Shown here: positions 1 through 64,000 of the stretch, one piece after another | How the letters are laid out: every line of letters starts with the position of its first letter | Position numbering within the stretch: the first letter of the stretch is position 1 | Made by a program: the position numbers and the translations under genes | Notes under the pieces: generated by a model | Seen by the model: only the letters and a program-made list of their open reading frames with translations | The model's database searches: none | Told to the model about the DNA's origin: nothing | Origin: Gracilinema caldarium DSM 7334 | GTDB lineage: Bacteria; Spirochaetota; Spirochaetia; Treponematales; Breznakiellaceae | Reading direction: 5' to 3' | Length of the DNA stretch: 64,000 nt | Assembly: GCF_000219725.1 (NCBI RefSeq) | Contig: NC_015732.1 | Coordinates: forward strand, 124,001 to 188,000

Positions 1-1259
1 ATGATTGAATCGTTATTTGTGTACAGCTCAAATAGCCGCTTGACTAACTCAACGGGCTTGGGATATGTGAAAACCGCCTTTTCATTAAACAGCTTCTTCA
101 AATCCTGACTTGCCTTTTGGGAGTGTCCTACATCTTGATGCTTCCATATTGTCATCGGGGTTATACCTTGTTTAACTTCTGATAGAAACCTTTTTATCCT
201 TGGCACACCATTTCCATCATCACCAAAATAAATTCTATTGTCTTTTAGAAATTCTGCAAAACGTGTTTTATTAAGTCTCCAACTATAGCCGCTCGGAGGC
301 ATAACTCTGCGACCAGATGGTGTTACAATTTCATATATATTATTTTGAATAGCTGGTCCTACCGACAAGTCAGCAGAAGCCCAGTTCCCGCGAGGGTCAT
401 TATCTGGATTTGAATAGCGGTTATCTGCTTCTTCACTTCGCGGTAATCCATTACAAATCAGATTATTAAAATCTTTAGCGTAACAGATGATGTAATCATG
501 GCTTTCTGAAAAGTGCTTTTTTAAATTTACAGGTGAAAAAGCACGTTCCCAAATAACACTCGCGACAAAATTACTTTCACCGAAAACCTCATCGCACATC
601 TTCCTTAATTGTGCAACCTCATTGTCATCAATACTAATAAAGATAACCCCATCAGGCGTAAGTAGATTCCTCGCCAGCACCAACCGTGGATACATCATAC
701 TGCACCAGTCGGAATGAAAGCGTCCGTTGCTTTCAGTATTGCGAAACAGGCGGTCGCCGTCCTCGTCGTACATGCCCGCTTCTTCCTCGTAGTCTTCTCG
801 GCTTTTTGCAAAATCATCACGGTAAATAAAATCGTTGCCTGTGTTATAAGGCGGGTCGATATATATCATCTTCACCTTGCCAAGATAGCTCTCCTGCAAA
901 AGTTTTAATACATCAAGGTTGTCGCCCTCTATGTAAAGGTTCTCGGTGGTGTCCCAGTCGCGGCTGCCGCTGCTGCAATAGGGCTTTCCCGTACTGTCTG
1001 CACCGGTAGGAGTAGTTTCATCCTTAACAATAGGGCGAAGCGTCTTGCGGATAGGTCTGCCTGCCTCGGCAATGGCGGCGCGCTTGCCCACCCAGGTAAA
1101 CTCATAGGCTTCGTCTTTGAATATTTCCTCGCCCACATAGGAGCGCAAAAGGTCTACATTCACCTTGCCCTCGGCAACCACGCCGGGGAACAGCTCTGCA
1201 AGCTTCTTGCGGTTTTCGGCGGTAAGGTTCGGGGTCTCAAATTTCATTTTATCCATCAT
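1..1259 (-). CDS. Site-specific adenine DNA methyltransferase (Mod-type), C-terminus beyond window edge
   Basis: The frame is open from position 1259 to the window edge, giving about 419 N-terminal residues. A DPPYN motif (methyltransferase motif IV) lies near residue 135, and near residues 402-419 there is a KPVELVKRLFEL segment that in this family directly precedes the SAM-binding FxGxG motif, which would lie outside the window. The IV-before-I order is that of beta-class N6-adenine methyltransferases, as in type III Mod subunits. ATG at 1259 overlaps the TGA of the upstream DUF4391 gene by four bases (ATGA), so translation is probably coupled; a second ATG follows at 1256. Presumed role: protective or epigenetic methylation in a restriction/defence cluster with the two genes upstream. 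Whether a restriction (Res) subunit follows cannot be seen. Confidence 0.88.
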   Translation of the reverse strand, partial: MMDKMKFETPNLTAENRKKLAELFPGVVAEGKVNVDLLRSYVGEEIFKDEAYEFTWVGKRAAIAEAGRPIRKTLRPIVKDETTPTGADSTGKPYCSSGSRDWDTTENLYIEGDNLDVLKLLQESYLGKVKMIYIDPPYNTGNDFIYRDDFAKSREDYEEEAGMYDEDGDRLFRNTESNGRFHSDWCSMMYPRLVLARNLLTPDGVIFISIDDNEVAQLRKMCDEVFGESNFVASVIWERAFSPVNLKKHFSESHDYIICYAKDFNNLICNGLPRSEEADNRYSNPDNDPRGNWASADLSVGPAIQNNIYEIVTPSGRRVMPPSGYSWRLNKTRFAEFLKDNRIYFGDDGNGVPRIKRFLSEVKQGITPMTIWKHQDVGHSQKASQDLKKLFNEKAVFTYPKPVELVKRLFELYTNNDSI

Positions 1260-1867
1260 CTTAATTCCTCCAGTTCTTTTCTTAGCCGTTTCAACTCGCT
1301 GTTTAGTTCAACCTGCCTATTAAACTGTTTCTCCCGCAGGACTTTCTTTTCTAACGCGGCGATATCACGTTCGAGTTTCTGTCGCTGTTTATCTCTTTCA
1401 ACTGCCTTGGCGATGTCATCCTCGGCGTCGAGCCGGCCGCCCGCAATCTGCCGCGCCAGATTCTCATACACGGCATCCAGATTCAACCCCTCAAATTTCA
1501 GCGTGAATCCCTCAAGCGTAAACCAGTCCGTGCTGTAGAATGTGCCGGAGGCTTCCATCCACGCCTGCGCCTCGCCTTCAAAGGTCAGTAGAAACAGAAT
1601 CTTGTACGGTATCGCCTTAGCTATGGCGGGCAGGATGCGCTTGTCCAAAGCCTTTTGCCTGAGGGCGATCTCGAAAATTTGAATTTCCTCGACTTTCTCC
1701 CCGGCGGCTACGCTCATGGTGCTGTCGGCCAGTTTGTTCCGCCAGACCACCGACTCTATCTGGTCTTTTATCATATCCTTTACCGAGGCAGTCAATGTGG
1801 CGTTGGCGTAAAGCTTCTCTTTTGCCACACGGCGGTTTACCTCGGTGGAACGGGGTAATCCCAGCAT
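1256..1867 (-). CDS. DUF4391 family protein
   Basis: 203 residues. The sequence begins MLGLPRSTEVN and has an acidic/aromatic central part (WMEASGTFYSTDWF near residues 105-120), followed by a long basic-acidic coiled coil from about residue 145 to the end. This resembles DUF4391 proteins, which are commonly encoded between an SNF2-type helicase and a Mod-type methyltransferase, exactly the arrangement here. Biochemical function is unknown to me; a bridging or specificity role is inference from position and the coiled coil. It starts 4 bases after the helicase stop and overlaps the methyltransferase start by 4 bases, so the three genes form one translationally coupled unit. Confidence 0.75.
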   Translation of the reverse strand: MLGLPRSTEVNRRVAKEKLYANATLTASVKDMIKDQIESVVWRNKLADSTMSVAAGEKVEEIQIFEIALRQKALDKRILPAIAKAIPYKILFLLTFEGEAQAWMEASGTFYSTDWFTLEGFTLKFEGLNLDAVYENLARQIAGGRLDAEDDIAKAVERDKQRQKLERDIAALEKKVLREKQFNRQVELNSELKRLRKELEELR

Positions 1868-1871
1868 ATGA

Positions 1872-4800
1872 TTACCTCACTACAATAAAACAGACTAACT
1901 CGAAGTCTTCCAATCCGTCAATGCGGGTATCAAGAGCGGTCGTACCGCCCGGACTGAACAGGCTGTCAATATCGCTTTCCGCTTTTACTTCCACGATAGA
2001 GTTGATCGCATCAGTCAAGAGTGAAGAAACTCTTCGCATATCCCGTCCGTCCTTTGTTTCGGCGTTGAACTCACGGCAAACGTCCATAACAGGGGTGCTT
2101 CTGCCTTTGCACAACAAGCGGATCTTATCGAGCAGTTCTTTAGGCGAAAGGTGGTTGCAAACGACTTCGCCATCCGCTCCTATGTATACCATATAAAATG
2201 GGTGTAGGCGGTTTTGCTTATCGATGTTTACGCTGTTGTTGCGGTTCTTGAGAATGAACACGACGCCCGGGGGACAGTCCTTGGAAGCCGGCACTACGGC
2301 GTGAAGCCCGAATGGTACGGTGTCCATATCCCCGTGGGTCTTTACATATTCAAGAAGGTCGAGCCGGAATTCATTCAGCCCCAAATCCATAATCGAAATA
2401 CCCGACTGCATATCTTCAATATTCACGACCTCTTCCTGAAGCCGTTTGAGTTGTGCCTTGCGGTATTCGAGGTCGCCCTTTTCTTCTTCATTTATTAGGT
2501 CGTCATCGCCTGTGGCGGTCATTATCGAAATGCGCATCCTTGTTTCGACTCGCCCTTTCAGAGAAAGATACTCGTCCAAATCCACATCCGGCCAAAAATT
2601 CACAAGCTGAATAACGGCGTTCCTACTTCCAATACGGTCAATACGTCCAAATCGCTGAATGATACGGACGGGGTTCCAATGGATATCGTAGTTGACACAG
2701 TAATCGCAGTCCTGAAGGTTCTGCCCTTCCGAAATACAATCCGTCGCTATAAGTACGGAGATGTCGTTCCGATTGTTCGGCATCAGCAAGTCTTTGCCTT
2801 TGGAAATCGGTGAGAAAAGGGTTAAAACTTCGTTCATCGAGGCACGCTGCCCCTTAATCGTTGTCTTACCCTCAACACTTCCCGTGACCATTGCAGAGTC
2901 AAGTCCAAAACGGGTCTGCACAAAGGTACTCACGTGAGTGTAAAGGTATTCAGCGGTATCGGAAAAGGCAGTAAAAATTAGGATTTTGCGGTTACCCTCG
3001 TTGATTGGTTTTGTTATTTTTTCCTGAATCAGGCTGAAAAGAGTCTGTAGTTTTGTATCATGTTCCGGTGTAATGTCATCTAGTAATATTTTGAGCAATT
3101 CCAGCGTTTCGGCGTCCTCCGCAATCCTGTCCCGCCAAGTCTTATAGTCCATATCGGCAAGGTCAATCTTAATACTATGTTCTGCAGCAAAGTAATCTGT
3201 GTTACGGTCGTCGTCATCAAAGTCCGCTTCGTCGCCTGCTAACTCACGACCGTTGATAACTGAACTGCCTCCAGCAATGAAAGCGTCAATTTCGGCGATA
3301 GTGTTGTCAATAAGTTTCTTTACACGTCCGACTGTGAGCCGGAAGGACTCAACTGAGCTTTCAAGCCGTTTGAGAAGGTTGATGCTCATCAGTCTGCGGA
3401 TACCCATTTCGCGGCCGACACGGTTGATGTTTCGGGAGGTATCCACATACTTGTTAAGCTTGCTTGGAAATATGAAGTCTGTAGGTATGTACACCGAAAG
3501 GTTCAATCTCATAAGCTGTTCGTAAATGTCGTTGTAATTTATCGCACTCGGCAAATCTGTCATGCGTGGCCGCAGTGAAATGGGTTTTAAACGTTCGGGG
3601 AAAGAGCCTATCTCGTCCATGTTGTAATACTTTTCTATGTGCTTTCGGGAACGTGCAATGGTTACGCTGTCAAGAACTTTAAAGAAGTCAAAGTCGAGGG
3701 CTTTAAGAAGCGCATCTGTAGTTCGTTTGCCTTCCTCCAACTTGTTCCACTGGTTAAACACCTTCTGGGCATTACGGAAAATCTCATCGATAAATCGTTT
3801 CGTTCCCAGACGATCATTGATAAGACTTGGGTTTCCCTCATAGGCGAGTTCAAGTTGATTTCGCAAGTCAATGAAGTGGTTGTTTACTGGTGTAGCCGAC
3901 AGCATGAGAACCTTCGTCTTTACACCTGCACAGATAACGCGGTTCATAAGACGAAGGTAGCGGTTCTCGCGGCGGTCTTCGCCATAGACCTCTCCGCCGT
4001 TTCTAAAGTTGTGTGACTCGTCGATGACCACAAGGTCGTAGTTGCCCCAGTTCAGCCTATCAAGGTCAAGCCCGTTTGATGTGCCTCTATCCCTCGAAAG
4101 GTCAGTGTGAAAAAGCACATCATAACGAAGGCGGTCGGAGGCTATGGGGTTGTTGATATAATTGTCCTTGAATGTATTCCAGTTGTCAGACAGCTTTTTA
4201 GGGCAAAGCACAAGCACGGAGCGATTGCGGTTTTCATAATATTTAATGACAGCAAGGGCGGTGAATGTTTTCCCTAAGCCGACACTGTCCGCAAGAATGC
4301 AACCATTAAATGTTTCTAGTTTATTGATAATAGCCAAAGCGGCGTCTTTCTGGAAAGTGTACAGCATGCTCCAGATTTTGCTCTCTTTAAATCCGGTCGC
4401 CTCGTTTGGCAGAACATCCTCTGAAATATCTTCCAGGAATTCATTAAATATGTTATAAATCGCAACAAAGTAAATAAATTCAGGCGCATTTTCGTTGTAT
4501 GCTGCTGTTATTCCATCAATAACCTGTTCGGTTACGTCCTGCATCAGGTTCTTATCGTTCCAAATCTGCTCAAACATTCGAATATATTCATTCGATACAG
4601 GAGTAAATAGTTTGGTTACTGGATTGATGATATTGTTGCCCCGTTCACAACCTAAATCGGCAGTCGTGAATCCATTTAATGGCATATAGGTAATGGGTTC
4701 CGATCCTATAATGTTAATAAAACTGGAAATGTTCCCGCCAGTCAGATTCGAGCGGAATTGTACTTTCTTGCGAATCCACTCGGCGCATTCACGAGCAATG

Positions 4801-5105
4801 GCCTTCTGAGTCAATTCATTACGAAGTTTCACTTCGAACTCTGTACCATAGATAGAACGCTCGCGATTAAGGCGGGGTATGTAAAATTCCCGCTTTTCTT
4901 TAGGGGCTTTTTCTCGTAAAAATGTAGGGGAAGTAAAGATAAAGCGCAGTTCTGCGATATCATCAAGCTGCTTCTTGAGTGCCTGGTAGGCATAGATGGA
5001 AAAACAGGACGATGCTATGGACAGCTTATCACCCTTTTTTATTGTGACCACTAAATCATCTTTAATTGTTTTGCTAATATTATCGAACATTTCTGGCATT
5101 TGCAT
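1872..5105 (-). CDS. SNF2-family helicase/translocase of a restriction or defence cluster
   Basis: 1077 residues. Walker A (SVGLGKT) near residue 272, motif II DESH near 362, motif III LSATPV near 402, and a C-terminal helicase domain with ATDCISEGQNLQ and QRFGRIDRIGS (motifs V and VI) near 790-825. The first ~100 residues (SIASSCFSIYAYQALKKQL) look like the PLD-like module often found at the N-terminus of such helicases, but I see no HKD catalytic motif. Start ATG at 5105 has an AAAGGAG site 8 bases upstream. It is the first gene of a helicase-DUF4391-methyltransferase operon. Expected role: ATP-driven translocation on DNA, probably in restriction-type defence. The precise system name cannot be fixed from this partial locus. 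Confidence 0.88.
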   Translation of the reverse strand: MQMPEMFDNISKTIKDDLVVTIKKGDKLSIASSCFSIYAYQALKKQLDDIAELRFIFTSPTFLREKAPKEKREFYIPRLNRERSIYGTEFEVKLRNELTQKAIARECAEWIRKKVQFRSNLTGGNISSFINIIGSEPITYMPLNGFTTADLGCERGNNIINPVTKLFTPVSNEYIRMFEQIWNDKNLMQDVTEQVIDGITAAYNENAPEFIYFVAIYNIFNEFLEDISEDVLPNEATGFKESKIWSMLYTFQKDAALAIINKLETFNGCILADSVGLGKTFTALAVIKYYENRNRSVLVLCPKKLSDNWNTFKDNYINNPIASDRLRYDVLFHTDLSRDRGTSNGLDLDRLNWGNYDLVVIDESHNFRNGGEVYGEDRRENRYLRLMNRVICAGVKTKVLMLSATPVNNHFIDLRNQLELAYEGNPSLINDRLGTKRFIDEIFRNAQKVFNQWNKLEEGKRTTDALLKALDFDFFKVLDSVTIARSRKHIEKYYNMDEIGSFPERLKPISLRPRMTDLPSAINYNDIYEQLMRLNLSVYIPTDFIFPSKLNKYVDTSRNINRVGREMGIRRLMSINLLKRLESSVESFRLTVGRVKKLIDNTIAEIDAFIAGGSSVINGRELAGDEADFDDDDRNTDYFAAEHSIKIDLADMDYKTWRDRIAEDAETLELLKILLDDITPEHDTKLQTLFSLIQEKITKPINEGNRKILIFTAFSDTAEYLYTHVSTFVQTRFGLDSAMVTGSVEGKTTIKGQRASMNEVLTLFSPISKGKDLLMPNNRNDISVLIATDCISEGQNLQDCDYCVNYDIHWNPVRIIQRFGRIDRIGSRNAVIQLVNFWPDVDLDEYLSLKGRVETRMRISIMTATGDDDLINEEEKGDLEYRKAQLKRLQEEVVNIEDMQSGISIMDLGLNEFRLDLLEYVKTHGDMDTVPFGLHAVVPASKDCPPGVVFILKNRNNSVNIDKQNRLHPFYMVYIGADGEVVCNHLSPKELLDKIRLLCKGRSTPVMDVCREFNAETKDGRDMRRVSSLLTDAINSIVEVKAESDIDSLFSPGGTTALDTRIDGLEDFELVCFIVVR

Positions 5106-5486
5106 AATGAATGCTCCTTTGTAGAACCTTTATTTTTATATTTAATCATGCGTTTATATAAGAGATTTTATATTTATACCTCGTTCTTGCATGGAATATC
5201 CTTTTAAATAGTCTATACATTATCGTAAAATAGTAAGCGAGGGGGTATATTAAACTTATTATTCTACTCACAGGTCCGATATTTGGATTTTTCACTATTT
5301 ATAGTTTTGATCAAATAGTGTATCCTTAAATTATTATGTAAAGGTATCTGATACGATCTAATCAATATAGTTTATATTTGCAATAACTAAACTATCTTTG
5401 TTATCAGGAAGTTTTGCTTTTCCTGATTGTAAATCTAAAAAAAAATCGTCCTCCTCTTTCATCTATGTTACTCAAAAAGTATAAGG
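5106..5486. other. AT-rich intergenic region upstream of helicase operon
   Basis: About 380 bases without a convincing gene. The part next to 5105 must hold the promoter of the helicase operon and contains its AAAGGAG site; no clear -35/-10 pair stands out in the AT-rich background. I see no tRNA, repeat array or transposon end. Confidence 0.6.
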
Positions 5487-5681
5487 TTATTTTTTAATAA
5501 AAGGATAACCTTCTATATAGACACGATCTTCTTCATGGTTATAACCAATTCTTTTATTAATCCATACCTCTTCATTTGGATTACAAGAGATACTTACCGG
5601 TGATGCTTTAATTCTATACTTAAAAACAAAACGTTGTATCTCATCTTTCCTTACATTAATTTTAATTGGAACTATTGTCAT
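5487..5681 (-). CDS. Small protein of unknown function (64 aa)
   Basis: A longer frame opens at 5765, but a strong GGAGGT site at 5686-5691 lies five bases before an ATG at 5681, so the 64-residue form beginning MTIVPIKINV is preferred. The protein is mixed charge, predicted beta-rich (alternating KINVRKDEIQ, VSISCNPNEEVW, RVYIEGYP), and has no signal peptide or membrane segment. I do not recognise a family. It is isolated between AT-rich spacers in an accessory region, so it may be a passenger of the defence cluster. The good ribosome site is the main support for it being real. Confidence 0.55.
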   Translation of the reverse strand: MTIVPIKINVRKDEIQRFVFKYRIKASPVSISCNPNEEVWINKRIGYNHEEDRVYIEGYPFIKK

Positions 5682-6035
5682 ATTTACCTCCATATTACAC
5701 AAGGTAAACCCTTTTTTGGTGATAAACATAAGAGTCCGGGAATAGAGAGAAATAGGGTAAACCAAGTTTCCATGGTAAACATCTTATGCAATCAGCAAAT
5801 TTATGATAATTTATGATTAACAAATTTGCAATTAAATATTCATTAAACATTTATCTTGCAACTGGGCTCTTTTGCCATCCTATTCAAGGACTTTAAGTTA
5901 GGCATCGTTCGTGTCATTTTATATCCTTCCCGGGCATCACCATCCGGTTTATCAATAATCGGCCGTTACAATGGTTTTTACCTTGATTTTCATCAATATA
6001 TAGACATATTTACCCCTTAAAATGACAATTATAAG
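5682..6035. other. AT-rich intergenic region with an inverted repeat
   Basis: About 350 bases between the small gene and the promoter of the ATPase gene, with no credible coding region. It holds one perfect 8-base inverted repeat, GCAAATTT at 5795-5802 and AAATTTGC at 5822-5829, flanking a near-direct repeat of TATGAT; in such AT-rich DNA this may be chance. Nothing else recognised. Confidence 0.45.
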
Positions 6036-6064
6036 TGGAAAATAAAGGTTATTTTAGCTATACT
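6036..6064 (+). promoter_or_regulatory. Candidate leaderless promoter of the AAA+/DUF4143 gene
   Basis: TGGAAA at 6036-6041, a 17-base spacer and TATACT at 6059-6064. The predicted start of transcription falls on or next to the ATG at 6072, and no Shine-Dalgarno sequence precedes the ATG. Confidence 0.55.
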
Positions 6065-6071
6065 TTATAAC

Positions 6072-7448
6072 ATGAAACGGTATGCGTTGGATGATTTACG
6101 AATATGGAAAGAAGCTCCCAACAGAAAGCCCTTAATCCTGCGGGGAGCACGACAGGTAGGCAAAACGGAGTTGGTCAGGATCTTTGCCCGTGAATGTTTT
6201 GAATCCTTTATTGAAATCAATTTTGATGAACATCCCAGCAAGAGCACATTTTTTGAGGAAGAAGACATCAGAATTGTATGCAAATACATCGAGATTGATG
6301 CGGGTATAAAACTTGTACCTGGCAAGACATTGCTATTTTTGGATGAGATCCAGTCCGTTCCGCAGGTTCTTGCACGGCTCCGTTACTTTTATGAGCGCAT
6401 GCCGGAGCTTCATGTTATCTGTGCAGGGTCACTTCTGGATTTTACATTGGCAGACCATGAAATCGCTATGCCCGTGGGTAGAATGGAGTTTATGTTTCTG
6501 GGGCCGATGACTTTTGGTGAGTTCCTTCATGCACGCGAACAGGTGAGCATTGAGGAATACCTTGCGGGGTATCACATTGGTCAGGATATTCCTTTAGCTC
6601 TGCATAAAAAAATTCTTGGATTATTACGTGAGTATCTATTAATTGGTGGTATGCCAGGAGTAGTTAAGCGATATATCGAGTCAGGTTTGGATTTTGAATC
6701 TGCGGCCCGGGAACAACAGGGAATTTTGCAAACATTTTATGCTGATTTTGGCAAATATAAGCGAAGGATAAATGTTCCCTTTATACAAGACCTTTTCAGG
6801 AAAGTTCCGCTCAACATAGGTAAAACAATAAAATTTAGTTCCCTTAATCCGGACGTAAGGTCGGTTGTTGTTCGGGAAGGATTAGAATATTTAGAAAAGG
6901 CCCGGATTATCTACCGGGTTTTTCATGCCGATGCCAACGGAATACCCCTTGGGGCTGAGCTTAATCACAATTATTTTAAACTGCTCTTTTTGGATGTAGG
7001 ACTTGTTTCGTCCCTGCTCGGTTTGCGTTTGACCGATTTAAGACCTGATACGGATTATACACTGGTGCATTCCGGCTTAATTGCAGAGCAGTTTGTAGGT
7101 CAGCATGTATTGTATAGCCCAAAGCGCTGGATGGAGCCAGCACTTTATTATTGGAACAGACCGATTCGCGGATCAAGCTCGGAGGTGGACTATCTTATAC
7201 AGTGCGGAACCCGGGTGGTTCCGGTTGAGGTGAAGGCCGGTAAGACAGGCAGATTAAAGTCTTTGCAAATGTTTGTACTGGAAAAAAGGCCCTCTCTGGC
7301 CCTCCGTTTTAACAGCGATGCTCCTTCGGTGATTCATACGACGACAAGTGTTGCAGGCAGGGAGCCCCAAGATTTCTCCTTGCTTTCCCTCCCACTCTAT
7401 CTAGCAGAACAGACCCAGCGTCTTCTTGATGAGTATTTTGAGGGGTAG
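6072..7448 (+). CDS. AAA+ ATPase with DUF4143 domain
   Basis: 458 residues. An N-terminal AAA_14-type ATPase has Walker A GARQVGKTE (residues 25-33) and Walker B LLFLDEIQ (about 87-94). The C-terminal DUF4143 part ends with a PD-(D/E)XK-like signature, SEVDYLIQCG and VPVEVKAGK (about residues 372-395). This family is widespread, often in multiple mobile copies, and its function is unknown; a link to nucleic-acid transactions is inference from the nuclease-like motif. Length is typical, so the gene looks intact. It stands alone between spacers, has its own promoter, and no ribosome binding site, implying a leaderless message. Family assignment is secure, role is not. Confidence 0.9.
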   Translation: MKRYALDDLRIWKEAPNRKPLILRGARQVGKTELVRIFARECFESFIEINFDEHPSKSTFFEEEDIRIVCKYIEIDAGIKLVPGKTLLFLDEIQSVPQVLARLRYFYERMPELHVICAGSLLDFTLADHEIAMPVGRMEFMFLGPMTFGEFLHAREQVSIEEYLAGYHIGQDIPLALHKKILGLLREYLLIGGMPGVVKRYIESGLDFESAAREQQGILQTFYADFGKYKRRINVPFIQDLFRKVPLNIGKTIKFSSLNPDVRSVVVREGLEYLEKARIIYRVFHADANGIPLGAELNHNYFKLLFLDVGLVSSLLGLRLTDLRPDTDYTLVHSGLIAEQFVGQHVLYSPKRWMEPALYYWNRPIRGSSSEVDYLIQCGTRVVPVEVKAGKTGRLKSLQMFVLEKRPSLALRFNSDAPSVIHTTTSVAGREPQDFSLLSLPLYLAEQTQRLLDEYFEG

Positions 7449-7533
7449 GAGGAAACGGAAGGGGCAGAGCGAAGCGACAGCATAAAATGTGATAACAGGA
7501 ATTGTCAGGTTGAATTGGTTGTTGGGCGAATTC

Positions 7534-7929
7534 TTAATTCCAATCTTCAATTTTGATTCCATCTACTCTGATGAATTCATTTGTATTATTTGTAACAAGG
7601 ATTAATTTCTTAGCTATTGCCTGTGCCGCTATTTGCATATCATATGGACCTATTAGCTTCCCTTCTTTCTTTAATTTTGATCTTATTCTCCCAAATTCTT
7701 TTGCATCTTCATCATCAAAATCCAATATTTTAAAAGGTGCTAAAAACTCAACTAAAGAAATATGGTTTTTTTCAATGTTTTGACTATTAAAAACTCCAAA
7801 ATACAATTCAGCAACTGTAATACTTGATATATATAAATTCTGGTTAATTACTTGATGTAAATGATCTAATACCTGTTTCGGTTTTTTGTTCTTTATAAAA
7901 ATGCAAATATTTGTATCGAGTAGATACAT
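7534..7929 (-). CDS. vapC: VapC-type PIN-domain toxin ribonuclease
   Basis: 131 residues forming a complete PIN domain. The expected acidic metal ligands are visible: D5 in LLDTN, E41 in VAELYFG, D97 in GPYDMQIAA, followed by the conserved TNNTNEF near residues 113-119. VapC proteins are Mg-dependent endoribonucleases, typically cutting tRNA or rRNA, inhibited by a co-encoded VapB. The start ATG shares one base with the stop of vapB (TAATG), so translation is coupled. No truncation or missing catalytic residue is seen, so the toxin is probably active. The specific RNA target cannot be read from sequence. Confidence 0.92.
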   Translation of the reverse strand: MYLLDTNICIFIKNKKPKQVLDHLHQVINQNLYISSITVAELYFGVFNSQNIEKNHISLVEFLAPFKILDFDDEDAKEFGRIRSKLKKEGKLIGPYDMQIAAQAIAKKLILVTNNTNEFIRVDGIKIEDWN

Positions 7930-8159
7930 TATAAACCATCTCTTTCTTGCATAGCTGGTTGTTCTCTTCCATCAGCCATAAAGTCTTCTGTGAATCCATT
8001 TAAACCTTCAAGAAAAGTCTCCCAAACACGATCTTTGGGGAATAGAATCACAGCCTCTCCAACCTTCTGGATAAGAACATCATTACCTTTGAAGTTATAT
8101 TCTTTCGGTAGTCTTACTGCCTGACTACGGCCATTCTGGAATAGTTTAGCGGTTTGCAT
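7929..8159 (-). CDS. vapB: VapB-type antitoxin (AbrB/SpoVT fold)
   Basis: 76 residues. The N-terminal half (TAKLFQNGRSQAVRLPKEY ending near residue 21, then DVLIQKVGEAVILFPK) is the standard swapped-hairpin AbrB DNA-binding domain of VapB. The C-terminal half is acidic and aromatic and would wrap the toxin. The start at 8159 has a strong AAGGAGGAAC ribosome site. As in other vapBC loci, VapB is expected to repress its own promoter together with VapC; a perfect palindrome over the -10 element is the likely operator. Confidence 0.92.
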   Translation of the reverse strand: MQTAKLFQNGRSQAVRLPKEYNFKGNDVLIQKVGEAVILFPKDRVWETFLEGLNGFTEDFMADGREQPAMQERDGL

Positions 8160-8176
8160 GTGTTCCTCCTTCCTTT

Positions 8177-8206
8177 AGTATATATCTTGATATATACCTC
8201 CGTCAA
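8177..8206 (-). promoter_or_regulatory. vapBC promoter with palindromic operator
   Basis: On the minus strand: TTGACG (-35, 8201-8206), an 18-base spacer and TATACT (-10, 8177-8182). A perfect inverted repeat, GTATATATC-tt-GATATATAC on the plus strand (8178-8197), covers the -10 box and most of the spacer. Binding of a dimeric VapB there would block RNA polymerase, matching the autoregulation known for vapBC operons. Confidence 0.75.
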
Positions 8207-8315
8207 GCAATTTTATAATTTCTGAGGTGATTTTTATTTGTTCATTCCCTCCCCGAGGGTCCGTTTAACATCATACTTATTATACCCCCCCCTATAATCG
8301 CCCCCTCCCTTCATC

Positions 8316-8344
8316 TTGCCCTGGCAAGAAAAGCGTTTTACAAT
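8316..8344 (+). promoter_or_regulatory. Candidate leaderless promoter of the TG-VWA-PP2C-kinase operon
   Basis: TTGCCC at 8316-8321, a 17-base spacer and TACAAT at 8339-8344. The predicted transcription start is at 8350-8352, that is at the ATG (8352). No ribosome binding site precedes this ATG. The TTG of the -35 box could be mistaken for a start codon of a 12-residue longer protein. Confidence 0.5.
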
Positions 8345-8351
8345 ATGTTAT

Positions 8352-9719
8352 ATGGAAAATAGTAAGCCGAAAAAATCTGTTGTTGAGCGGATTGGAGACT
8401 TTTTTGCGGTGGCGGGCTTGCTCGCCTTTCTGGTGCCGGCCCTGGCGGCCTTTGGAATCGGTGCGCCCCTGACCTGGGTTCAGCGCGGCCTGGGGGCCTT
8501 TGGCGAAAGTGGGGCCCTCCTCCTGTATTTTATCGGTGCCTACCTTATCGCGGCCCTCTTTGGAACGGTGGAGCGGATCCTTCCAGTTCTTTCCGGGTTG
8601 ATGACCGGGCTTCTCCTTTTTGCTGGAGCCTTTGAGGTTCCCTACCTGACCGGTATCCGTTCGGCCCTGTTCCGCTTCGCGCCCTTTCAGGAGGCAGCCC
8701 CGGCCCTCTTTGCGGGAGCCCTGGCGGTGATCGTCGGGAATCTCATGGGCCGCAGTCCTAAAACTAAAGCTATCCCGGGACTTCTTGTTCCCTTTGTAAG
8801 CGGTATTGCCCTTCTCATTGTGCTTGCCGCCTGGTCCCCCTTTACGAAAAGCACCCTGAACCTGGATGCCTCCAGTGTGGAGCGGGCCATACAATCCATA
8901 TCCGGCACCCTGGGCAAGGAATATGTAAACCCGGAGGTCGAGAAGGCGGTCCGCCAGGTCATGGAAGAAAAAAACAAGACCCTGGCAGAAAAGGAACAGG
9001 CCCTTAAGGAATTACAGGAACGGCTAGAGCGGACCGAGGCGGACAAAAAAGCCCTGGAACGTTCCTTAAAAGACAGCGATCAGCTTTCCAAACAGCTCGA
9101 GGCGGCAAAAAAGGCTCTGGATGAGATGAAGGGCCGCCTGGAATCCCAAGTACCCCTCGTGCAGGGCGGCCGCTATGATCAGGCGGTACAGCCCGCGGAT
9201 CCCTTAGTGCGGGACTTTGCCGTAAAGGCGGCCAGCGCCGCCCCGGGGCCCTGGGATAACCCCCAGGGAAGCCGAATCCCTAACGACGCAGGAGCTCATC
9301 AACTTGTATTGATCCATGGAGCCATCTCCCGGAATTGGAAATATGTGAGCGACCCTGCGGTCTCATGGACTGATTACACTTCCCCTGCAAAGAGAACCCT
9401 CGCCCTGGGTCTGGCCGGGGACTGCGACGATTACGCGGCCCTCATGGCATCCTGCATCATCGCCGTGGGGGGCAGAGCCCGGATCGTCCATGGTGTTAAG
9501 GGCAACCAGGGCCACGCCTGGGCCGAGGTCTGGATTGGCCAGGGGGCAATGGCCGAGAGGGTGCTTTCATCGGTAGCCCGCTTTACAGGCCGAAACCCGG
9601 GACAGCTTGCGGTGAGTGTGGATGCGGCTACGGATAACCGCTGGCTGGTGCTGGACTGGGAACTGGGACGCTACAGCTTCCCCGCCAGGACCATAACCAT
9701 AGCATGGACGAGCGATTAA
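8352..9719 (+). CDS. Membrane-anchored, coiled-coil transglutaminase-like protein
   Basis: 455 residues from ATG 8352 (the TTG at 8316 is rejected because it is part of the -35 box). The first ~155 residues hold about five hydrophobic segments, so the protein is in the inner membrane. Residues ~190-265 are a strongly charged coiled coil (EKNKTLAEKEQALKEL). The C-terminal domain has a complete transglutaminase-like triad: GDCDDYAAL with Cys near 358, GHAWAEVW with His near 388, and LDWE with Asp near 435. The fold covers peptidases and cross-linking enzymes; substrate unknown. First gene of a four-gene operon: the VWA gene begins one base after its stop. The combination with VWA, PP2C and kinase suggests a membrane protein controlled by phosphorylation (inference). 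Confidence 0.85.
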   Translation: MENSKPKKSVVERIGDFFAVAGLLAFLVPALAAFGIGAPLTWVQRGLGAFGESGALLLYFIGAYLIAALFGTVERILPVLSGLMTGLLLFAGAFEVPYLTGIRSALFRFAPFQEAAPALFAGALAVIVGNLMGRSPKTKAIPGLLVPFVSGIALLIVLAAWSPFTKSTLNLDASSVERAIQSISGTLGKEYVNPEVEKAVRQVMEEKNKTLAEKEQALKELQERLERTEADKKALERSLKDSDQLSKQLEAAKKALDEMKGRLESQVPLVQGGRYDQAVQPADPLVRDFAVKAASAAPGPWDNPQGSRIPNDAGAHQLVLIHGAISRNWKYVSDPAVSWTDYTSPAKRTLALGLAGDCDDYAALMASCIIAVGGRARIVHGVKGNQGHAWAEVWIGQGAMAERVLSSVARFTGRNPGQLAVSVDAATDNRWLVLDWELGRYSFPARTITIAWTSD

Positions 9720-9720
9720 T

Positions 9721-11736
9721 ATGAAAGATATTACCATTTTTGGAAAAACCTACGAGTTTCCCATCATTAAGGATGAGCGGCTCTATCAATTGCAGGATGC
9801 TATTAAAGAACACCGGGAAGTGCTCGAGCCGGAGGATGCCAGGAAGGGCTTGCTCTCTATTTTTGTGAAACGGGAACCGCTAAGTCCCCAGGAACGGCTA
9901 GAACGGATGGAAAGCCTCGTGGCCAATTACGATGAGTTAATCAACCTGCTCCGTGAAAAGATAAGCGCCTGTCATGAAGTCTTTGACCGCATGGGGGAGG
10001 GTGTTCAAGCCGAGTTTCAGCGTAAACTGAAAGAACTGGAAGAAATGGAGTTGGGCCGGCAAAGGCTGGTGGAAGAATATAAAAAACAAGGCTTTACCGA
10101 TGCGGAAGCCATGTTTGAGCCCCAGCGGCAGGGAATCCGCGACATGGTAACCAACCTGAGCCGGGCTACGATACTCATCATCAAAAAATTGCGCCATGCC
10201 CTGGATGCTCTGGAAACCCTGGCTTCGGATGATGAAAAACAGCGGAGTACCTATGAAAAATTAAGAACCAATGTAGTGCTCTACCGGGAGACCTACGAAT
10301 ATAATGAAAAACTTAAGAACATGGAAAAAGAATTAGCGGAGCTCACCCAATTTGCTTTGAAATTCGACAAATTACTGCGGGATAACCTGGGCCCCCTGGG
10401 AATGCTCGTAGAACAGATCAGCTCCATCGACAGCCGGCTCAGCGAGAGCCTGGCTGATATAGAAAAGCTGTCGGCCGAATTGGAGCAGGGAACCTTTAGT
10501 TCGAACCTGAACCTGGTGTCGGATCGATTAATTTCTACTATTATTTCGGGCCGGATGCGATCTGAGGTGGTGGATGATATTCTTAAAAAAATGGCCGATC
10601 CTATTTCGGATGTCCAACAGATCGATTTTGATATAACCCTTACCGAAACGGTTTCTGATTCCCTCGATTTTAAGGCCCTGGCAGAAAATATGCAGATCCT
10701 GGTAGAGCGGGGTATCCACGATCTTTCCATGGTAGGAAGTTCCGCCCCTGGGGTTACCGCGGCTGACGGTGCGGCGGCTGTCGATAACGCGGCTCAGACT
10801 GCGGCTGACGAGACTGCGGCACAGGCGGAACCGGCCACAAATACTGCCCCAGAGCAGGCCGCTCCGCAAGAAACACCCTCAGCGCGGCCTGCTTGGGTGC
10901 CCCCTGAACCGCGGGCAAAACAAAGCGCTGGAGGTGAGCGGGCCTACCGGGCGGCCATAAGCCGGGCCAACCCCACGATGATTCTCTTTTTGCTGGACCA
11001 GTCGGGCTCCATGGAACATCATTTTAGTGGAGGATATTCCCGCGCCGCATATCTGGCCATGGTGGTGGACCAGGCCATAGAAGAGCTGAGTGTCCGCTGT
11101 AATAAGGCCGATGGTATCCGGGATTATTTTTATATTGCCGCCCTTGGATATGGGAATGATGAAATCCGCACCGTTATTGGCACGGAAAATACACCCTGGG
11201 TGCCAATTTCCGTTCTGGCCCGCTCTCCCCGGGAAATTTACCGGGACGGGGATGGCATACCCCATCCCCGGTGGATTCTCCCCCAGATGCAGGGCAGTAC
11301 CCCCATGCGGGCCGCTATGGAAAAGGCCTGCTATGTGGTGGCCGACTGGTGCGAAGCCCATCCTGCATCCTACCCGCCGACGGTCATCAATATTACCGAT
11401 GGGGACCCCACCGATGGCAGTCCCGAGGAGGCCGCGGAGATCCTCCGGAAGCTCCACACCGATGATGGGGAGGCCCTGCTCTTTAACCTTCATGTGGGAG
11501 AGCCGGGGGACGGTTCCCAAAAGAATGTGGTCTTTCCCGGCACCTCCGATGGTCTGGGTGAGTACGGCAAACTTCTGTACCGTATGTCCAGCCCCTTCCC
11601 GCCCCATCTGCGGGATGCGGCTATCGCCGAGGGCTTCAGCATCAGCCCCACCGCCCGGTTCTTTGCCTATGGGGCTGAGGCAAAGCTGGCAACCCGCTTC
11701 CTTAACCTGGGAACTCGGCCGGCGAGGATGACCTGA
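9721..11736 (+). CDS. Coiled-coil protein with C-terminal von Willebrand A domain
   Basis: 671 residues. The first ~330 residues are mostly helical and charged, with several coiled-coil stretches (ERLERMESLVANYDELINLL and similar). An Ala/Pro/Glu-rich linker spans about 345-400. A VWA domain follows, with a complete MIDAS metal site: DQSGSM at residues 427-432, GSTPM near 526 and TDGDPTDG near 559. No signal peptide or membrane segment is visible, so it is probably cytoplasmic and acts as a metal-dependent protein-binding adaptor. It starts one base after the transglutaminase-like gene and its TGA overlaps the next ATG (TGATG). VWA with PP2C and kinase neighbours recalls TerY-P triads, but the long coiled-coil N-terminus is not part of a plain TerY protein. 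Confidence 0.85.
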   Translation: MKDITIFGKTYEFPIIKDERLYQLQDAIKEHREVLEPEDARKGLLSIFVKREPLSPQERLERMESLVANYDELINLLREKISACHEVFDRMGEGVQAEFQRKLKELEEMELGRQRLVEEYKKQGFTDAEAMFEPQRQGIRDMVTNLSRATILIIKKLRHALDALETLASDDEKQRSTYEKLRTNVVLYRETYEYNEKLKNMEKELAELTQFALKFDKLLRDNLGPLGMLVEQISSIDSRLSESLADIEKLSAELEQGTFSSNLNLVSDRLISTIISGRMRSEVVDDILKKMADPISDVQQIDFDITLTETVSDSLDFKALAENMQILVERGIHDLSMVGSSAPGVTAADGAAAVDNAAQTAADETAAQAEPATNTAPEQAAPQETPSARPAWVPPEPRAKQSAGGERAYRAAISRANPTMILFLLDQSGSMEHHFSGGYSRAAYLAMVVDQAIEELSVRCNKADGIRDYFYIAALGYGNDEIRTVIGTENTPWVPISVLARSPREIYRDGDGIPHPRWILPQMQGSTPMRAAMEKACYVVADWCEAHPASYPPTVINITDGDPTDGSPEEAAEILRKLHTDDGEALLFNLHVGEPGDGSQKNVVFPGTSDGLGEYGKLLYRMSSPFPPHLRDAAIAEGFSISPTARFFAYGAEAKLATRFLNLGTRPARMT

Positions 11737-12488
11737 TGGCCGCGGTCGGTCGCTGTTTTACTTTTCCCGTTCATGGCGAAACCGGGGAAGACCGCTGGGC
11801 CTGGGCAAGGGCGCCGCAGGGTGCTTCCTGCTATGTCCTCTGTGATGGGGCAAGCGAAAGTTTCGATGGGGCGACCTGGGCGGGAACCCTTGCCCAGGTG
11901 CTTGCCCGGGGGCTCCTCATGGCCGGTGCCGAAATAAAAAAGGATGCGCAGCGGGAGCACCAGCATTTCATCAACCTGATTAAAGAAGCCCAAAAAATAT
12001 ACGCCCAGCAATCCCAAATGCTGGTTCCTGGCGAGCTCGAGTGGCTGAATCGGCAGGCCCTGGCTCGAGGCTCCTGGTCTACGGTGCTGGCCCTGCGCTT
12101 TTCTCCCCACAATTCCTATGCGGACCTTTGGGCCCTGGGTGATACGATGCTCTTTTTGCGGGATGGGGATCGCGTTGTGGCTTCCTTTCCTCTTTTGGAG
12201 GCTAAGGCGACACCGGATAACCCGCTTTTGGTACCGAGCCGGGGTACGGTCCCCTCCGAGTGGTGTCGCAGGCGGCTTAATCTGCGTGCTTTACATAAGC
12301 CGCGATTGCTTCTTACCACCGATGCGCTGGGCTATTATATGCTTGCCCGCCCTGAATCGGAACGGCTTTTGCTCTGGGACTTCTGGTCCCGTGCTCCGAA
12401 GGAAGCATTAGATTCCTGGTTGATGAACGAACAGCGCCGCGGTGCCTTGCCTTCCGATGATTGTACCTTTTTGGAGCTGTTGCCATGA
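11736..12488 (+). CDS. PP2C-like protein phosphatase
   Basis: 250 residues. PP2C landmarks in order: GETGEDRW near residues 14-21, CDGASES near 36-42 (the metal-binding DG), GDTMLFLR near 136-143, LLTTDALGY near 193-201 (in place of the usual SDG motif) and DDCTFLEL near the C-terminus (the final metal-binding Asp pair). The metal-binding set therefore looks intact although divergent. Expected role: Mn/Mg-dependent removal of phosphate from Ser/Thr, opposing the kinase encoded next. The start overlaps the VWA stop by one base, and the stop overlaps the kinase start by four bases (ATGA), so all three are translationally coupled. No membrane segment. Confidence 0.82.
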   Translation: MAAVGRCFTFPVHGETGEDRWAWARAPQGASCYVLCDGASESFDGATWAGTLAQVLARGLLMAGAEIKKDAQREHQHFINLIKEAQKIYAQQSQMLVPGELEWLNRQALARGSWSTVLALRFSPHNSYADLWALGDTMLFLRDGDRVVASFPLLEAKATPDNPLLVPSRGTVPSEWCRRRLNLRALHKPRLLLTTDALGYYMLARPESERLLLWDFWSRAPKEALDSWLMNEQRRGALPSDDCTFLELLP

Positions 12489-14356
12489 GCGGCTGGCCGA
12501 GTCTTCAGGAGTATAACCGGGCTCTATTGAATAGCAGTGAAAACCTGCGCATTTCGGGCCTCTCGGACCTCCGGCTTGAGCTGAACAACCTGGGCCTGCC
12601 CAATGCCCTTTCGGGGGGCTTTGCCTACATTTACCAGCTTTCCTATCGGGGCGGGAAAAAGGCCCTCCGGCTTTTCCATTCGGTGAGCCAGGACCGGCTC
12701 CCCGCCCTGCAGAAGGCCTACACCCTGCTCGGTACCCTGCGCAGGACCGCCGACGCCCTTTCAGACCATTTGGTCGAAGCCCTCTGGATATCCGACTGTC
12801 TAAAGGTTAATGGAAATCTTGTGCCTGGGGTCGTCATGGATTGGGTCCAGGCACCAACTTTGGGTACCTGGTTGGAACAGAATTACCGGAATGGTGAGGC
12901 CTTGAACCGTTTGCGATACCGGCTGGCACAACTGCAGGGGGCCTTGGAGACTCAGCAGGTGGTCCATGGGGATATCCAGACGGGGAACCTGGCTGTAAGA
13001 AGTGATGGACATATTCTTCTTTTAGACTATGACGGCTTTCAGCAGGCGGGATCGGAGTACCGCTCTTGGGAGCAGGGCCATATTCACTTTCAGCATCCTG
13101 ACACCTTCAGTACCTGGACCGCCGGTGGGGCGGTAGGATCTGGGACTGCAGGGGCTGGGCCATCCGGCTTTGTGACTGGGGTGGAGCTCTCCCGGATACA
13201 GGCCATCGATAGGTTCCCCTTTATCGTCATCGATCTGGGTCTGGCTTTGCTCGCGGCACAGCCTGCACTGTTTGACCAGTTTTGTCAGGGCGAGAACATT
13301 GTCTTTACCGCCGACGATTTTATCGATCCCCGGGGGAGTGCCGCCCTGGCCGCCCTGGGTACGGTCCAGGAACTGGAGGGAGCCCGAAGCGCCTTTTTGA
13401 GCATCTGCGAAGGGCCTGCGTCGGCGGTCCCGAGTCTGCGGGACTTTCATGAAGCCTGCGGTATCCATCTGACCGAAGCAGGGCAGGTAAGAACCGGGGC
13501 GGTGCAATTCACCGTAGAAAAACCCTGGGAGGGGGAAAAAGCCGGTGAACAGGAAACGGTAGGGCGTAAAAGGCGGAATCGGGCTTACCGCAGTGTGTAC
13601 CCGGTCTATGATGGGCGGAACTTTCCCCTGGGGAATAGTGCGCCGATGGGCCAGAAAATTGAATTGATCGGCAAGGTCCGTGAGGTAAAATACGGCTTTA
13701 CCAAGTACGGGAAGCCCTATGCCTTTGTTAATTTTACCGACTGGAAACAGGATGGAATAAAACTTATTTTCTGGTCCGAAGATCTGGAGGCCTGCCGGGA
13801 CCGGAAGCCCGATGTTACCTGGGAGGGGAAATGGATAAGTGCCATCGGTCTTGTGGATGAGCCCTACAAAAGTCCCAAATTCAGTACCCTGCAATATTCC
13901 ATCACTATCCATGAACCGAATCAGATCAGGTTGATTTCCGAATCCGAGGCCCGGCGGCGGCTTAAAAAGCATTCCGGCATCGATATGGAGGATTATGATG
14001 ACGAGGCCGAGGCTGAGGACGAGGCGGAAATTGCCACCGATCCTTTTCTGGGCCGCAGTCCCAGCTTTAGCTCAGGCATATCGGGAAACGCCGCTTACGG
14101 GTTTTCCCGTAGCGGGTCAGCTTCGACGGGCACCAAAAAACCGAGCAATGCCGAGCTCTTGCGTCAGCTTTCCAGACCAGCTTCCCCTGCGGCAGAACAG
14201 CCCGCCACGGCATCGAGCAGGCAGACCGGGCCCCAAGATGTATGGCCCTACAACACCCTATCGAAGGAGCCTGAAAGTAAAAACCACGGGTGCCTGTGGT
14301 TTGTAATTGGTGTCATTGCGGTTGTTCTGTATATATATCTAACGGGCAGGCATTAA
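12485..14356 (+). CDS. Ser/Thr kinase-like protein with OB-fold-like domain and C-terminal membrane anchor
   Basis: 623 residues from ATG 12485, chosen because it overlaps the PP2C stop (ATGA). Kinase features: glycine-rich GGFAYIY (44-50), candidate ATP lysine in GGKKALRLF (58 or 59), catalytic HGDIQTGN (Asp163, Asn168) and DYDGF (Asp181) in place of DFG. All catalytic residues are present, so it is probably active, of a divergent bacterial type. From ~387 to ~487 (GQKIELIGKVREVKYGFTKY onward) the pattern resembles an OB-fold nucleic-acid- or ligand-binding domain. A low-complexity acidic/Ser-Pro-rich stretch follows, then one hydrophobic helix (about 602-618) with a short tail, so the kinase is tail-anchored. 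Last gene of the operon; no terminator recognised after it. Confidence 0.82.
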   Translation: MSGWPSLQEYNRALLNSSENLRISGLSDLRLELNNLGLPNALSGGFAYIYQLSYRGGKKALRLFHSVSQDRLPALQKAYTLLGTLRRTADALSDHLVEALWISDCLKVNGNLVPGVVMDWVQAPTLGTWLEQNYRNGEALNRLRYRLAQLQGALETQQVVHGDIQTGNLAVRSDGHILLLDYDGFQQAGSEYRSWEQGHIHFQHPDTFSTWTAGGAVGSGTAGAGPSGFVTGVELSRIQAIDRFPFIVIDLGLALLAAQPALFDQFCQGENIVFTADDFIDPRGSAALAALGTVQELEGARSAFLSICEGPASAVPSLRDFHEACGIHLTEAGQVRTGAVQFTVEKPWEGEKAGEQETVGRKRRNRAYRSVYPVYDGRNFPLGNSAPMGQKIELIGKVREVKYGFTKYGKPYAFVNFTDWKQDGIKLIFWSEDLEACRDRKPDVTWEGKWISAIGLVDEPYKSPKFSTLQYSITIHEPNQIRLISESEARRRLKKHSGIDMEDYDDEAEAEDEAEIATDPFLGRSPSFSSGISGNAAYGFSRSGSASTGTKKPSNAELLRQLSRPASPAAEQPATASSRQTGPQDVWPYNTLSKEPESKNHGCLWFVIGVIAVVLYIYLTGRH

Positions 14357-14428
14357 AGGGGTGGGCAGGTATTCCCTTACTTCTGCATCTTGATTTTATC
14401 AATATGTGTACATATGTTGTATGTATGA

Positions 14429-14563
14429 AGGAAAAATTCTAATTTGCGATTGCTAGTTGTTTGTCATTGCTATCGTGAGTTCGATTCAGTGATACGAATA
14501 ATTTCAGCTAGAAAAGCCTCAGCAAAGGAGGAGAAAGTATATGAACGATATAGAAATGCGTGA
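14429..14563 (+). pseudogene. 5'-deleted brnT toxin remnant
   Basis: The frame from 14429 to the TGA at 14561-14563 reads RLLVVCHCYREF, then VIRIISARKASAKEE, then KVYERYRNA. The RIISARKA....E..Y block is the hallmark C-terminus of BrnT ribonuclease toxins. A stop at 14426-14428 closes the frame upstream, and the N-terminal half (the catalytic region) is not found in any frame up to the kinase stop at 14356. The remnant overlaps the brnA start by 23 bases, the normal brnTA arrangement. Hence brnT was truncated, presumably when the DNA to its left arrived or was deleted. Confidence 0.75.
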
Positions 14564-14765
14564 AGAATATGATTTTGAAGATTCCATCAAGAATCCGTAC
14601 ATACCCAAGCTTAAGAAGCCCATAACTATACGGTTAGATAATGAAACTATTGTTTATTTTAAAAAATTGGCAAAGGATTCTGGTATTCCATATCAGACTT
14701 TGATGAATTATTTCCTTACACAATGTGCAAAAGAGCACAAGAAACCTGAGATAATCTGGAAATAA
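14541..14765 (+). CDS. brnA: BrnA-type antitoxin, orphaned
   Basis: 74 residues, intact. The acidic N-terminus, the KPITIRLDNETIVYFKKLAKDSG strand-helix and GIPYQTLMNYFLTQ form a ribbon-helix-helix domain of the BrnA/CopG type. A strong AAGGAGGAG site at 14525-14533 precedes ATG 14541. BrnA normally neutralises BrnT and represses the brnTA promoter as a dimer. Here the toxin is reduced to a C-terminal fragment, so BrnA could act only as a repressor, as an anti-addiction factor against related toxins, or be decaying. Family call is good; present function is inference. Confidence 0.8.
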   Translation: MNDIEMREEYDFEDSIKNPYIPKLKKPITIRLDNETIVYFKKLAKDSGIPYQTLMNYFLTQCAKEHKKPEIIWK

Positions 14766-14814
14766 TCTATTCTAACTTCCTCAGTCAAAATTAAAAATAA
14801 ATCTTATGCTTTCC

Positions 14815-15966
14815 TTATCCCTGTGCTGATTTGTGAGCCATTTTGTCAGCGTACATCGCGGCATCGAGGCGAGTAAGAAATGAATCTGCATTGGTATCGA
14901 TAGCAGGGTCATAAAGTGCTGAGCCGATACTGAAGGAAAGGCGGAACTTTCGGTCTGTTCTGGCCGTATGAGCGGCTGCGAGGGTGTTCAAACGGTCAGA
15001 CACTTCAATTAAGGTTTGTTTCCCTGCCCCTGGAAGCAGTAGGACAAATTCGTCGCCGCCATAACGGGCTACAAAATCATCTTGCCTGACTGCGGAACGC
15101 AGGATGTCTGCGGCTTCTTCGAGGGCCTTATCCCCTGCTTCGTGGCCAAAGGTATCGTTAATTTTTTTAAAATCATCAATATCGATGAGGATGCCCCCAA
15201 AATATTTGCCCCCCATGCTCCCCTTTACCAGGTGCTCCAATGTTTCGTCGAGACTGCGTCTATTGGCGGTTCCCGTCAGATGATCAATCCCACTTCTTTT
15301 CCGTTGGATATTTAAAATTGCCGTAACCAGGAAAATAGTTGCTGTTGGCCATATAAGGACAGTACCGTAGAACATGACCTGAAAGACAGCGGCCAGTACC
15401 ATAGGAAGGGGGAATGCAAGGAGGGTAAGACTGATCCTGGTACTTGTCTTTTTTCTTCCTGTTATTACGGGTACAAAAGAAAAGAGGGTCAAACTAAAAA
15501 CAAGTGTGGCAAATACTGGAAAACCAGGACCCCTGGAGTACCTATTAGTTTCATCTATAAGAAATAAGAATCCGGTGAGGGGGGTTAAAAGGGCCACCAG
15601 GGCTATGAACCCGTTAAATAACACAAGGGGACCTATAAACTTGGTAATCCTCTCCTCGCTGTGGTTTGTTTGATAATCAGCGTAGAGAATATAGAGAGAA
15701 GTTGGCATGGCATGGAATGCGTAGTATAGTATACTCGCTGTGTATAAGCCTATCCGTGCGGCGAGTCCGGGGATACCGTCCAGGAGCCACATAGCCAGGT
15801 CTGTTATAAGCATGATAATTGTTGCGTAGATGAACGCAAGGAAAAGCCGCAGATCGAGGCTATGCTGGTTATTGCGGCTAGACGATGCACGATGTAGCGA
15901 CTCCACAGCTATAAAAAGGATGATGATACAGAGCAGATTGATTTCGATTCTTAATACTGTATCCAC
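14815..15966 (-). CDS. Membrane-bound GGDEF diguanylate cyclase
   Basis: 383 residues. The N-terminal ~215 residues contain about seven hydrophobic segments; the C-terminus is a GGDEF domain with an intact GGDEF signature near residue 302 and an RQDD product-inhibition site (RxxD) exactly five residues before it. It should make cyclic di-GMP from two GTP and be feedback-inhibited. The metal/nucleotide-binding DIDDFKKINDTFGH motif is also complete. The start codon is GTG at 15966; an ATG is not available in frame nearby. No EAL or HD-GYP partner is adjacent. The membrane part presumably senses a signal, which cannot be identified here. Confidence 0.9.
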   Translation of the reverse strand: MDTVLRIEINLLCIIILFIAVESLHRASSSRNNQHSLDLRLFLAFIYATIIMLITDLAMWLLDGIPGLAARIGLYTASILYYAFHAMPTSLYILYADYQTNHSEERITKFIGPLVLFNGFIALVALLTPLTGFLFLIDETNRYSRGPGFPVFATLVFSLTLFSFVPVITGRKKTSTRISLTLLAFPLPMVLAAVFQVMFYGTVLIWPTATIFLVTAILNIQRKRSGIDHLTGTANRRSLDETLEHLVKGSMGGKYFGGILIDIDDFKKINDTFGHEAGDKALEEAADILRSAVRQDDFVARYGGDEFVLLLPGAGKQTLIEVSDRLNTLAAAHTARTDRKFRLSFSIGSALYDPAIDTNADSFLTRLDAAMYADKMAHKSAQG

Positions 15967-16086
15967 CTATAGCCCACCTATTTATTCCCCGTGTCAAACT
16001 ACTGTAAACCATAGTACGAAAATAGGGGCAATTCAAGAAGAACAGAGTTCCATATTGATGAACAGCTGGGTCTTTACAGCCTGGCC

Positions 16087-16965
16087 CTAAATTCTGCCTA
16101 AGAGCCGGTAGTAGGCGAGGCCTATCCATTCGCGGATGAGTCGGGTGGTGCGTTGGAGGGCCCAGGGGTCGGGAAAGAGGTCTGCAGGAAGGAGCAGGGG
16201 CTCGGCCTGGCTGTCTACCGAGAAGGGCTGAACATCTAAGCCCTGTTTGCGGCAAATGGCCATGGCCCGGGGTAGGTGCCAGGCGGAGCTTACCAGGAGT
16301 ACCGGTGCCTGGTCAGGCCTACCGTCCGGACTATGGTCTGCTGTTCTGTCTGATACTTCAGCGCCAGCGGTATCGTTCTTTGTGTCGCGTAAGGTTTCGA
16401 GGATGGCCTTGCTGTAGATGATATTTTCATAGGTGTTTCGTGATTTTTCTTCTATAATAACCACATTTTTTGGCACCCCCATGAACTCCAGTAGTTCTGC
16501 CATATAGGGAGCTTCCCGCTGATCGGGAAAGGTTATGGATCCGGAGCCGCCGCTTGCGATGATCACTGGGGCTGCTCCGGCCCGGTATAGGGCTGCCGCT
16601 GTAACAATTCGTTCAAAGCTGTCGTTCGCTTCGACCTGCCCAGGCTGTGAAGCGACGGGATCCACAGTGCCGCCCAGGAGCAGAATCGCCCGGTAGGGCC
16701 CCCGGGCGGTGAGTTCATCTAACGTGGCTCCAGTAAAGGACCGGGGAATTTCGTACCATTGGGAAATGAGCCGGACGACGAGGGGTAGCGAAACGACACT
16801 GGTGCCCAGGATGATGCAGAGGCCGATACGACGCAGCCAGATCTGGAGCCTGTTCCGGGGCTTTAGGACAATTAAGGCCCAGAGCGCAAAACCGAGGCAG
16901 ACCGGCAGGGGCGAGGTAAAGAGGGGACGCAGGATTTTAGAAATGTAAAATAGTATGGTCCCCAT
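16087..16965 (-). CDS. DUF218 (YdcF/ElyC/SanA-like) envelope protein
   Basis: 292 residues. Two hydrophobic helices near residues 5-35 and 45-65 anchor the protein; the rest is a DUF218 domain with AILLLGGTVD, a central IIASGGSG, the acidic EKSRNTYEN segment near 180-190 and SSAWHLPRA near 232-240. ElyC-type members affect envelope integrity and lipid-carrier metabolism in enteric bacteria; the biochemical reaction is unsettled, and the role here is by analogy. It stands alone, followed by glyA on the same strand upstream. Length and motif set are normal for the longer ElyC-like class. Confidence 0.85.
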   Translation of the reverse strand: MGTILFYISKILRPLFTSPLPVCLGFALWALIVLKPRNRLQIWLRRIGLCIILGTSVVSLPLVVRLISQWYEIPRSFTGATLDELTARGPYRAILLLGGTVDPVASQPGQVEANDSFERIVTAAALYRAGAAPVIIASGGSGSITFPDQREAPYMAELLEFMGVPKNVVIIEEKSRNTYENIIYSKAILETLRDTKNDTAGAEVSDRTADHSPDGRPDQAPVLLVSSAWHLPRAMAICRKQGLDVQPFSVDSQAEPLLLPADLFPDPWALQRTTRLIREWIGLAYYRLLGRI

Positions 16966-17020
16966 GTTGCATCATTCCATCAGTACTGTCAGTATTGCCG
17001 GGCCCCTGCAGGGTGGCCCC

Positions 17021-18535
17021 TTAGGTATTCACAAAGGCTGCTTTGAGGAGCTCCAGGTCCAGTTCCGGATAGACCGGGAAGCGGGAAAGGAGGGCTGCAA
17101 CCCGTTTCAGGGCTTCCATTTTCACGTCCGCTTGCACCTCATATTTTGCCTTGCTGGGCTTGGAGGGATCCTTGGTATCCGGTGTGGGTTTTGTTCCCTT
17201 GAGCACCAGGCTGATGATGGCCCCAAGCTCTTCCATTTCCTTGTTGCCCATGCCGAGGGTGGTAACCGCGGCGGTACCAATCCGGAGGCCCGAGGTGTAC
17301 CAGGGGCCGTTGGGATCAAAGGGGAGGCTGTTCCGGTTCAGGGTGATGCCGCATTCATGAAGGGCGCTTTCAGCCTGGCGGCCTGTGATGCCCAGGTTAC
17401 GGACGTTTACGAGGAAGAGGTGGTTGTCGGTGCCGCCGGTGAGCACTTCGAGGCCGCCCTTCATACAGGCTGCGGCGAGGGCCTGGCTGTTTTCTACAAT
17501 CCGGTGGGCATAGTCCTGGAACGCTGGTGATCCCGCTTCCCGGAAGGCTACTGCCTTGGCGGCAATGACATGGGGGAGGGGGCCGCCCATGGTGAGGGGA
17601 CAGCCCTTATCGAGGGCTTCGGCGAATTCTTTGGTGGAAAGGACGAGCCCTGCCCGGGGACCGCGGAGGGTCTTGTGGGTTGTGGTGGTTACCACATGGG
17701 CAAAGGGGATGGGATTGTAGTCTCCGGTAAAGACCTTGCCCGCCACGAGCCCGGCAAAGTGGGCCATGTCGACCATAAAGACCGCGCCGACCTTGTCGGC
17801 GATTTCCCGCATACGGCGGAAATTGATTTTTCTTGGATATGCCGAATAGCCCGCAAGGAGTATGAGGGGCCGGATTTCGAGGGCCTTTTTCTCGATATTA
17901 TCATAGTCCAAGAGCCCCGTTTCTTTGGAAACCGTGTAGCTGTATACGTCGAACATTCGGGCTGAGACATTGTAGCGGTACCCGTGGGTCAGGTGTCCGC
18001 CGGAATAATAGTCGAGGCCAAGCAGTTTCTGGTTTCCCAGGGCAGTTTTAAGTTCCTTCCACTGTTCGTCGGTCAGCTTGTAGAGGTTGGTTTCGCCGTA
18101 TTTTTCGAGGGCTGGAGCTTCTACACGGGTGGCAAGGATGGCCCAGTAGGCAAGGAGGTTTGCATCGGCGCCGCAGTGAGGCTGGACGTTGGCGTATTCG
18201 GCTCCGAAGACCTTACAGGCCTCTTCTGCTGCCAGGGATTCGATGGCATCCACGTTTTCGTTACCCGCATAGAACCGGTGATTCGGCATCCCTTCGGCGT
18301 ATTTATCGGTTAACAGGTTCCCCATGGCAAGTTGGACCGCCATGGAACAGTAGTTTTCGCTGGCGATGAGTTTTACCCGTTTCCGCTGGTTTTCCAGTTC
18401 TTTAACGATTGATGCCGCTATTTCAGGGGCGACCTGGGCGGTCTCCTGAAGGTTACAAAGATAGGCTAACAGGGCTGTATCAATCTTATCCGGCGGGGTT
18501 TTAGACAGATACAGGGCTACAGGGTTCTTTTGCAT
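17021..18535 (-). CDS. glyA: Serine hydroxymethyltransferase
   Basis: 504 residues, longer than the usual ~420 because of an N-terminal extension (about 30 residues), an insert near residues 140-180 and a longer C-terminus. It interconverts serine and glycine using PLP and tetrahydrofolate. The PLP-lysine motif HVVTTTTHKTLRGPR is near residue 288, with AHFAGL and the NYCSMAV segment also conserved. A ZTP riboswitch lies directly upstream, linking expression to the state of one-carbon/purine metabolism. The start ATG 18535 has a GAGGAG ribosome site just after the riboswitch. The gene is transcribed away from the UPF0303 gene on the same strand, so it may also receive read-through. Confidence 0.96.
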   Translation of the reverse strand: MQKNPVALYLSKTPPDKIDTALLAYLCNLQETAQVAPEIAASIVKELENQRKRVKLIASENYCSMAVQLAMGNLLTDKYAEGMPNHRFYAGNENVDAIESLAAEEACKVFGAEYANVQPHCGADANLLAYWAILATRVEAPALEKYGETNLYKLTDEQWKELKTALGNQKLLGLDYYSGGHLTHGYRYNVSARMFDVYSYTVSKETGLLDYDNIEKKALEIRPLILLAGYSAYPRKINFRRMREIADKVGAVFMVDMAHFAGLVAGKVFTGDYNPIPFAHVVTTTTHKTLRGPRAGLVLSTKEFAEALDKGCPLTMGGPLPHVIAAKAVAFREAGSPAFQDYAHRIVENSQALAAACMKGGLEVLTGGTDNHLFLVNVRNLGITGRQAESALHECGITLNRNSLPFDPNGPWYTSGLRIGTAAVTTLGMGNKEMEELGAIISLVLKGTKPTPDTKDPSKPSKAKYEVQADVKMEALKRVAALLSRFPVYPELDLELLKAAFVNT

Positions 18536-18551
18536 GGTATTCTCCTCTCTT

Positions 18552-18640
18552 GGTGTCCGGCCCAGGCGTGCGATCGGACCCTTGTGGAAGCTCCCCGATG
18601 GTTTACCATCTTGTGACGCCAGTCGCTCGTCCTAGATTAC
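18552..18640 (-). promoter_or_regulatory. ZTP (pfl motif) riboswitch upstream of glyA
   Basis: Reading the minus strand, GACGAGCGACTGGCGTC is followed by an ATGGT-aa-ACCAT hairpin, then GGGGAGC, a variable linker and CGCCTGGGCC. GACUGGCG, GGGGAGC and the terminal CGCCUGGG (which pairs with UGGCG as a pseudoknot) are the conserved core of the pfl/ZTP riboswitch, which binds ZTP/ZMP and activates folate-dependent one-carbon genes such as glyA. The GAGGAG ribosome site follows within a few bases and no T-run is seen, so control is probably at translation initiation (inference). Confidence 0.9.
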
Positions 18641-18659
18641 CCTGTCATGGCCCCTTCTT

Positions 18660-19139
18660 TCAAGGGTAAGTTGATGAAAGATACTGCCGCAGGGCGGTAA
18701 CCACCAGTTTATGGTCCTCTTCCTGGGGTAGGCCTGATACGGTTGCACAGGCCACGATGCCTGCACCGGTAACCCGGATGGGGAAAGCGCCTCCGTGGGG
18801 ACTATATTCGAGGGGGCTCACGTAATATTTAGCATCGATTGTGGTATCTGCCAATGCCAGGCTGATGCCTACGGCAAAGCTGGCCTTGCCGAAGCGGAAC
18901 ACCACGTTGGATTTACGGCGGATCCATTCATCATTATCCGGCGTTGCCCCGGGAAGGGCCGCATGAAAGAGTGTTTGGCCGGGCCGGCGGATATCGATGG
19001 CTACCGGGGCTTGCCGGTTCCGTGCCATCTCTACAAGGATGGTGCCAAGCCGCCACGCATCATGTTCATCAAAATGGGGAAGCACTAATTCCGCCTCTTC
19101 CTGTTTAATAGTGTCGAGTAGTTCCTGGGTAGCTATCAT
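18660..19139 (-). CDS. UPF0303 / haem-degrading-domain (HbpS-like) family protein
   Basis: 159 residues, the normal length of the family. The order of motifs (PVAIDIRRPGQTLFHAALPGATPDN cut here, then WIRRKSNVV and PHGGAFPIRVTGAGIV) is typical of UPF0303, a member of the HbpS/GlcG fold. No catalytic role is established for this branch; cofactor or small-molecule binding is an inference from the fold. Its start is 11 bases after the stop of the 240-residue gene upstream, so the two are probably co-transcribed. The ZTP riboswitch separates it from glyA. No signal peptide. Confidence 0.8.
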   Translation of the reverse strand: MIATQELLDTIKQEEAELVLPHFDEHDAWRLGTILVEMARNRQAPVAIDIRRPGQTLFHAALPGATPDNDEWIRRKSNVVFRFGKASFAVGISLALADTTIDAKYYVSPLEYSPHGGAFPIRVTGAGIVACATVSGLPQEEDHKLVVTALRQYLSSTYP

Positions 19140-19150
19140 AACAGTTCCTC

Positions 19151-19873
19151 CTATTTTTTTGCTGTTCTGATTGTAAAGGTTCTCTGTAAGAGGCAGAGAA
19201 ATTCCATAAACAGAGGTTGCTGGGCACTCTGAAAGGGTATGTCCTGGAATACATCGCTCCGTTCTGTGCGAAGCCAGCGAAATAGACGGTTTGCCCGCTC
19301 AGTCTGGGTACCTTCACCATGTGCGATTTGTACCATTTTTAACATTTCTGTATCAGAAAAAAGTTTCCAGTTCCCACGATAAGCCACATGGTAACTTCCG
19401 CCACCGCTTCCGGCCTTAATCTGAAAGGAGGGCTCACTGGTATCCTTGGTGCGAGGGCCTGTTTTTTTGGAGGTATCTGCAGACTGATCAGCAGCTTTGT
19501 TCCGAGATTTTCTGGTTATAGGTTGATCCATACTCTGGGAAAGGGCATTGAGTCCATCAACCTTCATATTATAGAGATGAATTCGTCCCTGTTCGAGTAG
19601 AAAGGCAAGGCCTTCCTCATCGAGCTCCGGGAGTAGAGCTTCCAGTTCCTTGAGCACAACGTTTTTCCTACTTTTCTTGACTTTGGATCGGGAACGATTC
19701 TGATTAGAATAAAGCTCTTCCGAATCTTCGATTTTCTTTTGTTCAGCTTCTGATGCAGCGGGTACTACCACGGTATTTTCGTTCCAGGTTTGTACTGTAT
19801 CAATCTCCTGCTCAAGAATTTGTTCCACCTTACGTAAAAATGCTGGATCATGCTTCAGTTGGGGATTTTTCAT
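19151..19873 (-). CDS. Protein of unknown function (240 aa)
   Basis: 240 residues, soluble, with no signal peptide. The N-terminal half is charged with a basic SRSKVKKSRKN stretch near residue 65; a low-complexity Lys/Ser/Thr-rich linker spans about 115-150; the C-terminal ~90 residues look folded (HVAYRGNWKLFSDTEMLKM, then aromatic-rich DVFQDIPFQ and FMEFLCLLQRTF). I do not recognise a family. The start at 19873 has a GAGG site. It precedes the UPF0303 gene and is divergent from the lyxose isomerase; a palindrome shared with the sugar promoters sits 13 bases before its start, so it may be affected by the same regulator. Confidence 0.6.
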   Translation of the reverse strand: MKNPQLKHDPAFLRKVEQILEQEIDTVQTWNENTVVVPAASEAEQKKIEDSEELYSNQNRSRSKVKKSRKNVVLKELEALLPELDEEGLAFLLEQGRIHLYNMKVDGLNALSQSMDQPITRKSRNKAADQSADTSKKTGPRTKDTSEPSFQIKAGSGGGSYHVAYRGNWKLFSDTEMLKMVQIAHGEGTQTERANRLFRWLRTERSDVFQDIPFQSAQQPLFMEFLCLLQRTFTIRTAKK

Positions 19874-19885
19874 AATTTACCTCAT

Positions 19886-19902
19886 AATATGACAATCATC
19901 AT
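19886..19902 (+). promoter_or_regulatory. Copy 1 of a 17-bp imperfect palindrome (candidate regulator site)
   Basis: AATATGACAATCATCAT, the reverse complement of ATGATGATTGTCATATT found upstream of the ribose-type ABC operon. Its centre lies about 49 bases before the -10-like CATAAT of the isomerase promoter, close to the 47 bases seen for copy 3. Confidence 0.6.
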
Positions 19903-19919
19903 ATCGAAAAAACTCTTGC

Positions 19920-19948
19920 TTGCGAGAATAAACAGGATACTTCATAAT
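19920..19948 (+). promoter_or_regulatory. Candidate promoter of the isomerase-TCS operon
   Basis: TTGCGA at 19920-19925, a 17-base spacer and CATAAT at 19943-19948; the predicted start is only a few bases before the ATG at 19958 and there is no Shine-Dalgarno sequence, so the message is leaderless or nearly so. A candidate activator site is centred at about -61. Confidence 0.45.
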
Positions 19949-19957
19949 AAGTATATC

Positions 19958-20647
19958 ATGAAACGCAGCGAAATAAATGAAATTATTAGAGAATGTGAGG
20001 CTTGGGTGACCTCGATGCATTTTTTATTGCCTCCCTGGGCCCATTGGTCTCTTGACCAGTGGAAGACTTTAAAACATGAAGGTGTTGATGCGACAGAAAT
20101 ATTTGCAAACATGCTAGGTTGGGATGTTACTGATTTTGGTAAAGATAATTTTAATTCCTTTGGACTAACGCTTTTTACCATTCGGAATGGTAATCTAAAA
20201 AAGGATAAAAAAAATTATGCAGAGAAAATATTAATTATCTCAGAAGGACAACATAATCCTATGCACTTCCATTGGTATAAAATGGAAGATATTATTAACC
20301 GTGGTGGAGGTAAGCTTATTATTGAAGCTTATGGTTCTACATCTGATGGAAATCTTTCAGATCAGGACTTTTCAGTTAAGATTGATGGAATTCGAAGGTC
20401 CTTTAAACCGGGAAGCCATATTGTATTAGAGCCTGGTGAGAGTATCTGTATTGAACCTGGATTATATCACCGATTTTTTGTCGAAGGCGGCCAAGTTCTT
20501 GCAGGAGAAGTGAGTATGGTTAATGACGATTGTACTGATAACCGGTTTTTAGAACCCCTCAGCAGGTACACAAATATTGAAGAGGATGAAATGCCTTATC
20601 GGCTTTTATGTGGTGATTATGAACATTTTTTAGGTAAGTTTGATTAA
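19958..20647 (+). CDS. D-lyxose/D-mannose-type ketol-isomerase
   Basis: 229 residues from ATG 19958 (an upstream in-frame ATG at 19850 would add an unlikely 36 residues running through the promoter). The cupin-fold sequence with QHNPMHFHWYKMEDIINRGGG near residues 98-118, LEPGESICIEPGLYHRFF near 155-172 and the conserved CGDYEHF close to the end matches D-lyxose isomerase (PF07385). It interconverts D-lyxose and D-xylulose, and in related enzymes D-mannose and D-fructose, with Mn bound by the His/Glu cluster. Its TAA overlaps the sensor kinase ATG (TAATG), so the enzyme heads the sensory operon. Confidence 0.85.
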   Translation: MKRSEINEIIRECEAWVTSMHFLLPPWAHWSLDQWKTLKHEGVDATEIFANMLGWDVTDFGKDNFNSFGLTLFTIRNGNLKKDKKNYAEKILIISEGQHNPMHFHWYKMEDIINRGGGKLIIEAYGSTSDGNLSDQDFSVKIDGIRRSFKPGSHIVLEPGESICIEPGLYHRFFVEGGQVLAGEVSMVNDDCTDNRFLEPLSRYTNIEEDEMPYRLLCGDYEHFLGKFD

Positions 20648-21984
20648 TGTGGGCTAGGCTAAAAAGCTATCATATAGCACGATTCCTTCTAGTATTTGTT
20701 AATTTCTTTACATTGCTTTTTATTGTTTGGATAGTTTCAAAAACTAATGATCTTATTTGTATTCAAAATGATGCAAGGACAATCCTTGGACGAATAAAAG
20801 CCATTCCAATACAACCATATAAAGCATCATGGAGTGTTTCACTATTATATTTATTGCTTATTGGTTCTATTGTTGTTCGTGAAGTGTTATATGAAGACAT
20901 TTATAAATCGTTACTAATTTTACTAAGTTTTTTAGAATTAATTATATCAATAGCAATATTAGGAGTGGTTAATTTTAGTTTTAAATATATTTTATTAGTA
21001 CCAATTGCAAATGGAATAACCTATTTACCAGATAAATTTTGGAAAACCTTTTTTACAGCGATCGTAGTTCTTTGTTTTGTATTTATTGATTATCAAATTT
21101 TATCAATTGTATTTTCAATATTTTCAATTGAAGATTTCATTTATTATCATCCATCACTTTCGAGATCCTATATTTTAGGATTTCGTAATATATTATTTTT
21201 TATTAGCGAAGCGCTTTTTATTACCTTTATTGTTTTAGAACTACAAAATGTAATAGAAGAATCTCAAAAGATTAAAAAATTAAACAAAGAATTAAAAGAA
21301 CACAAAGAAAAATTAGAATTTGCAAATATTCAATTGCAAAATTATGCAGAAAGAATTGAAGAAATTGCTAAAATTAAAGAACGAAACCGACTTGCACGGG
21401 AAATACATGACACGGTGGGCCACTATTTAACTGGGATCGCCTTAGGACTTTCTGCAACAGAAGAATTAATCAAAAAAGGCTCTCATTATATTCTGGATCA
21501 GATTCAAAGATTAAAAGACTTAGCTCAACAAGGTCTTGTAGATATAAGACGATCTTTAAAAGAACTAAAGCCTGATATGCTGGAGAAAGGAAATCTAGAA
21601 AAAGCCCTGCATCATCTAGTAAATGAGATAAACTTAAGTACCACTAGACAGATAAAGTTACAAATATCTGGATCTTTAGATAATTTAAATCCTCAAATAG
21701 ATGAGACAATTTATCGAATTATTCAGGAAAGTATTACTAATGCAGTTCGTCATGGAGACGCTATGAATATTAAAATAGCTATAGATGTAGACGAAGATGG
21801 TGTACATGTTTCGGTAGTTGATGATGGAAAGGGAGCTGCGAAGATTGTTGAAGGTTTCGGATTATATTATATGAAACAACGTATTCTTGACCATGATGGG
21901 TTTCTTGAAATAGAAACAGAGCCAGGAAAAGGAATGAGTTTATTGGTATATATCCCAAGAGTAAGGATAAAACATTATGATTAA
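20647..21984 (+). CDS. Membrane sensor histidine kinase (HisKA_3/NarX-DesK type)
   Basis: 445 residues. The first ~200 residues hold about six or seven hydrophobic segments, with an external loop near residues 30-50. A coiled coil (about 205-255) leads into the HisKA_3 box REIHDTVGHYLTGIALG with the phospho-accepting His near 253. The HATPase part has the N-box IIQESITNAVRHG near 360 and VDDGKGA near 395. It pairs with the NarL-type regulator encoded next (overlap of 8 bases). Two membrane-anchored sugar-binding proteins follow in the same operon and are plausible ligand-sensing partners (inference, by analogy with anchored RbsB-like proteins that control LytS-type kinases). Strikingly AT-rich codon use. 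Confidence 0.92.
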   Translation: MWARLKSYHIARFLLVFVNFFTLLFIVWIVSKTNDLICIQNDARTILGRIKAIPIQPYKASWSVSLLYLLLIGSIVVREVLYEDIYKSLLILLSFLELIISIAILGVVNFSFKYILLVPIANGITYLPDKFWKTFFTAIVVLCFVFIDYQILSIVFSIFSIEDFIYYHPSLSRSYILGFRNILFFISEALFITFIVLELQNVIEESQKIKKLNKELKEHKEKLEFANIQLQNYAERIEEIAKIKERNRLAREIHDTVGHYLTGIALGLSATEELIKKGSHYILDQIQRLKDLAQQGLVDIRRSLKELKPDMLEKGNLEKALHHLVNEINLSTTRQIKLQISGSLDNLNPQIDETIYRIIQESITNAVRHGDAMNIKIAIDVDEDGVHVSVVDDGKGAAKIVEGFGLYYMKQRILDHDGFLEIETEPGKGMSLLVYIPRVRIKHYD

Positions 21985-22642
21985 AATTGGAATTGTTGAT
22001 GATCAGGATTTAGTTCGAGATAGTTTAAAAATATTATTATCTGCACAGGATGATTTTGAAGTTGTAGGAATAGGAAAAGATGGTTATGAAGCATTAAAAC
22101 TTGTTGAAAATTATCATCCTGATGTTTTATTGTTGGATATTCGTATGCCAATTATGGATGGTGTAGAAGCAACCGCTATGTTAAAGACGCGTTCCCCCAA
22201 TACATCAATAATTATCCTTACTACTTTTGATGATGATGAATATGTATTAAATGCTATACGAAATGGTGCTTCTGGCTATTTATTAAAAAGTTCAGCAATG
22301 GATGAACTTGCTAAAGCAATCAGAACTGTTCATGCAGGTGGGAGCCTTATGACCCCTGAGATTGCAACGAAAGCTTTTAAAATGTTTTCTGAAATTGTTA
22401 AGGATTATCCTAAAAGAATAAGTTCTATAAAAGAAGAGACTACATTACCATGCAATTTAAATAAAACTGAATTAGAAATAATAAGTCATATTGGTAATGG
22501 TTTGGCAAATAAGGAAATTGCATCTATGCTTAAATTAAGTGAAGGTACAGTGCGTAATTATATTTCTAGTATATTACAAAAAACCGGATTGCGGGATAGG
22601 ACCCAAATAGCAATATTCGCAGTTCGTCATAAAATGGTGTAA
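21977..22642 (+). CDS. NarL/FixJ-family response regulator
   Basis: 221 residues. Receiver domain at 1-120 with the acidic pocket DDQD near residue 8, phospho-acceptor Asp54 in LLLDIRMP, and the conserved Thr/Lys positions (ILTTFDD, GYLLKSSA). A LuxR-type helix-turn-helix (NKTELEIISHIGNGLANKEIA) lies near 160-205. It overlaps the kinase gene by 8 bases. Expected to bind short imperfect palindromes upstream of -35 boxes and activate transcription; three copies of such a site occur at the two promoters of this island, making it the prime candidate for their regulator. Confidence 0.94.
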   Translation: MIKIGIVDDQDLVRDSLKILLSAQDDFEVVGIGKDGYEALKLVENYHPDVLLLDIRMPIMDGVEATAMLKTRSPNTSIIILTTFDDDEYVLNAIRNGASGYLLKSSAMDELAKAIRTVHAGGSLMTPEIATKAFKMFSEIVKDYPKRISSIKEETTLPCNLNKTELEIISHIGNGLANKEIASMLKLSEGTVRNYISSILQKTGLRDRTQIAIFAVRHKMV

Positions 22643-22647
22643 CCAGA

Positions 22648-23952
22648 ATGAATAAGCGTCAAATTACATTAATATCATATTTAATTATAATGATAATGTC
22701 TTTGTTCATATTTTATTTTCTTTTTTTTATAGAACAGCATGACATAACTTTAGGTGTATTTACTGGTAGTGCTTGGAATGTTCCAAACCCAACGGCCTAT
22801 CGCTTATATGATGGACTTATAGCTGATTTTAGGGCCTTATACCCTGAGTATAATGTTAGCTATAAAAGTGGAATACTTGCCCGAGATTATTCAGAAGTTA
22901 TATCTGAAAATATTTTATTAAGCGAAGAGCCTGATTTGTTTTTTATACTACCAGAAGACTTTACTACTTTTGCTTCTTTAGGTGTATTAGCTAATCTAGA
23001 TGATTATATCATAAATGGTAGTTTAGATGTGTCAAAATTGTATGAAAATGCATTAGATGCTGGTAAATATAATAATCATCAATATGCTTTACCTTTTGAA
23101 GTGGTACCATCGTTAATGTTTGTAAATGTCACATTATTACATGAATTAAAGTTATCTATGCCAAAAAATAATTGGACCTGGTCTGATTTAATGTATTATG
23201 CAATACATGCGACTAAAGATACCGATACCAATGGTGTACTTGATACATTTGGTGTAAATGGATGGACATGGCTCGATGCAGCTTATTCGAATTATGAGCT
23301 TTTATTCGATTCCATGGGGACAATGGCACTTTTAGATCAAGATGGAGTAATAGAAGCGGTAGATTTTTATTTAAAATTAAAAAGTTTAACTCGAAACAGT
23401 ATTGTTCCTGATTTTGATTCTGGCAGAGTTCTTTTTAGTCCATTTCCTTATTCGTCCTATAGGGCTTATAAATATTACCCCTATAGTATACAACGTTTTG
23501 GCAATTTTAAGTGGAAAGCCTTAAATATGCCAAAAGGTCCTAACGGTCAGAATGCTAGTGAATTACGGGTCCTTCTCATCGGTGTTGCTAAGAAATCAAA
23601 AGATAAAAAAGGCGTAATGGATCTTTTATATCATCTTACACTTAACAGCGAATCTGCATTTAGAATATTAGCCTATTCTCAGGGGCTTCCTGCTCAAAAG
23701 GACATTATTACATCAAAAAGGGCTGAAGAGATATTAGCACACCATATAGCCGCGTCAGAAACACCGATTGATGCTAATCTATTGGATGAATTAATAAGGG
23801 ACTCAATTGTTGTTCCAAGATTTAAAAAACATGCATCCGCGCTTGAAATTGCAACACGTGCTATTAATTCAGAGCAAGTTCAATCAACATCTAGTTTAAA
23901 AAACTTTCTTAGCAAGCTTGATCATTCATTAGAATCCTATATAAAGGAATAG
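22648..23952 (+). CDS. Membrane-anchored family 1 (MalE-type) extracellular solute-binding protein
   Basis: 434 residues. One hydrophobic helix at about residues 8-30 has no lipobox Cys and no clear cleavage site, so it is likely an uncleaved N-terminal anchor with the rest outside. The folded part reads like a sugar-binding protein of the UgpB/MalE class (AWNVPNP, EEPDLFFILPEDF, YALPFEVVPSLMFVN, GVAKKSKDKKGVMDLLYHLT). No permease or ATPase of the MalFG/K type is adjacent; instead it lies between a regulator and a second anchored binding protein. A sensory role with the upstream kinase is therefore more likely than transport (inference). Begins 6 bases after the regulator stop. Confidence 0.8.
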   Translation: MNKRQITLISYLIIMIMSLFIFYFLFFIEQHDITLGVFTGSAWNVPNPTAYRLYDGLIADFRALYPEYNVSYKSGILARDYSEVISENILLSEEPDLFFILPEDFTTFASLGVLANLDDYIINGSLDVSKLYENALDAGKYNNHQYALPFEVVPSLMFVNVTLLHELKLSMPKNNWTWSDLMYYAIHATKDTDTNGVLDTFGVNGWTWLDAAYSNYELLFDSMGTMALLDQDGVIEAVDFYLKLKSLTRNSIVPDFDSGRVLFSPFPYSSYRAYKYYPYSIQRFGNFKWKALNMPKGPNGQNASELRVLLIGVAKKSKDKKGVMDLLYHLTLNSESAFRILAYSQGLPAQKDIITSKRAEEILAHHIAASETPIDANLLDELIRDSIVVPRFKKHASALEIATRAINSEQVQSTSSLKNFLSKLDHSLESYIKE

Positions 23953-23959
23953 AATAGGT

Positions 23960-24913
23960 ATGAAAAATAATAAAATTATAGGGTTATTCTTATTTATTAT
24001 TTTAGTAATTATAATGGGTTTTTCTATATTTTTAAATGTGGCAAAAAGCATGACGAGTAATCGTAGGGTTTTTGGTGCTTCGTATATGACTTTAGTAAAT
24101 CCTTTTTTTTCTGTACTTGATGATGGACTTAGAGAAATATTAGAAGCCCATGGTGATAAATTGATAAGTTATGATGCTGGTAATGATCAATTAAAACAAA
24201 TAGATCAAATACAAGATTTTATTAATAAAAAAGTATCAGCAATCTTTTTAAATCCTGTAGATTTATATCTGATTGAACCGGCTTTGAGATCCGCGAAAAA
24301 AGCTGGAATACCTATCATTAATGTAGATACACCTGTGTATCATCAAGAATTGGTTGATTGCCTTGTCATGTCAGATAATTATAAAGCAGGTCAACTAGTT
24401 GCAATGGATTTACTGAGTAGAAAACAAGGTGCCCGTATTGCGCTTATCGATCATCTTTCTGCAAAATCAGCGATGGATAGGGCTGATGGATTTAAGAGTG
24501 TTATTTCAAAATATAATGCTTTCAATATAGTTGCACGTTATTCTTCAGATGGAAATATTGAACAGGCTTTATCTGGAATGGAATCTATATTACGTGATGT
24601 ACCAAATATCGATGTTGTATTTGCGACTAATGATCCTTCTGCTATGGGCGTTATAGCAGCTCTAGAGTCAGCACATTTATTAGGGAAAATATTAGTCTAT
24701 GGTGTTGATGGTGCCCCTTATGCAAAGAAAATGATTTTAGAGTCAAAGATGACCGCAACAGCAGCTCAGTCACCTGTAGAAATTGGTAGAGTTGCAGCTG
24801 ATATGGCCTATCGAATTATAAAAGGAGAAAAAGTTGATAAACAAATATATGTACCGATATATATAATCAATAAAGAAAATGTAAATAATTATGGAATTAA
24901 TAGTTGGCAATGA
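23960..24913 (+). CDS. Membrane-anchored RbsB-like sugar-binding protein
   Basis: 317 residues. An N-terminal helix (IIGLFLFIILVIIMGFSIFL, about residues 5-24) lacks a lipobox, so it is probably an anchor. The periplasmic part is a Peripla_BP_4 domain with VNPFFSVLDDGL near 47-58, SAIFLNPVDLYLI near 95-107, VMSDNYKAGQLVAMD near 138-152, and FATNDPSAMGVIAALE near 220-235. It is paralogous to the secreted binding protein encoded next but sits in the two-component operon, 8 bases after the MalE-type gene. This matches known anchored sugar-sensing binding proteins that control sensor kinases; ligand is likely the same sugar as the downstream transporter. Confidence 0.83.
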   Translation: MKNNKIIGLFLFIILVIIMGFSIFLNVAKSMTSNRRVFGASYMTLVNPFFSVLDDGLREILEAHGDKLISYDAGNDQLKQIDQIQDFINKKVSAIFLNPVDLYLIEPALRSAKKAGIPIINVDTPVYHQELVDCLVMSDNYKAGQLVAMDLLSRKQGARIALIDHLSAKSAMDRADGFKSVISKYNAFNIVARYSSDGNIEQALSGMESILRDVPNIDVVFATNDPSAMGVIAALESAHLLGKILVYGVDGAPYAKKMILESKMTATAAQSPVEIGRVAADMAYRIIKGEKVDKQIYVPIYIINKENVNNYGINSWQ

Positions 24914-24926
24914 TTCTTGTCATATA
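24910..24926 (+). promoter_or_regulatory. Copy 2 of the 17-bp imperfect palindrome
   Basis: ATGATTCTTGTCATATA; differs from copy 3 only at two central bases and the last base. It overlaps the end of the preceding gene and is centred about 94 bases before the predicted transcription start of the binding-protein gene. Confidence 0.6.
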
Positions 24927-24943
24927 AGATCGTATCCGGAATA

Positions 24944-24960
24944 ATGATGATTGTCATATT
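24944..24960 (+). promoter_or_regulatory. Copy 3 of the 17-bp imperfect palindrome
   Basis: ATGATGATTGTCATATT, centred about 60 bases before the predicted transcription start, a typical position for a NarL-type activator acting through the RNA polymerase alpha subunit. It is 34 bases from copy 2 and identical in reverse complement to copy 1. Confidence 0.65.
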
Positions 24961-24974
24961 TAAAGAAATATTTT

Positions 24975-25004
24975 TTGACCTCTTTTTAGGTTTGCTTCTA
25001 AAAT
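24975..25004 (+). promoter_or_regulatory. Promoter of the ribose-type ABC operon
   Basis: TTGACC at 24975-24980, an 18-base spacer and TAAAAT at 24999-25004, upstream of a TAGGAGGAATCT ribosome site and ATG 25047. The two palindromic sites lie just upstream. Confidence 0.65.
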
Positions 25005-25046
25005 GAAAATGTACCGTAGGGTACAAAAATCTTTTAGGAGGAATCT

Positions 25047-25997
25047 ATGAAAAAACTTGTACTATGTGTAGTAAGTGCCTTGTTAGTTGTAGGAGGGGTG
25101 TTTGCAAATGGACAACAACAGGGCAAAAAAAACTTAACTGTTGCTGCAACCTTTGGCGATCTGGGCAATCCATTCTTTTACACTATGGGAAAGGGTGTTG
25201 AGGATGCTGCAAAGAAAATCGATCCCAATGCAAAGGTAACAGTAGTATCTTCTGGGTATGATCTAAACACCCAGGTTGGTCAGATTGATACATTTATTGC
25301 TGCCGGCGTTGATATGATTATTCTTAACGCTGCTGATACGAAGGGGATTGCTCCAGCAGTAAAAAAAGCAAAGGCTGCAGGAATTATCGTAGTTGCAGCT
25401 GATGTTGATGCAGAGGGTGGTGTAGACGCAACAGTAACATCTAATAACTACCAAGCAGGTCAGCAAGCTGGTGAATATATCGCAAAACGCCTGAATGGTA
25501 AAGGCAATGTAGTTATTGTTAATGGCCCACCGGTATCAGCAGTAATTGATCGTGTTAATGGTTGCAAAGAAGTACTCGCGAAATACCCTGATATAAAGAT
25601 TCTTTCAGAGAATCAGAATGCAGGTGGTAATCGTGAAGGCGGTCTCCGTGTAATGACCGATTTATTAACAGCTTTCCCGAAAATTGATGCTGTTTTTGCA
25701 ATCAATGATCCTACTGGTATTGGCTGTGAGTTAGCTATGAAACAGGCTAAACGGGAAAAAGAAATGTTTGTTGTTGGTGTTGATGGTGCGCCTGATGCTG
25801 AAGTCGCTCTAAAGGATCCTAATGGTTCCTTTGCTGCAAGTGCTTCTCAGGATCCCTATACCATGGCAGTGAAAGCTGTAGAGGTTGCTTGGGGCATTAA
25901 GAATGGGCAGAAACCTGAAAAAGCTAAGATTCTGATCCCCACAACTTTAATCACCCGAGATAATTTGGCTTCATACAAAGGTTGGACCAAGCCTTGA
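25047..25997 (+). CDS. Secreted RbsB-like sugar-binding protein of ABC transporter
   Basis: 316 residues. Signal peptide at 1-20 (MKKLVLCVVSALLVVGGVFA), with no lipobox, so it is exported to the periplasm. Peripla_BP_4 motifs follow: DLGNPFFYTMGKGVEDA, AGVDMIILNAADTKGIAPA, SNNYQAGQQAGEYIA, FAINDPTGIGCELAMKQA and VVGVDGAPDAE. It should deliver a pentose or hexose to the adjacent permease. It has its own strong promoter and ribosome site; a GC-rich hairpin follows its stop and separates it from the ATPase gene, consistent with higher expression of the binding protein. The exact sugar is not determined; the isomerase in the island hints at lyxose, xylulose or mannose. Confidence 0.93.
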   Translation: MKKLVLCVVSALLVVGGVFANGQQQGKKNLTVAATFGDLGNPFFYTMGKGVEDAAKKIDPNAKVTVVSSGYDLNTQVGQIDTFIAAGVDMIILNAADTKGIAPAVKKAKAAGIIVVAADVDAEGGVDATVTSNNYQAGQQAGEYIAKRLNGKGNVVIVNGPPVSAVIDRVNGCKEVLAKYPDIKILSENQNAGGNREGGLRVMTDLLTAFPKIDAVFAINDPTGIGCELAMKQAKREKEMFVVGVDGAPDAEVALKDPNGSFAASASQDPYTMAVKAVEVAWGIKNGQKPEKAKILIPTTLITRDNLASYKGWTKP

Positions 25998-26038
25998 TAA
26001 TACTGAATTGTGAGAAATAGAATGCAATGAAATTGTTC

Positions 26039-26066
26039 GGGCTGTCAGATGGTTTTTTGACAGCCC
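26039..26066 (+). terminator. Intercistronic hairpin after binding-protein gene
   Basis: GGGCTGTCA (26039-26047) pairs perfectly with TGACAGCCC (26058-26066) across a 10-base loop. No T-run follows the stem, so it is more likely a 3'-end stabilising or partial-termination element than a full terminator. Confidence 0.65.
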
Positions 26067-26098
26067 ATCAATAATTATAATCTGAAAAGGAATCCATA

Positions 26099-27628
26099 AT
26101 GGATACTCAAGAAAATGATGTAATACTTTCTGTTAAAAAGATTTCTAAAAAATTTCCAGGCGTTCAAGCATTAAATGCTGTATCACTTGATTTTTGTCGC
26201 GGCGAAGTACATGTCCTTATGGGTGAAAATGGTGCTGGGAAAAGTACATTAATGAAGATATTGGCTGGTGTATATGAGCCTGATGAAGGCGAAATTATTT
26301 ATCAAGGTCAAAGCGTTCGAATGGAAAATCCGCTTAAGGCACAACATTTAGGGATAAATCTTATCAATCAAGAATTAAATATTGCAGGTAATTTAACAGT
26401 AGCAGAAAACGTATTTATGGGGAATGAACCTCGACGTTTTGGACTAGTTAATCGAGCTGAAATGAAGGAAAGAGCTCATGCTGCTTTGTTAAAGCTTGGG
26501 TCTGATTTTCCTGTAGATATCCCTGCAGGTTTACTGAGCATCGCTGAACAGCAACAAATAGAAATTGCTCGTTCAATTGCCCACAATGGTAAAGTACTTA
26601 TAATGGATGAACCAACTGCAGCTTTAAGTGACAGAGAAACTGATCGGCTTTTTGAATTAATAGCATCCTTGAAAGCAAAAGGAATGGCAATTATTTATAT
26701 CAGTCATCGTCTTGCAGAGGTAAGTATTATTGCTGATACTGTTTCGGTCTTACGAGACGGTCGATATATTGGCACCTTGAAAAAACCAAATCTTGATAAT
26801 GCTGAAATTGTCCGTATGATGGTAGGACGAGAGCTTTCAGATTTTTATAAACATGATATAGCTACAACTTTAATTCCTGGCCGTTTAGAGGTAAAAAATC
26901 TAAGCGATGGTAAAAAAGTAAAACCTTGCAGTTTTACTGTAGCAGGTGGTGAAATTGTTGCCCTATCTGGTTTAGTTGGATCAGGAAGAACAGAACTTGC
27001 TCGTTTATTATTTGGGGCAGATAAAAAAAGTACTGGGGAAATATATATAGACGGAAAGAAGATTTTTATCAATTCTCCAGCAGATGCTATTAGATTTGGC
27101 ATTGGATATGTCCCTGAAGATCGAAAAAGTTTGGGACTTTTTCTTGAAATGTCAGGTCATGAAAATATAACTATGAATATTATCGATAAAACAGCACATT
27201 TGGGTGTTTTATCACAAAAAAGAAATACCTCAATAACAAATATGGCTATAGAACGGCTTCGAATCAGGATTGCTACACCCCGAACTAAGGCGGTAAGTCT
27301 TTCTGGTGGAAATCAACAAAAACTTTTACTTGCACGTTGGCTAGAAATAAAGCCAAAGGTGATTATTTTGGATGAACCAACACGTGGTGTAGATGTCGGT
27401 GCAAAATCAGAAATCTATAAGCTCGTTGGAGAGATTGCTCAACAAGGAGTTGCAGTACTCTTCATTTCTAGTGAACTTCCTGAAGTTGTTGGTTTAGCCC
27501 AACGGGTACTAGTTATGAGAAATGGTGGTATTGTAGCAGAATTAAGAGAAAAGCAAGATATTACTCAAGAAACTATTATGGCTTATGCAACAGGTATACA
27601 AGCACCTCAACCACAATATGTTGGTTGA
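26099..27628 (+). CDS. Sugar ABC transporter ATPase (RbsA/MglA type, two ABC domains)
   Basis: 509 residues with duplicated ABC domains. The first has Walker A GENGAGKST near residue 43, signature LSIAEQQQIEIAR near 146 and Walker B VLIMDEPTAAL; the second has the usual degenerate Walker A GLVGSGRTE near 297, signature LSGGNQQKLLLAR near 400 and Walker B VIILDEPTRG. It powers import of the sugar bound by the upstream protein through the downstream permease. The start has an AAAAGGAAT site; the permease gene follows after 35 bases. Length and domain order are standard for the family. Confidence 0.95.
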   Translation: MDTQENDVILSVKKISKKFPGVQALNAVSLDFCRGEVHVLMGENGAGKSTLMKILAGVYEPDEGEIIYQGQSVRMENPLKAQHLGINLINQELNIAGNLTVAENVFMGNEPRRFGLVNRAEMKERAHAALLKLGSDFPVDIPAGLLSIAEQQQIEIARSIAHNGKVLIMDEPTAALSDRETDRLFELIASLKAKGMAIIYISHRLAEVSIIADTVSVLRDGRYIGTLKKPNLDNAEIVRMMVGRELSDFYKHDIATTLIPGRLEVKNLSDGKKVKPCSFTVAGGEIVALSGLVGSGRTELARLLFGADKKSTGEIYIDGKKIFINSPADAIRFGIGYVPEDRKSLGLFLEMSGHENITMNIIDKTAHLGVLSQKRNTSITNMAIERLRIRIATPRTKAVSLSGGNQQKLLLARWLEIKPKVIILDEPTRGVDVGAKSEIYKLVGEIAQQGVAVLFISSELPEVVGLAQRVLVMRNGGIVAELREKQDITQETIMAYATGIQAPQPQYVG

Positions 27629-27663
27629 AAATACATAGATAAACCTTTTAAAGGGGTACAAAT

Positions 27664-28632
27664 ATGGAAGTAGTAAATAAAACAAAGAATAATGTATTTA
27701 ATAGCAGAAAGATATTTAAAAACCTGGGTATATTTCCCATTTTAATAATTATTTCAGTATTATTTTCTTTAACCACCACAACATTCTTATCTACCAATAA
27801 CCTCGTTAATATTTTACGACAAGCTTCTATCAATATTGTTCTTGCTGTTGGAATGACGTTGGTGATATTAACTGGTGGTATAGATCTTTCGGTTGGATCA
27901 ATACTTGCAACAACAGCAGTTATAGGATTAATGACATCCTTGAATCCTGGATTGCAGTGGGGAACGGTTATTATTCCCATTATTGCTGGTTTGTTGATAG
28001 GATTAATAAATGGTTTATTAATTGCCTATGTTAAGTTACCACCCTTCATTGCAACCCTTGGAACCATGACAACCTTTAGAGGTGTTTCATATCTTTTGCC
28101 TGATGGTACTACCATTATAAATAACGATTTGAATTTTGCATGGATTGGTAATAATTATCTTGGTCCTATTCCATGGCTTGTTGTCATTGCATTTATTGTA
28201 GTATTACTTGCTTGGTTCCTGTTAAGAAAGACTGTACTTGGTGTACGAATATATGCAGTCGGTGGAAATGCACAGGCTGCTCGACTTACTGGTATAAAGG
28301 TTGGATTCGTACTAGTGTTTGTGTATGCAGTAAGTGGCTTATTATGCGGATTAGGCGGTGTTATGACTGCGAGCCGACTTTATAGTGCATCGGGATTATT
28401 GGGAAATGGTTATGAACTTGATGCTATTGCGGCAGTTATACTTGGTGGTACAAGCGTGGTTGGTGGTATCGGTGGTGTTGGAGGAACATTAGTTGGTGCA
28501 CTAATTATGGCGGTATTAAACAATGGCCTTACCCTGATGAATGTATCCTTTTTTTGGCAGATGGTAATCCGTGGAATTGTAATCATTCTTGCAGTTACTA
28601 TTGATAAATTTAGAACAAAAAGTTCTACCTAA
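27664..28632 (+). CDS. Sugar ABC transporter permease (RbsC type)
   Basis: 322 residues with about eight to ten membrane segments. The BPD_transp_2 signature is clear: LTGGIDLSVGSILA near residues 74-87, LPPFIATLGTMTTFRG near 127-142, GGNAQAARLTGIKV near 200-213 and the C-terminal AVILGGTSVVGGIGGVGGT. It forms the channel of the ribose-type importer with the two upstream genes. Its last 8 bases overlap the 3' end of mtlD on the opposite strand, leaving no room for a separate terminator. This is also where the AT-rich stretch ends. Confidence 0.94.
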   Translation: MEVVNKTKNNVFNSRKIFKNLGIFPILIIISVLFSLTTTTFLSTNNLVNILRQASINIVLAVGMTLVILTGGIDLSVGSILATTAVIGLMTSLNPGLQWGTVIIPIIAGLLIGLINGLLIAYVKLPPFIATLGTMTTFRGVSYLLPDGTTIINNDLNFAWIGNNYLGPIPWLVVIAFIVVLLAWFLLRKTVLGVRIYAVGGNAQAARLTGIKVGFVLVFVYAVSGLLCGLGGVMTASRLYSASGLLGNGYELDAIAAVILGGTSVVGGIGGVGGTLVGALIMAVLNNGLTLMNVSFFWQMVIRGIVIILAVTIDKFRTKSST

Positions 28633-29842
28633 GGGCATCCATCACGATTCTATCCAGGCTGTCCTCTGGGTTTAGGTGGCTTACCTCCCTGAGTACCGCT
28701 TCTATTCCCTGGGGGAGGACATCCTTACGAAACTCCTCATCCTGAGGATAGGGGCGGCCTGTTTCGTCGGTGGCAGAAAAAGTCAGGGCTGAGCGATACA
28801 CTTGGGCAATCGTACTGAAGGGTAGGTTGTGTTTTGCACAGAGCCGCATGGCCCCCACAAGCCGGTCATCCCTATCCAATTTACGGTACAGGTCTCGGCC
28901 AACCCGGTAGACTGTATCTCCCAGTGCCCTGTTCTCAAAACGTTCAAGCAGATCCTTAATATGGGCTTCCAGGTCCTTCCTGCTGAACGCCTGGGGGTAC
29001 TGTGATAACAGAGCTTCTGCAGATTCATTCATAGCCGCCAACGCTCGATTCCTCACCGCATCGATTCGAATTCCATCAGTAATATGTACCAAGTTTGGAG
29101 CAAGTTCAAAACTGGTATAGGCCACCGCTGCATGACCTAAATTGTGAATAAAAAGTTTTCTTGCTATATAGGCTGAAATATCATCTACCAGTTCTATCGA
29201 TTTAGGCCACTGGATTGTTTGCCCTTGCGAGCTGGTTTTTTCTGCAGACATTGGAAGGGGACCGCGAAAGGCCCTTTTATCTAGAATGAGATTTTCATAG
29301 GCTTCCGCAAAGACTTGCAGGGGATCTTGGGCCAGGTCTTCGGCCCGCATAATGGGAACCATTTTACCGATGCTAGTTTCCACGAGTCCCACAAGTTCTT
29401 CCAGGGGGTATGCAGGTCCAAGGTCCCGGTTTAGATTTTCCCGGAACAGCTGATTTGCTCCAGGAGCGTTCTCTGCAATGATAATATCCAGGGGCCATTT
29501 CGGATGGTTCCGGTACCGGGTTTTAAGGCCAAGGGCAATCATTGGCATAATTGAAGGGAGGGCTCCTTTGCCCACACTGGTGGCAATCAGATCCGCTGTG
29601 GCAACTTCGTTAGCCACGGTAGTACTGTCCCTGCCGTTTAGGGCTCTGACTGGACCGATGAGTCGTACCTCATCAACCTTGCCCTCTTGTTTAATCACTA
29701 CCTTGTAGTATCGCTTTTCGTTCAGAAGTTGAATCAGTGTTTCATTTACATCAACAAAAACTACATCCCATCCTGCACGGCAAAAAAGTTGACCTATAAA
29801 ACTTCGGCCAATGTTCCCTGCCCCGAACTGAACGAGCTTCAT
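28625..29842 (-). CDS. mtlD: Mannitol-1-phosphate 5-dehydrogenase family protein
   Basis: 405 residues. The N-terminal Rossmann motif GAGNIGRSFIG is at 8-18; the mannitol dehydrogenase signature follows, with AENAPGAN near 142, ETSIGKMVP near 175 and the catalytic KLFIHNLGHAA near 228-238. It oxidises mannitol-1-phosphate to fructose-6-phosphate with NAD. The start ATG 29842 has a GAGGAGTTACC site. No mannitol PTS genes are adjacent, so substrate entry is elsewhere or the enzyme acts on a related sugar-alcohol phosphate. The PfkB kinase gene upstream on the same strand is 52 bases away and may be co-transcribed. Base composition is clearly richer in GC than the island it abuts. Confidence 0.88.
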   Translation of the reverse strand: MKLVQFGAGNIGRSFIGQLFCRAGWDVVFVDVNETLIQLLNEKRYYKVVIKQEGKVDEVRLIGPVRALNGRDSTTVANEVATADLIATSVGKGALPSIMPMIALGLKTRYRNHPKWPLDIIIAENAPGANQLFRENLNRDLGPAYPLEELVGLVETSIGKMVPIMRAEDLAQDPLQVFAEAYENLILDKRAFRGPLPMSAEKTSSQGQTIQWPKSIELVDDISAYIARKLFIHNLGHAAVAYTSFELAPNLVHITDGIRIDAVRNRALAAMNESAEALLSQYPQAFSRKDLEAHIKDLLERFENRALGDTVYRVGRDLYRKLDRDDRLVGAMRLCAKHNLPFSTIAQVYRSALTFSATDETGRPYPQDEEFRKDVLPQGIEAVLREVSHLNPEDSLDRIVMDALR

Positions 29843-29894
29843 GGTAACTCCTCGTTTTATTACAATTCATAGTAGGGCAACTTTACAAGTGACC

Positions 29895-31088
29895 TTAATT
29901 GGTTCGGCTTAGTTGCTCACGATAGGCTGTCACATAGGGAAGAATTCGACTCCGTTTTTCCCCGGGACTTTGTTCGTAGTAAGTCCCGCCGATGACAAAA
30001 CAGGTAAAACCTCCCGCTGCATTCGCCCAGATACAAGCTTCCTCCAGGTCATATTCATTAAACTTTCCGGAGGAAACTGCAGTAAGTTGTTCCGCCACAT
30101 TGGCTAAAAGTCCCCCTGCAAAATTGTCACCACAACCGGTGGTATCCCCCCGCAGTTCCGGATGTTCCTCCAATTCGCGGTTTACTTTTTCGCAGACTGG
30201 CATGGTTCTGTACTGAAGTGTATGAGGCCGTCGACTAGCCAGATGAATATGGCTGGCTCCTTCGGTTACCACAACCGAACCGGTCCCACGGTCTAAAAAA
30301 TAGGCGATTGCCTCAGGAATGGTGGGTTTGCCACTGGTTTTTAGTGCTTCTTCTCGATCTGCCACAAGAATATCGATATATTGATACGCATCATCATAAC
30401 GACCGAGTTTCCATTTTTCATTAGGATGTAATAATTCACTGCGAAAATCGTATACCAGATTTACAAAGGTTAAGGCGCCCTTATCTTTTGCTCGGATAAG
30501 AAGATCTGTCAGAGCGTCATGGATCGGTGGAACCAGAGCAGTCCCGCCAAAGGTAATAATATCAGCCTGGAAAAAATCTTCCTGCAGGTCTTCTGGTGTA
30601 AAGAACGCAGCGGAACCAATCATATTGATGAAGGTCCGTTCCCCATGGCCGTTGTCGTAGCTGGGATCGGACAGCACATCGGTGCGTGGAGTGGAACCGT
30701 TTTTTCGTGTAAGTTTCACTAAGCTGAAAGGAAGCTGTTCAAGGGCTGTTTCAATAAGTTTTGCCGTATTGTCAGTTCCGCACACACCGTAAAAACCTAC
30801 CTCGTACTCTGGCTTTGCAAGCATCTGGGCGGCATGGGCTAAAGCCACCACAGAGGGTCCCCCCAAATTAAAGCGATCTGGAGTTGCTCCGCCAGTGATT
30901 GTTTCTAAAGCTTGCTGATAAGGTTTAACGATAAAACGCTCGAATTCTTCTGCAAAAACAAGACGCCCGGGACTCAGCCCCCCATCCCCGGCTTCCCGGG
31001 AACGAGCGGCTATAAATGCGGGGCTCGAAAAATCGACCTTGGCATACAGGTAGTCGATGAGACAACAGCCAGTACCGTGGATAATCAT
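29895..31088 (-). CDS. PfkB-family carbohydrate kinase
   Basis: 397 residues, longer than the usual ~310. The PfkB C-terminal signature is DTTGCGDNFAGGLL (near residues 310-323), where GCGD replaces the more common GAGD but keeps the catalytic Asp. Substrate-side elements include NLGGPSVVALAHAAQ near 72-86. It should phosphorylate a sugar or nucleoside with ATP; neighbouring mtlD and the sugar island make a ketose or sugar-alcohol plausible, but this is inference. No Shine-Dalgarno precedes ATG 31088; TAAAAT at 31096-31101 lies 7 bases upstream, suggesting a leaderless message. Confidence 0.82.
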   Translation of the reverse strand: MIIHGTGCCLIDYLYAKVDFSSPAFIAARSREAGDGGLSPGRLVFAEEFERFIVKPYQQALETITGGATPDRFNLGGPSVVALAHAAQMLAKPEYEVGFYGVCGTDNTAKLIETALEQLPFSLVKLTRKNGSTPRTDVLSDPSYDNGHGERTFINMIGSAAFFTPEDLQEDFFQADIITFGGTALVPPIHDALTDLLIRAKDKGALTFVNLVYDFRSELLHPNEKWKLGRYDDAYQYIDILVADREEALKTSGKPTIPEAIAYFLDRGTGSVVVTEGASHIHLASRRPHTLQYRTMPVCEKVNRELEEHPELRGDTTGCGDNFAGGLLANVAEQLTAVSSGKFNEYDLEEACIWANAAGGFTCFVIGGTYYEQSPGEKRSRILPYVTAYREQLSRTN

Positions 31089-31112
31089 AGATGATATTTT
31101 ATCATGATTTTA

Positions 31113-32117
31113 TCAGTTTTTTTCAGCTAGTCTTACTATATCTCCAACAAGTTCTAATCCAGCTCCGGTAGTAATGCCGTCGAAGAGGGGGGCGTCGGAC
31201 AACCTGTGTTTCGCCTTTACCACGACCCGGACCCAGGCGTTGTTGCATTCGCCGATTCTGCAGTCCATGGTTCCATGAACCGGAGCTACCAGTTCCCCCG
31301 CATCAGTTTGCCGCACCAGAATTTCTACCTTATACTTTCGATCACTTAGAAGTATTCTGAGTATGCCCCCCTGGTATTCTAAGAGGTCGATATGACCCTG
31401 CCGGTAGGTGGCAAACCGGTATTCCCGTCCATCAACATGAAGGACTGAAATAAAGCCATTAAAGTGTTTCCTGAGCCATGGTATGTTTGCAAGGCTGAAG
31501 AAAAAGGAGACTGGACCCGCGGACCCATCAAAATTGATGGCATTAATCCAGATCCAGCTGGATGGCATGGAACGGCCCCAGTCTTTTTCAATATAACCGA
31601 TGCCGGGGGTAAAGCTCAGGAGTTCTCCGTCCCGGTCTTTACGAATCAGGGTGATGGAGCCGGTTACCTCATGGTGCATGCTGACGATGCCATGATTGCA
31701 TTCCATAAAGGGGACAAAGGTGTAGGGGCCCATGATGGGGCGAATGGGGGTGAGCTTGTGGAATGAAAGGTCTGCTACGATGGCAATGGCTTCATCCTGC
31801 AGGTCCAGGTGCATGCTCTGGAGTGAAAAACGGTTAACACCGATACTGACGCAGAAGGGTTTGTCCTGAAAGCAAAAGGCTTCTACGGGAAAACGGAAAT
31901 AGGTACTGGAACCGTCCAGACTGTCGATGGTTTGAATAAAGGCATGGCCAGTTCCTTGAGCATCCCAGCTTATCCCGGGAATAATAGCGATGCTTCGCTG
32001 AGTAAGATCGTTTTTGCTTGAGATGGTCTGCTTAAAGTACCAACCTTCGAAGTAGCTTCTGGTTTTTCCAACGCCCTGGAATAGCACCGGATTTAAAAAG
32101 CGGGGTAAAAATATCAT
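31113..32117 (-). CDS. Tocopherol cyclase-like family protein
   Basis: 334 residues. The conserved opening RSYFEGWYFKQ (about 20-30), then RPIMGPYTFVPFMECNHGIVSM (cut here) near 132-152, GYIEKDWGRSMPSSWIWINA near 180-199 identify the tocopherol-cyclase-like beta-barrel family (PF14249). Bacteria with this protein do not make tocopherol, so the substrate is unknown; a lipid- or terpenoid-related role is inference from the fold. No signal peptide. It lies between the PfkB kinase and a UDG-fold protein on the same strand with gaps of 24 and 89 bases. Confidence 0.78.
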   Translation of the reverse strand: MIFLPRFLNPVLFQGVGKTRSYFEGWYFKQTISSKNDLTQRSIAIIPGISWDAQGTGHAFIQTIDSLDGSSTYFRFPVEAFCFQDKPFCVSIGVNRFSLQSMHLDLQDEAIAIVADLSFHKLTPIRPIMGPYTFVPFMECNHGIVSMHHEVTGSITLIRKDRDGELLSFTPGIGYIEKDWGRSMPSSWIWINAINFDGSAGPVSFFFSLANIPWLRKHFNGFISVLHVDGREYRFATYRQGHIDLLEYQGGILRILLSDRKYKVEILVRQTDAGELVAPVHGTMDCRIGECNNAWVRVVVKAKHRLSDAPLFDGITTGAGLELVGDIVRLAEKN

Positions 32118-32206
32118 TATATCCAGTTTCGTTCATTGGAATACACTTTGCAAATATCGGCACTGGTTTCACTGATTTGGCTGGTAAGCCCGGTTCTTCG
32201 ATGAAG

Positions 32207-33010
32207 CTACCAGCCTAGAATGCGCATGCGGTACTGGCTCCCAATCCGATGCAGGGTTTTCTGGGTGCTTTCCCCTGGCTTTTGTTGTTTTGAAAAATCG
32301 ATGGCAAACTGGTTCATCGAAAAGTGGCGGTATAAGTAGACCCTTTGCCGGCTTATGCTGTTTTCTGCATAAGCCGGCGTACTTGTGGCCCGTTCTATAC
32401 CGTTACAATCTGCATTTTCAGATAGATAAGCCTGGCGGAGGGCTTCCGTAAAGGCTTCGAAGAGTTTTCTCCGGCCCATTTCTGAATAGCCGATAATCCA
32501 GAGCTCTGCCTCGGGGGCAAAAATCCGGTGGCACTGGTATATAAAGCTGGCCATGGTAACCTGGGAGTTCCTGATTGCCTCTGCAATTTCGTAACCTCCG
32601 AGGTGGGCCAGGTCCCGCAGTTCCACTGTGCGGGGAGTGTGGATGGGGGTTTTATTGAGGATAAGTACATGCTGACGGAAATCGATGCCAAGCTCCGGGT
32701 GCTGACGAAAGAAGCCCTCCGCCAGTTTTCCCGAGGGACCTACGAGGTAGCGCCGCTCCGCAGCGGTCTGTTCACGGCGTCCGGGATTGTCCGCAACGAG
32801 TATCACCTTGATGGTATTTTCCCTTTGTATATCATCCAGGGCGTGGTTATATACCACCGGCGTTTCCAGGGGATAGCTGGGACCCGAACGCCCCCCTATG
32901 AGTTCCGATAGTAACGTAGGCAGCTGTGGCAGGGTGCGAATAAGTTCATCAACATAGGATTTATAGGATTGGCGCAGGTTTTGAAATTCGGTCCACTGGA
33001 ATTCGGTCAT
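32207..33010 (-). CDS. Uracil-DNA glycosylase-superfamily-like protein
   Basis: 267 residues. VILVADNPGRREQ near 69-81 and YLVGPSGKLAEGFF near 87-100 follow the pattern of UDG motif A and the GrPFvGxaG segment; LILNKTPIHTPR near 115-126 matches the second Asn-containing segment and YRHFSMNQFA near 228-237 could be the His motif. The match is partial, so DNA repair activity is uncertain. A promoter, CTGACA (33040-33045), 17 bases, TAGACT (33017-33022), lies 6 bases before the ATG with no ribosome site, suggesting a leaderless message. Stands divergent from the rhomboid gene. Confidence 0.6.
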   Translation of the reverse strand: MTEFQWTEFQNLRQSYKSYVDELIRTLPQLPTLLSELIGGRSGPSYPLETPVVYNHALDDIQRENTIKVILVADNPGRREQTAAERRYLVGPSGKLAEGFFRQHPELGIDFRQHVLILNKTPIHTPRTVELRDLAHLGGYEIAEAIRNSQVTMASFIYQCHRIFAPEAELWIIGYSEMGRRKLFEAFTEALRQAYLSENADCNGIERATSTPAYAENSISRQRVYLYRHFSMNQFAIDFSKQQKPGESTQKTLHRIGSQYRMRILGW

Positions 33011-33016
33011 GTTTGC

Positions 33017-33045
33017 AGTCTACCAGAGCTGTTCAGGTTTGTCAG
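33017..33045 (-). promoter_or_regulatory. Candidate leaderless promoter of the UDG-like gene
   Basis: CTGACA and TAGACT (minus strand) separated by 17 bases; the ATG at 33010 begins 7 bases after the -10 box. Confidence 0.5.
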
Positions 33046-33169
33046 TACAAATAAGTCTGGTAATAAAGTGTGTATCTATAAAATGAGCTCGTACAAAATT
33101 GTCATAATTGTCATGTTAGGCTTGAGTAAAAGCTGATTTCTGCTTAGGATACTGGTCTAAGGAGCTTTC

Positions 33170-33925
33170 ATGTTACCCATTGGCGATGATAATACCTATC
33201 GGCTCAGGACTCCTGTGGTTACCTGGATATTGATACTGCTAAATATTGGCATCTTTGTGTTTTTTCAGGGTTTTGGTACCGATGAAAGTGTGGTTTTTTC
33301 CTATTCTATGATTCCTCAAGAAATTCTTACAGGAAAAGATATTGTAACACCCCCTACGATTGTATTTGATCGTTTTTCCGGTGACCGCTATACTGTCCCG
33401 GGTCTTGCACCGACACCGGTACCGGTATTTTTGACTATTCTTATTTCCATGTTTATGCATGGCGGTATTGCCCATATTGCGGGTAACATGCTCTTTCTTT
33501 CCATTTTTGGGGATAATGTGGAGGACCGGCTAGGGCATTTCCGGTATCTGCTCTTTTATCTCGTCTCTGGTCTTATGGCAGCGGCGGCCCACATTCTGGT
33601 GTGTTTTGTTACTGGTGACGGCCTTTTAACCCCCACCCTCGGTGCCTCCGGGGCAATTTCGGGTATTATGGGCGCTTACCTGCTGTTGTTCCCTGGAAAC
33701 CGGGTGCGGGTGTTGCTGTTTAACATCATCCCCACTACAGTCAGTGCTATTGTGGTCATTGGACTCTGGTTCATCTTTCAGATTACCAATGGACTTGGAT
33801 ATCTGGGTGGTGTTCGAGGTGACGGGGTTGCCTATGCTGCCCATATTGGAGGCTTTCTCTATGGTTTTTTCCGGGTTCGTCGTTATATACCAAAACGGCG
33901 ACGAGTACGGTATTACTATTACTAG
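33170..33925 (+). CDS. Rhomboid-family intramembrane serine protease
   Basis: 251 residues, about six membrane helices. The HGGIAHIAGNMLFL helix (near residues 103-116), the catalytic GASGAISGIMG (Ser near 159) and the final AAHIGGFLYG with the catalytic His near 223 are all present, so it should be active. A basic C-terminal tail (RVRRYIPKRRRVRYYYY) would be cytoplasmic. The ribosome site AAGGAGC is 6 bases before ATG 33170. It is followed 18 bases later by the NfnA-like gene, so the protease and the redox enzyme may be one transcript, without an obvious functional link. Substrates are unknown. Confidence 0.92.
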   Translation: MLPIGDDNTYRLRTPVVTWILILLNIGIFVFFQGFGTDESVVFSYSMIPQEILTGKDIVTPPTIVFDRFSGDRYTVPGLAPTPVPVFLTILISMFMHGGIAHIAGNMLFLSIFGDNVEDRLGHFRYLLFYLVSGLMAAAAHILVCFVTGDGLLTPTLGASGAISGIMGAYLLLFPGNRVRVLLFNIIPTTVSAIVVIGLWFIFQITNGLGYLGGVRGDGVAYAAHIGGFLYGFFRVRRYIPKRRRVRYYYY

Positions 33926-33943
33926 CAAGGAGTTGGCGAGTAC

Positions 33944-34807
33944 ATGAACAGGATTTTAAAGAAAACTCAGCTTTCGGCAGAAGTCTTTGAGATGGAGGTG
34001 GAAGCCCCCCTCATTGCGCAAAACCGTAAGGCCGGACAGTTTATCATAGTACAAATTGATTCTGAATGGGGTGAACGAATTCCCCTCACCATTGCCGATG
34101 CGGATCCTAAGACTGGTACCATAACCATGGTGTTCCAGACAGTGGGCGCCAGCACCCACCGGCTTGCCGCAAAAAATGTAGGCGATTATGTCGAAAATAT
34201 TTTGGGGCCCCTGGGGAATCCCACGCATATAGAAAAATTTGGGACCGTGGTCTGTGTTGGGGGTGGTATTGGAGTCGCCCCGCTGCATCCTATAGCCCAG
34301 GCTATGAAGGCCGCTGGCAACAAGGTAATCATTATCATCGGAGCCCGCAATAAGGACCTCGTTATTTTTGAAGACCGGATGCGCAAGATTGCCGATGAAC
34401 TGGTTATCGTAACCGACGACGGTTCCTATGGCCGTAAAGCCCTGGTAACGGAACCCTTGAAGGAATATTGCTCCCAGGATCCCAAACCAGATCTGGCAGT
34501 GGCCATAGGGCCTCCCATTATGATGAAATTCTGTGCCGAAACTACCCGGCCCTTTCAGGTACCCACGGTGGTGTCCCTTAATACGATTATGATTGATGGA
34601 ACGGGCATGTGTGGTGGCTGCCGGGTGTCCGTAGGGGGCGAGACCAAATTTGTCTGTGTTGATGGACCCGAATTTGACGGTCATAAGGTAGACTTTGATA
34701 ATATGATGACCCGTCTCCGGGCTTATAAGGAAAAAGAAGAAGAAGACCACCACGTTTGCCACCTGGAACTACAGATTGAATCCATGGAACACAAGGGGGG
34801 GCGCTGA
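33944..34807 (+). CDS. nfnA: FAD/2Fe-2S ferredoxin-NAD(P) reductase-like subunit (NfnA / GltB-type)
   Basis: 287 residues. An FAD-binding ferredoxin-reductase barrel (RIPLTIADAD near 46-55) is followed by an NAD-binding domain (VCVGGGIGVAPLHPIAQAMK near 103-122) and a C-terminal 2Fe-2S site, GMCGGCRVSVGG with further Cys (near 222-240). This is the small subunit of NADH-dependent ferredoxin:NADP oxidoreductase (NfnAB), also annotated as sulfide dehydrogenase or glutamate synthase beta-like. It overlaps the large subunit gene by one base (TGATG). Electron bifurcation between NADH, ferredoxin and NADPH is the known role of the pair in fermentative anaerobes. Confidence 0.88.
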   Translation: MNRILKKTQLSAEVFEMEVEAPLIAQNRKAGQFIIVQIDSEWGERIPLTIADADPKTGTITMVFQTVGASTHRLAAKNVGDYVENILGPLGNPTHIEKFGTVVCVGGGIGVAPLHPIAQAMKAAGNKVIIIIGARNKDLVIFEDRMRKIADELVIVTDDGSYGRKALVTEPLKEYCSQDPKPDLAVAIGPPIMMKFCAETTRPFQVPTVVSLNTIMIDGTGMCGGCRVSVGGETKFVCVDGPEFDGHKVDFDNMMTRLRAYKEKEEEDHHVCHLELQIESMEHKGGR

Positions 34808-36324
34808 TGAGCGAATTGCATCAGATTGGTAAAAGCCGGGAACAGCTCGATCAGGAAGCTGCGGCTCTGCTTAAGGTTATAGAAGAGAAGAAGGCTGCAG
34901 GCCAGGTCTTAAGCCCTAAAGAGCGGCTTGCCATTCCTCCCCAAGAAATGCCTGCCCAGGACCCGATTGCCCGGGGCAAAACGGTAAGTGAAGTAGCCCT
35001 GGGCTATAGCGAAGCTCAGGCGCGGCTTGAAGCGGAACGATGCCTTAACTGCAAGAATGAGCCCTGTGTAAAGGGCTGTCCGGTGCAGGTACCTATTCCC
35101 CGTTTTATTTCCTATATTCAGAAGGGTGATTTTAAGGCTGCTGTCGATACGATTAAAGAGACTAACCTGCTTCCTGCGGTGTGCGGCCGGGTTTGCCCCC
35201 AGGAAAAGCAGTGCCAGCTGGAGTGTACCGTCGGAAAAAGCCTTAAGGATGTTGGTAAGGCCGTTGCCATCGGTCGGCTGGAACGCTTTGTGGCTGACTG
35301 GGAGCGGGAAAACGGGAAGGTTACCCCGCCTACAGTTAAACCAAGGACCGGGAAGCGGGTGGCTGTTATCGGCTCAGGCCCGGCGGGCATCACGGTAGCC
35401 GCCGATGTGGCCCGAGAAGGCCACGAAGTGGTACTGTTTGAAGCCTTCCATAAACCCGGTGGTGTTATGGTCTATGGTATCCCTGAGTTCCGGCTTCCCA
35501 AGTCTATCGTTCAGGCAGAAATCGATACCCTGAAAAAAATGGGAGTAAAAATCGAAACCAACTTCCTCGTGGGCCGGACTAGAACGTTGAAACAGCTTCT
35601 TGAGGAAGATCACTTTGATGCGGCCTTTGTCGGTGTCGGTGCCGGGCTTCCCAAATTCCTCGGCTGTCCTGGGGAAAACCTGGTTGGTGTGTTCAGTGCC
35701 AATGAGTACCTGACCCGGGCTAATTTGATGAAGGCCTACGATGCAAAAAAGGCGGCTACGCCTATTTACAAATCCCGTATTGTGGCAGTAGTAGGCGGCG
35801 GTAATGTTGCCATGGATGCTGCTCGTATGGCCCTCAGGCTTGGGGCTGAACAGGTCCATGTGATCTACCGCCGTACCAGAGAAGAAATGCCCGCCCGGGC
35901 TGAAGAGGTCGAACACGCCATGGAGGAGGGCATTGTGTTTAACTTCCTCCGCAATCCTACCCGTATTCTGGGAAATGAACAGGGCCGGGTTGTTGGCATG
36001 GAATTACAGCAATTTGAGCTTGGTGCGCCCGATGCCTCAGGCCGCCGCAGCCCGGTGCCCATAGCTGGCTCCGAGTATGTCTTCGACTGCGATACGGTTA
36101 TTGTTGCCCTGGGCAATGAATCGAACCCCCTCCTGGTAAAAACCACTGAAGGGCTTGTGGTGGACAAAAAGGGCCGTATCGTAGTCGGTGCTGACCAGAA
36201 AACCTCCCTCGATGCGGTTTATGCCGGTGGGGATATTGTGCTCGGAGCCGCTACGGTGATCCTTGCCATGGGGGAAGGGCGCCGGGCTGCGGCGGCAATT
36301 AACGAGCTTTTAGCTAAAAAATAG
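34807..36324 (+). CDS. nfnB: NADPH-dependent oxidoreductase large subunit (NfnB / GltA-type)
   Basis: 505 residues, without a glutamate synthase domain. Two 4Fe-4S motifs are seen: CLNCKNEPCVKGC near residues 80-92 and CGRVCPQEKQCQLEC near 128-142. The FAD-binding GSGPAGITVAADVA is near 189-202 and the NADPH-binding VGGGNVAMDAARMA near 329-342; a final GGDIVLGAATVILAMGEG binds FAD. With the preceding gene it forms the NfnAB complex that couples NADH and reduced ferredoxin to NADPH; a glutamate synthase small-subunit role is the alternative name for the same family. No terminator with a T-run follows. Confidence 0.9.
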   Translation: MSELHQIGKSREQLDQEAAALLKVIEEKKAAGQVLSPKERLAIPPQEMPAQDPIARGKTVSEVALGYSEAQARLEAERCLNCKNEPCVKGCPVQVPIPRFISYIQKGDFKAAVDTIKETNLLPAVCGRVCPQEKQCQLECTVGKSLKDVGKAVAIGRLERFVADWERENGKVTPPTVKPRTGKRVAVIGSGPAGITVAADVAREGHEVVLFEAFHKPGGVMVYGIPEFRLPKSIVQAEIDTLKKMGVKIETNFLVGRTRTLKQLLEEDHFDAAFVGVGAGLPKFLGCPGENLVGVFSANEYLTRANLMKAYDAKKAATPIYKSRIVAVVGGGNVAMDAARMALRLGAEQVHVIYRRTREEMPARAEEVEHAMEEGIVFNFLRNPTRILGNEQGRVVGMELQQFELGAPDASGRRSPVPIAGSEYVFDCDTVIVALGNESNPLLVKTTEGLVVDKKGRIVVGADQKTSLDAVYAGGDIVLGAATVILAMGEGRRAAAAINELLAKK

Positions 36325-36448
36325 AGCACCCCGTCTGGGGTTTATCCCGGCACCCGGGCTAGTCCCGGGGCTAGGGCTATCCCTGTCTGCGGTTTAGGCC
36401 GGGACAAACGGACTTGCGTCGGGCCCGGTAGTTTAGGCTGGGGCTTGT
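36325..36448. repeat. GC-rich convergent spacer with imperfect repeats
   Basis: Between two convergent stops. Two imperfect copies of a GTCTGsGGTTTA..CCGG unit occur near 36333 and 36387, and CCCGGG-ctagt-CCCGGG (36352-36368) can fold as a hairpin. No T-run is present on either strand, so it is not an ordinary intrinsic terminator. Confidence 0.45.
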
Positions 36449-37081
36449 TTAATGTCTGCGATTATATTGATGAATAAAATTCGTACTGATAATCAGTTCC
36501 GTATTACCCTTTTCCTTGCTTGCTCCATAGGCGATACTCTCACTTTTCATAAGACGGAATAGATGATTATCAATCTCATCCATCGAAACACCGCATCGGT
36601 TGTTGAGCCAGGTTTTAAGGTCCTCTACAGGCACCTTATAGCGACCGTCATGGATTTTTACATTTAATTTCAGTGCAAAATCTGCGATGGCAAAGTTGAT
36701 CCGGTCCTTAGGGCTGGTGTTCAGAAGTGCTTCAAGCTGTTTGTTGGTTTCCCGGATACGGTCCGAAAGAATCCCGATTATTTTCCAGGCAAATTTTCCG
36801 TTGGTAAGCACCAACCGTTCAAAGGCTTCATTGTCTACGGGAATGAGCCTGGTCGGTTTTATGGCTACCGCAGTGGCGGAACGGGGTTTCCCGTCGATAA
36901 GAGCCATCTCGCCAAAAAAGTCGTTTTTTTGGTCTATCGTTTTTAATACAATTTCCGCACCCTGTACTTGCTTTCGAAGCTCTACAGCTCCTTCTACCAG
37001 GATGAACATCAGTTCACCCGGCTCCCCTTCCTTAAAAATGATGCCGTTCACCGGGTAGGTATACACAGTTATATCTTCCAT
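36449..37081 (-). CDS. Crp/Fnr-like cyclic-nucleotide-binding-domain protein
   Basis: 210 residues from ATG 37081; a longer frame opens at 37114, but TATACT (37089-37094) lies 7 bases before 37081, so the shorter form on a leaderless message fits better. The cNMP-binding domain (EGEPGELMFILVEGAVEL near 16-33, FFGEMALIDGKPRSATAVA near 58-76) carries the phosphate-binding-cassette pattern. The C-terminal ~90 residues are helical with a possible winged helix (VPVEDLKTWLNNRCGVSMDE), less clear than in true Crp. It may be a transcription factor or a second-messenger-sensing protein; the ligand is not determined. Confidence 0.8.
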   Translation of the reverse strand: MEDITVYTYPVNGIIFKEGEPGELMFILVEGAVELRKQVQGAEIVLKTIDQKNDFFGEMALIDGKPRSATAVAIKPTRLIPVDNEAFERLVLTNGKFAWKIIGILSDRIRETNKQLEALLNTSPKDRINFAIADFALKLNVKIHDGRYKVPVEDLKTWLNNRCGVSMDEIDNHLFRLMKSESIAYGASKEKGNTELIISTNFIHQYNRRH

Positions 37082-37272
37082 ATTGATGAGTATAAACCGG
37101 TTCGCAGAATTCATCCAGTTTTGAGCTCAAGTAGGTACTCTTATTTCCACCGTTGAACCATTGTATGCTATAAAGATGTAATAAAATCCTGTCATTTTAT
37201 TAACAAAAAGTACAAACAAAGGTGTACAATGTAAGGCCCTTAATGGGAATAACCAAACGAGGAGGTTTGTGT

Positions 37273-39132
37273 ATGAAAAAGCGTTCTCTTATTCGGGTGG
37301 TGGCAGGTTTTTCTCTAGCGCTTACAATTCTGGTAGGCTGTGCTGGTGCACCTCAAACAGCATTAAGCCCTAAGGTAGATGCAAATCCATTGTCGCTCTC
37401 AATTTTCCATGTAAATGATACCCATGCAAAATTAGAATCAACGTTAACTGAATTAAAAGTTGATATCACTCCTGAACTTACGGCAAAACGAACCTTCGTT
37501 GAGCTTGGTGGATTTGCTCGGCTCTGGGCAGCGGTAGAAGCCCTCAGGGCAGAGAAACCTAATAGTTTCTTTCTTCATGCAGGAGATGTGTTCCAGGGTA
37601 CCTTGTATTTTACTGAATTTAAAGGAAAGGCCGATGGGGACTTCCTGAATGCTATAGGGGTCGATGCTATGGTCATTGGTAACCATGAGTTCGATAAGGG
37701 ACCCTCAGTCCTGGCTGATTTTATCAAGGATGTCAAATTCCCCGTACTGGCCTGCAATGTGGATCTTTCTGCGGAGCCTTCCCTTAAAAACAGTGTAAAG
37801 CCCTATGTTATTAAGGATGTAGCAGGTGCCAAGGTTGCCATTGTTGGTATTGCAAACCCGGAGACCCCTGATATTTCAAGTCCTGGTCCTACGGTTAAAT
37901 TCCTGGATCCAGTCAGCTCCCTAGAAAAGGTTGTTAAGGAATTGGAAGCAAAGGGAATAAATAAAATTGTGGTGTTGAGCCATTGCGGCTATGAAGTAGA
38001 TAAGGATCTAGGTAATAAGGTAATTGGTGTAGACATTATTGTTGGAGGTCATTCCCACTATGTACTCGGCTCAGTAGCTGATCTTGGACTGAAATCTCAG
38101 GGCGATTATCCTACGGTTATTCAAAGCCCAGCTGGAGACCCGGTTCTGGTCGTGACTTCCTGGAATTGGGCCAATATGATTGGTGTTTTAGATGTAGACT
38201 TTGATAAGGATGGGAAAATTATTTCTTTTAAAGGCAACAGCAAATTGTTAGCGGGACTTGATAAATTCCGTATTTATGACCTTCCCGATGCGGATGGGAA
38301 ACTAAAACGGGTAGAATTTGTCCGTACTGCCGACGGAACGTACGCTGCCAAAGAATATGATGGGAAAGCTTATGCAGGAGTTCCTTCAGAAAAAGCGCTT
38401 TCCAATTATATGACCGCCTTTAACACCTTAGTGACCCGTTTTAAGAATGACCCCCGTTTCTTATTTATGGATCCCAAAAAGGAGGGGTTAGAAAAACTAG
38501 GGAAATATAGTCCGGCATTAAAGGCTCTCCAGGCAAAAATTGCAACCAAAGCAGAAGATGCTCTGAAACGAGGTAACAATACCGGTCCTGGTCCTATTAT
38601 TGCCGATTCTATGATCTGGAAGACTGGAGCTGATATTGCTATTATGAATCCCGGTGGTGTCCGGACGGACTTAGATAGCGGAGATATTTCTGTTGCTAAG
38701 GTTTATGAACTCCAGCCCTTTGCAAATACCTTGGTAACCCTGGATGTATCAGGAGAAGAGGTTCTGAAAATCCTTGAAGACATGACCGATTTTTGTATTA
38801 CGAGCTATGCAAAGGCTCCTGAGACTGCCTATGTGTATGTATCGGGGCTTAAACTGACCCTGCTGGTAAATAATGTCAAGGGCTCTCGGGTTACTGAAGT
38901 GATGGTAAAAGCTAAAGATGGGTCCTGGAAACCCTTGGAGCCACAAACCGCCTATAAGCTTGTGGTGAACAATTTCGTGGCCGATGGGGGTGATAAAAAT
39001 GTCACCCTGGGTGCAATTCCCAAGGCCCGGAAGTATGATACGGGTTATGTGGACTCTGAAGCCATGCTCGACTATGTTCTTGGAAAAACCCTGAAAGAAA
39101 CTAGAGAAGAACGGGTAAAGAATGTCTTTTAG
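37273..39132 (+). CDS. 5'-nucleotidase/UshA-family lipoprotein
   Basis: 619 residues from ATG 37273, which has a GAGGAGG site 7 bases upstream; an earlier in-frame ATG at 37222 lacks one. The signal peptide ends in a lipobox LVGC (Cys near 22), so it is a membrane-anchored lipoprotein. Metallophosphatase motifs are present: FHVNDTHAKLE, HAGDVFQGT, VIGNHEFDKG, VLSHCG and GGHSHYVLG. The C-terminal 5'-nucleotidase domain has NNTGPGPIIADSM and MNPGGVRTDLDSGDI. It should hydrolyse nucleotides or related phosphoesters outside the cytoplasm for salvage. Followed by an intrinsic terminator. Confidence 0.93.
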   Translation: MKKRSLIRVVAGFSLALTILVGCAGAPQTALSPKVDANPLSLSIFHVNDTHAKLESTLTELKVDITPELTAKRTFVELGGFARLWAAVEALRAEKPNSFFLHAGDVFQGTLYFTEFKGKADGDFLNAIGVDAMVIGNHEFDKGPSVLADFIKDVKFPVLACNVDLSAEPSLKNSVKPYVIKDVAGAKVAIVGIANPETPDISSPGPTVKFLDPVSSLEKVVKELEAKGINKIVVLSHCGYEVDKDLGNKVIGVDIIVGGHSHYVLGSVADLGLKSQGDYPTVIQSPAGDPVLVVTSWNWANMIGVLDVDFDKDGKIISFKGNSKLLAGLDKFRIYDLPDADGKLKRVEFVRTADGTYAAKEYDGKAYAGVPSEKALSNYMTAFNTLVTRFKNDPRFLFMDPKKEGLEKLGKYSPALKALQAKIATKAEDALKRGNNTGPGPIIADSMIWKTGADIAIMNPGGVRTDLDSGDISVAKVYELQPFANTLVTLDVSGEEVLKILEDMTDFCITSYAKAPETAYVYVSGLKLTLLVNNVKGSRVTEVMVKAKDGSWKPLEPQTAYKLVVNNFVADGGDKNVTLGAIPKARKYDTGYVDSEAMLDYVLGKTLKETREERVKNVF

Positions 39133-39169
39133 TTAGTTTATAGGCACCGCTCACGCAGTGTATCGGCTT

Positions 39170-39207
39170 AACCGGTGTGGAGCATTGTTTCCTCACCGGT
39201 TTTTTTG
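39170..39207 (+). terminator. Intrinsic terminator of the 5'-nucleotidase gene
   Basis: AACCGGTGtGG (39170-39180) pairs with CCtCACCGGTT (from 39191) with one mismatch, followed by a run of seven T. It lies 38 bases after the stop codon. Confidence 0.85.
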
Positions 39208-39246
39208 TAAAAGTTATAGTAGTTTCAGTTTTCAAAAAATCTCTTA

Positions 39247-39275
39247 TTGCAAAAAAATCCATACCGGTGCATTAT
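39247..39275 (+). promoter_or_regulatory. Candidate leaderless promoter of the TPR gene
   Basis: TTGCAA at 39247-39252, 17 bases, CATTAT at 39270-39275; the ATG at 39282 begins 7 bases after the -10 box and no ribosome site is visible. Confidence 0.45.
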
Positions 39276-39281
39276 AGGTAT

Positions 39282-39953
39282 ATGAAGAAAAGCATAGGTT
39301 TGTTATTCATTATCTTTTTTCTTGTATTTAGTAATGTTATTGTATTTTCCCAGGAAAAGCCCGATGCACTGAAAAGTTATCGGATTGGTCGGGATCTGGA
39401 AGTTCAGGGCAGAATGAGTGACGCCAATGCCCGGTATGACGAGGCTGTTCAGATCTGCAAACAGGAAATTGCCCAAAATGCTACCAATATGGATTCTTAT
39501 ACAGTCCTTACCTGGGCCTTATTACGTCAGAAAAAGTATAATGAGGTTATAGAGTGGGCTCAAAAAGGGCTAAAGGTGAATCCGAGTGACTATCGGGTTA
39601 TAGAAACCATGGGTGAAGCCTACTTCTATCTGAATCAATATGATTTTTCATTAAAAAATATGCAGAAATACATCGAAGCAGCACCGAATGCGGAACGGGT
39701 TTCGGTGGCTTACTTTTTTATGGGAGAAGTGTATCGTATTAAGCAAAAATATAACCATGCAGATATCGCCTATTCCACTGCGGTACGGCTCGAACCTAAT
39801 ATGCCTGTGTGGTGGTATCGGCTTGGATCAGTTCGAGAGGCCCTGGGAGATTATGCCGGTTCTCTTTCCGCCTATGAACGGGCGGTTAAACTAAATCCTT
39901 CCTATAAAGAAGCCTTAGATGGTGCTGATCGGGTGAAGAAGCGGCTGGGCTAG
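39282..39953 (+). CDS. Exported TPR-repeat protein
   Basis: 223 residues from ATG 39282, where a signal peptide begins (KSIGLLFIIFFLVFSNVIVFS, cleaved about residue 24); the frame upstream runs through a terminator and is not coding. At least four tetratricopeptide repeats follow, e.g. YRIGRDLEVQGRMSDANARY, YTVLTWALLRQKKYNEVIEW and WYRLGSVREALGDYAGSLSA, so it is a protein-interaction scaffold in the periplasm or on the envelope. No enzyme domain. Its stop overlaps the stop of the convergent membrane gene by four bases. Confidence 0.85.
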   Translation: MKKSIGLLFIIFFLVFSNVIVFSQEKPDALKSYRIGRDLEVQGRMSDANARYDEAVQICKQEIAQNATNMDSYTVLTWALLRQKKYNEVIEWAQKGLKVNPSDYRVIETMGEAYFYLNQYDFSLKNMQKYIEAAPNAERVSVAYFFMGEVYRIKQKYNHADIAYSTAVRLEPNMPVWWYRLGSVREALGDYAGSLSAYERAVKLNPSYKEALDGADRVKKRLG

Positions 39954-40573
39954 TTGAGAACAGCTAACCACACCGTCCATACCAGGGCAGTCTGAAGGAT
40001 AAGCACGAACCTTCCGGCAGCTCTTTCTCTTGTATGTTGTATAGTATTCTGCCAGCCCTTTTGAAGAACAGGTTTTTCTGAAAGGGACATCAGTAGTATA
40101 TCGATACTTTCTATAGGTTTTTTCCAGTTAAATTGTTTTTTTTGAGCCAGAAGTTCTTCGAATATCTGGAATGATTCAGCGATGAGAGATCCGAAAGATC
40201 CAGGTAGCTGCAGATCGGATCGGATGCTTGTTTTAGACAACATAATAAGTGCTTCCAGGGTTACAGCCTTTTCGATTCCTGAGAGCAATGCCCCCTGGGT
40301 AACTTTAAATCCTACAAACTGGCAAATAACCTTACCATAGGGAACCAGTAAATTAAAGAAAATAATGTTGGCACTGATAAAGAGGGTCAATACCAGTGAA
40401 TTTTGTTTTCCCTGCAACCATACAAAGCAATAAAAATATACAAATAAGCCTGCCCTGAAATACAAATTATGACTAAAAACCAGAGCAGGAATGCAGAGTA
40501 GCCCTGCGATAAATAGATCACTGCTGTGAAATAGTTTGTATGAGAGGTCTATTCGTTTTTCACGGTGTATCAT
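39950..40573 (-). CDS. Integral membrane protein, possibly EcfT/CbiQ-like
   Basis: 207 residues with four hydrophobic segments in the first ~110 residues, a cytoplasmic helical part (TSIRSDLQLPGSFGSLIAES near 116-135) and a last membrane helix at the C-terminus. The order TQGALLSGIEKAVTLEALIMLSKTSIR loosely recalls the coupling region of energy-coupling-factor T components, but the match is weak and no ECF ATPase is adjacent. It overlaps the Gx-transporter gene by 14 bases, so the two are translationally coupled and probably work together. Function otherwise unknown. Confidence 0.6.
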   Translation of the reverse strand: MIHREKRIDLSYKLFHSSDLFIAGLLCIPALVFSHNLYFRAGLFVYFYCFVWLQGKQNSLVLTLFISANIIFFNLLVPYGKVICQFVGFKVTQGALLSGIEKAVTLEALIMLSKTSIRSDLQLPGSFGSLIAESFQIFEELLAQKKQFNWKKPIESIDILLMSLSEKPVLQKGWQNTIQHTRERAAGRFVLILQTALVWTVWLAVLN

Positions 40574-41099
40574 GGTGGTGTTCCTGTAGTGCCCGTTTAT
40601 ACCAGAGGGAATGTTCAGAAAAATTCTGACAGAAGATACCCAGTAGCAGACCGGTAATGAATCCTAATAAGAGGAGAGGCGGGGCAATAAATTGAGCGCT
40701 CGGGCCAAATATAAACAGCCAGGCGAGCCCTATTTGTACTCCATTCGAAAGTATCGCCCCAACAAGGCCAATACCAATAAAACTAATGTTGTTCTTTCCA
40801 ATCAATCTGCGCAGGACAAACATCCCCAGGGCTGAAGTAAGGGTTCCTCCTAGAGAGAAGAGAAAAACATAGGAAAACAAAGATCCAGTAAGAATTGCCT
40901 GACCAATAACCTTTAACATAACCAGTAATAAGAATGAACTGAAAGGGAACAGGTCTATGGCAAGCATGATAGGAATATTAGCAATACCGATACGGATAAA
41001 CGGTAATGGTTTGGGAATGAGGTACTCAATGGTTGATAGAAAGAGACAAAGGGCTCCAAGCAAAGCTAGAGGAGAGTGCCGTTTAATAGGTTGATCCAT
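40560..41099 (-). CDS. Gx transporter family membrane protein
   Basis: 179 residues, five to six membrane helices. FLSTIEYLIPKPLPFIRIGIAN near 20-41, the glycine-rich SYVFLFSLGGTLTSALGM near 76-93 and VGAILSNGVQIGLAW near 113-127 are characteristic of the Gx_transp family (PF07456, once called heptaprenyl diphosphate synthase component I). These S-component-like proteins usually sit next to NusG-II proteins, as here (17-base overlap). Substrate is not established. Confidence 0.82.
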   Translation of the reverse strand: MDQPIKRHSPLALLGALCLFLSTIEYLIPKPLPFIRIGIANIPIMLAIDLFPFSSFLLLVMLKVIGQAILTGSLFSYVFLFSLGGTLTSALGMFVLRRLIGKNNISFIGIGLVGAILSNGVQIGLAWLFIFGPSAQFIAPPLLLLGFITGLLLGIFCQNFSEHSLWYKRALQEHHHDTP

Positions 41100-41493
41100 C
41101 TAGCTCGTCCTTTGCTGATGTTCCGATTATTCGAACGAATACCTGGTTCGGCAAACAAGCTATCCATTGACCCGGCAGGCTGATTTCGCCCATAGCTATG
41201 CAGAGCTTGTTGTTACAGGGAGAATCTTCCACGTGAACATTACCATGATGGATTACCACTATGGTTGTTCCGAGGGGGCCCTGTACTGGTATGGTTTCAT
41301 TAATAGAAAGGGGATATATATAGGACTGCCCGGTTCCTTCTATGACTACCTGTAGATCCTTTGTATTCCCAGTATAAACGAGAATAAATGAAGAAACAGT
41401 AATTACTATAGATGTTCCCAGCATTACCAGATCCCAGGGTCGGAATCTGGTAATGCTACGCTTAATGGCAGCCGCCGCAGTTGCAACCTTCAT
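41083..41493 (-). CDS. NusG domain II-containing membrane-anchored protein
   Basis: About 136 residues if started at ATG 41493, which overlaps the 3' end of the FKBP gene by 32 bases; a longer frame reaching 41589 is unlikely because it lies wholly inside that gene. An N-terminal helix (LVMLGTSIVITVSSFILVY) anchors it, and the rest is a NusG_II domain with VVIHHGNVHVEDSPCNNKLC and GQWIACLPNQVFVRI. NusG-II/Gx-transporter pairs are common in anaerobes; a joint transport or redox-cofactor role is inference. The start codon is uncertain. Confidence 0.72.
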   Translation of the reverse strand: MKVATAAAAIKRSITRFRPWDLVMLGTSIVITVSSFILVYTGNTKDLQVVIEGTGQSYIYPLSINETIPVQGPLGTTIVVIHHGNVHVEDSPCNNKLCIAMGEISLPGQWIACLPNQVFVRIIGTSAKDELDGSTY

Positions 41494-41995
41494 CGTCGCC
41501 ACAATCACAGTCCTCCCCGCAGCCATCATCGTGCATGTGGGGATGTCCATGCTCCAGCTCTTCGGCTGTTGCGGCGCGAACATCAACAACTTTTACATCA
41601 AAGGTTAAATCCATACCAGCAAGGGGATGGTTGGCATCTACAGTGGCCATCCCGTTTGCTACTTTCGTTACGGTAACAATGCGGCTTCCGTCAGCGGTTT
41701 CTGCTTCAAACTGCATACCCGCTTCTACGGTACCAACACCCTGAAAGCGATCGAGGGGTACATTGATAACCAAATGTTCGTCCCGCTCGCCATAGGCATC
41801 TACGGCAGGAACGGTAATTTTAAAGGAATCCCCTGCGGTTTTGCCTTCCAGAGCTTTTTCAAGGCCGGGAATGAGGTTGTCATTGCCGTGGAGATACGAA
41901 AGAGGACCTGCTCCGGAAGACGTATCGAGAACTTGTCCTTCGGGATCGGTGAGGGTGTAATCAATGCTGACTACGCAATCTTTAGCGATATTCAT
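41462..41995 (-). CDS. FKBP-type peptidyl-prolyl isomerase, SlyD-like
   Basis: 177 residues from ATG 41995, where a typical FKBP begins (MNIAKDCVVSIDYTL); the frame upstream to 42073 overlaps the epimerase gene. The split FKBP domain with an inserted flap (DAYGERDEHLVINVPLDRF) is of the SlyD type, combining prolyl isomerase and chaperone activity. The last ~33 residues are a His/Cys/Asp-rich metal-binding tail (HGHPHMHDDGCGEDCDC, then CNCGGCH), as in SlyD proteins that bind nickel or zinc. Cytoplasmic. Only a weak AAAGG precedes the start. Confidence 0.9.
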   Translation of the reverse strand: MNIAKDCVVSIDYTLTDPEGQVLDTSSGAGPLSYLHGNDNLIPGLEKALEGKTAGDSFKITVPAVDAYGERDEHLVINVPLDRFQGVGTVEAGMQFEAETADGSRIVTVTKVANGMATVDANHPLAGMDLTFDVKVVDVRAATAEELEHGHPHMHDDGCGEDCDCGDDEGCNCGGCH

Positions 41996-42045
41996 AACCT
42001 TTTGTAGCACATTTATACTATCGTTTCCAGTAGGTAACAGGGGCT

Positions 42046-43107
42046 TTATAGTACACCCATAGCCCGGTTCCATGCGTTTAGTACCCGTTCGATGACTTCA
42101 TCTATATGGGTGTTTACCTTCTGGCGAGAAGGATCTTTGAGGTACCAGTCTACCGATTCGCGGATCCCTTGGCTGAAAGATATGGTGGTTCTAAAGGTTG
42201 GGACGAGACGTTTTAGTTTAGAGCAGTCAAAAACCGCCGAATAGGTCTTGTCTCCGAGAAAGTGGGCGCCCATGTCAGGATCTATCTGAGCGATAAAATC
42301 TGAAGGGATGTGAACAATTTTTGCTTCTACCCCTAGAGCCTGGGCCAGGGTGTAATGAATGGCATCCCAGGTTAATGCTTCGTCGCCGGTAATCTGGATT
42401 GCTTCGCCGATGGCGGCCCGGTTCCCCAGGATTCCTGCCAGGCCTACCGCAAAGTCTCTACTGTGGGTTAAGGTCCACAGGGATTGGCCGTCTCCATGAA
42501 CAACCACTTCCTTACCAGCGAGCATCCGGGCCGCTACGGTGAAATCGGAGGATGTCCAGGCGGTGGGAAGCCAGGATTTGCTGTACGTATGAGAGGGGCG
42601 AATGATGGTCATGGGGAAACTCCGATCACGCCACTCCCGGGTAAGTCGTTCTTCACAACGGATTTTATTCTGAGAGTATTCCCAGAAGGGATTTACAAGA
42701 GGAGTCGATTCAGTAATTACATGATGTACTGGTGGTTTCCGATAGGCTGAGGCACTGGAAATAAAGACATAGTGGCCGGTCCGGCCAGAAAAGAGCCTGA
42801 TATCCCGTTCTACATCCTCTGGTGTGTAGGCTATAAAATCTACAACAACGTCAAAGGTGCGGTTTCCCAGGGCTGTCCGTACTGCAGGTTCATCATGAAT
42901 ATCTGCAGTAAGCTGGTGTACGTCGTTGAGGGGATTGTTTTGTAGGGATGTTCCTTCAATGGTGGGGCCATCTCCCTGCAAGGCACTCTTTGTTTTATCC
43001 TTAAAAAGTCCCCGGTTAAGATGATAGAGCTCATGGCCCTGGGACAGGACCTCAAGAGATGTATCATAAGAAAGATTTCCCGTACCACCGATGAATAAGA
43101 TTTTCAT
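42046..43107 (-). CDS. NAD-dependent epimerase/dehydratase (extended SDR)
   Basis: 353 residues from ATG 43107, which has a GAGGAGG site; the frame upstream to 43149 is not needed. The Rossmann motif is KILFIGGTGNLSYDTS (slightly divergent from GxxGxxG) at the N-terminus; further SDR features are VVDFIAYTPEDVE near 97-109, VFISSASAYRKPP near 121-133 and a substrate-binding region RPSHTYS near 184-190. The Tyr of the usual YxxxK appears as EYSQNKIRCEE near 147. It probably modifies a nucleotide sugar; substrate unknown. Stands alone next to the FKBP gene. Confidence 0.85.
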   Translation of the reverse strand: MKILFIGGTGNLSYDTSLEVLSQGHELYHLNRGLFKDKTKSALQGDGPTIEGTSLQNNPLNDVHQLTADIHDEPAVRTALGNRTFDVVVDFIAYTPEDVERDIRLFSGRTGHYVFISSASAYRKPPVHHVITESTPLVNPFWEYSQNKIRCEERLTREWRDRSFPMTIIRPSHTYSKSWLPTAWTSSDFTVAARMLAGKEVVVHGDGQSLWTLTHSRDFAVGLAGILGNRAAIGEAIQITGDEALTWDAIHYTLAQALGVEAKIVHIPSDFIAQIDPDMGAHFLGDKTYSAVFDCSKLKRLVPTFRTTISFSQGIRESVDWYLKDPSRQKVNTHIDEVIERVLNAWNRAMGVL

Positions 43108-43167
43108 ACAAATCCTCCTCTTTAATTGATGAGCACTTTGAGAAATCAAAGTTCCATTGGAACCTTC

Positions 43168-44646
43168 TCAGTTTCGCGAAGGTGCTGTAAAGTCAGCTTC
43201 CGGTACCAGATCGATCATATCTTTGGACCCGGTAACAACCCAGGTAATGGTACCTTTCAGGAGGTATTTGTTAACAGCCGCTTGTACCTGATCAGCCTTG
43301 AGGCTTTCAATGTTTCTCATGTCCTTAAGGTAGCTCCGGTAGTCTCCTGTGTTGATAACCGATGAGATGATGGTAACTGCTTGTTGGGCATTTGTTTGTT
43401 GATTCTGATAGTATTCATTGATAAACAGAGCCTTATAGGTAGGGAGTGCTTCTGCTATGGGGACCCGTGCAGAAGGATCTTCCGCTATATCTTCATCAAT
43501 AGCTATGCAGTATCCCCGGCCAAAGTCCGCTAAAGCTTCATCAATATAAGCCTTAATGGTATTGGGGACTTTAGTTTTATACATAACAATAGATCCATAG
43601 TTGGCAGGGAAAGCACGGATGTAGGCTGCAGGTGAATAAGTTGCACCATATTTATCTCGGACAACATTAAAGAGCAGGTCCGAAACTATTTTTAGCCCCA
43701 CATTCAGAGCCATATAGTCAGGATCGGTGGGAGCAGGAGCGGGGAAATCGCCCCGAAGATATGCCAAACCCCGGGATGCGGGGTACTCATGACGTACCAG
43801 TTTCGTTGTATTGGAAAAAGTTGGAGTGTGAGGGGGGAGGGGTATCTTTTTATCAGGAATGGTTCCGATGCTTGCCTCGAGCTGTTTATACAGTTTATCA
43901 GGATCGACTGCTCCGACGGCCACTATAAAGATCCGATTTGCAGAAAATTGTCTGGCATACCATTGGGTTGCATCTTGCAGCTGCATCGAGTTTAAGGATG
44001 CTATGGTCCCTTCCGGTACATTGCCATAGGGGTGCTTACCAAAAAACTCCCGGTTCATCACTTCAGTAGTTTTCGTCCAGGGATCCTGCTCTTTGGATTG
44101 CAGGGCCAGTTGAGTATCAGAAAGCACCTGGGCGAAATCTTTTTCGAGAAAACTGGGATGTACAAGGCAATCTGCCCAGATCGGGATGAGAATATCAAGA
44201 TATTTCTGGAGGCCCGTCACGCTGAAGGTGGCATATTCAAAGTTACTGAAGGCCCCAAGGGAAGAACTTGTTGCATCGAGCAGGGATTGGATCTTCTCAT
44301 AGCTATAATTTTTACTACCCCTTGCCATAGTTTGGAGGGCAACCTGTTCAAAACCTGCCGTTTCTGGGCTTGCAAGAAGACTCCCCCCGCGGAGTACTAG
44401 GTTCAGGGTAAAAACCTGGCTCGCATTGCTTTGTTTTATAATTACAGGGATACCGTTAGATAAGGTAAAGGTAGTAAAGCTTTTCAGGTTTTCCTGTTCA
44501 AAGACAGAAAGATTTTGGGGCTTAAAGGCCTCTGTGTCCAGGGCGAGGGGGAAGGGGGATGAAGTACAGCCCATAAATAGAAGGGCTATGAAAAGGGATC
44601 CTATGAAAAGAGTTTCGATGGTTTTAAAAGTTCGTGGTTTGTTCAT
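43168..44646 (-). CDS. M16-family peptidase-like lipoprotein lacking the zinc motif
   Basis: 492 residues. Signal peptide with lipobox LFMGC (Cys near 27), so membrane-anchored. The M16 fold is evident (LNLVLRGGSLLASPETAGFEQVAL; RIFIVAVGAVDPDKLYKQLE; PASRGLAYLRGDFPAPAPTDPD, each cut to 20 or so residues or less in context), but the HxxEH zinc site is replaced by FEQVA, so this subunit should be inactive. It is the second gene of a pair, 15 bases after an active M16 gene; M16 enzymes often work as such active/inactive heterodimers, the inactive one helping substrate binding. Confidence 0.88.
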   Translation of the reverse strand: MNKPRTFKTIETLFIGSLFIALLFMGCTSSPFPLALDTEAFKPQNLSVFEQENLKSFTTFTLSNGIPVIIKQSNASQVFTLNLVLRGGSLLASPETAGFEQVALQTMARGSKNYSYEKIQSLLDATSSSLGAFSNFEYATFSVTGLQKYLDILIPIWADCLVHPSFLEKDFAQVLSDTQLALQSKEQDPWTKTTEVMNREFFGKHPYGNVPEGTIASLNSMQLQDATQWYARQFSANRIFIVAVGAVDPDKLYKQLEASIGTIPDKKIPLPPHTPTFSNTTKLVRHEYPASRGLAYLRGDFPAPAPTDPDYMALNVGLKIVSDLLFNVVRDKYGATYSPAAYIRAFPANYGSIVMYKTKVPNTIKAYIDEALADFGRGYCIAIDEDIAEDPSARVPIAEALPTYKALFINEYYQNQQTNAQQAVTIISSVINTGDYRSYLKDMRNIESLKADQVQAAVNKYLLKGTITWVVTGSKDMIDLVPEADFTAPSRN

Positions 44647-44661
44647 GGTATGAGATCCTCC

Positions 44662-46167
44662 CTATCGTTGCTGCTGCCACCAGAAAGCGGTTTCCGGTGA
44701 TATTTCCTGGTATCCGTAACTGGTTATATCTGTCTGTAATCCCGGTTCTTTCCATCCATCGGCGGTAGAAAATCGTACCGCAGTGGCCACCGCCGGCCGG
44801 CTGTTTTCATCAACCCCAAGAATATAACGACGGATAAGGTCCTGGATATCCTGAAAGGTGACGGCTTTGCAGTTTTTCTCATATGAAAAAAAATAATCAG
44901 TGCTTGCCACGGACCACCAGAAGGTCAGGGTACCGGTAACAAAACTGGATGCAACCTCCATGGAAAGCAAATTGTGGTCAATCAATTTGGTTTTTGCCTT
45001 TTCCAGTTCTTCTTTTCCAAAATAGGACTCTGGATTTTGCGCGATGATGGAGAATTCCTCAAGAAGCAGCTTACGAAGGGCTTCGGTTCGGATGATAAGA
45101 GAAGGAGCATCGGGCATGCCCATCTTGAAATAGGTGGTAAAGCCGTAACTGCCACCGTCCCGGCTGGTTGGGTAGGAAAAATCGATGTACCGTTCATCGT
45201 AGAGTCCAGGGCTCTTTTTCATTAGAGTTTGTTTAAAACGACCCACAGGGGATGAAAGCAGATACAGAAGTACATCTGAGGTGTAAGTATCCTTGGTTTC
45301 TCTGAGTACATCAGGACCTCGCCAGAGGAATTGTACCATGGAGATCCCGCGATAAAAGGTATCATCTGCATAGGCAAGTTTTATATTTTGGGGAAAGGGA
45401 CTCTGGGGCGGTTCGGCGATAACAGGGGCCGCCCCGCCTTGCCAATCACCAAACCATTGTTCAGCCAGCTTAAACGCTTCATTAGGGTTTACATCTCCTG
45501 CAATCATGAGGGCTGTATTCCGGGGTATGTAATAGGTTTCCCGCATCCGTTGTAAATCGGCAACGGTTGTTTTTTGTATATTTTCTTCCGGTCCGTCTAT
45601 ATTTTTGCGCCAGGGAAATCGATAGAAGACCCTGGATTGCAGAGCATTCTGGAAAATGTGATCAGGATCGGTATGGTAGCCTCGAATCTCGTTGATAACG
45701 ACTTCTTTTTCCTGTTCAAGTTTTGATTCGTTAAATACAGGTTTTTTGACTGCCCATGCCCAAAACTCAATTCCCTCGGTAAGTCGATTAGATGGGACTG
45801 TAATGAAATAGTTTATATATTGGCTGCCTGTAGCTCCATTCCAGTTAGGCACACCCATTCGGTTTAAGGCAGCGGTAAAAGCTGCCTGGGTTGGATATTT
45901 TTCATTTCCCGCAAAGAGCATGTGCTCATAGAGGTGGAATATACCTGCATTCTCCGGGTTTTGTGCTGAAGCCCCACCCCGGAATACGACACATACTGTC
46001 GCAAGGGGGACCGCATGATTCTCTACGACGAAAACCTCTAATCCATTTGGTAAAACTTTGTGGGTTAAGGGACTGGCTGATCCGGTCTCTGAAAAAGCCC
46101 CTGGAATACACAATACATTGGTGAACAGCAGACAAAGGCCAAGTAATAGTCGTTTTTGTATGTTCAT
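44662..46167 (-). CDS. M16-family zinc metallopeptidase (active subunit)
   Basis: 501 residues with a signal peptide (LLLGLCLLFTNVLCIPGAFS, about residues 6-25). The zinc motif HLYEHMLFAGNEKYP (HxxEH) lies near residues 83-97, and the distal Glu is in the EVVINEIRGYH region near 160. Later M16 motifs (NTALMIAGDVNPNEAF) are also present. It should degrade peptides in the periplasm together with the inactive lipoprotein subunit encoded next. A CAGGAGG site precedes ATG 46167. No M16 gene lies elsewhere in the window. Confidence 0.93.
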   Translation of the reverse strand: MNIQKRLLLGLCLLFTNVLCIPGAFSETGSASPLTHKVLPNGLEVFVVENHAVPLATVCVVFRGGASAQNPENAGIFHLYEHMLFAGNEKYPTQAAFTAALNRMGVPNWNGATGSQYINYFITVPSNRLTEGIEFWAWAVKKPVFNESKLEQEKEVVINEIRGYHTDPDHIFQNALQSRVFYRFPWRKNIDGPEENIQKTTVADLQRMRETYYIPRNTALMIAGDVNPNEAFKLAEQWFGDWQGGAAPVIAEPPQSPFPQNIKLAYADDTFYRGISMVQFLWRGPDVLRETKDTYTSDVLLYLLSSPVGRFKQTLMKKSPGLYDERYIDFSYPTSRDGGSYGFTTYFKMGMPDAPSLIIRTEALRKLLLEEFSIIAQNPESYFGKEELEKAKTKLIDHNLLSMEVASSFVTGTLTFWWSVASTDYFFSYEKNCKAVTFQDIQDLIRRYILGVDENSRPAVATAVRFSTADGWKEPGLQTDITSYGYQEISPETAFWWQQQR

Positions 46168-46279
46168 GCAAACCTCCTGGAAATGTTTGAAGTATTCCTG
46201 AGATTTTACTAATTGTCCATCACAGGTATTGAATTTTGTATTATAATAATAATGCAGTAAGAGAAAAAGGAGGCTACCA

Positions 46280-46504
46280 ATGCGTAAAAAGGCATCTGAT
46301 ATTATTGTTGATTTGGTTTCGTCCCTACAGGGAGCCCCCTATCCCAGTTCGATTAATAATGAGCTTTATACCATCTGGTATGAACATGCTCAAATTGCCG
46401 CCCAGGAAGCCTTGCATTTTGTAGAACGGAAACGAGCACAGGAAGCGAAGGATACGTCTCTTGATACGATGGTTGACCAGGTACAGGCAAAACAGAAAAA
46501 GTGA
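46280..46504 (+). CDS. Small helical protein of unknown function (74 aa)
   Basis: 74 residues with a strong AAAAGGAGGC site 7 bases before ATG 46280, which supports it being real; an overlapping frame from 46236 has no such site. The protein is highly charged and helical (YEHAQIAAQEALHFVERKRA), with no signal peptide or membrane segment. I do not recognise a family. It is transcribed alone, divergent from the M16 pair and convergent with the ABC operon, whose terminator stem begins just after its stop codon. Confidence 0.7.
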   Translation: MRKKASDIIVDLVSSLQGAPYPSSINNELYTIWYEHAQIAAQEALHFVERKRAQEAKDTSLDTMVDQVQAKQKK

Positions 46505-46535
46505 AAAATGCCCCGGGTTGTAATTCCTCGAGGCA
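46504..46535 (-). terminator. Intrinsic terminator of the MalEFG-type ABC operon
   Basis: On the minus strand TGCCTCG (46529-46535) pairs with CGGGGCA (46509-46515), with one T-G pair, followed by five T (46504-46508). It lies 25 bases after the last permease gene and touches the stop codon of the small plus-strand gene. Confidence 0.65.
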
Positions 46536-46559
46536 AAATGCTGCAGGGCTGGATTTTAA

Positions 46560-47405
46560 TCAACCCTTCTCTGCTCCTACAGTAAGACCTGCAATAAAGT
46601 ATCGCTGGAAGAAGAGGAAGATTACCAACGGCGCCGCGGCTGCAATGATGGATCCTGCGGCAATCATATTATAGTTTGATATAAACTCCCCCTGCATGTT
46701 AGCTAATCCCAGGGTAACGGGTTTAAGCCTGTCTATCTGCAAAAGGATAAGAGACCAGAGCAGGTCATTCCATATCCAGGTAAATTCTAATACTCCAAGA
46801 GCCGCCATAGAAGAGACTGAAAGAGGAAGAACAATTTTACGATAGATATAAAAATCATTTGCTCCATCAATCCGTGGGGCTTCGATCAAACTAAAGGGAA
46901 TCTGTTTCATGAAATTCCGCAGGAAGAAGGTACAGAATCCGAGTTGAAAGGCAATGTGAAAGAGAATGATTCCTGGGTAGGTATTGATGAGTCCTGTGGT
47001 ATCTGAAAACCGGTAGACGGGGATGAGGAGCATCTGAAAAGGTATGAGCATACCGGTAATAAAAATGATAAGTACGGTTTTGTTCAGTCTGAACTTATAA
47101 AAGGCTAGGGCAAAGGCTCCGAGGCTTGAAACAAGAAGGGCTCCAATGACTGATGGGATGGTAATAATCAGCGTATTGACCACATAACGGGCCATGCCGA
47201 CCTTAGCCCATACTTCGGCAAAATTAGAAAATACCAGTTTTTTAGGGGGAGCCCACATTCTGGGGCTTGCCATGAGTTCATCCATCGACTTAAGGGATGT
47301 AAAGAACGCTATGGCTATGGGGATGAGCCAGCTTGCAACCAGGAGGGTCCCCACTACATAAAAAGCAAACTTGAATAAAAACTTACGATTCGCAGACATC
47401 GTCAT
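46560..47405 (-). CDS. Sugar ABC transporter permease (MalG type)
   Basis: 281 residues, six membrane helices. The EAA loop typical of MalG-type permeases is LIEAPRIDGANDFYIYRKIVLP (residues ~182-203), preceded by LRNFMKQIPFS. It forms the importer channel with the MalF-type protein encoded 15 bases upstream. No ATPase gene is present in the operon; a shared MsmX/UgpC-like ATPase from elsewhere would have to energise it, as is common for this class. Last gene of the operon, followed by a terminator. Confidence 0.93.
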   Translation of the reverse strand: MTMSANRKFLFKFAFYVVGTLLVASWLIPIAIAFFTSLKSMDELMASPRMWAPPKKLVFSNFAEVWAKVGMARYVVNTLIITIPSVIGALLVSSLGAFALAFYKFRLNKTVLIIFITGMLIPFQMLLIPVYRFSDTTGLINTYPGIILFHIAFQLGFCTFFLRNFMKQIPFSLIEAPRIDGANDFYIYRKIVLPLSVSSMAALGVLEFTWIWNDLLWSLILLQIDRLKPVTLGLANMQGEFISNYNMIAAGSIIAAAAPLVIFLFFQRYFIAGLTVGAEKG

Positions 47406-47420
47406 GGGAATAGCCTCCGT

Positions 47421-48305
47421 TTATCGCTGTAATTCGTTTTTCATGGTGTTGGATACATATACAACGATGAATCCAAAGGTAATCAGAAACTGGATGACCG
47501 CGATGGCGGAACCATAGCCATAGTCCTGGTAATGGAAGGCTGAAGAGTACATATAGCTTGCCAGAACTTCTGCGGCCCGGGCCTTGGTATTGGTCATAAC
47601 GTACACAATATCAAAGGAACGCAGTGAATCGATAATGGAGATAGTGACTGCAACCATCGTAGCAGGGGCGAGCATCGGAATGATCACATGGCGAAAGCGC
47701 TGACCCCAGGTTGCACCATCAACTGTTGCAGCTTCAATGAGTTCTTCAGGAACATTCTTTAGGCCTGCTAGGTACAGGATCATTACATAGGGCACCTGAC
47801 GCCACACTCCAACTACCACGAGGGCCATGGTCATATATCGTTTATCCCCAAGCCATTGTTTTGCCCAGCTGTCGAGCCGGGCTACACGGAGTAGTGTGTT
47901 CAATGCGCCAAAATCGGGATGGTAAATCCATGCCCAGATAGTACCGATGACGGCAAAGGAAAGGGTCATGGGAACATAAAAAAGGGTTTTATACAATCGT
48001 GCTCCGGTATAGTCCTGGTTAAAGAGCATAGCTATTCCGAGTCCTAGTGGAATGGGGATACCGACAAAAAACACAAGCCAGATAAAGTTGTTCCAAAGGG
48101 CTAGATGAAATTGTGGATCCTGAAAGAGCCGGATAAAGTTGGCTAGACCTATAAATTTTTGGCCATACATGATGGTATCACGATATGTAAGGCTGAAGAG
48201 CAGGCTTTGCAATACGGGAATGATGACCCAAATAAGGTACATCGTTAAGGGTAATGCCAGAAAGGCCCAGGGTAACAATTTATCTTTATGAATGCGCAGG
48301 GTCAT
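47421..48305 (-). CDS. Sugar ABC transporter permease (MalF type)
   Basis: 294 residues with six membrane helices. The EAA loop ELIEAATVDGATWGQRFRHV lies near residues 185-205, and the N-terminal helix is AFLALPLTMYLIWVIIPVLQ. A strong CAAGGAGATACG site precedes ATG 48305, immediately after a terminator-like hairpin that separates it from the binding-protein gene. Partner of the MalG-type permease. Substrate probably an oligosaccharide or glycoside, not determined. Confidence 0.94.
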   Translation of the reverse strand: MTLRIHKDKLLPWAFLALPLTMYLIWVIIPVLQSLLFSLTYRDTIMYGQKFIGLANFIRLFQDPQFHLALWNNFIWLVFFVGIPIPLGLGIAMLFNQDYTGARLYKTLFYVPMTLSFAVIGTIWAWIYHPDFGALNTLLRVARLDSWAKQWLGDKRYMTMALVVVGVWRQVPYVMILYLAGLKNVPEELIEAATVDGATWGQRFRHVIIPMLAPATMVAVTISIIDSLRSFDIVYVMTNTKARAAEVLASYMYSSAFHYQDYGYGSAIAVIQFLITFGFIVVYVSNTMKNELQR

Positions 48306-48320
48306 CGGCGTATCTCCTTG

Positions 48321-48353
48321 AAAAAAGAACGCTGCAGCCAGAGGGCCGCAGCG
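48321..48353 (-). terminator. Attenuator-like hairpin between binding-protein and permease genes
   Basis: On the minus strand CGCTGCGGCC (48344-48353) pairs with GGCTGCAGCG (48330-48339), one G-T pair, 4-base loop, followed by TTCTTTTTT. It is a full intrinsic-terminator shape inside the operon, expected to let part of the transcripts through so that the binding protein is made in excess. Confidence 0.8.
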
Positions 48354-48371
48354 CTGTCGTATCAGATTATT

Positions 48372-49598
48372 TTACTTGCTGTAGATCCGGACCCGTTCCT
48401 TATCCAGAGCCGTCAGAATGGAATCGAGCTGAGAAGGATTAGCAATAATGTCGACGATGGCGTTCATGCCTTTGGCGGCCATTTCTTCCGGAGCATCCCG
48501 GTCATAGAACTGCATGGCAGTTTTTGCACCAAGAACCATGTCCAGACCGCGCTGAGCATCCGCATTTGGTACGGGTACTTTTTTGTTAGCCGCGAGCCGT
48601 CCGAGGGGCTTGCAGAACTTTTCCTGGGCTTCTGCGGTAGCGAGGTAAGCCATAAATTTCTTTGCAGCTTCCTTGTTCTTTGCGTTCTTCGGGATCATAA
48701 AGCCGTCGGTGGGGGTATCTACCGCATAGTCAGACCGGCCGAAGGAGGGGAAGCGGAAGAAGTCGATCTTGTCCTTTACATCGGCGGGAGCTACGTCCTT
48801 AATAAACTGACCCATGAGGTACATTCCGGCTTCTCCGCGGAAGAGGATATTGGCCGCTTCCTGCCAGGAATAGCTGGCTGCGTTAGGCATAAAGTAACCC
48901 CGTTTAGCCATTTCTGCGATATACCCGAAGGTCTTCTTTACCGCAGGATCCGTATAAGGAACTTCGCCCTTGGTCAGTTTTACATGGAATTCACCGCCAT
49001 TGACTGCGCTGTCCATATAGTCGAACCAGCCGCCGGCAGTCCAGGTGTCCTTAGCGCCGATTGCAATGGGAGCAATCCCTGCGGCTTTCAGTTTGTCGCA
49101 GACAGCCATGAATTCATCTGCGGTTTTGGGAATGGAAAGGTTCAGTTTGGTAAAGACATCCTTGTTGTAATAGACGGCCCACCAGTACCAGCTCTGGGGC
49201 ATGAAATAGATGTTGCCATTGTAGCTGGATGCGGTTTTAAAGGCTGGGGGAAATTCGGCTTCGAAGGATCCGCCGGGGAATACATCATTGATAGGTTCCA
49301 GAAGCCCCTTTTCTGCAAAGGCCTGCATGCGGTAGCCGGCGAACCAGGTGACCACATCGGGGGCCTGTTTGGAAGTAAGCCAGCTGGGAAGCAGGGTCTT
49401 AAACTGCTCATGGGCGGTGGTGTTTACCGTAACCTTGATGTCGGGATTCTTTTTCTGGAAGTCATCTACAAGTTTCTGGAAGGTTTCCTTGGGTGCCTGG
49501 TCGGACATGTAGGAATTGATGACCAGTTCGTTTGAACCGCTCGCAAAGGCGGTTGCTGCGATGGAACACGCAACGATAACGGCGAGGTACTTTTTCAT
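48372..49598 (-). CDS. Sugar-binding protein of MalE-type ABC transporter
   Basis: 408 residues. Signal peptide MKKYLAVIVACSIAATAFASG without a lipobox Cys directly after the hydrophobic part, so probably a soluble periplasmic protein. Family 1 solute-binding features follow: APDVVTWFAGYRMQ, QSWYWWAVYYNKDVF, FRGEAGMYLMGQFI and GFMIPKNAKNKEAAKKFMAYL. A GGAGGCTTATGGT site precedes the start. A 16-base inverted repeat, CTGTCTACCAAGACAG (49651-49666), lies upstream and may be an operator for the adjacent two-component system. Ligand not determined. Confidence 0.93.
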   Translation of the reverse strand: MKKYLAVIVACSIAATAFASGSNELVINSYMSDQAPKETFQKLVDDFQKKNPDIKVTVNTTAHEQFKTLLPSWLTSKQAPDVVTWFAGYRMQAFAEKGLLEPINDVFPGGSFEAEFPPAFKTASSYNGNIYFMPQSWYWWAVYYNKDVFTKLNLSIPKTADEFMAVCDKLKAAGIAPIAIGAKDTWTAGGWFDYMDSAVNGGEFHVKLTKGEVPYTDPAVKKTFGYIAEMAKRGYFMPNAASYSWQEAANILFRGEAGMYLMGQFIKDVAPADVKDKIDFFRFPSFGRSDYAVDTPTDGFMIPKNAKNKEAAKKFMAYLATAEAQEKFCKPLGRLAANKKVPVPNADAQRGLDMVLGAKTAMQFYDRDAPEEMAAKGMNAIVDIIANPSQLDSILTALDKERVRIYSK

Positions 49599-49650
49599 AC
49601 CATAAGCCTCCTTTGGTATAGGACTCTGATTTCAGTCAGCGATCTGCTGG

Positions 49651-49666
49651 CTGTCTACCAAGACAG
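49651..49666. promoter_or_regulatory. Inverted repeat upstream of the MalE-type gene, candidate operator
   Basis: CTGTCT-acca-AGACAG, a perfect 6-base inverted repeat about 50 bases upstream of the TATACC (-10-like, 49615-49620) that precedes the binding-protein gene. It lies between the regulator gene and its likely target operon. Binding by the NarL-type regulator is inference. Confidence 0.4.
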
Positions 49667-49739
49667 TGTATGGCCGCTTGTAGGCTGGCGAAAGGGACAG
49701 AAGTCCCATAAAGAGAGATTTTTGTTGGTATAATTGTAC

Positions 49740-50423
49740 CTAATTATGGTAGCGAATTTCGTTGGCCAGCTGAATTATTTCGAAACGGTCTTTTACACCG
49801 AGTTTAGAATAAATAACACTCACATGGTTACGGACCGTTTGTTCGGCTATATTCAGCTTTTTGGCAATCCCTTCATTATCAAGGCCCGTGGCAATGAGGG
49901 TAAAGATTTCCCGTTCCCGTTTTGTCAGGGTATTAAACCATTCAAACTTTTTTGAGATCGAATCAACCTTTGGCTTAGTATCGTCATAGAGTTGATGCAC
50001 GAGCTTGGCTGCAATCTGGGGGGAGATTTGCATGACCCCGCCACGGAGGGCCCGAATTGCAGCAATAAGCTCGGTGGGGGAAATATCCTTTAAAAGGTAA
50101 CCGGAAGCTCCTTCTTTGAGGGCATCCCGGACATACTCATCCTCATCATAGGTGGAAAGCATAATGATTTTTGTATTAGGTAGATAGGACCTGAGCCTTT
50201 TTGTAGCTTCGACACCGTTCATAATGGGCATGTGGACGTCCATGAGGACCATGTCGGGAGCGCCCGAAGTTTTTGCCAGCTCCAGGGCAAGCTCTACCGC
50301 CTTTGATCCATTCTCTGCAAGTCCCACTACTACAATATCGGTAGCATAATTTTCAAGGAAGGTTTTAAGACTTTGGGCAAACAAAGGCTGGTCATCGACC
50401 AGCATAACTTTAATTTTTTCCAT
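49740..50423 (-). CDS. NarL/FixJ-family response regulator (second system)
   Basis: 227 residues. Receiver domain with DDQP near 10-13, phospho-acceptor Asp near 61 in VLMDVHMPIMNG, and GYLLKDISPTE near 110; C-terminal LuxR-type helix-turn-helix LTKREREIFTLIATGLDNEGIA near 163-184. It overlaps the kinase gene by 14 bases. It shares overall design with the regulator in the lyxose island, but its own neighbour is the MalEFG-type transporter, the most likely target. Confidence 0.94.
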   Translation of the reverse strand: MEKIKVMLVDDQPLFAQSLKTFLENYATDIVVVGLAENGSKAVELALELAKTSGAPDMVLMDVHMPIMNGVEATKRLRSYLPNTKIIMLSTYDEDEYVRDALKEGASGYLLKDISPTELIAAIRALRGGVMQISPQIAAKLVHQLYDDTKPKVDSISKKFEWFNTLTKREREIFTLIATGLDNEGIAKKLNIAEQTVRNHVSVIYSKLGVKDRFEIIQLANEIRYHN

Positions 50424-51639
50424 ACCTACCTGCTCTTATGGGTATATGAACTAACACTTTAAAGCCTCCTTCTGGGGCATTGCCTGCTTTTATAGTTCCT
50501 CCAAGGTTTTTAATTCGTTCTTCCATCCCGGATAATCCTATGCCCTTCACGATATCTTTGGCCCCCAGACCATCATCCTGTACACTTAATTCTAGGTGGT
50601 CATCAACAATCCAGAAGTGGACCCACACATGACTTGCCCGGCCATGCCGCATGGCATTGGTCAGGGCTTCCTGCACTACCCGATAGACCGCCATATCAAT
50701 CTCATCCCCAAAACTGGGGGGCATGTTTCCCGCTTCTATAGAGACCTGAATGCCAGTAACCCGTTCAAAGACGGACTTTATCTTATAAATAGCCGCAATA
50801 CCCCGTTCACGGTGGGTGTCGCTGGCCCGCAGTTCCCGGAGGGCCCGTCGGGTTTCCTGGAGCCCTTCCTTGGCCTGAACCCGTACAGTGGTGTGTAATT
50901 CTGCCAGGGCCGCCGGGTCCCGGCCGCCCATACTGATGGCCGCATCCATGAGGGCGATGATATTGGTAAAAATATAGCCAGAAATGTCGTGTATTTCCCG
51001 GCTGATGCGGTTCCGTTCCCGGGTAATGGCTTCTTCATCGGCGGTACGGGCATAGCGCTGCAGGTCCTGGTTAAATTCGGACAACCGGTCAATGGTGACA
51101 TCAAGATGGGATACCGTTTCCTGAGCCGCCTTTAGTTTATCCTGCAAAGCCCGAATAAAGGAAACCGAAAGCATGACTACGAAGAGAACCGCCACAAAGG
51201 TAATTTCTGAAGGTCCATCAATCTGGGGAATTGGAGAGGTAAGCATGGTTTCCCCAAGCAAGTGGCTTGGGTGCTGGAATATTGCAAATAGAACAAGGGC
51301 CGCAGAGCCGGCGATGCTATTGGCCGGCCAAAAAAGGTAGAGGCCGTTAAGGATAAAAAACGCGGCGGCCAGACACAGTTTGATGGTAAGGTAAGCTTCT
51401 ATCGAATAACCGAGCAGTATGTAGGCAATGACTGCGCCGAGCCAGGCGAGTATTTTACCCGGCAAGGTTGTGGTTATGATCATTAATAATCCGGCGATAC
51501 CTAAAAACAGGTAGGAGATGATGACCGTTGCCCAAAGATCAAAATTAAGTGCCGAGCCGGTGTTAAGAAAAAGAATAAGGCCAATACTGTACAGGAGGAC
51601 CGCTATCAGTAATAGGGTAATCTGTACAGCACGGCACAT
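50410..51639 (-). CDS. Membrane sensor histidine kinase (second system)
   Basis: 409 residues. About six hydrophobic segments in the first ~165 residues; then a coiled coil leading to the HisKA_3 box REIHDISGYIFTNIIALMDA with the phospho-accepting His near 215, and a HATPase domain with VVQEALTNAMRHGRA near 320 and VQDDGLGAKD near 355. Unusually, its ATG at 51639 follows directly on the TAA of the SufB/D-like gene (51640-51642), with no gap and no separate promoter visible, so it is probably transcribed with the iron-sulfur assembly genes. Signal unknown. Confidence 0.92.
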   Translation of the reverse strand: MCRAVQITLLLIAVLLYSIGLILFLNTGSALNFDLWATVIISYLFLGIAGLLMIITTTLPGKILAWLGAVIAYILLGYSIEAYLTIKLCLAAAFFILNGLYLFWPANSIAGSAALVLFAIFQHPSHLLGETMLTSPIPQIDGPSEITFVAVLFVVMLSVSFIRALQDKLKAAQETVSHLDVTIDRLSEFNQDLQRYARTADEEAITRERNRISREIHDISGYIFTNIIALMDAAISMGGRDPAALAELHTTVRVQAKEGLQETRRALRELRASDTHRERGIAAIYKIKSVFERVTGIQVSIEAGNMPPSFGDEIDMAVYRVVQEALTNAMRHGRASHVWVHFWIVDDHLELSVQDDGLGAKDIVKGIGLSGMEERIKNLGGTIKAGNAPEGGFKVLVHIPIRAGRYGKN

Positions 51640-52575
51640 TTATGAAAGCAGTCCCTTAATGATGAGGTCTGTAGCTTCATCTTCGGTGAGACCCCGGCTC
51701 AGGAGGGTTTCCAGCTGTTTGGAATCTACCGATCCGATGGCTGCCTCATGGGTTACATGGGCCCGATGGTCCTTCACGAATACTATGGGAATGGCCCTGG
51801 CTTGGGCTTCTCCCTGAACGATTTCTTTGCAATCCACATGGCCCCGGGAATAGGGAGCTTCGGCAATAATTTCGTTTTCTATTATCGCCTGGGCCTGTTC
51901 TTTCAGTGCGATGTGGCTCGTCAGAATCCCCACCGCATTTTCGCCTTTGAGCTGTACCGCTTCGCGGATATGGATAGCGTCGTTCAGTCTGCCATAGAGC
52001 CGGGCTTTCATATCCAGAACCGCATCCTTTTCGCAGTAGCCCTGATAATCGAGTTCAACCACCCCTGCCGCACCTTGAATCAGTTCAAACTCGGTGCTGT
52101 AGCGGGCGTTTTCATCGAGATACACAACTGTTTTAGGGACTATGGTTACCCCGCCCTTGGGGCCATGAATATGCCGCTCGAAATATGAAAGGGTTGCATT
52201 CTTTTGTAATTCGATCTTTGCGTCCATGAGGTGCTGAACATTTACCGCATTGGGAAAGGTACAATGGGCCATAAATTGGGCTTTTGCCCCCTCTTCTATC
52301 ACCGTATGGGAGATAATTTTTTGCACCCCGTTGTCGGGAATTATGCCGAAGCAGAAATGGACAGGCTTTGCAATGACCGTGCCGGCACGGACACGGATTT
52401 CTACCCGGACGCCTTCGGCAAAACTTTCGGACGTTACCTCGAGTCCATCTACCAGGTGGGCGCCAAGCACTTCGTTGCCGTGTATTTCGATATGAGCCAC
52501 GTCCGGGCCATAGTGATGTTGATTGATGGAAGCCAGCAGTTCCGCCAGCAGTTCTTCTTTTTCATTCGTTGCCAT
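51640..52575 (-). CDS. SufB/SufD-like Fe-S assembly scaffold (short form)
   Basis: 311 residues, much shorter than SufB (~490) or SufD (~430), resembling the minimal SmsB/archaeal type. The SufBD beta-helix core is clear, with YSRGHVDCKEIVQGEAQAR near 243-261 (a conserved Cys and Glu in the C-terminal core) and HRAHVTHEAAIGSVDSKQL near 272-290, ending with the usual LTEDEATDLIIKGLLS. It should assemble Fe-S clusters with the SufC ATPase encoded 2 bases upstream. Minimal SufBC/SMS systems are known in strict anaerobes; no SufS, SufU or IscS is adjacent. Confidence 0.88.
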   Translation of the reverse strand: MATNEKEELLAELLASINQHHYGPDVAHIEIHGNEVLGAHLVDGLEVTSESFAEGVRVEIRVRAGTVIAKPVHFCFGIIPDNGVQKIISHTVIEEGAKAQFMAHCTFPNAVNVQHLMDAKIELQKNATLSYFERHIHGPKGGVTIVPKTVVYLDENARYSTEFELIQGAAGVVELDYQGYCEKDAVLDMKARLYGRLNDAIHIREAVQLKGENAVGILTSHIALKEQAQAIIENEIIAEAPYSRGHVDCKEIVQGEAQARAIPIVFVKDHRAHVTHEAAIGSVDSKQLETLLSRGLTEDEATDLIIKGLLS

Positions 52576-52577
52576 AG

Positions 52578-53309
52578 TTATTTCCTGTCAATATCGGGAC
52601 AACCCACATGGGTACAGGGCGCACATTGTCCGTTAAAATAATCGAGCATCCTGTCCATGGGACCCTTGTCTACAATCTGGCCCGCACAGAGAAGAAATGC
52701 ATGATCCGCCTGCTGAAGTACTTCACCGCTGTGGGTAATGAGGAGTACTGTGGTTCCTTCGGCCTTAAGTTCCCGAATGACCGTGAAGATATGCTGAATG
52801 GAGTCGATATCTACACCGCTGTCCGGTTCATCCATCAGGAGGAGCCGGGGTTTCATGGCATACACCGACGCCAGTTCGATCCGCTTCCGTTCGCCCCCCG
52901 AGAGGGTCTTGTCGACAGCCCGGGATCGATACCGATTGGGATCGAGTCCTACTACCCGAAGGGCCTCGTCCACCAGGACTAGTCGCTTTTCCCTGGCCCC
53001 TGCCAGAATAAAGTCAGGTACCGACAGTCCCTCGAATCGGGCAGGTTCCTGGAATACCAATGTAATACCAAGCCGGGCCCGTTCATCAACCGATAAGTTA
53101 TTGATGAGCTCGCCGTTAAAGCGGATTTCCCCTTCGATATCCCGGTAGCCGGAGAGCCCCATAATGGTTTGGGCAAGGGTCGATTTACCGGCCCCGTTTG
53201 GACCGATTACTGCATGGACATAGCCCTGCCAGATATCCGCAGAAATATCATGCAGCAGGGGTCTGCCGTCTTTCACCAGAGACAAATTTCGAATTTCTAG
53301 TAAGTTCAA
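52578..53309 (-). CDS. sufC: SufC-like ABC ATPase of minimal Fe-S assembly system
   Basis: 243 residues. Walker A GPNGAGKST near residue 37, signature LSGGERKRIELAS near 140, Walker B LLLMDEPDSGVD near 162, H-loop THSGEV near 199. It energises Fe-S cluster assembly on the SufB-like partner. The start codon appears to be TTG at 53309 with an AAAGGAA site upstream; no ATG fits. The C-terminus carries a Cys cluster, CAPCTHVGC (C-x2-C-x4-C), absent from ordinary SufC, which might bind a metal or nascent cluster (inference). First gene of a run that continues into sensor kinase and regulator genes. Confidence 0.9.
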   Translation of the reverse strand: MNLLEIRNLSLVKDGRPLLHDISADIWQGYVHAVIGPNGAGKSTLAQTIMGLSGYRDIEGEIRFNGELINNLSVDERARLGITLVFQEPARFEGLSVPDFILAGAREKRLVLVDEALRVVGLDPNRYRSRAVDKTLSGGERKRIELASVYAMKPRLLLMDEPDSGVDIDSIQHIFTVIRELKAEGTTVLLITHSGEVLQQADHAFLLCAGQIVDKGPMDRMLDYFNGQCAPCTHVGCPDIDRK

Positions 53310-53355
53310 CGATGGATTCCTTTCGGTAAAAGTATATCCACTTGACCCTTCTGGC

Positions 53356-53437
53356 GCTAGCCCCCCGCCTGCAGGGGTAATCCCAAGACAGCTTTTAGGA
53401 GGCCGTCGGCAAGCCGGCTAGCCCCCCACCTGTAGGG
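53356..53437. repeat. Direct repeat GCTAGCCCCCC(R)CCTG(Y)AGGG, two copies
   Basis: Copy 1 at 53356-53376 and copy 2 at 53417-53437 match at 19 of 21 bases, 61 bases apart, in the spacer between mbfA-like and sufC genes. A shorter GCAAGCCGGCTAG inverted segment precedes copy 2. Function unknown; could be a small dispersed repeat. Confidence 0.6.
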
Positions 53438-53456
53438 TGCATGGGTCTACGTTTTT

Positions 53457-54320
53457 CTAGGCATCTACTCCCAGCATGATTTTGAGGATCCAGCCCAGGG
53501 TAAAGGAGAATGCTGCTACCCCAAGACTGATAAAGGTCATTTCCCAGAACCGCTGTCTGAAATTGAGATCCTTGGCGACAGAGATATAGTAGTTAAACAG
53601 GAAAATAATCACCACTACAATAGCCAGGGTTATGGCAAGGCTGATGAACTTATAGGGTATGAGGAGGAAGGGCAGTATCATCAATATAACCGTAATAAAA
53701 TAGGCAAGGCCGGTATAGAGGGCTGAACGGGCTGCCTTGGGGTCCCCCTCAGCTTTCGAGGAGAGGTAGTCCGATGCTGCCATGGAAAAAGCAGCAGAAA
53801 TGCCGGTAACGAGCCCGGCCAGCGAAATAATTTTGGTATCCCCTAATGCGAGGGTAAAGCCTGCAAGGGCCCCAGTCAGCTCCACGAGGGCATCGTTAAG
53901 ACCGAGTACAATGGAACCCACATATTGGAGGAGCTCCTCATCCAGCATAGCGAGGAGGCTTTTCTCATGGGCTGCCTCATCTTCGGCAATTTTTTTTACT
54001 TCTGGAAAGGCCGCTTCAATTTCAGCGTATTTACGGGAGGCGGTGCCTTCATTTTTTTCCATCCGTTTCAGGACGAAGGTAAGCCCTAAGATGCGGGCGA
54101 GCATTACGGTCCGCCAGACCTTGCCCCAGTTTGGTTCTACCTCTACACCGGTTTTGGTTTTCCAGAATTCAGCATGAGCCTTTTCGGCCTCACCAATGCT
54201 CCGCAGAACCTGAGCATTCTGTTCGTTTTTGGCAAGATCCGCCAGCTTGGTATAGACATGATATTCGGTAATTTCATTTCGCTGAGCTGCAAGTATTTGT
54301 TTTTTTAGAGCCTCGTCCAT
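53457..54320 (-). CDS. Ferritin-like/VIT1 fusion iron transporter (MbfA type)
   Basis: 287 residues from ATG 54320, which has an AAAGGAG site; a start 7 residues earlier is less likely. An N-terminal ferritin-like/rubrerythrin domain (about 1-135) has the di-iron Glu/His pattern RNEITEYHVY, EKAHAEFW and EDEAAHEKSLL. The C-terminal half is a VIT1/CCC1 domain with five membrane helices (GSIVLGLNDALVELTGALAG, MAASDYLSSKAEGD). In other bacteria such fusions export iron or manganese and protect against peroxide. It lies near Suf genes, consistent with iron handling, but with its own promoter region. Confidence 0.92.
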   Translation of the reverse strand: MDEALKKQILAAQRNEITEYHVYTKLADLAKNEQNAQVLRSIGEAEKAHAEFWKTKTGVEVEPNWGKVWRTVMLARILGLTFVLKRMEKNEGTASRKYAEIEAAFPEVKKIAEDEAAHEKSLLAMLDEELLQYVGSIVLGLNDALVELTGALAGFTLALGDTKIISLAGLVTGISAAFSMAASDYLSSKAEGDPKAARSALYTGLAYFITVILMILPFLLIPYKFISLAITLAIVVVIIFLFNYYISVAKDLNFRQRFWEMTFISLGVAAFSFTLGWILKIMLGVDA

Positions 54321-54415
54321 AGGTAAACTCCTTTGTACCAAATGTATAGACCTTTATAAATCTAAACTCGGGGCAAAACTCAGGCAACGTGTAGCTAAGC
54401 CCTACTAACTAAACC

Positions 54416-54907
54416 CTACGCAAGCTTATAACCGAAACGCCGCAGAAGGCCCTTCCGGTCAGCCTTATCCTGTTCCCCTTCTGTGCCCTTGGGGCTGGCT
54501 CCATCAATGACCCCCATAATGCCTCGGCCCTGGTCGCTGGTGGCTACCATTACCTGTACGGGGTTGGCGGTGGCACAATAAATCTGGCAAACCTCGGGGC
54601 AGGCTTTAATACGATCCAGTACATTGATGGGATAGGCGTTTTTCATGATGAGATAAAAGGTGTGCCCAGCGCCTACCGCGAGGGCACAGGCTTCGGCGGC
54701 CTTTACCAGCTCAGGGTCATTCCCCTCGGTTCGAACCAGGCAGGGACCAGAGGCTTCGTTAAAGGCGAGGCCATAGCGGACCCCCGGTACCGAACCGGCC
54801 ATGATTTCCGCCAGGTCTTCCACGGTTTTAATAAAGTGAGACTGTCCGACCACAATATTAAGATCCTGTGGGACCGGCAGTTGGACCAGTTCAAACTCAA
54901 GCTTCAT
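54416..54907 (-). CDS. Adenosine-specific kinase family protein
   Basis: 163 residues, the normal length. The sequence MKLEFELVQLPVPQDLNIVVG with GLAFNEASGPCLVRTEGND, FYLIMKNAYPINVLDRIKACPEVC and CATANPVQVMVA is characteristic of the PF04008 family, named adenosine-specific kinase from an archaeal member. The actual reaction in bacteria is poorly known. The start has a GAGGTT site; it begins 12 bases after the pheT stop, so the two are probably co-transcribed with pheS. Confidence 0.88.
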   Translation of the reverse strand: MKLEFELVQLPVPQDLNIVVGQSHFIKTVEDLAEIMAGSVPGVRYGLAFNEASGPCLVRTEGNDPELVKAAEACALAVGAGHTFYLIMKNAYPINVLDRIKACPEVCQIYCATANPVQVMVATSDQGRGIMGVIDGASPKGTEGEQDKADRKGLLRRFGYKLA

Positions 54908-54919
54908 GGGAACCTCCTC

Positions 54920-56662
54920 TTATAACAGGGCGTCCAGATCCACCTCGCAGGCGGTACAGGGCATGGTGATACCCCAGTTTTCCAGAACCTGGGGGTGTAC
55001 TTCACCAAAGACCCCGATACGCTGCCCTTTATATACAATACCTGCGGCTCGGCCTGGAATAAATCTGTTATCCACGACTTCTTCTACCTCGTATTCACGG
55101 GAAAGATAGTAGAACAGGGCCTGGAGTTGGCTTGCGACGGTATTAAAGTTAGCATCGGAAGCGGCATGGACAAAGCCCAGATGCTGCCGGGTTTTTACCC
55201 CATAGTTTTCTGAGGCATCCCGGTAAGCCACTTTGCCTACTTCAAAAATTTTATGGGGGAACACCGCATGGGCCGAAACAGATTCGGAAATCATGAGGGA
55301 AGCCAGCACCGAATCCCGGACATATTCATAGTTTTCAGTCATGGGATTGCTGATCCGGACGATCTGGGATCCATCCCGGCACATCTTTTCGATAAAATCC
55401 TTACCGGATCCGAGATAGTTGTAAATCATCTCCTGGTATCCAAGGCCGATCATCAGTTCCTTCACCTTGCGGGAGAACTGGGTGATGGGGGTAAGCCGTC
55501 CAATGGTAAAGTCCCGGGGTTTCAGGGGGGTAAAGGATGGCAGAGTTCGGCCGATCATGACATCCTCAACCACATCCGCCGCATGGAGGAAGTCGTTCCG
55601 GTATTCCGGCGGATAGACCCTGAGGCCCATCGTTTTTTCACTGGAACCAGCTTCGGTGTCCTCTGCCAGTTCAGCCCTACAGCCCATCCGTTGCAGGGCC
55701 GCTACACAGTCGGGGCCGCTTAAAGCTTCGCCGAGGAATTTTTCGATCCGTTTCAGGGAACAGAAGGTCGGTTTCTGGAAATAGTAGGGGAAGGTGAGGG
55801 TTCTGCCAAAGGGGGTGTCATAGGGGTATTCGACGGTGACCGGATGGACCGTATAGCCCATATCTGCGAAGTCGCAGGCAGTCATGTTGACTGCCAGGGT
55901 AAGGGACTCGAGGTCCGTACCGGTCATTTCCACAAAGAGTTCCGAATCACCTACTTCCACAGCCCCAATCCGGGCACTGTTGATAACCGGCGGGAACGAG
56001 AGGGTTTCCCCCGCAGCATCGGTGAGATAGGGGAACTTTTTATAGGATGAAACAATGTAGCCGTACTCCTGGCCTTTGGGGTGTTTTTCACAGATTTCTT
56101 GGAGGGACAGTTTTTCATCCATCCCAAGGGGGATGAATCTGGTCGTGTCAGGGTCAGCAGCGGTATATTGAACCGGCCACTTGATTAAGCTGGTCCGGTA
56201 TACCCCCATGGCGATAGACCGGCGTTTGCGGCCAAAATTCCAGCATAGCTTTTCCTGGGTCTGGATAATATCCTTAAGGCGGCTGTCATCAATGGCTTTT
56301 CCGCTGACCACATAGGCTGCGATATAGGGCCGGATATCTTTCAGGGCAGGGGCCACAACAACACGGTACTGTTTCGATTCCTGAACAGCGCCGGGCCGGG
56401 AAAAGAAGGTATAGGCGGGGATACCGCTGCCACTGTGGATCCGTAATTGTCGGGCCACCCCTGCAGTAGACCAGAGGTCAGGTCGGTTTGTATCATTCAG
56501 CTCGATTTTTAAAACCCGCTCGGCTTCCGGCTGGGTTTTATCAGAGTCTTCGTCCAATTCTGCCTTGGCACAGGTCAGAGCTTCCTCAAAGGCATCCCGA
56601 TCGAGCCAGCGTTTGCCCACCAGGCTGTAAAAAAGTTGTTCATTCACTTCTATCTTTGGCAT
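54920..56662 (-). CDS. pheT: Phenylalanyl-tRNA synthetase beta subunit, archaeal/eukaryotic type
   Basis: 580 residues, about 200 shorter than the usual bacterial PheT and lacking the N-terminal tRNA-binding (EMAP-like) and C-terminal anticodon-binding domains. The archaeal-type B3/B4 editing region (RPYIAAYVVSGKAIDD near 120-135, IRAYIAAY-like pattern) and B5 domain are present, with the class II-like core (PMTENYEYVRDSVLASLM) at the C-terminal third. It pairs with the alpha subunit encoded upstream to charge tRNA-Phe. Spirochaetes are known to carry this archaeal-type enzyme, taken as ancient horizontal transfer. Confidence 0.94.
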   Translation of the reverse strand: MPKIEVNEQLFYSLVGKRWLDRDAFEEALTCAKAELDEDSDKTQPEAERVLKIELNDTNRPDLWSTAGVARQLRIHSGSGIPAYTFFSRPGAVQESKQYRVVVAPALKDIRPYIAAYVVSGKAIDDSRLKDIIQTQEKLCWNFGRKRRSIAMGVYRTSLIKWPVQYTAADPDTTRFIPLGMDEKLSLQEICEKHPKGQEYGYIVSSYKKFPYLTDAAGETLSFPPVINSARIGAVEVGDSELFVEMTGTDLESLTLAVNMTACDFADMGYTVHPVTVEYPYDTPFGRTLTFPYYFQKPTFCSLKRIEKFLGEALSGPDCVAALQRMGCRAELAEDTEAGSSEKTMGLRVYPPEYRNDFLHAADVVEDVMIGRTLPSFTPLKPRDFTIGRLTPITQFSRKVKELMIGLGYQEMIYNYLGSGKDFIEKMCRDGSQIVRISNPMTENYEYVRDSVLASLMISESVSAHAVFPHKIFEVGKVAYRDASENYGVKTRQHLGFVHAASDANFNTVASQLQALFYYLSREYEVEEVVDNRFIPGRAAGIVYKGQRIGVFGEVHPQVLENWGITMPCTACEVDLDALL

Positions 56663-56732
56663 GCTGCTTACTCCATTCCATACTTGCGTTAGGCTCGAGG
56701 GGCAGGATAAGTCTCTGCTCCTCGGCCGTCAT

Positions 56733-58346
56733 TTATTGGGCCGAGCGGGCCCCTTCCTTGGCACGTCTCAGTCGGACATTTTCGATATCGTAGCTAAAGA
56801 GTTCCCGCAGGTCATTGAGGCCCAGAGCCATGAGGGCCATGCGGTCAATGCCGATACCCCAGGCGGCAACGGGGACATCGACGCCGAGGGCTTTGGTTAC
56901 TTCGGGCCTGAAAATTCCGGAACCGCCCAACTCAAACCATCCCAGCACGGGATGCTTGATATGAACCTCTACGGAAGGTTCGGTGAAGGGGAAGTAGCCC
57001 GGCACATATTTTACTTCCTTGGCTCCGGCTACCTCGACGGCAAACATTTCAAGGAATCCCAGGAGGGTTCTGAGGTTAACCTCTTCTCCAAGAACAATCC
57101 CTTCAGTTTGATAGAAGTCAGACAGGTGGGTTGCATCGACCCGGTCATAACGGAAACAGCGGACAATGCCAAAATACTTGCCAGGCACCTTGGCTTTAGG
57201 AAGCTGTCGGGCAGACAGTACGGTCCCCTGACTGCGGAGGATGAGCCGCCGGGTAAATTCCCGGTCAAAGGCATAGTTCCAGCCCCGGCTTCCGGTATCG
57301 CCGCCATTTTCATGGGCTGCAGCAACCCGGGAAAGCCAGGGTTCTTCGATGAATTGGGCCTTGGTAGGTTCAGCTACATAGTACACATCATGAATATCCC
57401 GGGCAGAATGGAACTGGGGCATAAAGAGGGCATCGGAGTTCCAGAATTCGGTCTCCACAAGGGAGCCATCGAATTCTTCAAAGCCCAATGATACCAGTTT
57501 ATCCTTTACATCTTCCAGGAATTTTGCATAGGGGTTGGAACGGCCCACGAGGAGCCGGCTCGGAGGAACCTTGACGTTATAAGAACGGAAGGAAGCACCC
57601 TTCCATGTGCCGGATGCGAGCAGTTCAGGGGTAAGGCTCCCTATTTCGTCCCCCGTAATACCCGCTGCTTCCAGGGCTTTCGCCAGTTCAGTATGGATCT
57701 CGGTAAAGGCAAAGACCACCGTTTCCCGCTCTACGATACGGAAAGCTGCGTCACTGGCGCCTCGTTTTTTGGCAACCCCGGCCATAACTGCCTTTTCTGC
57801 TTCGCTCAGGGAGCTTTCCGCCAGCATGCCGCCCTCTGCGGCGGCGGCTTTTTCGAGGAGCCGGCGCAGGAGCGCCATTTTTTCAGCAATTTCACCCTTT
57901 GCCGGGAGCCCGTTATCCAGTATGTCCGCCGCCGCAGTGGCTAGCACGACCCGTTTTGCCTCATCCATGGCGAGAATGCCCGCCTTAGAGAGGGCTCCAA
58001 AGGCGCTGCCGACGTCCTTGTTTTCGATACCAAGGGCTGAGGCAATTTCCGGGAGTCTGAGGCCCGATTTGGTTTTTAAGAGCTTCAACATCCGCTCTTC
58101 CGGTGTGCCCTGGTCTTTCCATTGGCGGCCTAAATCGGTAAGTTCATACAAAATATGGGTTTCCCGCCGTACTTCTCGTACAAGCCCTTTGCTTGAAAGC
58201 CAAGACAGGGCCTGGTTCCCGTTACCGCTCTTAAAGCCCAGTTCTGATTCTACTTTTTCGATTGTTAATTCATCCTGCAGTGTATAATGCCGGATAATCC
58301 GGACTTCTAAGGGATGCAGATTTTTTACCAAACCTTGAATATCCAT
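56733..58346 (-). CDS. pheS: Phenylalanyl-tRNA synthetase alpha subunit, archaeal type
   Basis: 537 residues from ATG 58346, which has a GGGAG site 5 bases upstream (TTG at 58358 would only add four residues). Winged-helix modules make up the first ~200 residues (VRIIRHYTLQDELTIEKVES; LTDLGRQWKD), as in archaeal/eukaryotic PheS, followed by the class II catalytic core: FWNSDALFMPQFHSARDIHD (motif 1 region), FRYDRVDATHLSDFYQTEG (motif 2) and GIGIDRMALMALGL (motif 3). It is the catalytic subunit, activating phenylalanine with ATP. pheT follows after 70 bases on the same strand. Confidence 0.95.
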   Translation of the reverse strand: MDIQGLVKNLHPLEVRIIRHYTLQDELTIEKVESELGFKSGNGNQALSWLSSKGLVREVRRETHILYELTDLGRQWKDQGTPEERMLKLLKTKSGLRLPEIASALGIENKDVGSAFGALSKAGILAMDEAKRVVLATAAADILDNGLPAKGEIAEKMALLRRLLEKAAAAEGGMLAESSLSEAEKAVMAGVAKKRGASDAAFRIVERETVVFAFTEIHTELAKALEAAGITGDEIGSLTPELLASGTWKGASFRSYNVKVPPSRLLVGRSNPYAKFLEDVKDKLVSLGFEEFDGSLVETEFWNSDALFMPQFHSARDIHDVYYVAEPTKAQFIEEPWLSRVAAAHENGGDTGSRGWNYAFDREFTRRLILRSQGTVLSARQLPKAKVPGKYFGIVRCFRYDRVDATHLSDFYQTEGIVLGEEVNLRTLLGFLEMFAVEVAGAKEVKYVPGYFPFTEPSVEVHIKHPVLGWFELGGSGIFRPEVTKALGVDVPVAAWGIGIDRMALMALGLNDLRELFSYDIENVRLRRAKEGARSAQ

Positions 58347-58503
58347 GAAAACTCCCAATTACCCTGGCGATTATCGAGCCGGGGCCTAATTCTATATATA
58401 GAGACTTCTCAGAACATAGGCAGCTATGAGAGGTCATCATAAAAAATCTTTGTTATACGTTACCCGAGAAGGGCCTTCCTGTAAAGACCGGCCAGATTAT
58501 TTA

Positions 58504-58532
58504 TGGACGATTCGACTGGAATGGTTCATAAT
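58504..58532 (+). promoter_or_regulatory. Candidate leaderless promoter of yjbQ
   Basis: TGGACG at 58504-58509, 17 bases, CATAAT at 58527-58532; ATG 58540 begins 8 bases after the -10 box. The only G-rich element before the ATG is a weak AAAGG directly abutting it. Confidence 0.5.
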
Positions 58533-58539
58533 AAAGGTT

Positions 58540-58956
58540 ATGAAATCCCTAACCAAAGAACTCTGGTTCGAGACCAGAAAGAAGCGAGAGTTTATTAACA
58601 TAACGCCTCAGGTTGCCGATCTTGTTCGGGAATCGGGGGTTCAGGAGGGACTATGTCTGGTAAATGCCATGCATATTACCGCCAGTGTGTTCATCAATGA
58701 TGATGAGGGAGGGTTGCACCAGGATTTTGATGTGTGGCTTGAAAAGCTGGCTCCCCATGAGCCAGTTTCTGCTTACCGGCACAATGTGGGTGAAGATAAT
58801 GCGGATGCCCACATGAAACGGCAGATTATGGGCCGGGAGGTTGTGGTAGCCATTACCCGGGGAGAGCTGCATTTTGGTCCTTGGGAACAGATTTTTTATG
58901 GTGAGTTTGATGGTCAGCGCCGCAAGCGGGTGCTGGTGAAAATTATCGGCGAGTAG
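58540..58956 (+). CDS. yjbQ: YjbQ/UPF0047 family protein (secondary thiamine-phosphate synthase-like)
   Basis: 138 residues from ATG 58540, exactly the family length; the longer frame from 58426 is rejected. Conserved motifs: [10 protein letters not shown] near 15-24, [23 protein letters not shown] (cut) near 38-58, [19 protein letters not shown] near 80-98 and [20 protein letters not shown] near 107-126. The His/Asp/Glu cluster binds metal. Members weakly make thiamine phosphate in vitro; the real role is unsettled. Single-gene unit, divergent from pheS and convergent with the next gene. Confidence 0.93.
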
Positions 58957-59078
58957 CCCTGTCAGTTATCCCCGGCAGTGTGGTTATAGGGGCGACAATT
59001 GGGGCCGCTGTGACAGAACGGTAGTTTGGCCGCTGTTGTAGTCGCAGCTGGGTTGTGGCCCCTCTGATGGCAGTTCTG

Positions 59079-59774
59079 TTAGTAGGCAGAAAAGGCAGTG
59101 ATGTCGCTTACTTCTATATAAAAGGTTGCACCGCACTGCCAGCGGCCTGCATCTACCCAGTATCGCGGGAAGGACGCCAGCGCAACGAGCCCGGTGCTGT
59201 GTTTGGGCCGGTTCCGTTCGGTGCCCCGTAAAAGGGTCCGGACTGCTGCACGGGCTGCATCCTCCAGGGCCTGACGTTTGCCGTCGAGCCAGCCTGCGGC
59301 ACCAGGCCCCGCCAGGGGGCCGTTCCCGGTGGCTTGTACTTTTTTAATGGTGCCGCTCTTCCATTGTTCAAGCCGGCGTTCTTGGGCTGCATCGGGGCGG
59401 TAATCCATCCATACATAGAGATAGCTTTCCACTAACCGGGCATCGGTAACCAAAAGTTTGGGGTCTCCTGCGGGGATGGTGCCCCGGCTTGTAAGGTCAA
59501 ACTGTTCAGGAATGGCCCGGGCCTTTTCTCCAATTTCATAATCATAGACCCAGCCGAATATCATGGAGGCGAAATAGAGCGATCCCTCTTGCAGAGCACG
59601 GATCTGGGCAGTCCTGGTGTCCAGCGGATAGGGTTCATCAATATATTGATAATAGACCGGTTCCAGATCGACCCGTACTTCACCGCGGAGTACCGATTGA
59701 GCAGACACGGTGAGGGTGGTGAAGAACAGGATGAATGAGCCCACTAATTGTGTTAATGAGTATTTCGCAGTCAC
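59079..59774 (-). CDS. Exported protein of unknown function (231 aa)
   Basis: 231 residues with a signal peptide (LVGSFILFFTTLTVSAQ, cleaved about residue 26). The mature part has EVRVDLEPVYYQYIDEPYPL, ALQEGSLYFASMIFGWVYDYE, and a conserved-looking RYWVDAGRWQCGATFYIEV near the C-terminus. I do not recognise a family; its style (beta-rich, exported, single copy) is typical of spirochaete envelope proteins. It lies 27 bases after the rhomboid gene on the same strand and may be the last gene of that operon. Confidence 0.7.
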   Translation of the reverse strand: MTAKYSLTQLVGSFILFFTTLTVSAQSVLRGEVRVDLEPVYYQYIDEPYPLDTRTAQIRALQEGSLYFASMIFGWVYDYEIGEKARAIPEQFDLTSRGTIPAGDPKLLVTDARLVESYLYVWMDYRPDAAQERRLEQWKSGTIKKVQATGNGPLAGPGAAGWLDGKRQALEDAARAAVRTLLRGTERNRPKHSTGLVALASFPRYWVDAGRWQCGATFYIEVSDITAFSAY

Positions 59775-59800
59775 AGTATAGGTATCGGTTTATCAAGCGG

Positions 59801-60466
59801 TCATCTTGACCTGAGATAATGCCAGGGATTGGCTCCGTATCGGATGACAAAGTAGAGCCATGCAAAACCGAACCCTGCCAGGTGGGTAATATGGGCGATC
59901 CCGCTTGCAAGCCCAAAAATTGATGAAAAGAGCTCCAGGGCGGTGAACCCTAGGACCATAATGGGGGCTCTGAGGGGAAGGATACCCCAGAGGTATACGA
60001 TGGAATCGGGGAAAAAGGTAGCATAGGCCAGCTGGACCGCGAAGAGGGCTCCTGAGGCTCCCAAGAGAAACACATAGCCCGATCCGGTTGCCCAATAGAG
60101 TCCAAAAGAGAAGAGCCCTGCAAAAAAGCCGGTTGTTAGGTAGAAGAGGAGAAATTCCTTGGACCCCATTTGTCGTTCCACGGGGGTACCGAAGAAAAAA
60201 AGGCCCAGCATGTTTAACAGGAGATGGGAAATGCCACCATGGGCGAACATATAGGTGAAAAACTGCCATACCATACCGTAGCGGAGGACGAGCTGGGTAT
60301 TGAGTGAAAGGTAAGCCGTAGCCTGGGGAAAAATGTTCTGCCCAAGGAATACGAGCAGGTTGAGTCCGATGAGGATTAACACCACATTGTCATAACGGTA
60401 GCGAAAGGGTTTTCGTAGTATATTGGTCATAGCCATAACATACTTTGCTAGGCTGGTACTGGTCAA
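59801..60466 (-). CDS. Rhomboid-family intramembrane serine protease (second copy)
   Basis: 221 residues, six membrane helices. HGGISHLLLNMLGLFFFG near residues 76-93, catalytic Ser in LLGASGALFAVQ near 136, and HITHLAGFGFAW with the catalytic His near 193. Intact catalytic dyad. The start at 60466 overlaps the ferredoxin stop by four bases, so it is coupled to that gene; an internal ATG 12 residues later is possible. It is not closely similar to the rhomboid at 33.2 kb, which has a long loop and basic tail. Confidence 0.9.
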   Translation of the reverse strand: MTSTSLAKYVMAMTNILRKPFRYRYDNVVLILIGLNLLVFLGQNIFPQATAYLSLNTQLVLRYGMVWQFFTYMFAHGGISHLLLNMLGLFFFGTPVERQMGSKEFLLFYLTTGFFAGLFSFGLYWATGSGYVFLLGASGALFAVQLAYATFFPDSIVYLWGILPLRAPIMVLGFTALELFSSIFGLASGIAHITHLAGFGFAWLYFVIRYGANPWHYLRSR

Positions 60467-60786
60467 CTGAAAAGATGGACATCACAGTCTGCAGAGATAT
60501 AGGTCTGACAGGCGAGTCGTTCTCCATCCTCTGGATGGGCTCCCATAGTCTCGAGCCGCTGGGCTTCTTTGGGGCTTATCGCATTGGCAAACCGTATATT
60601 CTGGTTCGCTGAACTAAGCCGTACCCGGCAGGTACCGCACTCAGCTTTGCCGCCACAGCGGTGGTGTATGGAAATGCCTGCAGATAAGAGAATATTAACC
60701 AGAGATACCGCTGGAGATGCTGGGATGAGCACTGTTGTTCCATCAATTTGATGAACTCTGATTTCTGCCACTGGACTAAGGCTCAC
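60463..60786 (-). CDS. 2Fe-2S ferredoxin
   Basis: 107 residues, one plant-type ferredoxin domain. The cluster ligands are CGGKAECGTC (C-x5-C-x2-C) near residues 40-49 and a distal Cys in RLACQTY near 91. Small soluble electron carrier. It overlaps the GGDEF gene upstream and the rhomboid gene downstream by four bases each, an unusual coupling of a redox protein with a signalling enzyme and a protease. No dedicated reductase gene is adjacent. Confidence 0.9.
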   Translation of the reverse strand: MSLSPVAEIRVHQIDGTTVLIPASPAVSLVNILLSAGISIHHRCGGKAECGTCRVRLSSANQNIRFANAISPKEAQRLETMGAHPEDGERLACQTYISADCDVHLFS

Positions 60787-61865
60787 TGCTCGAGAAAGGT
60801 AACCCGATTGCGGCCCTGTTGTTTCGAGATATACAAGGCCCGATCAGCTCGATCTACCACCGACTTAGGTTGACTATCAATCAGTTTATTATAGCTTGCG
60901 ACTCCACAGGAAACGGTTACCTTGAGCTTTTGTCCGTCATATTCGGTTTCCTTCTCTTCGATAGCTTTTCGGATACGTTCAGCTATTTTAACGGCTATTT
61001 CTGGACCATCCTCAGCGATGAGCACGACAAACTCTTCGCCCCCATAACGGGCTGCTATGTCTGTATTACGTACATGTTCGGAAATTGTTTTTGCAACAGA
61101 TACGAGAACCATATCGCCACATGCATGACCATAGGTGTCATTAAAACGCTTAAAAAAATCAATATCGAGCATGATAATATTAAAGCTTTTTTGGGGCATG
61201 TCTATATTGCCATATCGTTCCTGGATAACAGTAAAAAAATAGTGCTTCATTTTTAATTTAGTCATCATGTCAGTGGTAGTCATCTCGAAAAGAAAAGCAT
61301 TGTTAATGGAAATAGCCGCTAAGGTTGCAATATTAAGGAGATGTTCCCGTTCATAGGGATCAAAGTCGGTCTCATCAATCCGTTCTCCTAAAATAATGAC
61401 TCCATTTATTTGTCCCTTGGTTTTAAGCGGTACCAGGAGTGATGGCTCCATAGCTTCTATATGTTCAATCCCATCTAAGGGTCCAATTGCTGCATGAATG
61501 TCACGGAGAGTATAGCATCCATACTTTTCAGAAAAAAGTTTTATAAGAGGATGTTGTTCTGGGATTGCATAATCCTTTGAAATATCTATATCGAAGCCTT
61601 TAAAATTTCTTTGAAGGACAAACTCAGTAGAATCAAACCCTTTTTTTGTAAAAATACCCGCTTTGATAACCTTCATTTGGGCCATGCATATAAAAAGAAT
61701 AGAATCTATTAAAATAGTATAATCTAAAGTTGAGTTGAGACTTTTTGAAATTTCAAGCAGCTGGCGAAGGTCAAAAATCTGTTTTTCATAATCTACTACA
61801 AAGGATGTACAATTTTCTTGAACAGATAGGTCTTGCTCTACATTTTGCTTTCCCAATTCAGGCAT
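60783..61865 (-). CDS. GAF-GGDEF diguanylate cyclase
   Basis: 360 residues, cytoplasmic. An N-terminal GAF-like sensor (about 30-190) is followed by a GGDEF domain with the active variant GGEEF near residue 282 and an RNTD inhibitory site (RxxD) five residues before it; DIDFFKRFNDTYGHACGD is the metal/nucleotide segment. It should make cyclic di-GMP. TTGTAA (61896-61901), 17 bases, TAGCAT (61873-61878) lie 7 bases before ATG 61865 with no ribosome site, so the operon message may be leaderless. First gene of a coupled GGDEF-ferredoxin-rhomboid operon. Confidence 0.92.
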   Translation of the reverse strand: MPELGKQNVEQDLSVQENCTSFVVDYEKQIFDLRQLLEISKSLNSTLDYTILIDSILFICMAQMKVIKAGIFTKKGFDSTEFVLQRNFKGFDIDISKDYAIPEQHPLIKLFSEKYGCYTLRDIHAAIGPLDGIEHIEAMEPSLLVPLKTKGQINGVIILGERIDETDFDPYEREHLLNIATLAAISINNAFLFEMTTTDMMTKLKMKHYFFTVIQERYGNIDMPQKSFNIIMLDIDFFKRFNDTYGHACGDMVLVSVAKTISEHVRNTDIAARYGGEEFVVLIAEDGPEIAVKIAERIRKAIEEKETEYDGQKLKVTVSCGVASYNKLIDSQPKSVVDRADRALYISKQQGRNRVTFLEQ

Positions 61866-61872
61866 AGTAGTA

Positions 61873-61901
61873 ATGCTAGCACCCTCTGACTAGTTTTACA
61901 A
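61873..61901 (-). promoter_or_regulatory. Candidate leaderless promoter of the GGDEF-ferredoxin-rhomboid operon
   Basis: TTGTAA and TAGCAT (minus strand) separated by 17 bases; ATG 61865 begins 8 bases after the -10 box. Confidence 0.45.
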
Positions 61902-61944
61902 GCCATATGCATAAATATGGCTCACCTTTAATAATAGCATTAAT

Positions 61945-62946
61945 TTATGATAAATAGTAAGAAAGAATTTCCTGAAATTGTAAAATTGTTTCCGCATGGA
62001 CGAGTTCATTCCGTAAAGCGGCACCACCTTCAATCCCTTTTGTGTAGGCGCAGAATTGCTTTCTCATTTCCTTACAGGCTGTGCTTTCCCCAATATCTGT
62101 AGCTAGCCGTTTAAGTTGGGTGAATCCTGTCTGAATCCGCTCCTTCGGCGGAACTGGAGTGTAGGTGCCTATTTCGATGAGTGCTCTGGTTTCTGTAAAA
62201 ATAAAGGGGTTCCCCATAGCTCCCCGGGCGAACATGACTGCTGCACAGCCCGTTTCCTGAAGCATCCTCAGAGCATCCTCAGGACTAAAAAGATCTCCAG
62301 AACCTACAACGGGAACCGTGAGCCTGCTTGCAAGGTCAGCGATATGTTCCCACTGGGCTTTTCCTGCATACCCTTGAGCTCTGGTACGAGCGTGGAGGGC
62401 TACCAGGGCAGCTCCGTTTTCGACAGCTATGGCAGCAGCTTCTCTATAGTTTATGCTCTTTTCATCCCAACCAGAACGGATCTTTACCGTAACTGGTACG
62501 CCGCCGAGGGCTTCCCGGGATGCCCGAACGACCGCGGCTACAATCTTTCCGAGCCGATTCAGGTCCCGCATCAGGGCTGATCCGGCACCGGTTTTAACGA
62601 CCTTGGGGACTGGACAGCCGCAATTAATATCCACCACTTCAGGGTGATAGGACGCAAGGCGAAGGGCTGCTTGGTACATAACCTCTGGATCTGACCCAAA
62701 GAGCTGTATGGCATAGGCCTTTTCGTTATCTGCCCGTTTCATGAGATATTCAGACTTTTTTGCATCTCTGATGAGGGCCTCTGAAGAGATGAGCTCGGTG
62801 CAGGTAAAATTCGCCCCCAGTTCAATACAGACCGAGCGGAATGCCCGGTCTGAATAACCTGCTACAGGAGCCAGAAAAAGGTTCCCTTCCAATTCTAAAG
62901 TACCTATGGATATCGAGCGATAGAAGGAAGAATTCCTATCGGACAT
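61945..62946 (-). CDS. dusB: tRNA-dihydrouridine synthase (DusB type)
   Basis: 333 residues. FMN-barrel features: LAPVAGYSDRAFRSVCIELG near 22-41, the catalytic Cys in DINCGCPVPKVVKTGAGSAL near 108-125, VKIRSGWD near 152-159, HARTRAQGYAGKAQWEHI near 183-200 and GSGDLFSPEDALRML near 213-227. It reduces uridines to dihydrouridine in tRNA with NADPH. CAGGGA precedes ATG 62946. The tatD gene ends 21 bases upstream on the same strand, so the two are likely co-transcribed. Confidence 0.95.
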   Translation of the reverse strand: MSDRNSSFYRSISIGTLELEGNLFLAPVAGYSDRAFRSVCIELGANFTCTELISSEALIRDAKKSEYLMKRADNEKAYAIQLFGSDPEVMYQAALRLASYHPEVVDINCGCPVPKVVKTGAGSALMRDLNRLGKIVAAVVRASREALGGVPVTVKIRSGWDEKSINYREAAAIAVENGAALVALHARTRAQGYAGKAQWEHIADLASRLTVPVVGSGDLFSPEDALRMLQETGCAAVMFARGAMGNPFIFTETRALIEIGTYTPVPPKERIQTGFTQLKRLATDIGESTACKEMRKQFCAYTKGIEGGAALRNELVHAETILQFQEILSYYLS

Positions 62947-62967
62947 GAATCAAGTCCCTGTTGCTAT

Positions 62968-63744
62968 TTAAGCGTTGGGGAGCCCGAAGAACCGGTTTGA
63001 ATTTTCCCATAAGATCGATGCCAGCTCTTCATCATCCATTTCCAGCATATCCGCCAGGAATCGGGCTGTAGAAGGTAGATACTTGGGCATGTTTCGTTTG
63101 CCCCGATACTCTGCAGGGACCATAAAGGGGCTTTCAGATTCGATCAGAATACGATCTAGAGGTAAGACCTGCACCGTTTCATGAAGATTGCGGGCATTCC
63201 GATAGGTTAAGTTTCCGGCAAAGGAGAAGTAGAGATTCAGATCCAAAGCTTTTTCGGCAAAGGCAGCGTCCTCAGAATAACAGTGAAGAACACCACCCTT
63301 GGGTGGAAGCCGATCTCGCAAAATTTCGAGCACATCCTGACCTGCTTCTCGGTTGTGAATAATAACCGGCAAGTTCAATTTTGCGGCTAGCTCGAGTTGG
63401 GTGATAAAGAGCTCAATCTGCGACTTTTTATCGCCAAATTTACGAAAATAATCCAGACCAATTTCGCCAATAGCGACGATCCGGGGTAAACGGACACTCT
63501 GTTCAATGGTTTGAACCCAGTTTTTACCAGGATTCTGAACTTCCGAAGGCGAAACCCCAACCGCATGATAGACATGGTTGGCAGATTTCAGATTTTCGTA
63601 CACTTTGACAAAGTCGTGCAGACTGTTACAAATAGAAACAATCCGACTGACTGAGGCCTGTCGGGCTTCCTGAGTAACAATGAGCTGCTCGATAGGGTCA
63701 TCATAGATGAGCCCTATGTGGGCGTGAGTATCAAAATACTGCAT
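62968..63744 (-). CDS. TatD-family metal-dependent hydrolase
   Basis: 258 residues, the usual length. Motifs in order: DTHAHIGL (metal-binding HxH) at 5-12, GEIGLDYFRK near 93-102, VIIHNREAG near 127-135, HCYSED near 154-159 and ILIESESPFMVP near 199-210. In most TatD proteins the last motif is ETDSP; here the metal-binding Asp is replaced by Glu (ESESP), a conservative but unusual change. TatD proteins are DNA 3'-5' exonucleases or D-aminoacyl/RNA hydrolases. The start at 63744 has no clear ribosome site. Confidence 0.9.
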   Translation of the reverse strand: MQYFDTHAHIGLIYDDPIEQLIVTQEARQASVSRIVSICNSLHDFVKVYENLKSANHVYHAVGVSPSEVQNPGKNWVQTIEQSVRLPRIVAIGEIGLDYFRKFGDKKSQIELFITQLELAAKLNLPVIIHNREAGQDVLEILRDRLPPKGGVLHCYSEDAAFAEKALDLNLYFSFAGNLTYRNARNLHETVQVLPLDRILIESESPFMVPAEYRGKRNMPKYLPSTARFLADMLEMDDEELASILWENSNRFFGLPNA

Positions 63745-63872
63745 GGCTTAGTCCAAAAGAATTATGATAGGGGGATTCCAAACTGGATTACTCATACTAT
63801 AGCACAGGCTAGCTGTATCGTCAATGAAATGGTTTTGGAAAAGTTATGGCTTTGAAAAAGTTCTAATTGTAA

Positions 63873-63901
63873 TGGACAAGTATCCTCTTACAGGGTATAC
63901 T
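63873..63901 (+). promoter_or_regulatory. Promoter of the gene at the right edge
   Basis: TGGACA at 63873-63878, a 17-base spacer and TATACT at 63896-63901, followed by an AAAGGAG ribosome site at 63924-63930 before ATG 63937. One of the best-matched promoters in the window. Confidence 0.75.
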
Positions 63902-63936
63902 AAAATATATCGTATTGCTTCGTAAAGGAGTTCATG

Positions 63937-64000
63937 ATGGATAACAGAACTAGTATGCTTTTATTTTTAGTCCTCGTAGTACTTTTTGCTTTTACTTTTG
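63937..64000 (+). CDS. Start of a membrane or exported protein, cut by the window edge
   Basis: Only 21 codons are present. The AAAGGAG site at 63924-63930 is 6 bases before ATG 63937 (a preceding ATG at 63934 is too close). The peptide starts MDNRTSMLLFLVLVVLFAFTF, a single hydrophobic helix, so the product is membrane-anchored or exported. Family cannot be recognised. It has its own promoter and is divergent from tatD. Confidence 0.65.
   Translation, partial: MDNRTSMLLFLVLVVLFAFTF

Follow-up and report, generated by a model that had tools for sequence, protein, structure and literature searches.

TerY-P systems with an OB kinase, in which a TerY protein is combined with a PP2C phosphatase and a Ser/Thr kinase (the TerY–PP2C–STK_OB triad), have been reported as a stand-alone anti-phage system (Gao et al. 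2020). In Pseudomonas aeruginosa PAO1, TerY-P protected cultures, and most infected cells survived (PMC10889362). The triad has also been found inside Type II and Type III-A CoCoNuTs (PMC11090510). We found no account in the TerY-P literature of how the system protects cells, nor any literature joining TerY with a transglutaminase. Periplasmic transglutaminase-like proteins are known from other settings: in LapD–LapG, a transglutaminase-like protease in the periplasm is controlled from the inside out (PMC3032545, PMC4359373), and in Caulobacter, the periplasmic transglutaminase homologue HvyA sets both the capsule and phage sensitivity (PMC4241560).

Here, we describe a TerY-P locus that is headed by a gene for a membrane coiled-coil transglutaminase-like (TG) protein. 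It comes from Spirochaeta (Treponema, Gracilinema) caldaria, strain H1T of which is a hot-spring spirochete (PMC3739177), and lies within a stretch of 64,000 nucleotides (referred to as the window) spanning positions 124001 to 188000 of a genome assembled as one contig (3,239,340 bp). Our best overall explanation, which we consider about as probable as all others combined, is that the locus is a spirochete-specific, membrane-anchored, four-gene version of TerY-P with a proposed inside-out control.

Genes 2 to 4 form a TerY-P triad

The four genes of the operon (Table 1) are separated by a single base between TG and VWA and overlap by one base between VWA and PP2C and by four bases between PP2C and kinase; these reading frames and their spacing are as first recorded in a preliminary description of this DNA. 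That description saw a resemblance to TerY-P, which stands, and also held that the genes did not plainly match any named system, which does not: the VWA, PP2C, and kinase genes, adjacent in that order (9721–14356), all match PADLOC models of TerY-P, with the TerY model (PDLC02224) covering the VWA domain at 3.1e-67, the PP2C model (PDLC02222) matching at 1.7e-25, and the STK_OB model (PDLC02223) matching at 3.8e-102. The strength of these matches identifies the triad as TerY-P of the OB-kinase type, and judged by their sequences, genes 2 to 4 with their additions are in all likelihood a variant of that system. Neither TerD (PF02342, E ≤ 1) nor TelA (PF05816, E ≤ 10) has a match in the genome, and a tellurium Ter system, with which the triad had at first been linked, is therefore unsupported here.

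Table 1. Features of the operon and its surroundings (window coordinates unless a locus is given)
Feature	Position	Strand	Remarks
HKD+Snf2-type helicase, adjoining DUF4391 gene	1256–5105		
PIN gene of vapBC-like pair	7534–7929		
MazE-like gene of vapBC-like pair	7929–8159		
TG protein, 455 aa	8352–9719	+	
TG protein, five predicted membrane helices, residues 10–161	8379–8834	+	N terminus predicted inside; AF2 model and charge bias
TG protein, helical stalk, residues 194–266	8931–9149	+	predicted periplasmic
TG domain, residues 271–455	9162–9716	+	contains C358, H388, D435
Coiled-coil/TerY VWA protein, 671 aa	9721–11736	+	
VWA protein, conserved helical N-terminal region, residues 1–338	9721–10734	+	missing from triads read outside spirochetes
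TerY VWA domain, residues 408–670	10942–11730	+	intact MIDAS
PP2C phosphatase, 250 aa	11736–12488	+	
Ser/Thr kinase-OB protein, 623 aa	12485–14356	+	
Kinase OB region, about residues 388–490	13646–13954	+	PADLOC STK_OB match and conserved block
Kinase C-terminal membrane anchor, residues 599–622	14279–14350	+	
BrnT C-terminal remnant	about 14429–14560		by eye
BrnA	14541–14765		
ZMP/ZTP riboswitch	18553–18636	−	Rfam RF01750, slightly over gathering score
RtcR-type CARF regulator and PrsW-like protease leading into TG-TerY-P operon	L063:6063–9386; L058:6038–9378; L062, upstream of TG		

The five MIDAS residues of the VWA protein (D426, S428, S430, T527, and D560) show no variation across nine homologues, bearing out the intact MIDAS noted earlier, and the identification of gene 3 as a PP2C-like phosphatase is likewise upheld by its PADLOC match and by its metal-binding aspartates (D19, D37, D196, and D241-D242), which every one of 11 sequences retains, those of Calothrix and Bacteroidota included. 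The kinase had been called active-looking, and this holds for its HGDxxxxN and DYD motifs but not for the beta-3 lysine, which is an arginine. As 16 of 18 family members have Arg at this position (the other two have Lys), the substitution is, on this sequence comparison, a family trait; it nevertheless attaches a caveat to kinase activity and counts against our best explanation, as does the faster divergence of PP2C and kinase relative to TG and VWA. The OB block of the kinase is conserved among spirochetes and weaker in Calothrix.

Spirochete TerY proteins carry a conserved helical N terminus of ~330 aa, for which no convincing Pfam match provides a family name. The predicted model of the VWA protein is largely of low confidence in this region, so that no fold search was possible on it. 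TelA was entertained as its identity, a guess dropped given the lack of a Pfam match and of TelA in the genome. The VWA gene appears split in one spirochete (G025), which is due to an assembly gap of N. The spirochete TerY proteins constitute one clade (support 95/99), a topology that fits a single assembly of the four-gene unit.

Distribution of the four-gene unit

The four-gene set recurs in further spirochetes of at least five genera. The complete order TG–VWA–PP2C–kinase was read in G003, G039, G044, G025, G410, G366, and L061 (for G039 and G410, the frames holding PP2C were in some runs discarded by a greedy ORF filter); all four genes are also present in G001, in frames broken in the assembly, and three loci (G002, L056, and L058) have TG followed by VWA, with nothing readable past the latter. 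Wherever upstream DNA is readable, TG precedes the triad in spirochetes. STK_OB occurs in 8 of 393 genomes of the phylum: six also have TG, and in the other two the contig starts within the triad. The TG gene is likewise present in eight genomes, of which six carry STK_OB. The co-occurrence has a hypergeometric P of 1.6e-10, or 4e-7 when counted by genus, related genomes being nonindependent draws. The tie between TG protein and triad that was proposed from the window thus extends to other genomes. It holds across several spirochete families, but outside the phylum no co-occurrence was found, and TG relatives in Bacteroidota are solitary. Measured against the refuting condition set in the preliminary description, no co-occurrence beyond close relatives, this outcome lies midway. 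When about 85,000 species were scanned, the four-gene unit turned up in Spirochaetota only, although remote copies may have escaped since the scan used two peptide patterns. The C-terminal membrane anchor of the kinase is present in nine of nine spirochete copies versus none of 10 from elsewhere. We regard it as quite probable that TG, TerY, PP2C, and kinase make up one functional unit.

The Bacteroidota kinases mostly have an internal transmembrane segment and a coiled coil in place of a clear OB fold; that membrane-spanning kinases also occur in these triads, which have no TG gene, counts against our best explanation. TerY-P-like kinases were seen in 12 of 296 Bacteroidota genomes (L100–L112), several sharing surroundings unlike defense islands.

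Searches of mobile elements yielded little: no TG relative was found on viral contigs and no TG homologue on plasmids, where the sole kinase homologue is that of the Calothrix plasmid; the VWA protein has no match in phage records; and in PHROGs, VWA, PP2C, and kinase are without match, with a single weak match to the TG helical stalk.

The TG protein and its predicted topology

Transglut_core (PF01841) matches residues 317 to 397 of the TG protein (E 2e-10; 41.2 bits versus a cutoff of 23), and the complete Cys-His-Asp triad that was recognized at the outset is confirmed by the invariance of C358, H388, and D435 across 26 diverse homologues. The nearest solved folds to the TG domain by VIA-align are two putative cysteine proteases, 3kd4 (Z 10.6) and 3isr (Z 9.9), followed by LapG (Z 9.0, 124 aligned residues, rmsd 3.2). 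The likeness to LapG is one of fold only, the LapG/BTLCP family (PF06035) not being among the 25 Pfam families listed for the TG protein. The best Foldseek E-value was only 1.7e-3, and a sequence search of the PDB with profiles gave two weak matches, both within the TG helical region, and none for kinase or VWA. This fold evidence, drawn from a model, supports a TG-like fold and not any particular activity. A serine near residue 9, tried as a phosphosite, was dropped because it is not conserved in every member of the cassette.

The invariant catalytic residues bear on the main rival to our explanation, in which signals flow from the outside in: the TG protein would sense an envelope signal, such as damage or phage adsorption, and its membrane bundle would activate the triad, whose targets lie elsewhere. 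The position of TG as first gene and the anchoring of the kinase in the membrane beside the TG protein favor such a sensor, as does the fact that triads without TG exist and act in defense, so that the output may be downstream of the triad. Strict retention of Cys-His-Asp in all 26 homologues, however, exceeds what a binding-only sensor would need, and TG-family proteins are found without any triad; we consider this alternative unlikely.

Which side of the membrane the TG domain occupies is a matter of prediction throughout, based on hydropathy, charges, one AF2 model, and homologues of exported appearance. The AF2 model (pLDDT 83.6, pTM 0.46) comprises five helices of transmembrane length, an extended helical stalk, and, last, the TG domain. 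In TG homologues, loops placed inside have a net positive charge and those placed outside are neutral or negative. Judged by eye, a Phycisphaerae homologue (L078) has a lipoprotein-like start and a Bacteroidia homologue (L077) a single N-terminal transmembrane segment. Five helices with the N terminus inside, the charge bias, and the exported look of the homologues together make a periplasmic TG domain the likely arrangement in this model. The kinase, phosphatase, and VWA protein are predicted to be cytoplasmic, with the tail anchor leaving the catalytic part of the kinase in the cytoplasm.

Were the TG domain instead cytoplasmic, the kinase, phosphatase, and VWA protein could engage it directly, as substrate or partner, in the way that the preliminary description envisaged. 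The long helices of the TG and VWA proteins could pair if they were on the same side, and the short helix at residues 38 to 51 might count as a sixth membrane pass; against this stand the five helices of transmembrane length with their positive inside loops and the exported look of the homologues, making a cytoplasmic TG domain quite unlikely, and less likely than the sensor alternative. With the TG domain predicted to be periplasmic and the kinase cytoplasmic, the kinase would be unable to phosphorylate the TG domain directly, and the earlier proposal that the enzyme itself is phospho-switched is thus unsupported; any control would pass via the membrane bundle.

A second TG cassette and RtcR-type regulators

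Proteins of the TG family also head a second spirochete cassette, which we encountered at seven loci (L037, L038, L069, and L072–L075; e.g., L073:1649–7562). As far as each contig extends, its genes are ordered TG, a multi-transmembrane protein with a helical tail, a single-transmembrane protein, and one or two more shared proteins. By eye, the two membrane proteins look like a MotA/TolQ and MotB/TolR pair (profiles gave no confirmation), and four partner proteins of this cassette have no match to PADLOC models. In addition, Aureispira and Flavobacteriales have full-length homologues of the membrane TG protein (L064–L068, L070, and L071) whose genes seem to stand alone. The TG enzyme can therefore do without the triad, which counts against our best explanation.

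These solitary relatives, together with the second, unrelated cassette, would be expected if TG were an envelope enzyme only co-transcribed with TerY-P and not coupled to it in function. The association is held, however, across several families despite differing flanking genes, the joint occurrence is significant even by genus, and the kinase anchor accompanies TG; mere co-transcription is thus very unlikely, and less likely than TG acting as the sensor.

RtcR-type CARF/sigma-54 regulators lie near the TG gene of the sister cassette in L037, L072, L073, and L074, and in L037, L038, L069, L073, and L074 the TG gene is preceded by sigma-54-like sites that match 9 to 10 of the 10 core bases. With nine such matches in total across seven of the examined loci (99.6 kb), one site alone is weak evidence; the placement of the sites upstream of TG is suggestive at the sequence level. 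Three TG-TerY-P cassettes (L058, L062, and L063) are also preceded by an RtcR-type regulator, with a PrsW-like protease gene between RtcR and TG (by profile match in L063) and sigma-54-like sites of 8 to 9 bases. The window operon has neither an RtcR-type regulator nor a sigma-54-like site upstream, and sigma-70-like matches there are no commoner than in shuffled sequence. RtcR matches listed for the window genome were rejected as candidates: all start past model position 130 and so resemble common sigma-54 activators that lack the CARF portion. As RtcR in Salmonella responds to cleaved tRNA (PMC7790460), analogy hints at RNA damage as the trigger in the RtcR-bearing lineages.

Genomic neighborhood

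The operon sits between a vapBC-like pair and BrnA, confirming these parts of the location originally given; a fragment directly before BrnA looks by eye like the C-terminal end of BrnT, which would make this a decayed brnTA pair. To its left are defense-like genes (an HKD+Snf2 helicase with DUF4391 beside it, and PDC-S01), and in G410, the operon neighbors a type IIG RM gene, an HKD+Snf2-like helicase, and PDC-S01. Genes that by eye resemble toxin-antitoxin genes lie upstream in G002, and neighbors at the remaining loci read are metabolic or of unclear type. The defense surroundings described for the window are thus real there but not a general feature. With clear defense-like neighbors in only two of the loci read, homology makes a defense role possible but context does not establish it, and we advance an anti-phage purpose of the cassette only tentatively. 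A ZMP/ZTP riboswitch lies beyond the operon on the opposite strand (Table 1).

Proposed mechanism and significance

An operon that joins a switch to a membrane TG protein suggests that the envelope is acted on from inside. Under inside-out control with TG as the output, which by analogy we rate as plausible but short of an even chance, a signal in the cytoplasm, either nucleic acid bound by the OB fold or metal bound at the MIDAS, would tip the balance between kinase and phosphatase, most simply on the VWA–coiled-coil adaptor. Phosphorylation of this adaptor, beside the tail-anchored kinase, would bring the membrane bundle of the TG protein into another state, which in turn would free or restrain the periplasmic TG-like enzyme; the enzyme would then cleave or cross-link an envelope target, in the way that LapD presides over LapG. 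The purpose is probably an envelope-level response to stress or phage. A bolder reading, which we hold to be doubtful, is that the TG module has been exchanged between two signaling cassettes (TerY-P, and the multi-transmembrane cassette with CARF/RtcR and sigma-54-like sites) and that a cytoplasmic phospho-switch over a periplasmic TG enzyme makes up a new class of envelope effector in spirochetes, working from the inside out in stress or anti-phage responses.

This natural TerY-P comes with a single, defined membrane enzyme, which gives experiments a concrete output (or input) to examine, and the sister cassette provides an independent handle on the role of the TG enzyme. Should the TG domain prove periplasmic, the module would amount to a kinase/phosphatase counterpart of LapD–LapG, tying anti-phage-type signaling to the envelope.

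Comparison with known systems

(i) CoCoNuTs contain a TerY-P with a zinc-ribbon kinase as part of a McrBC-type system, whereas the window kinase matches the OB model; no CoCoNuT-like gene was noticed in the profiles of the near neighbors.

(ii) HvyA, a homologue of bacterial TG-like cysteine proteases, and the window protein both have a TG-like domain with Cys-His-Asp that is exported (by prediction in the latter). HvyA, however, has 272 residues and no membrane anchor, whereas the window protein is multi-pass and has a clear Pfam match to Transglut_core.

(iii) LapD–LapG likewise pairs a TG-like Cys-His-Asp enzyme (predicted to be periplasmic here) with cytoplasmic input, and LapG is near in fold. 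LapG, in contrast, stands apart as a protease that LapD recruits under c-di-GMP, whereas the window enzyme is attached to a membrane bundle of its own and has kinase, phosphatase, and VWA as partners. The likeness is one of analogy and not of membership.

(iv) TerY-P of the STK-OB type is the closest match: all three proteins match dedicated models, the order VWA–PP2C–kinase is that on the Calothrix plasmid, and the metal-binding and catalytic residues are retained. Elsewhere (the Calothrix plasmid, Bacteroidota, and one Myxococcota genome, with some loci only partly resolved by a simple ORF caller), the triads lack the TG gene and the C-terminal kinase anchor, and TerY is bare, at about 287 aa, in nearly all readable cases. 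By sequence, then, the TerY–PP2C–STK_OB triad is the known part of this locus, and the new part is its spirochete version, with a TG gene placed first, a helical extension on TerY, and an anchor on the kinase.
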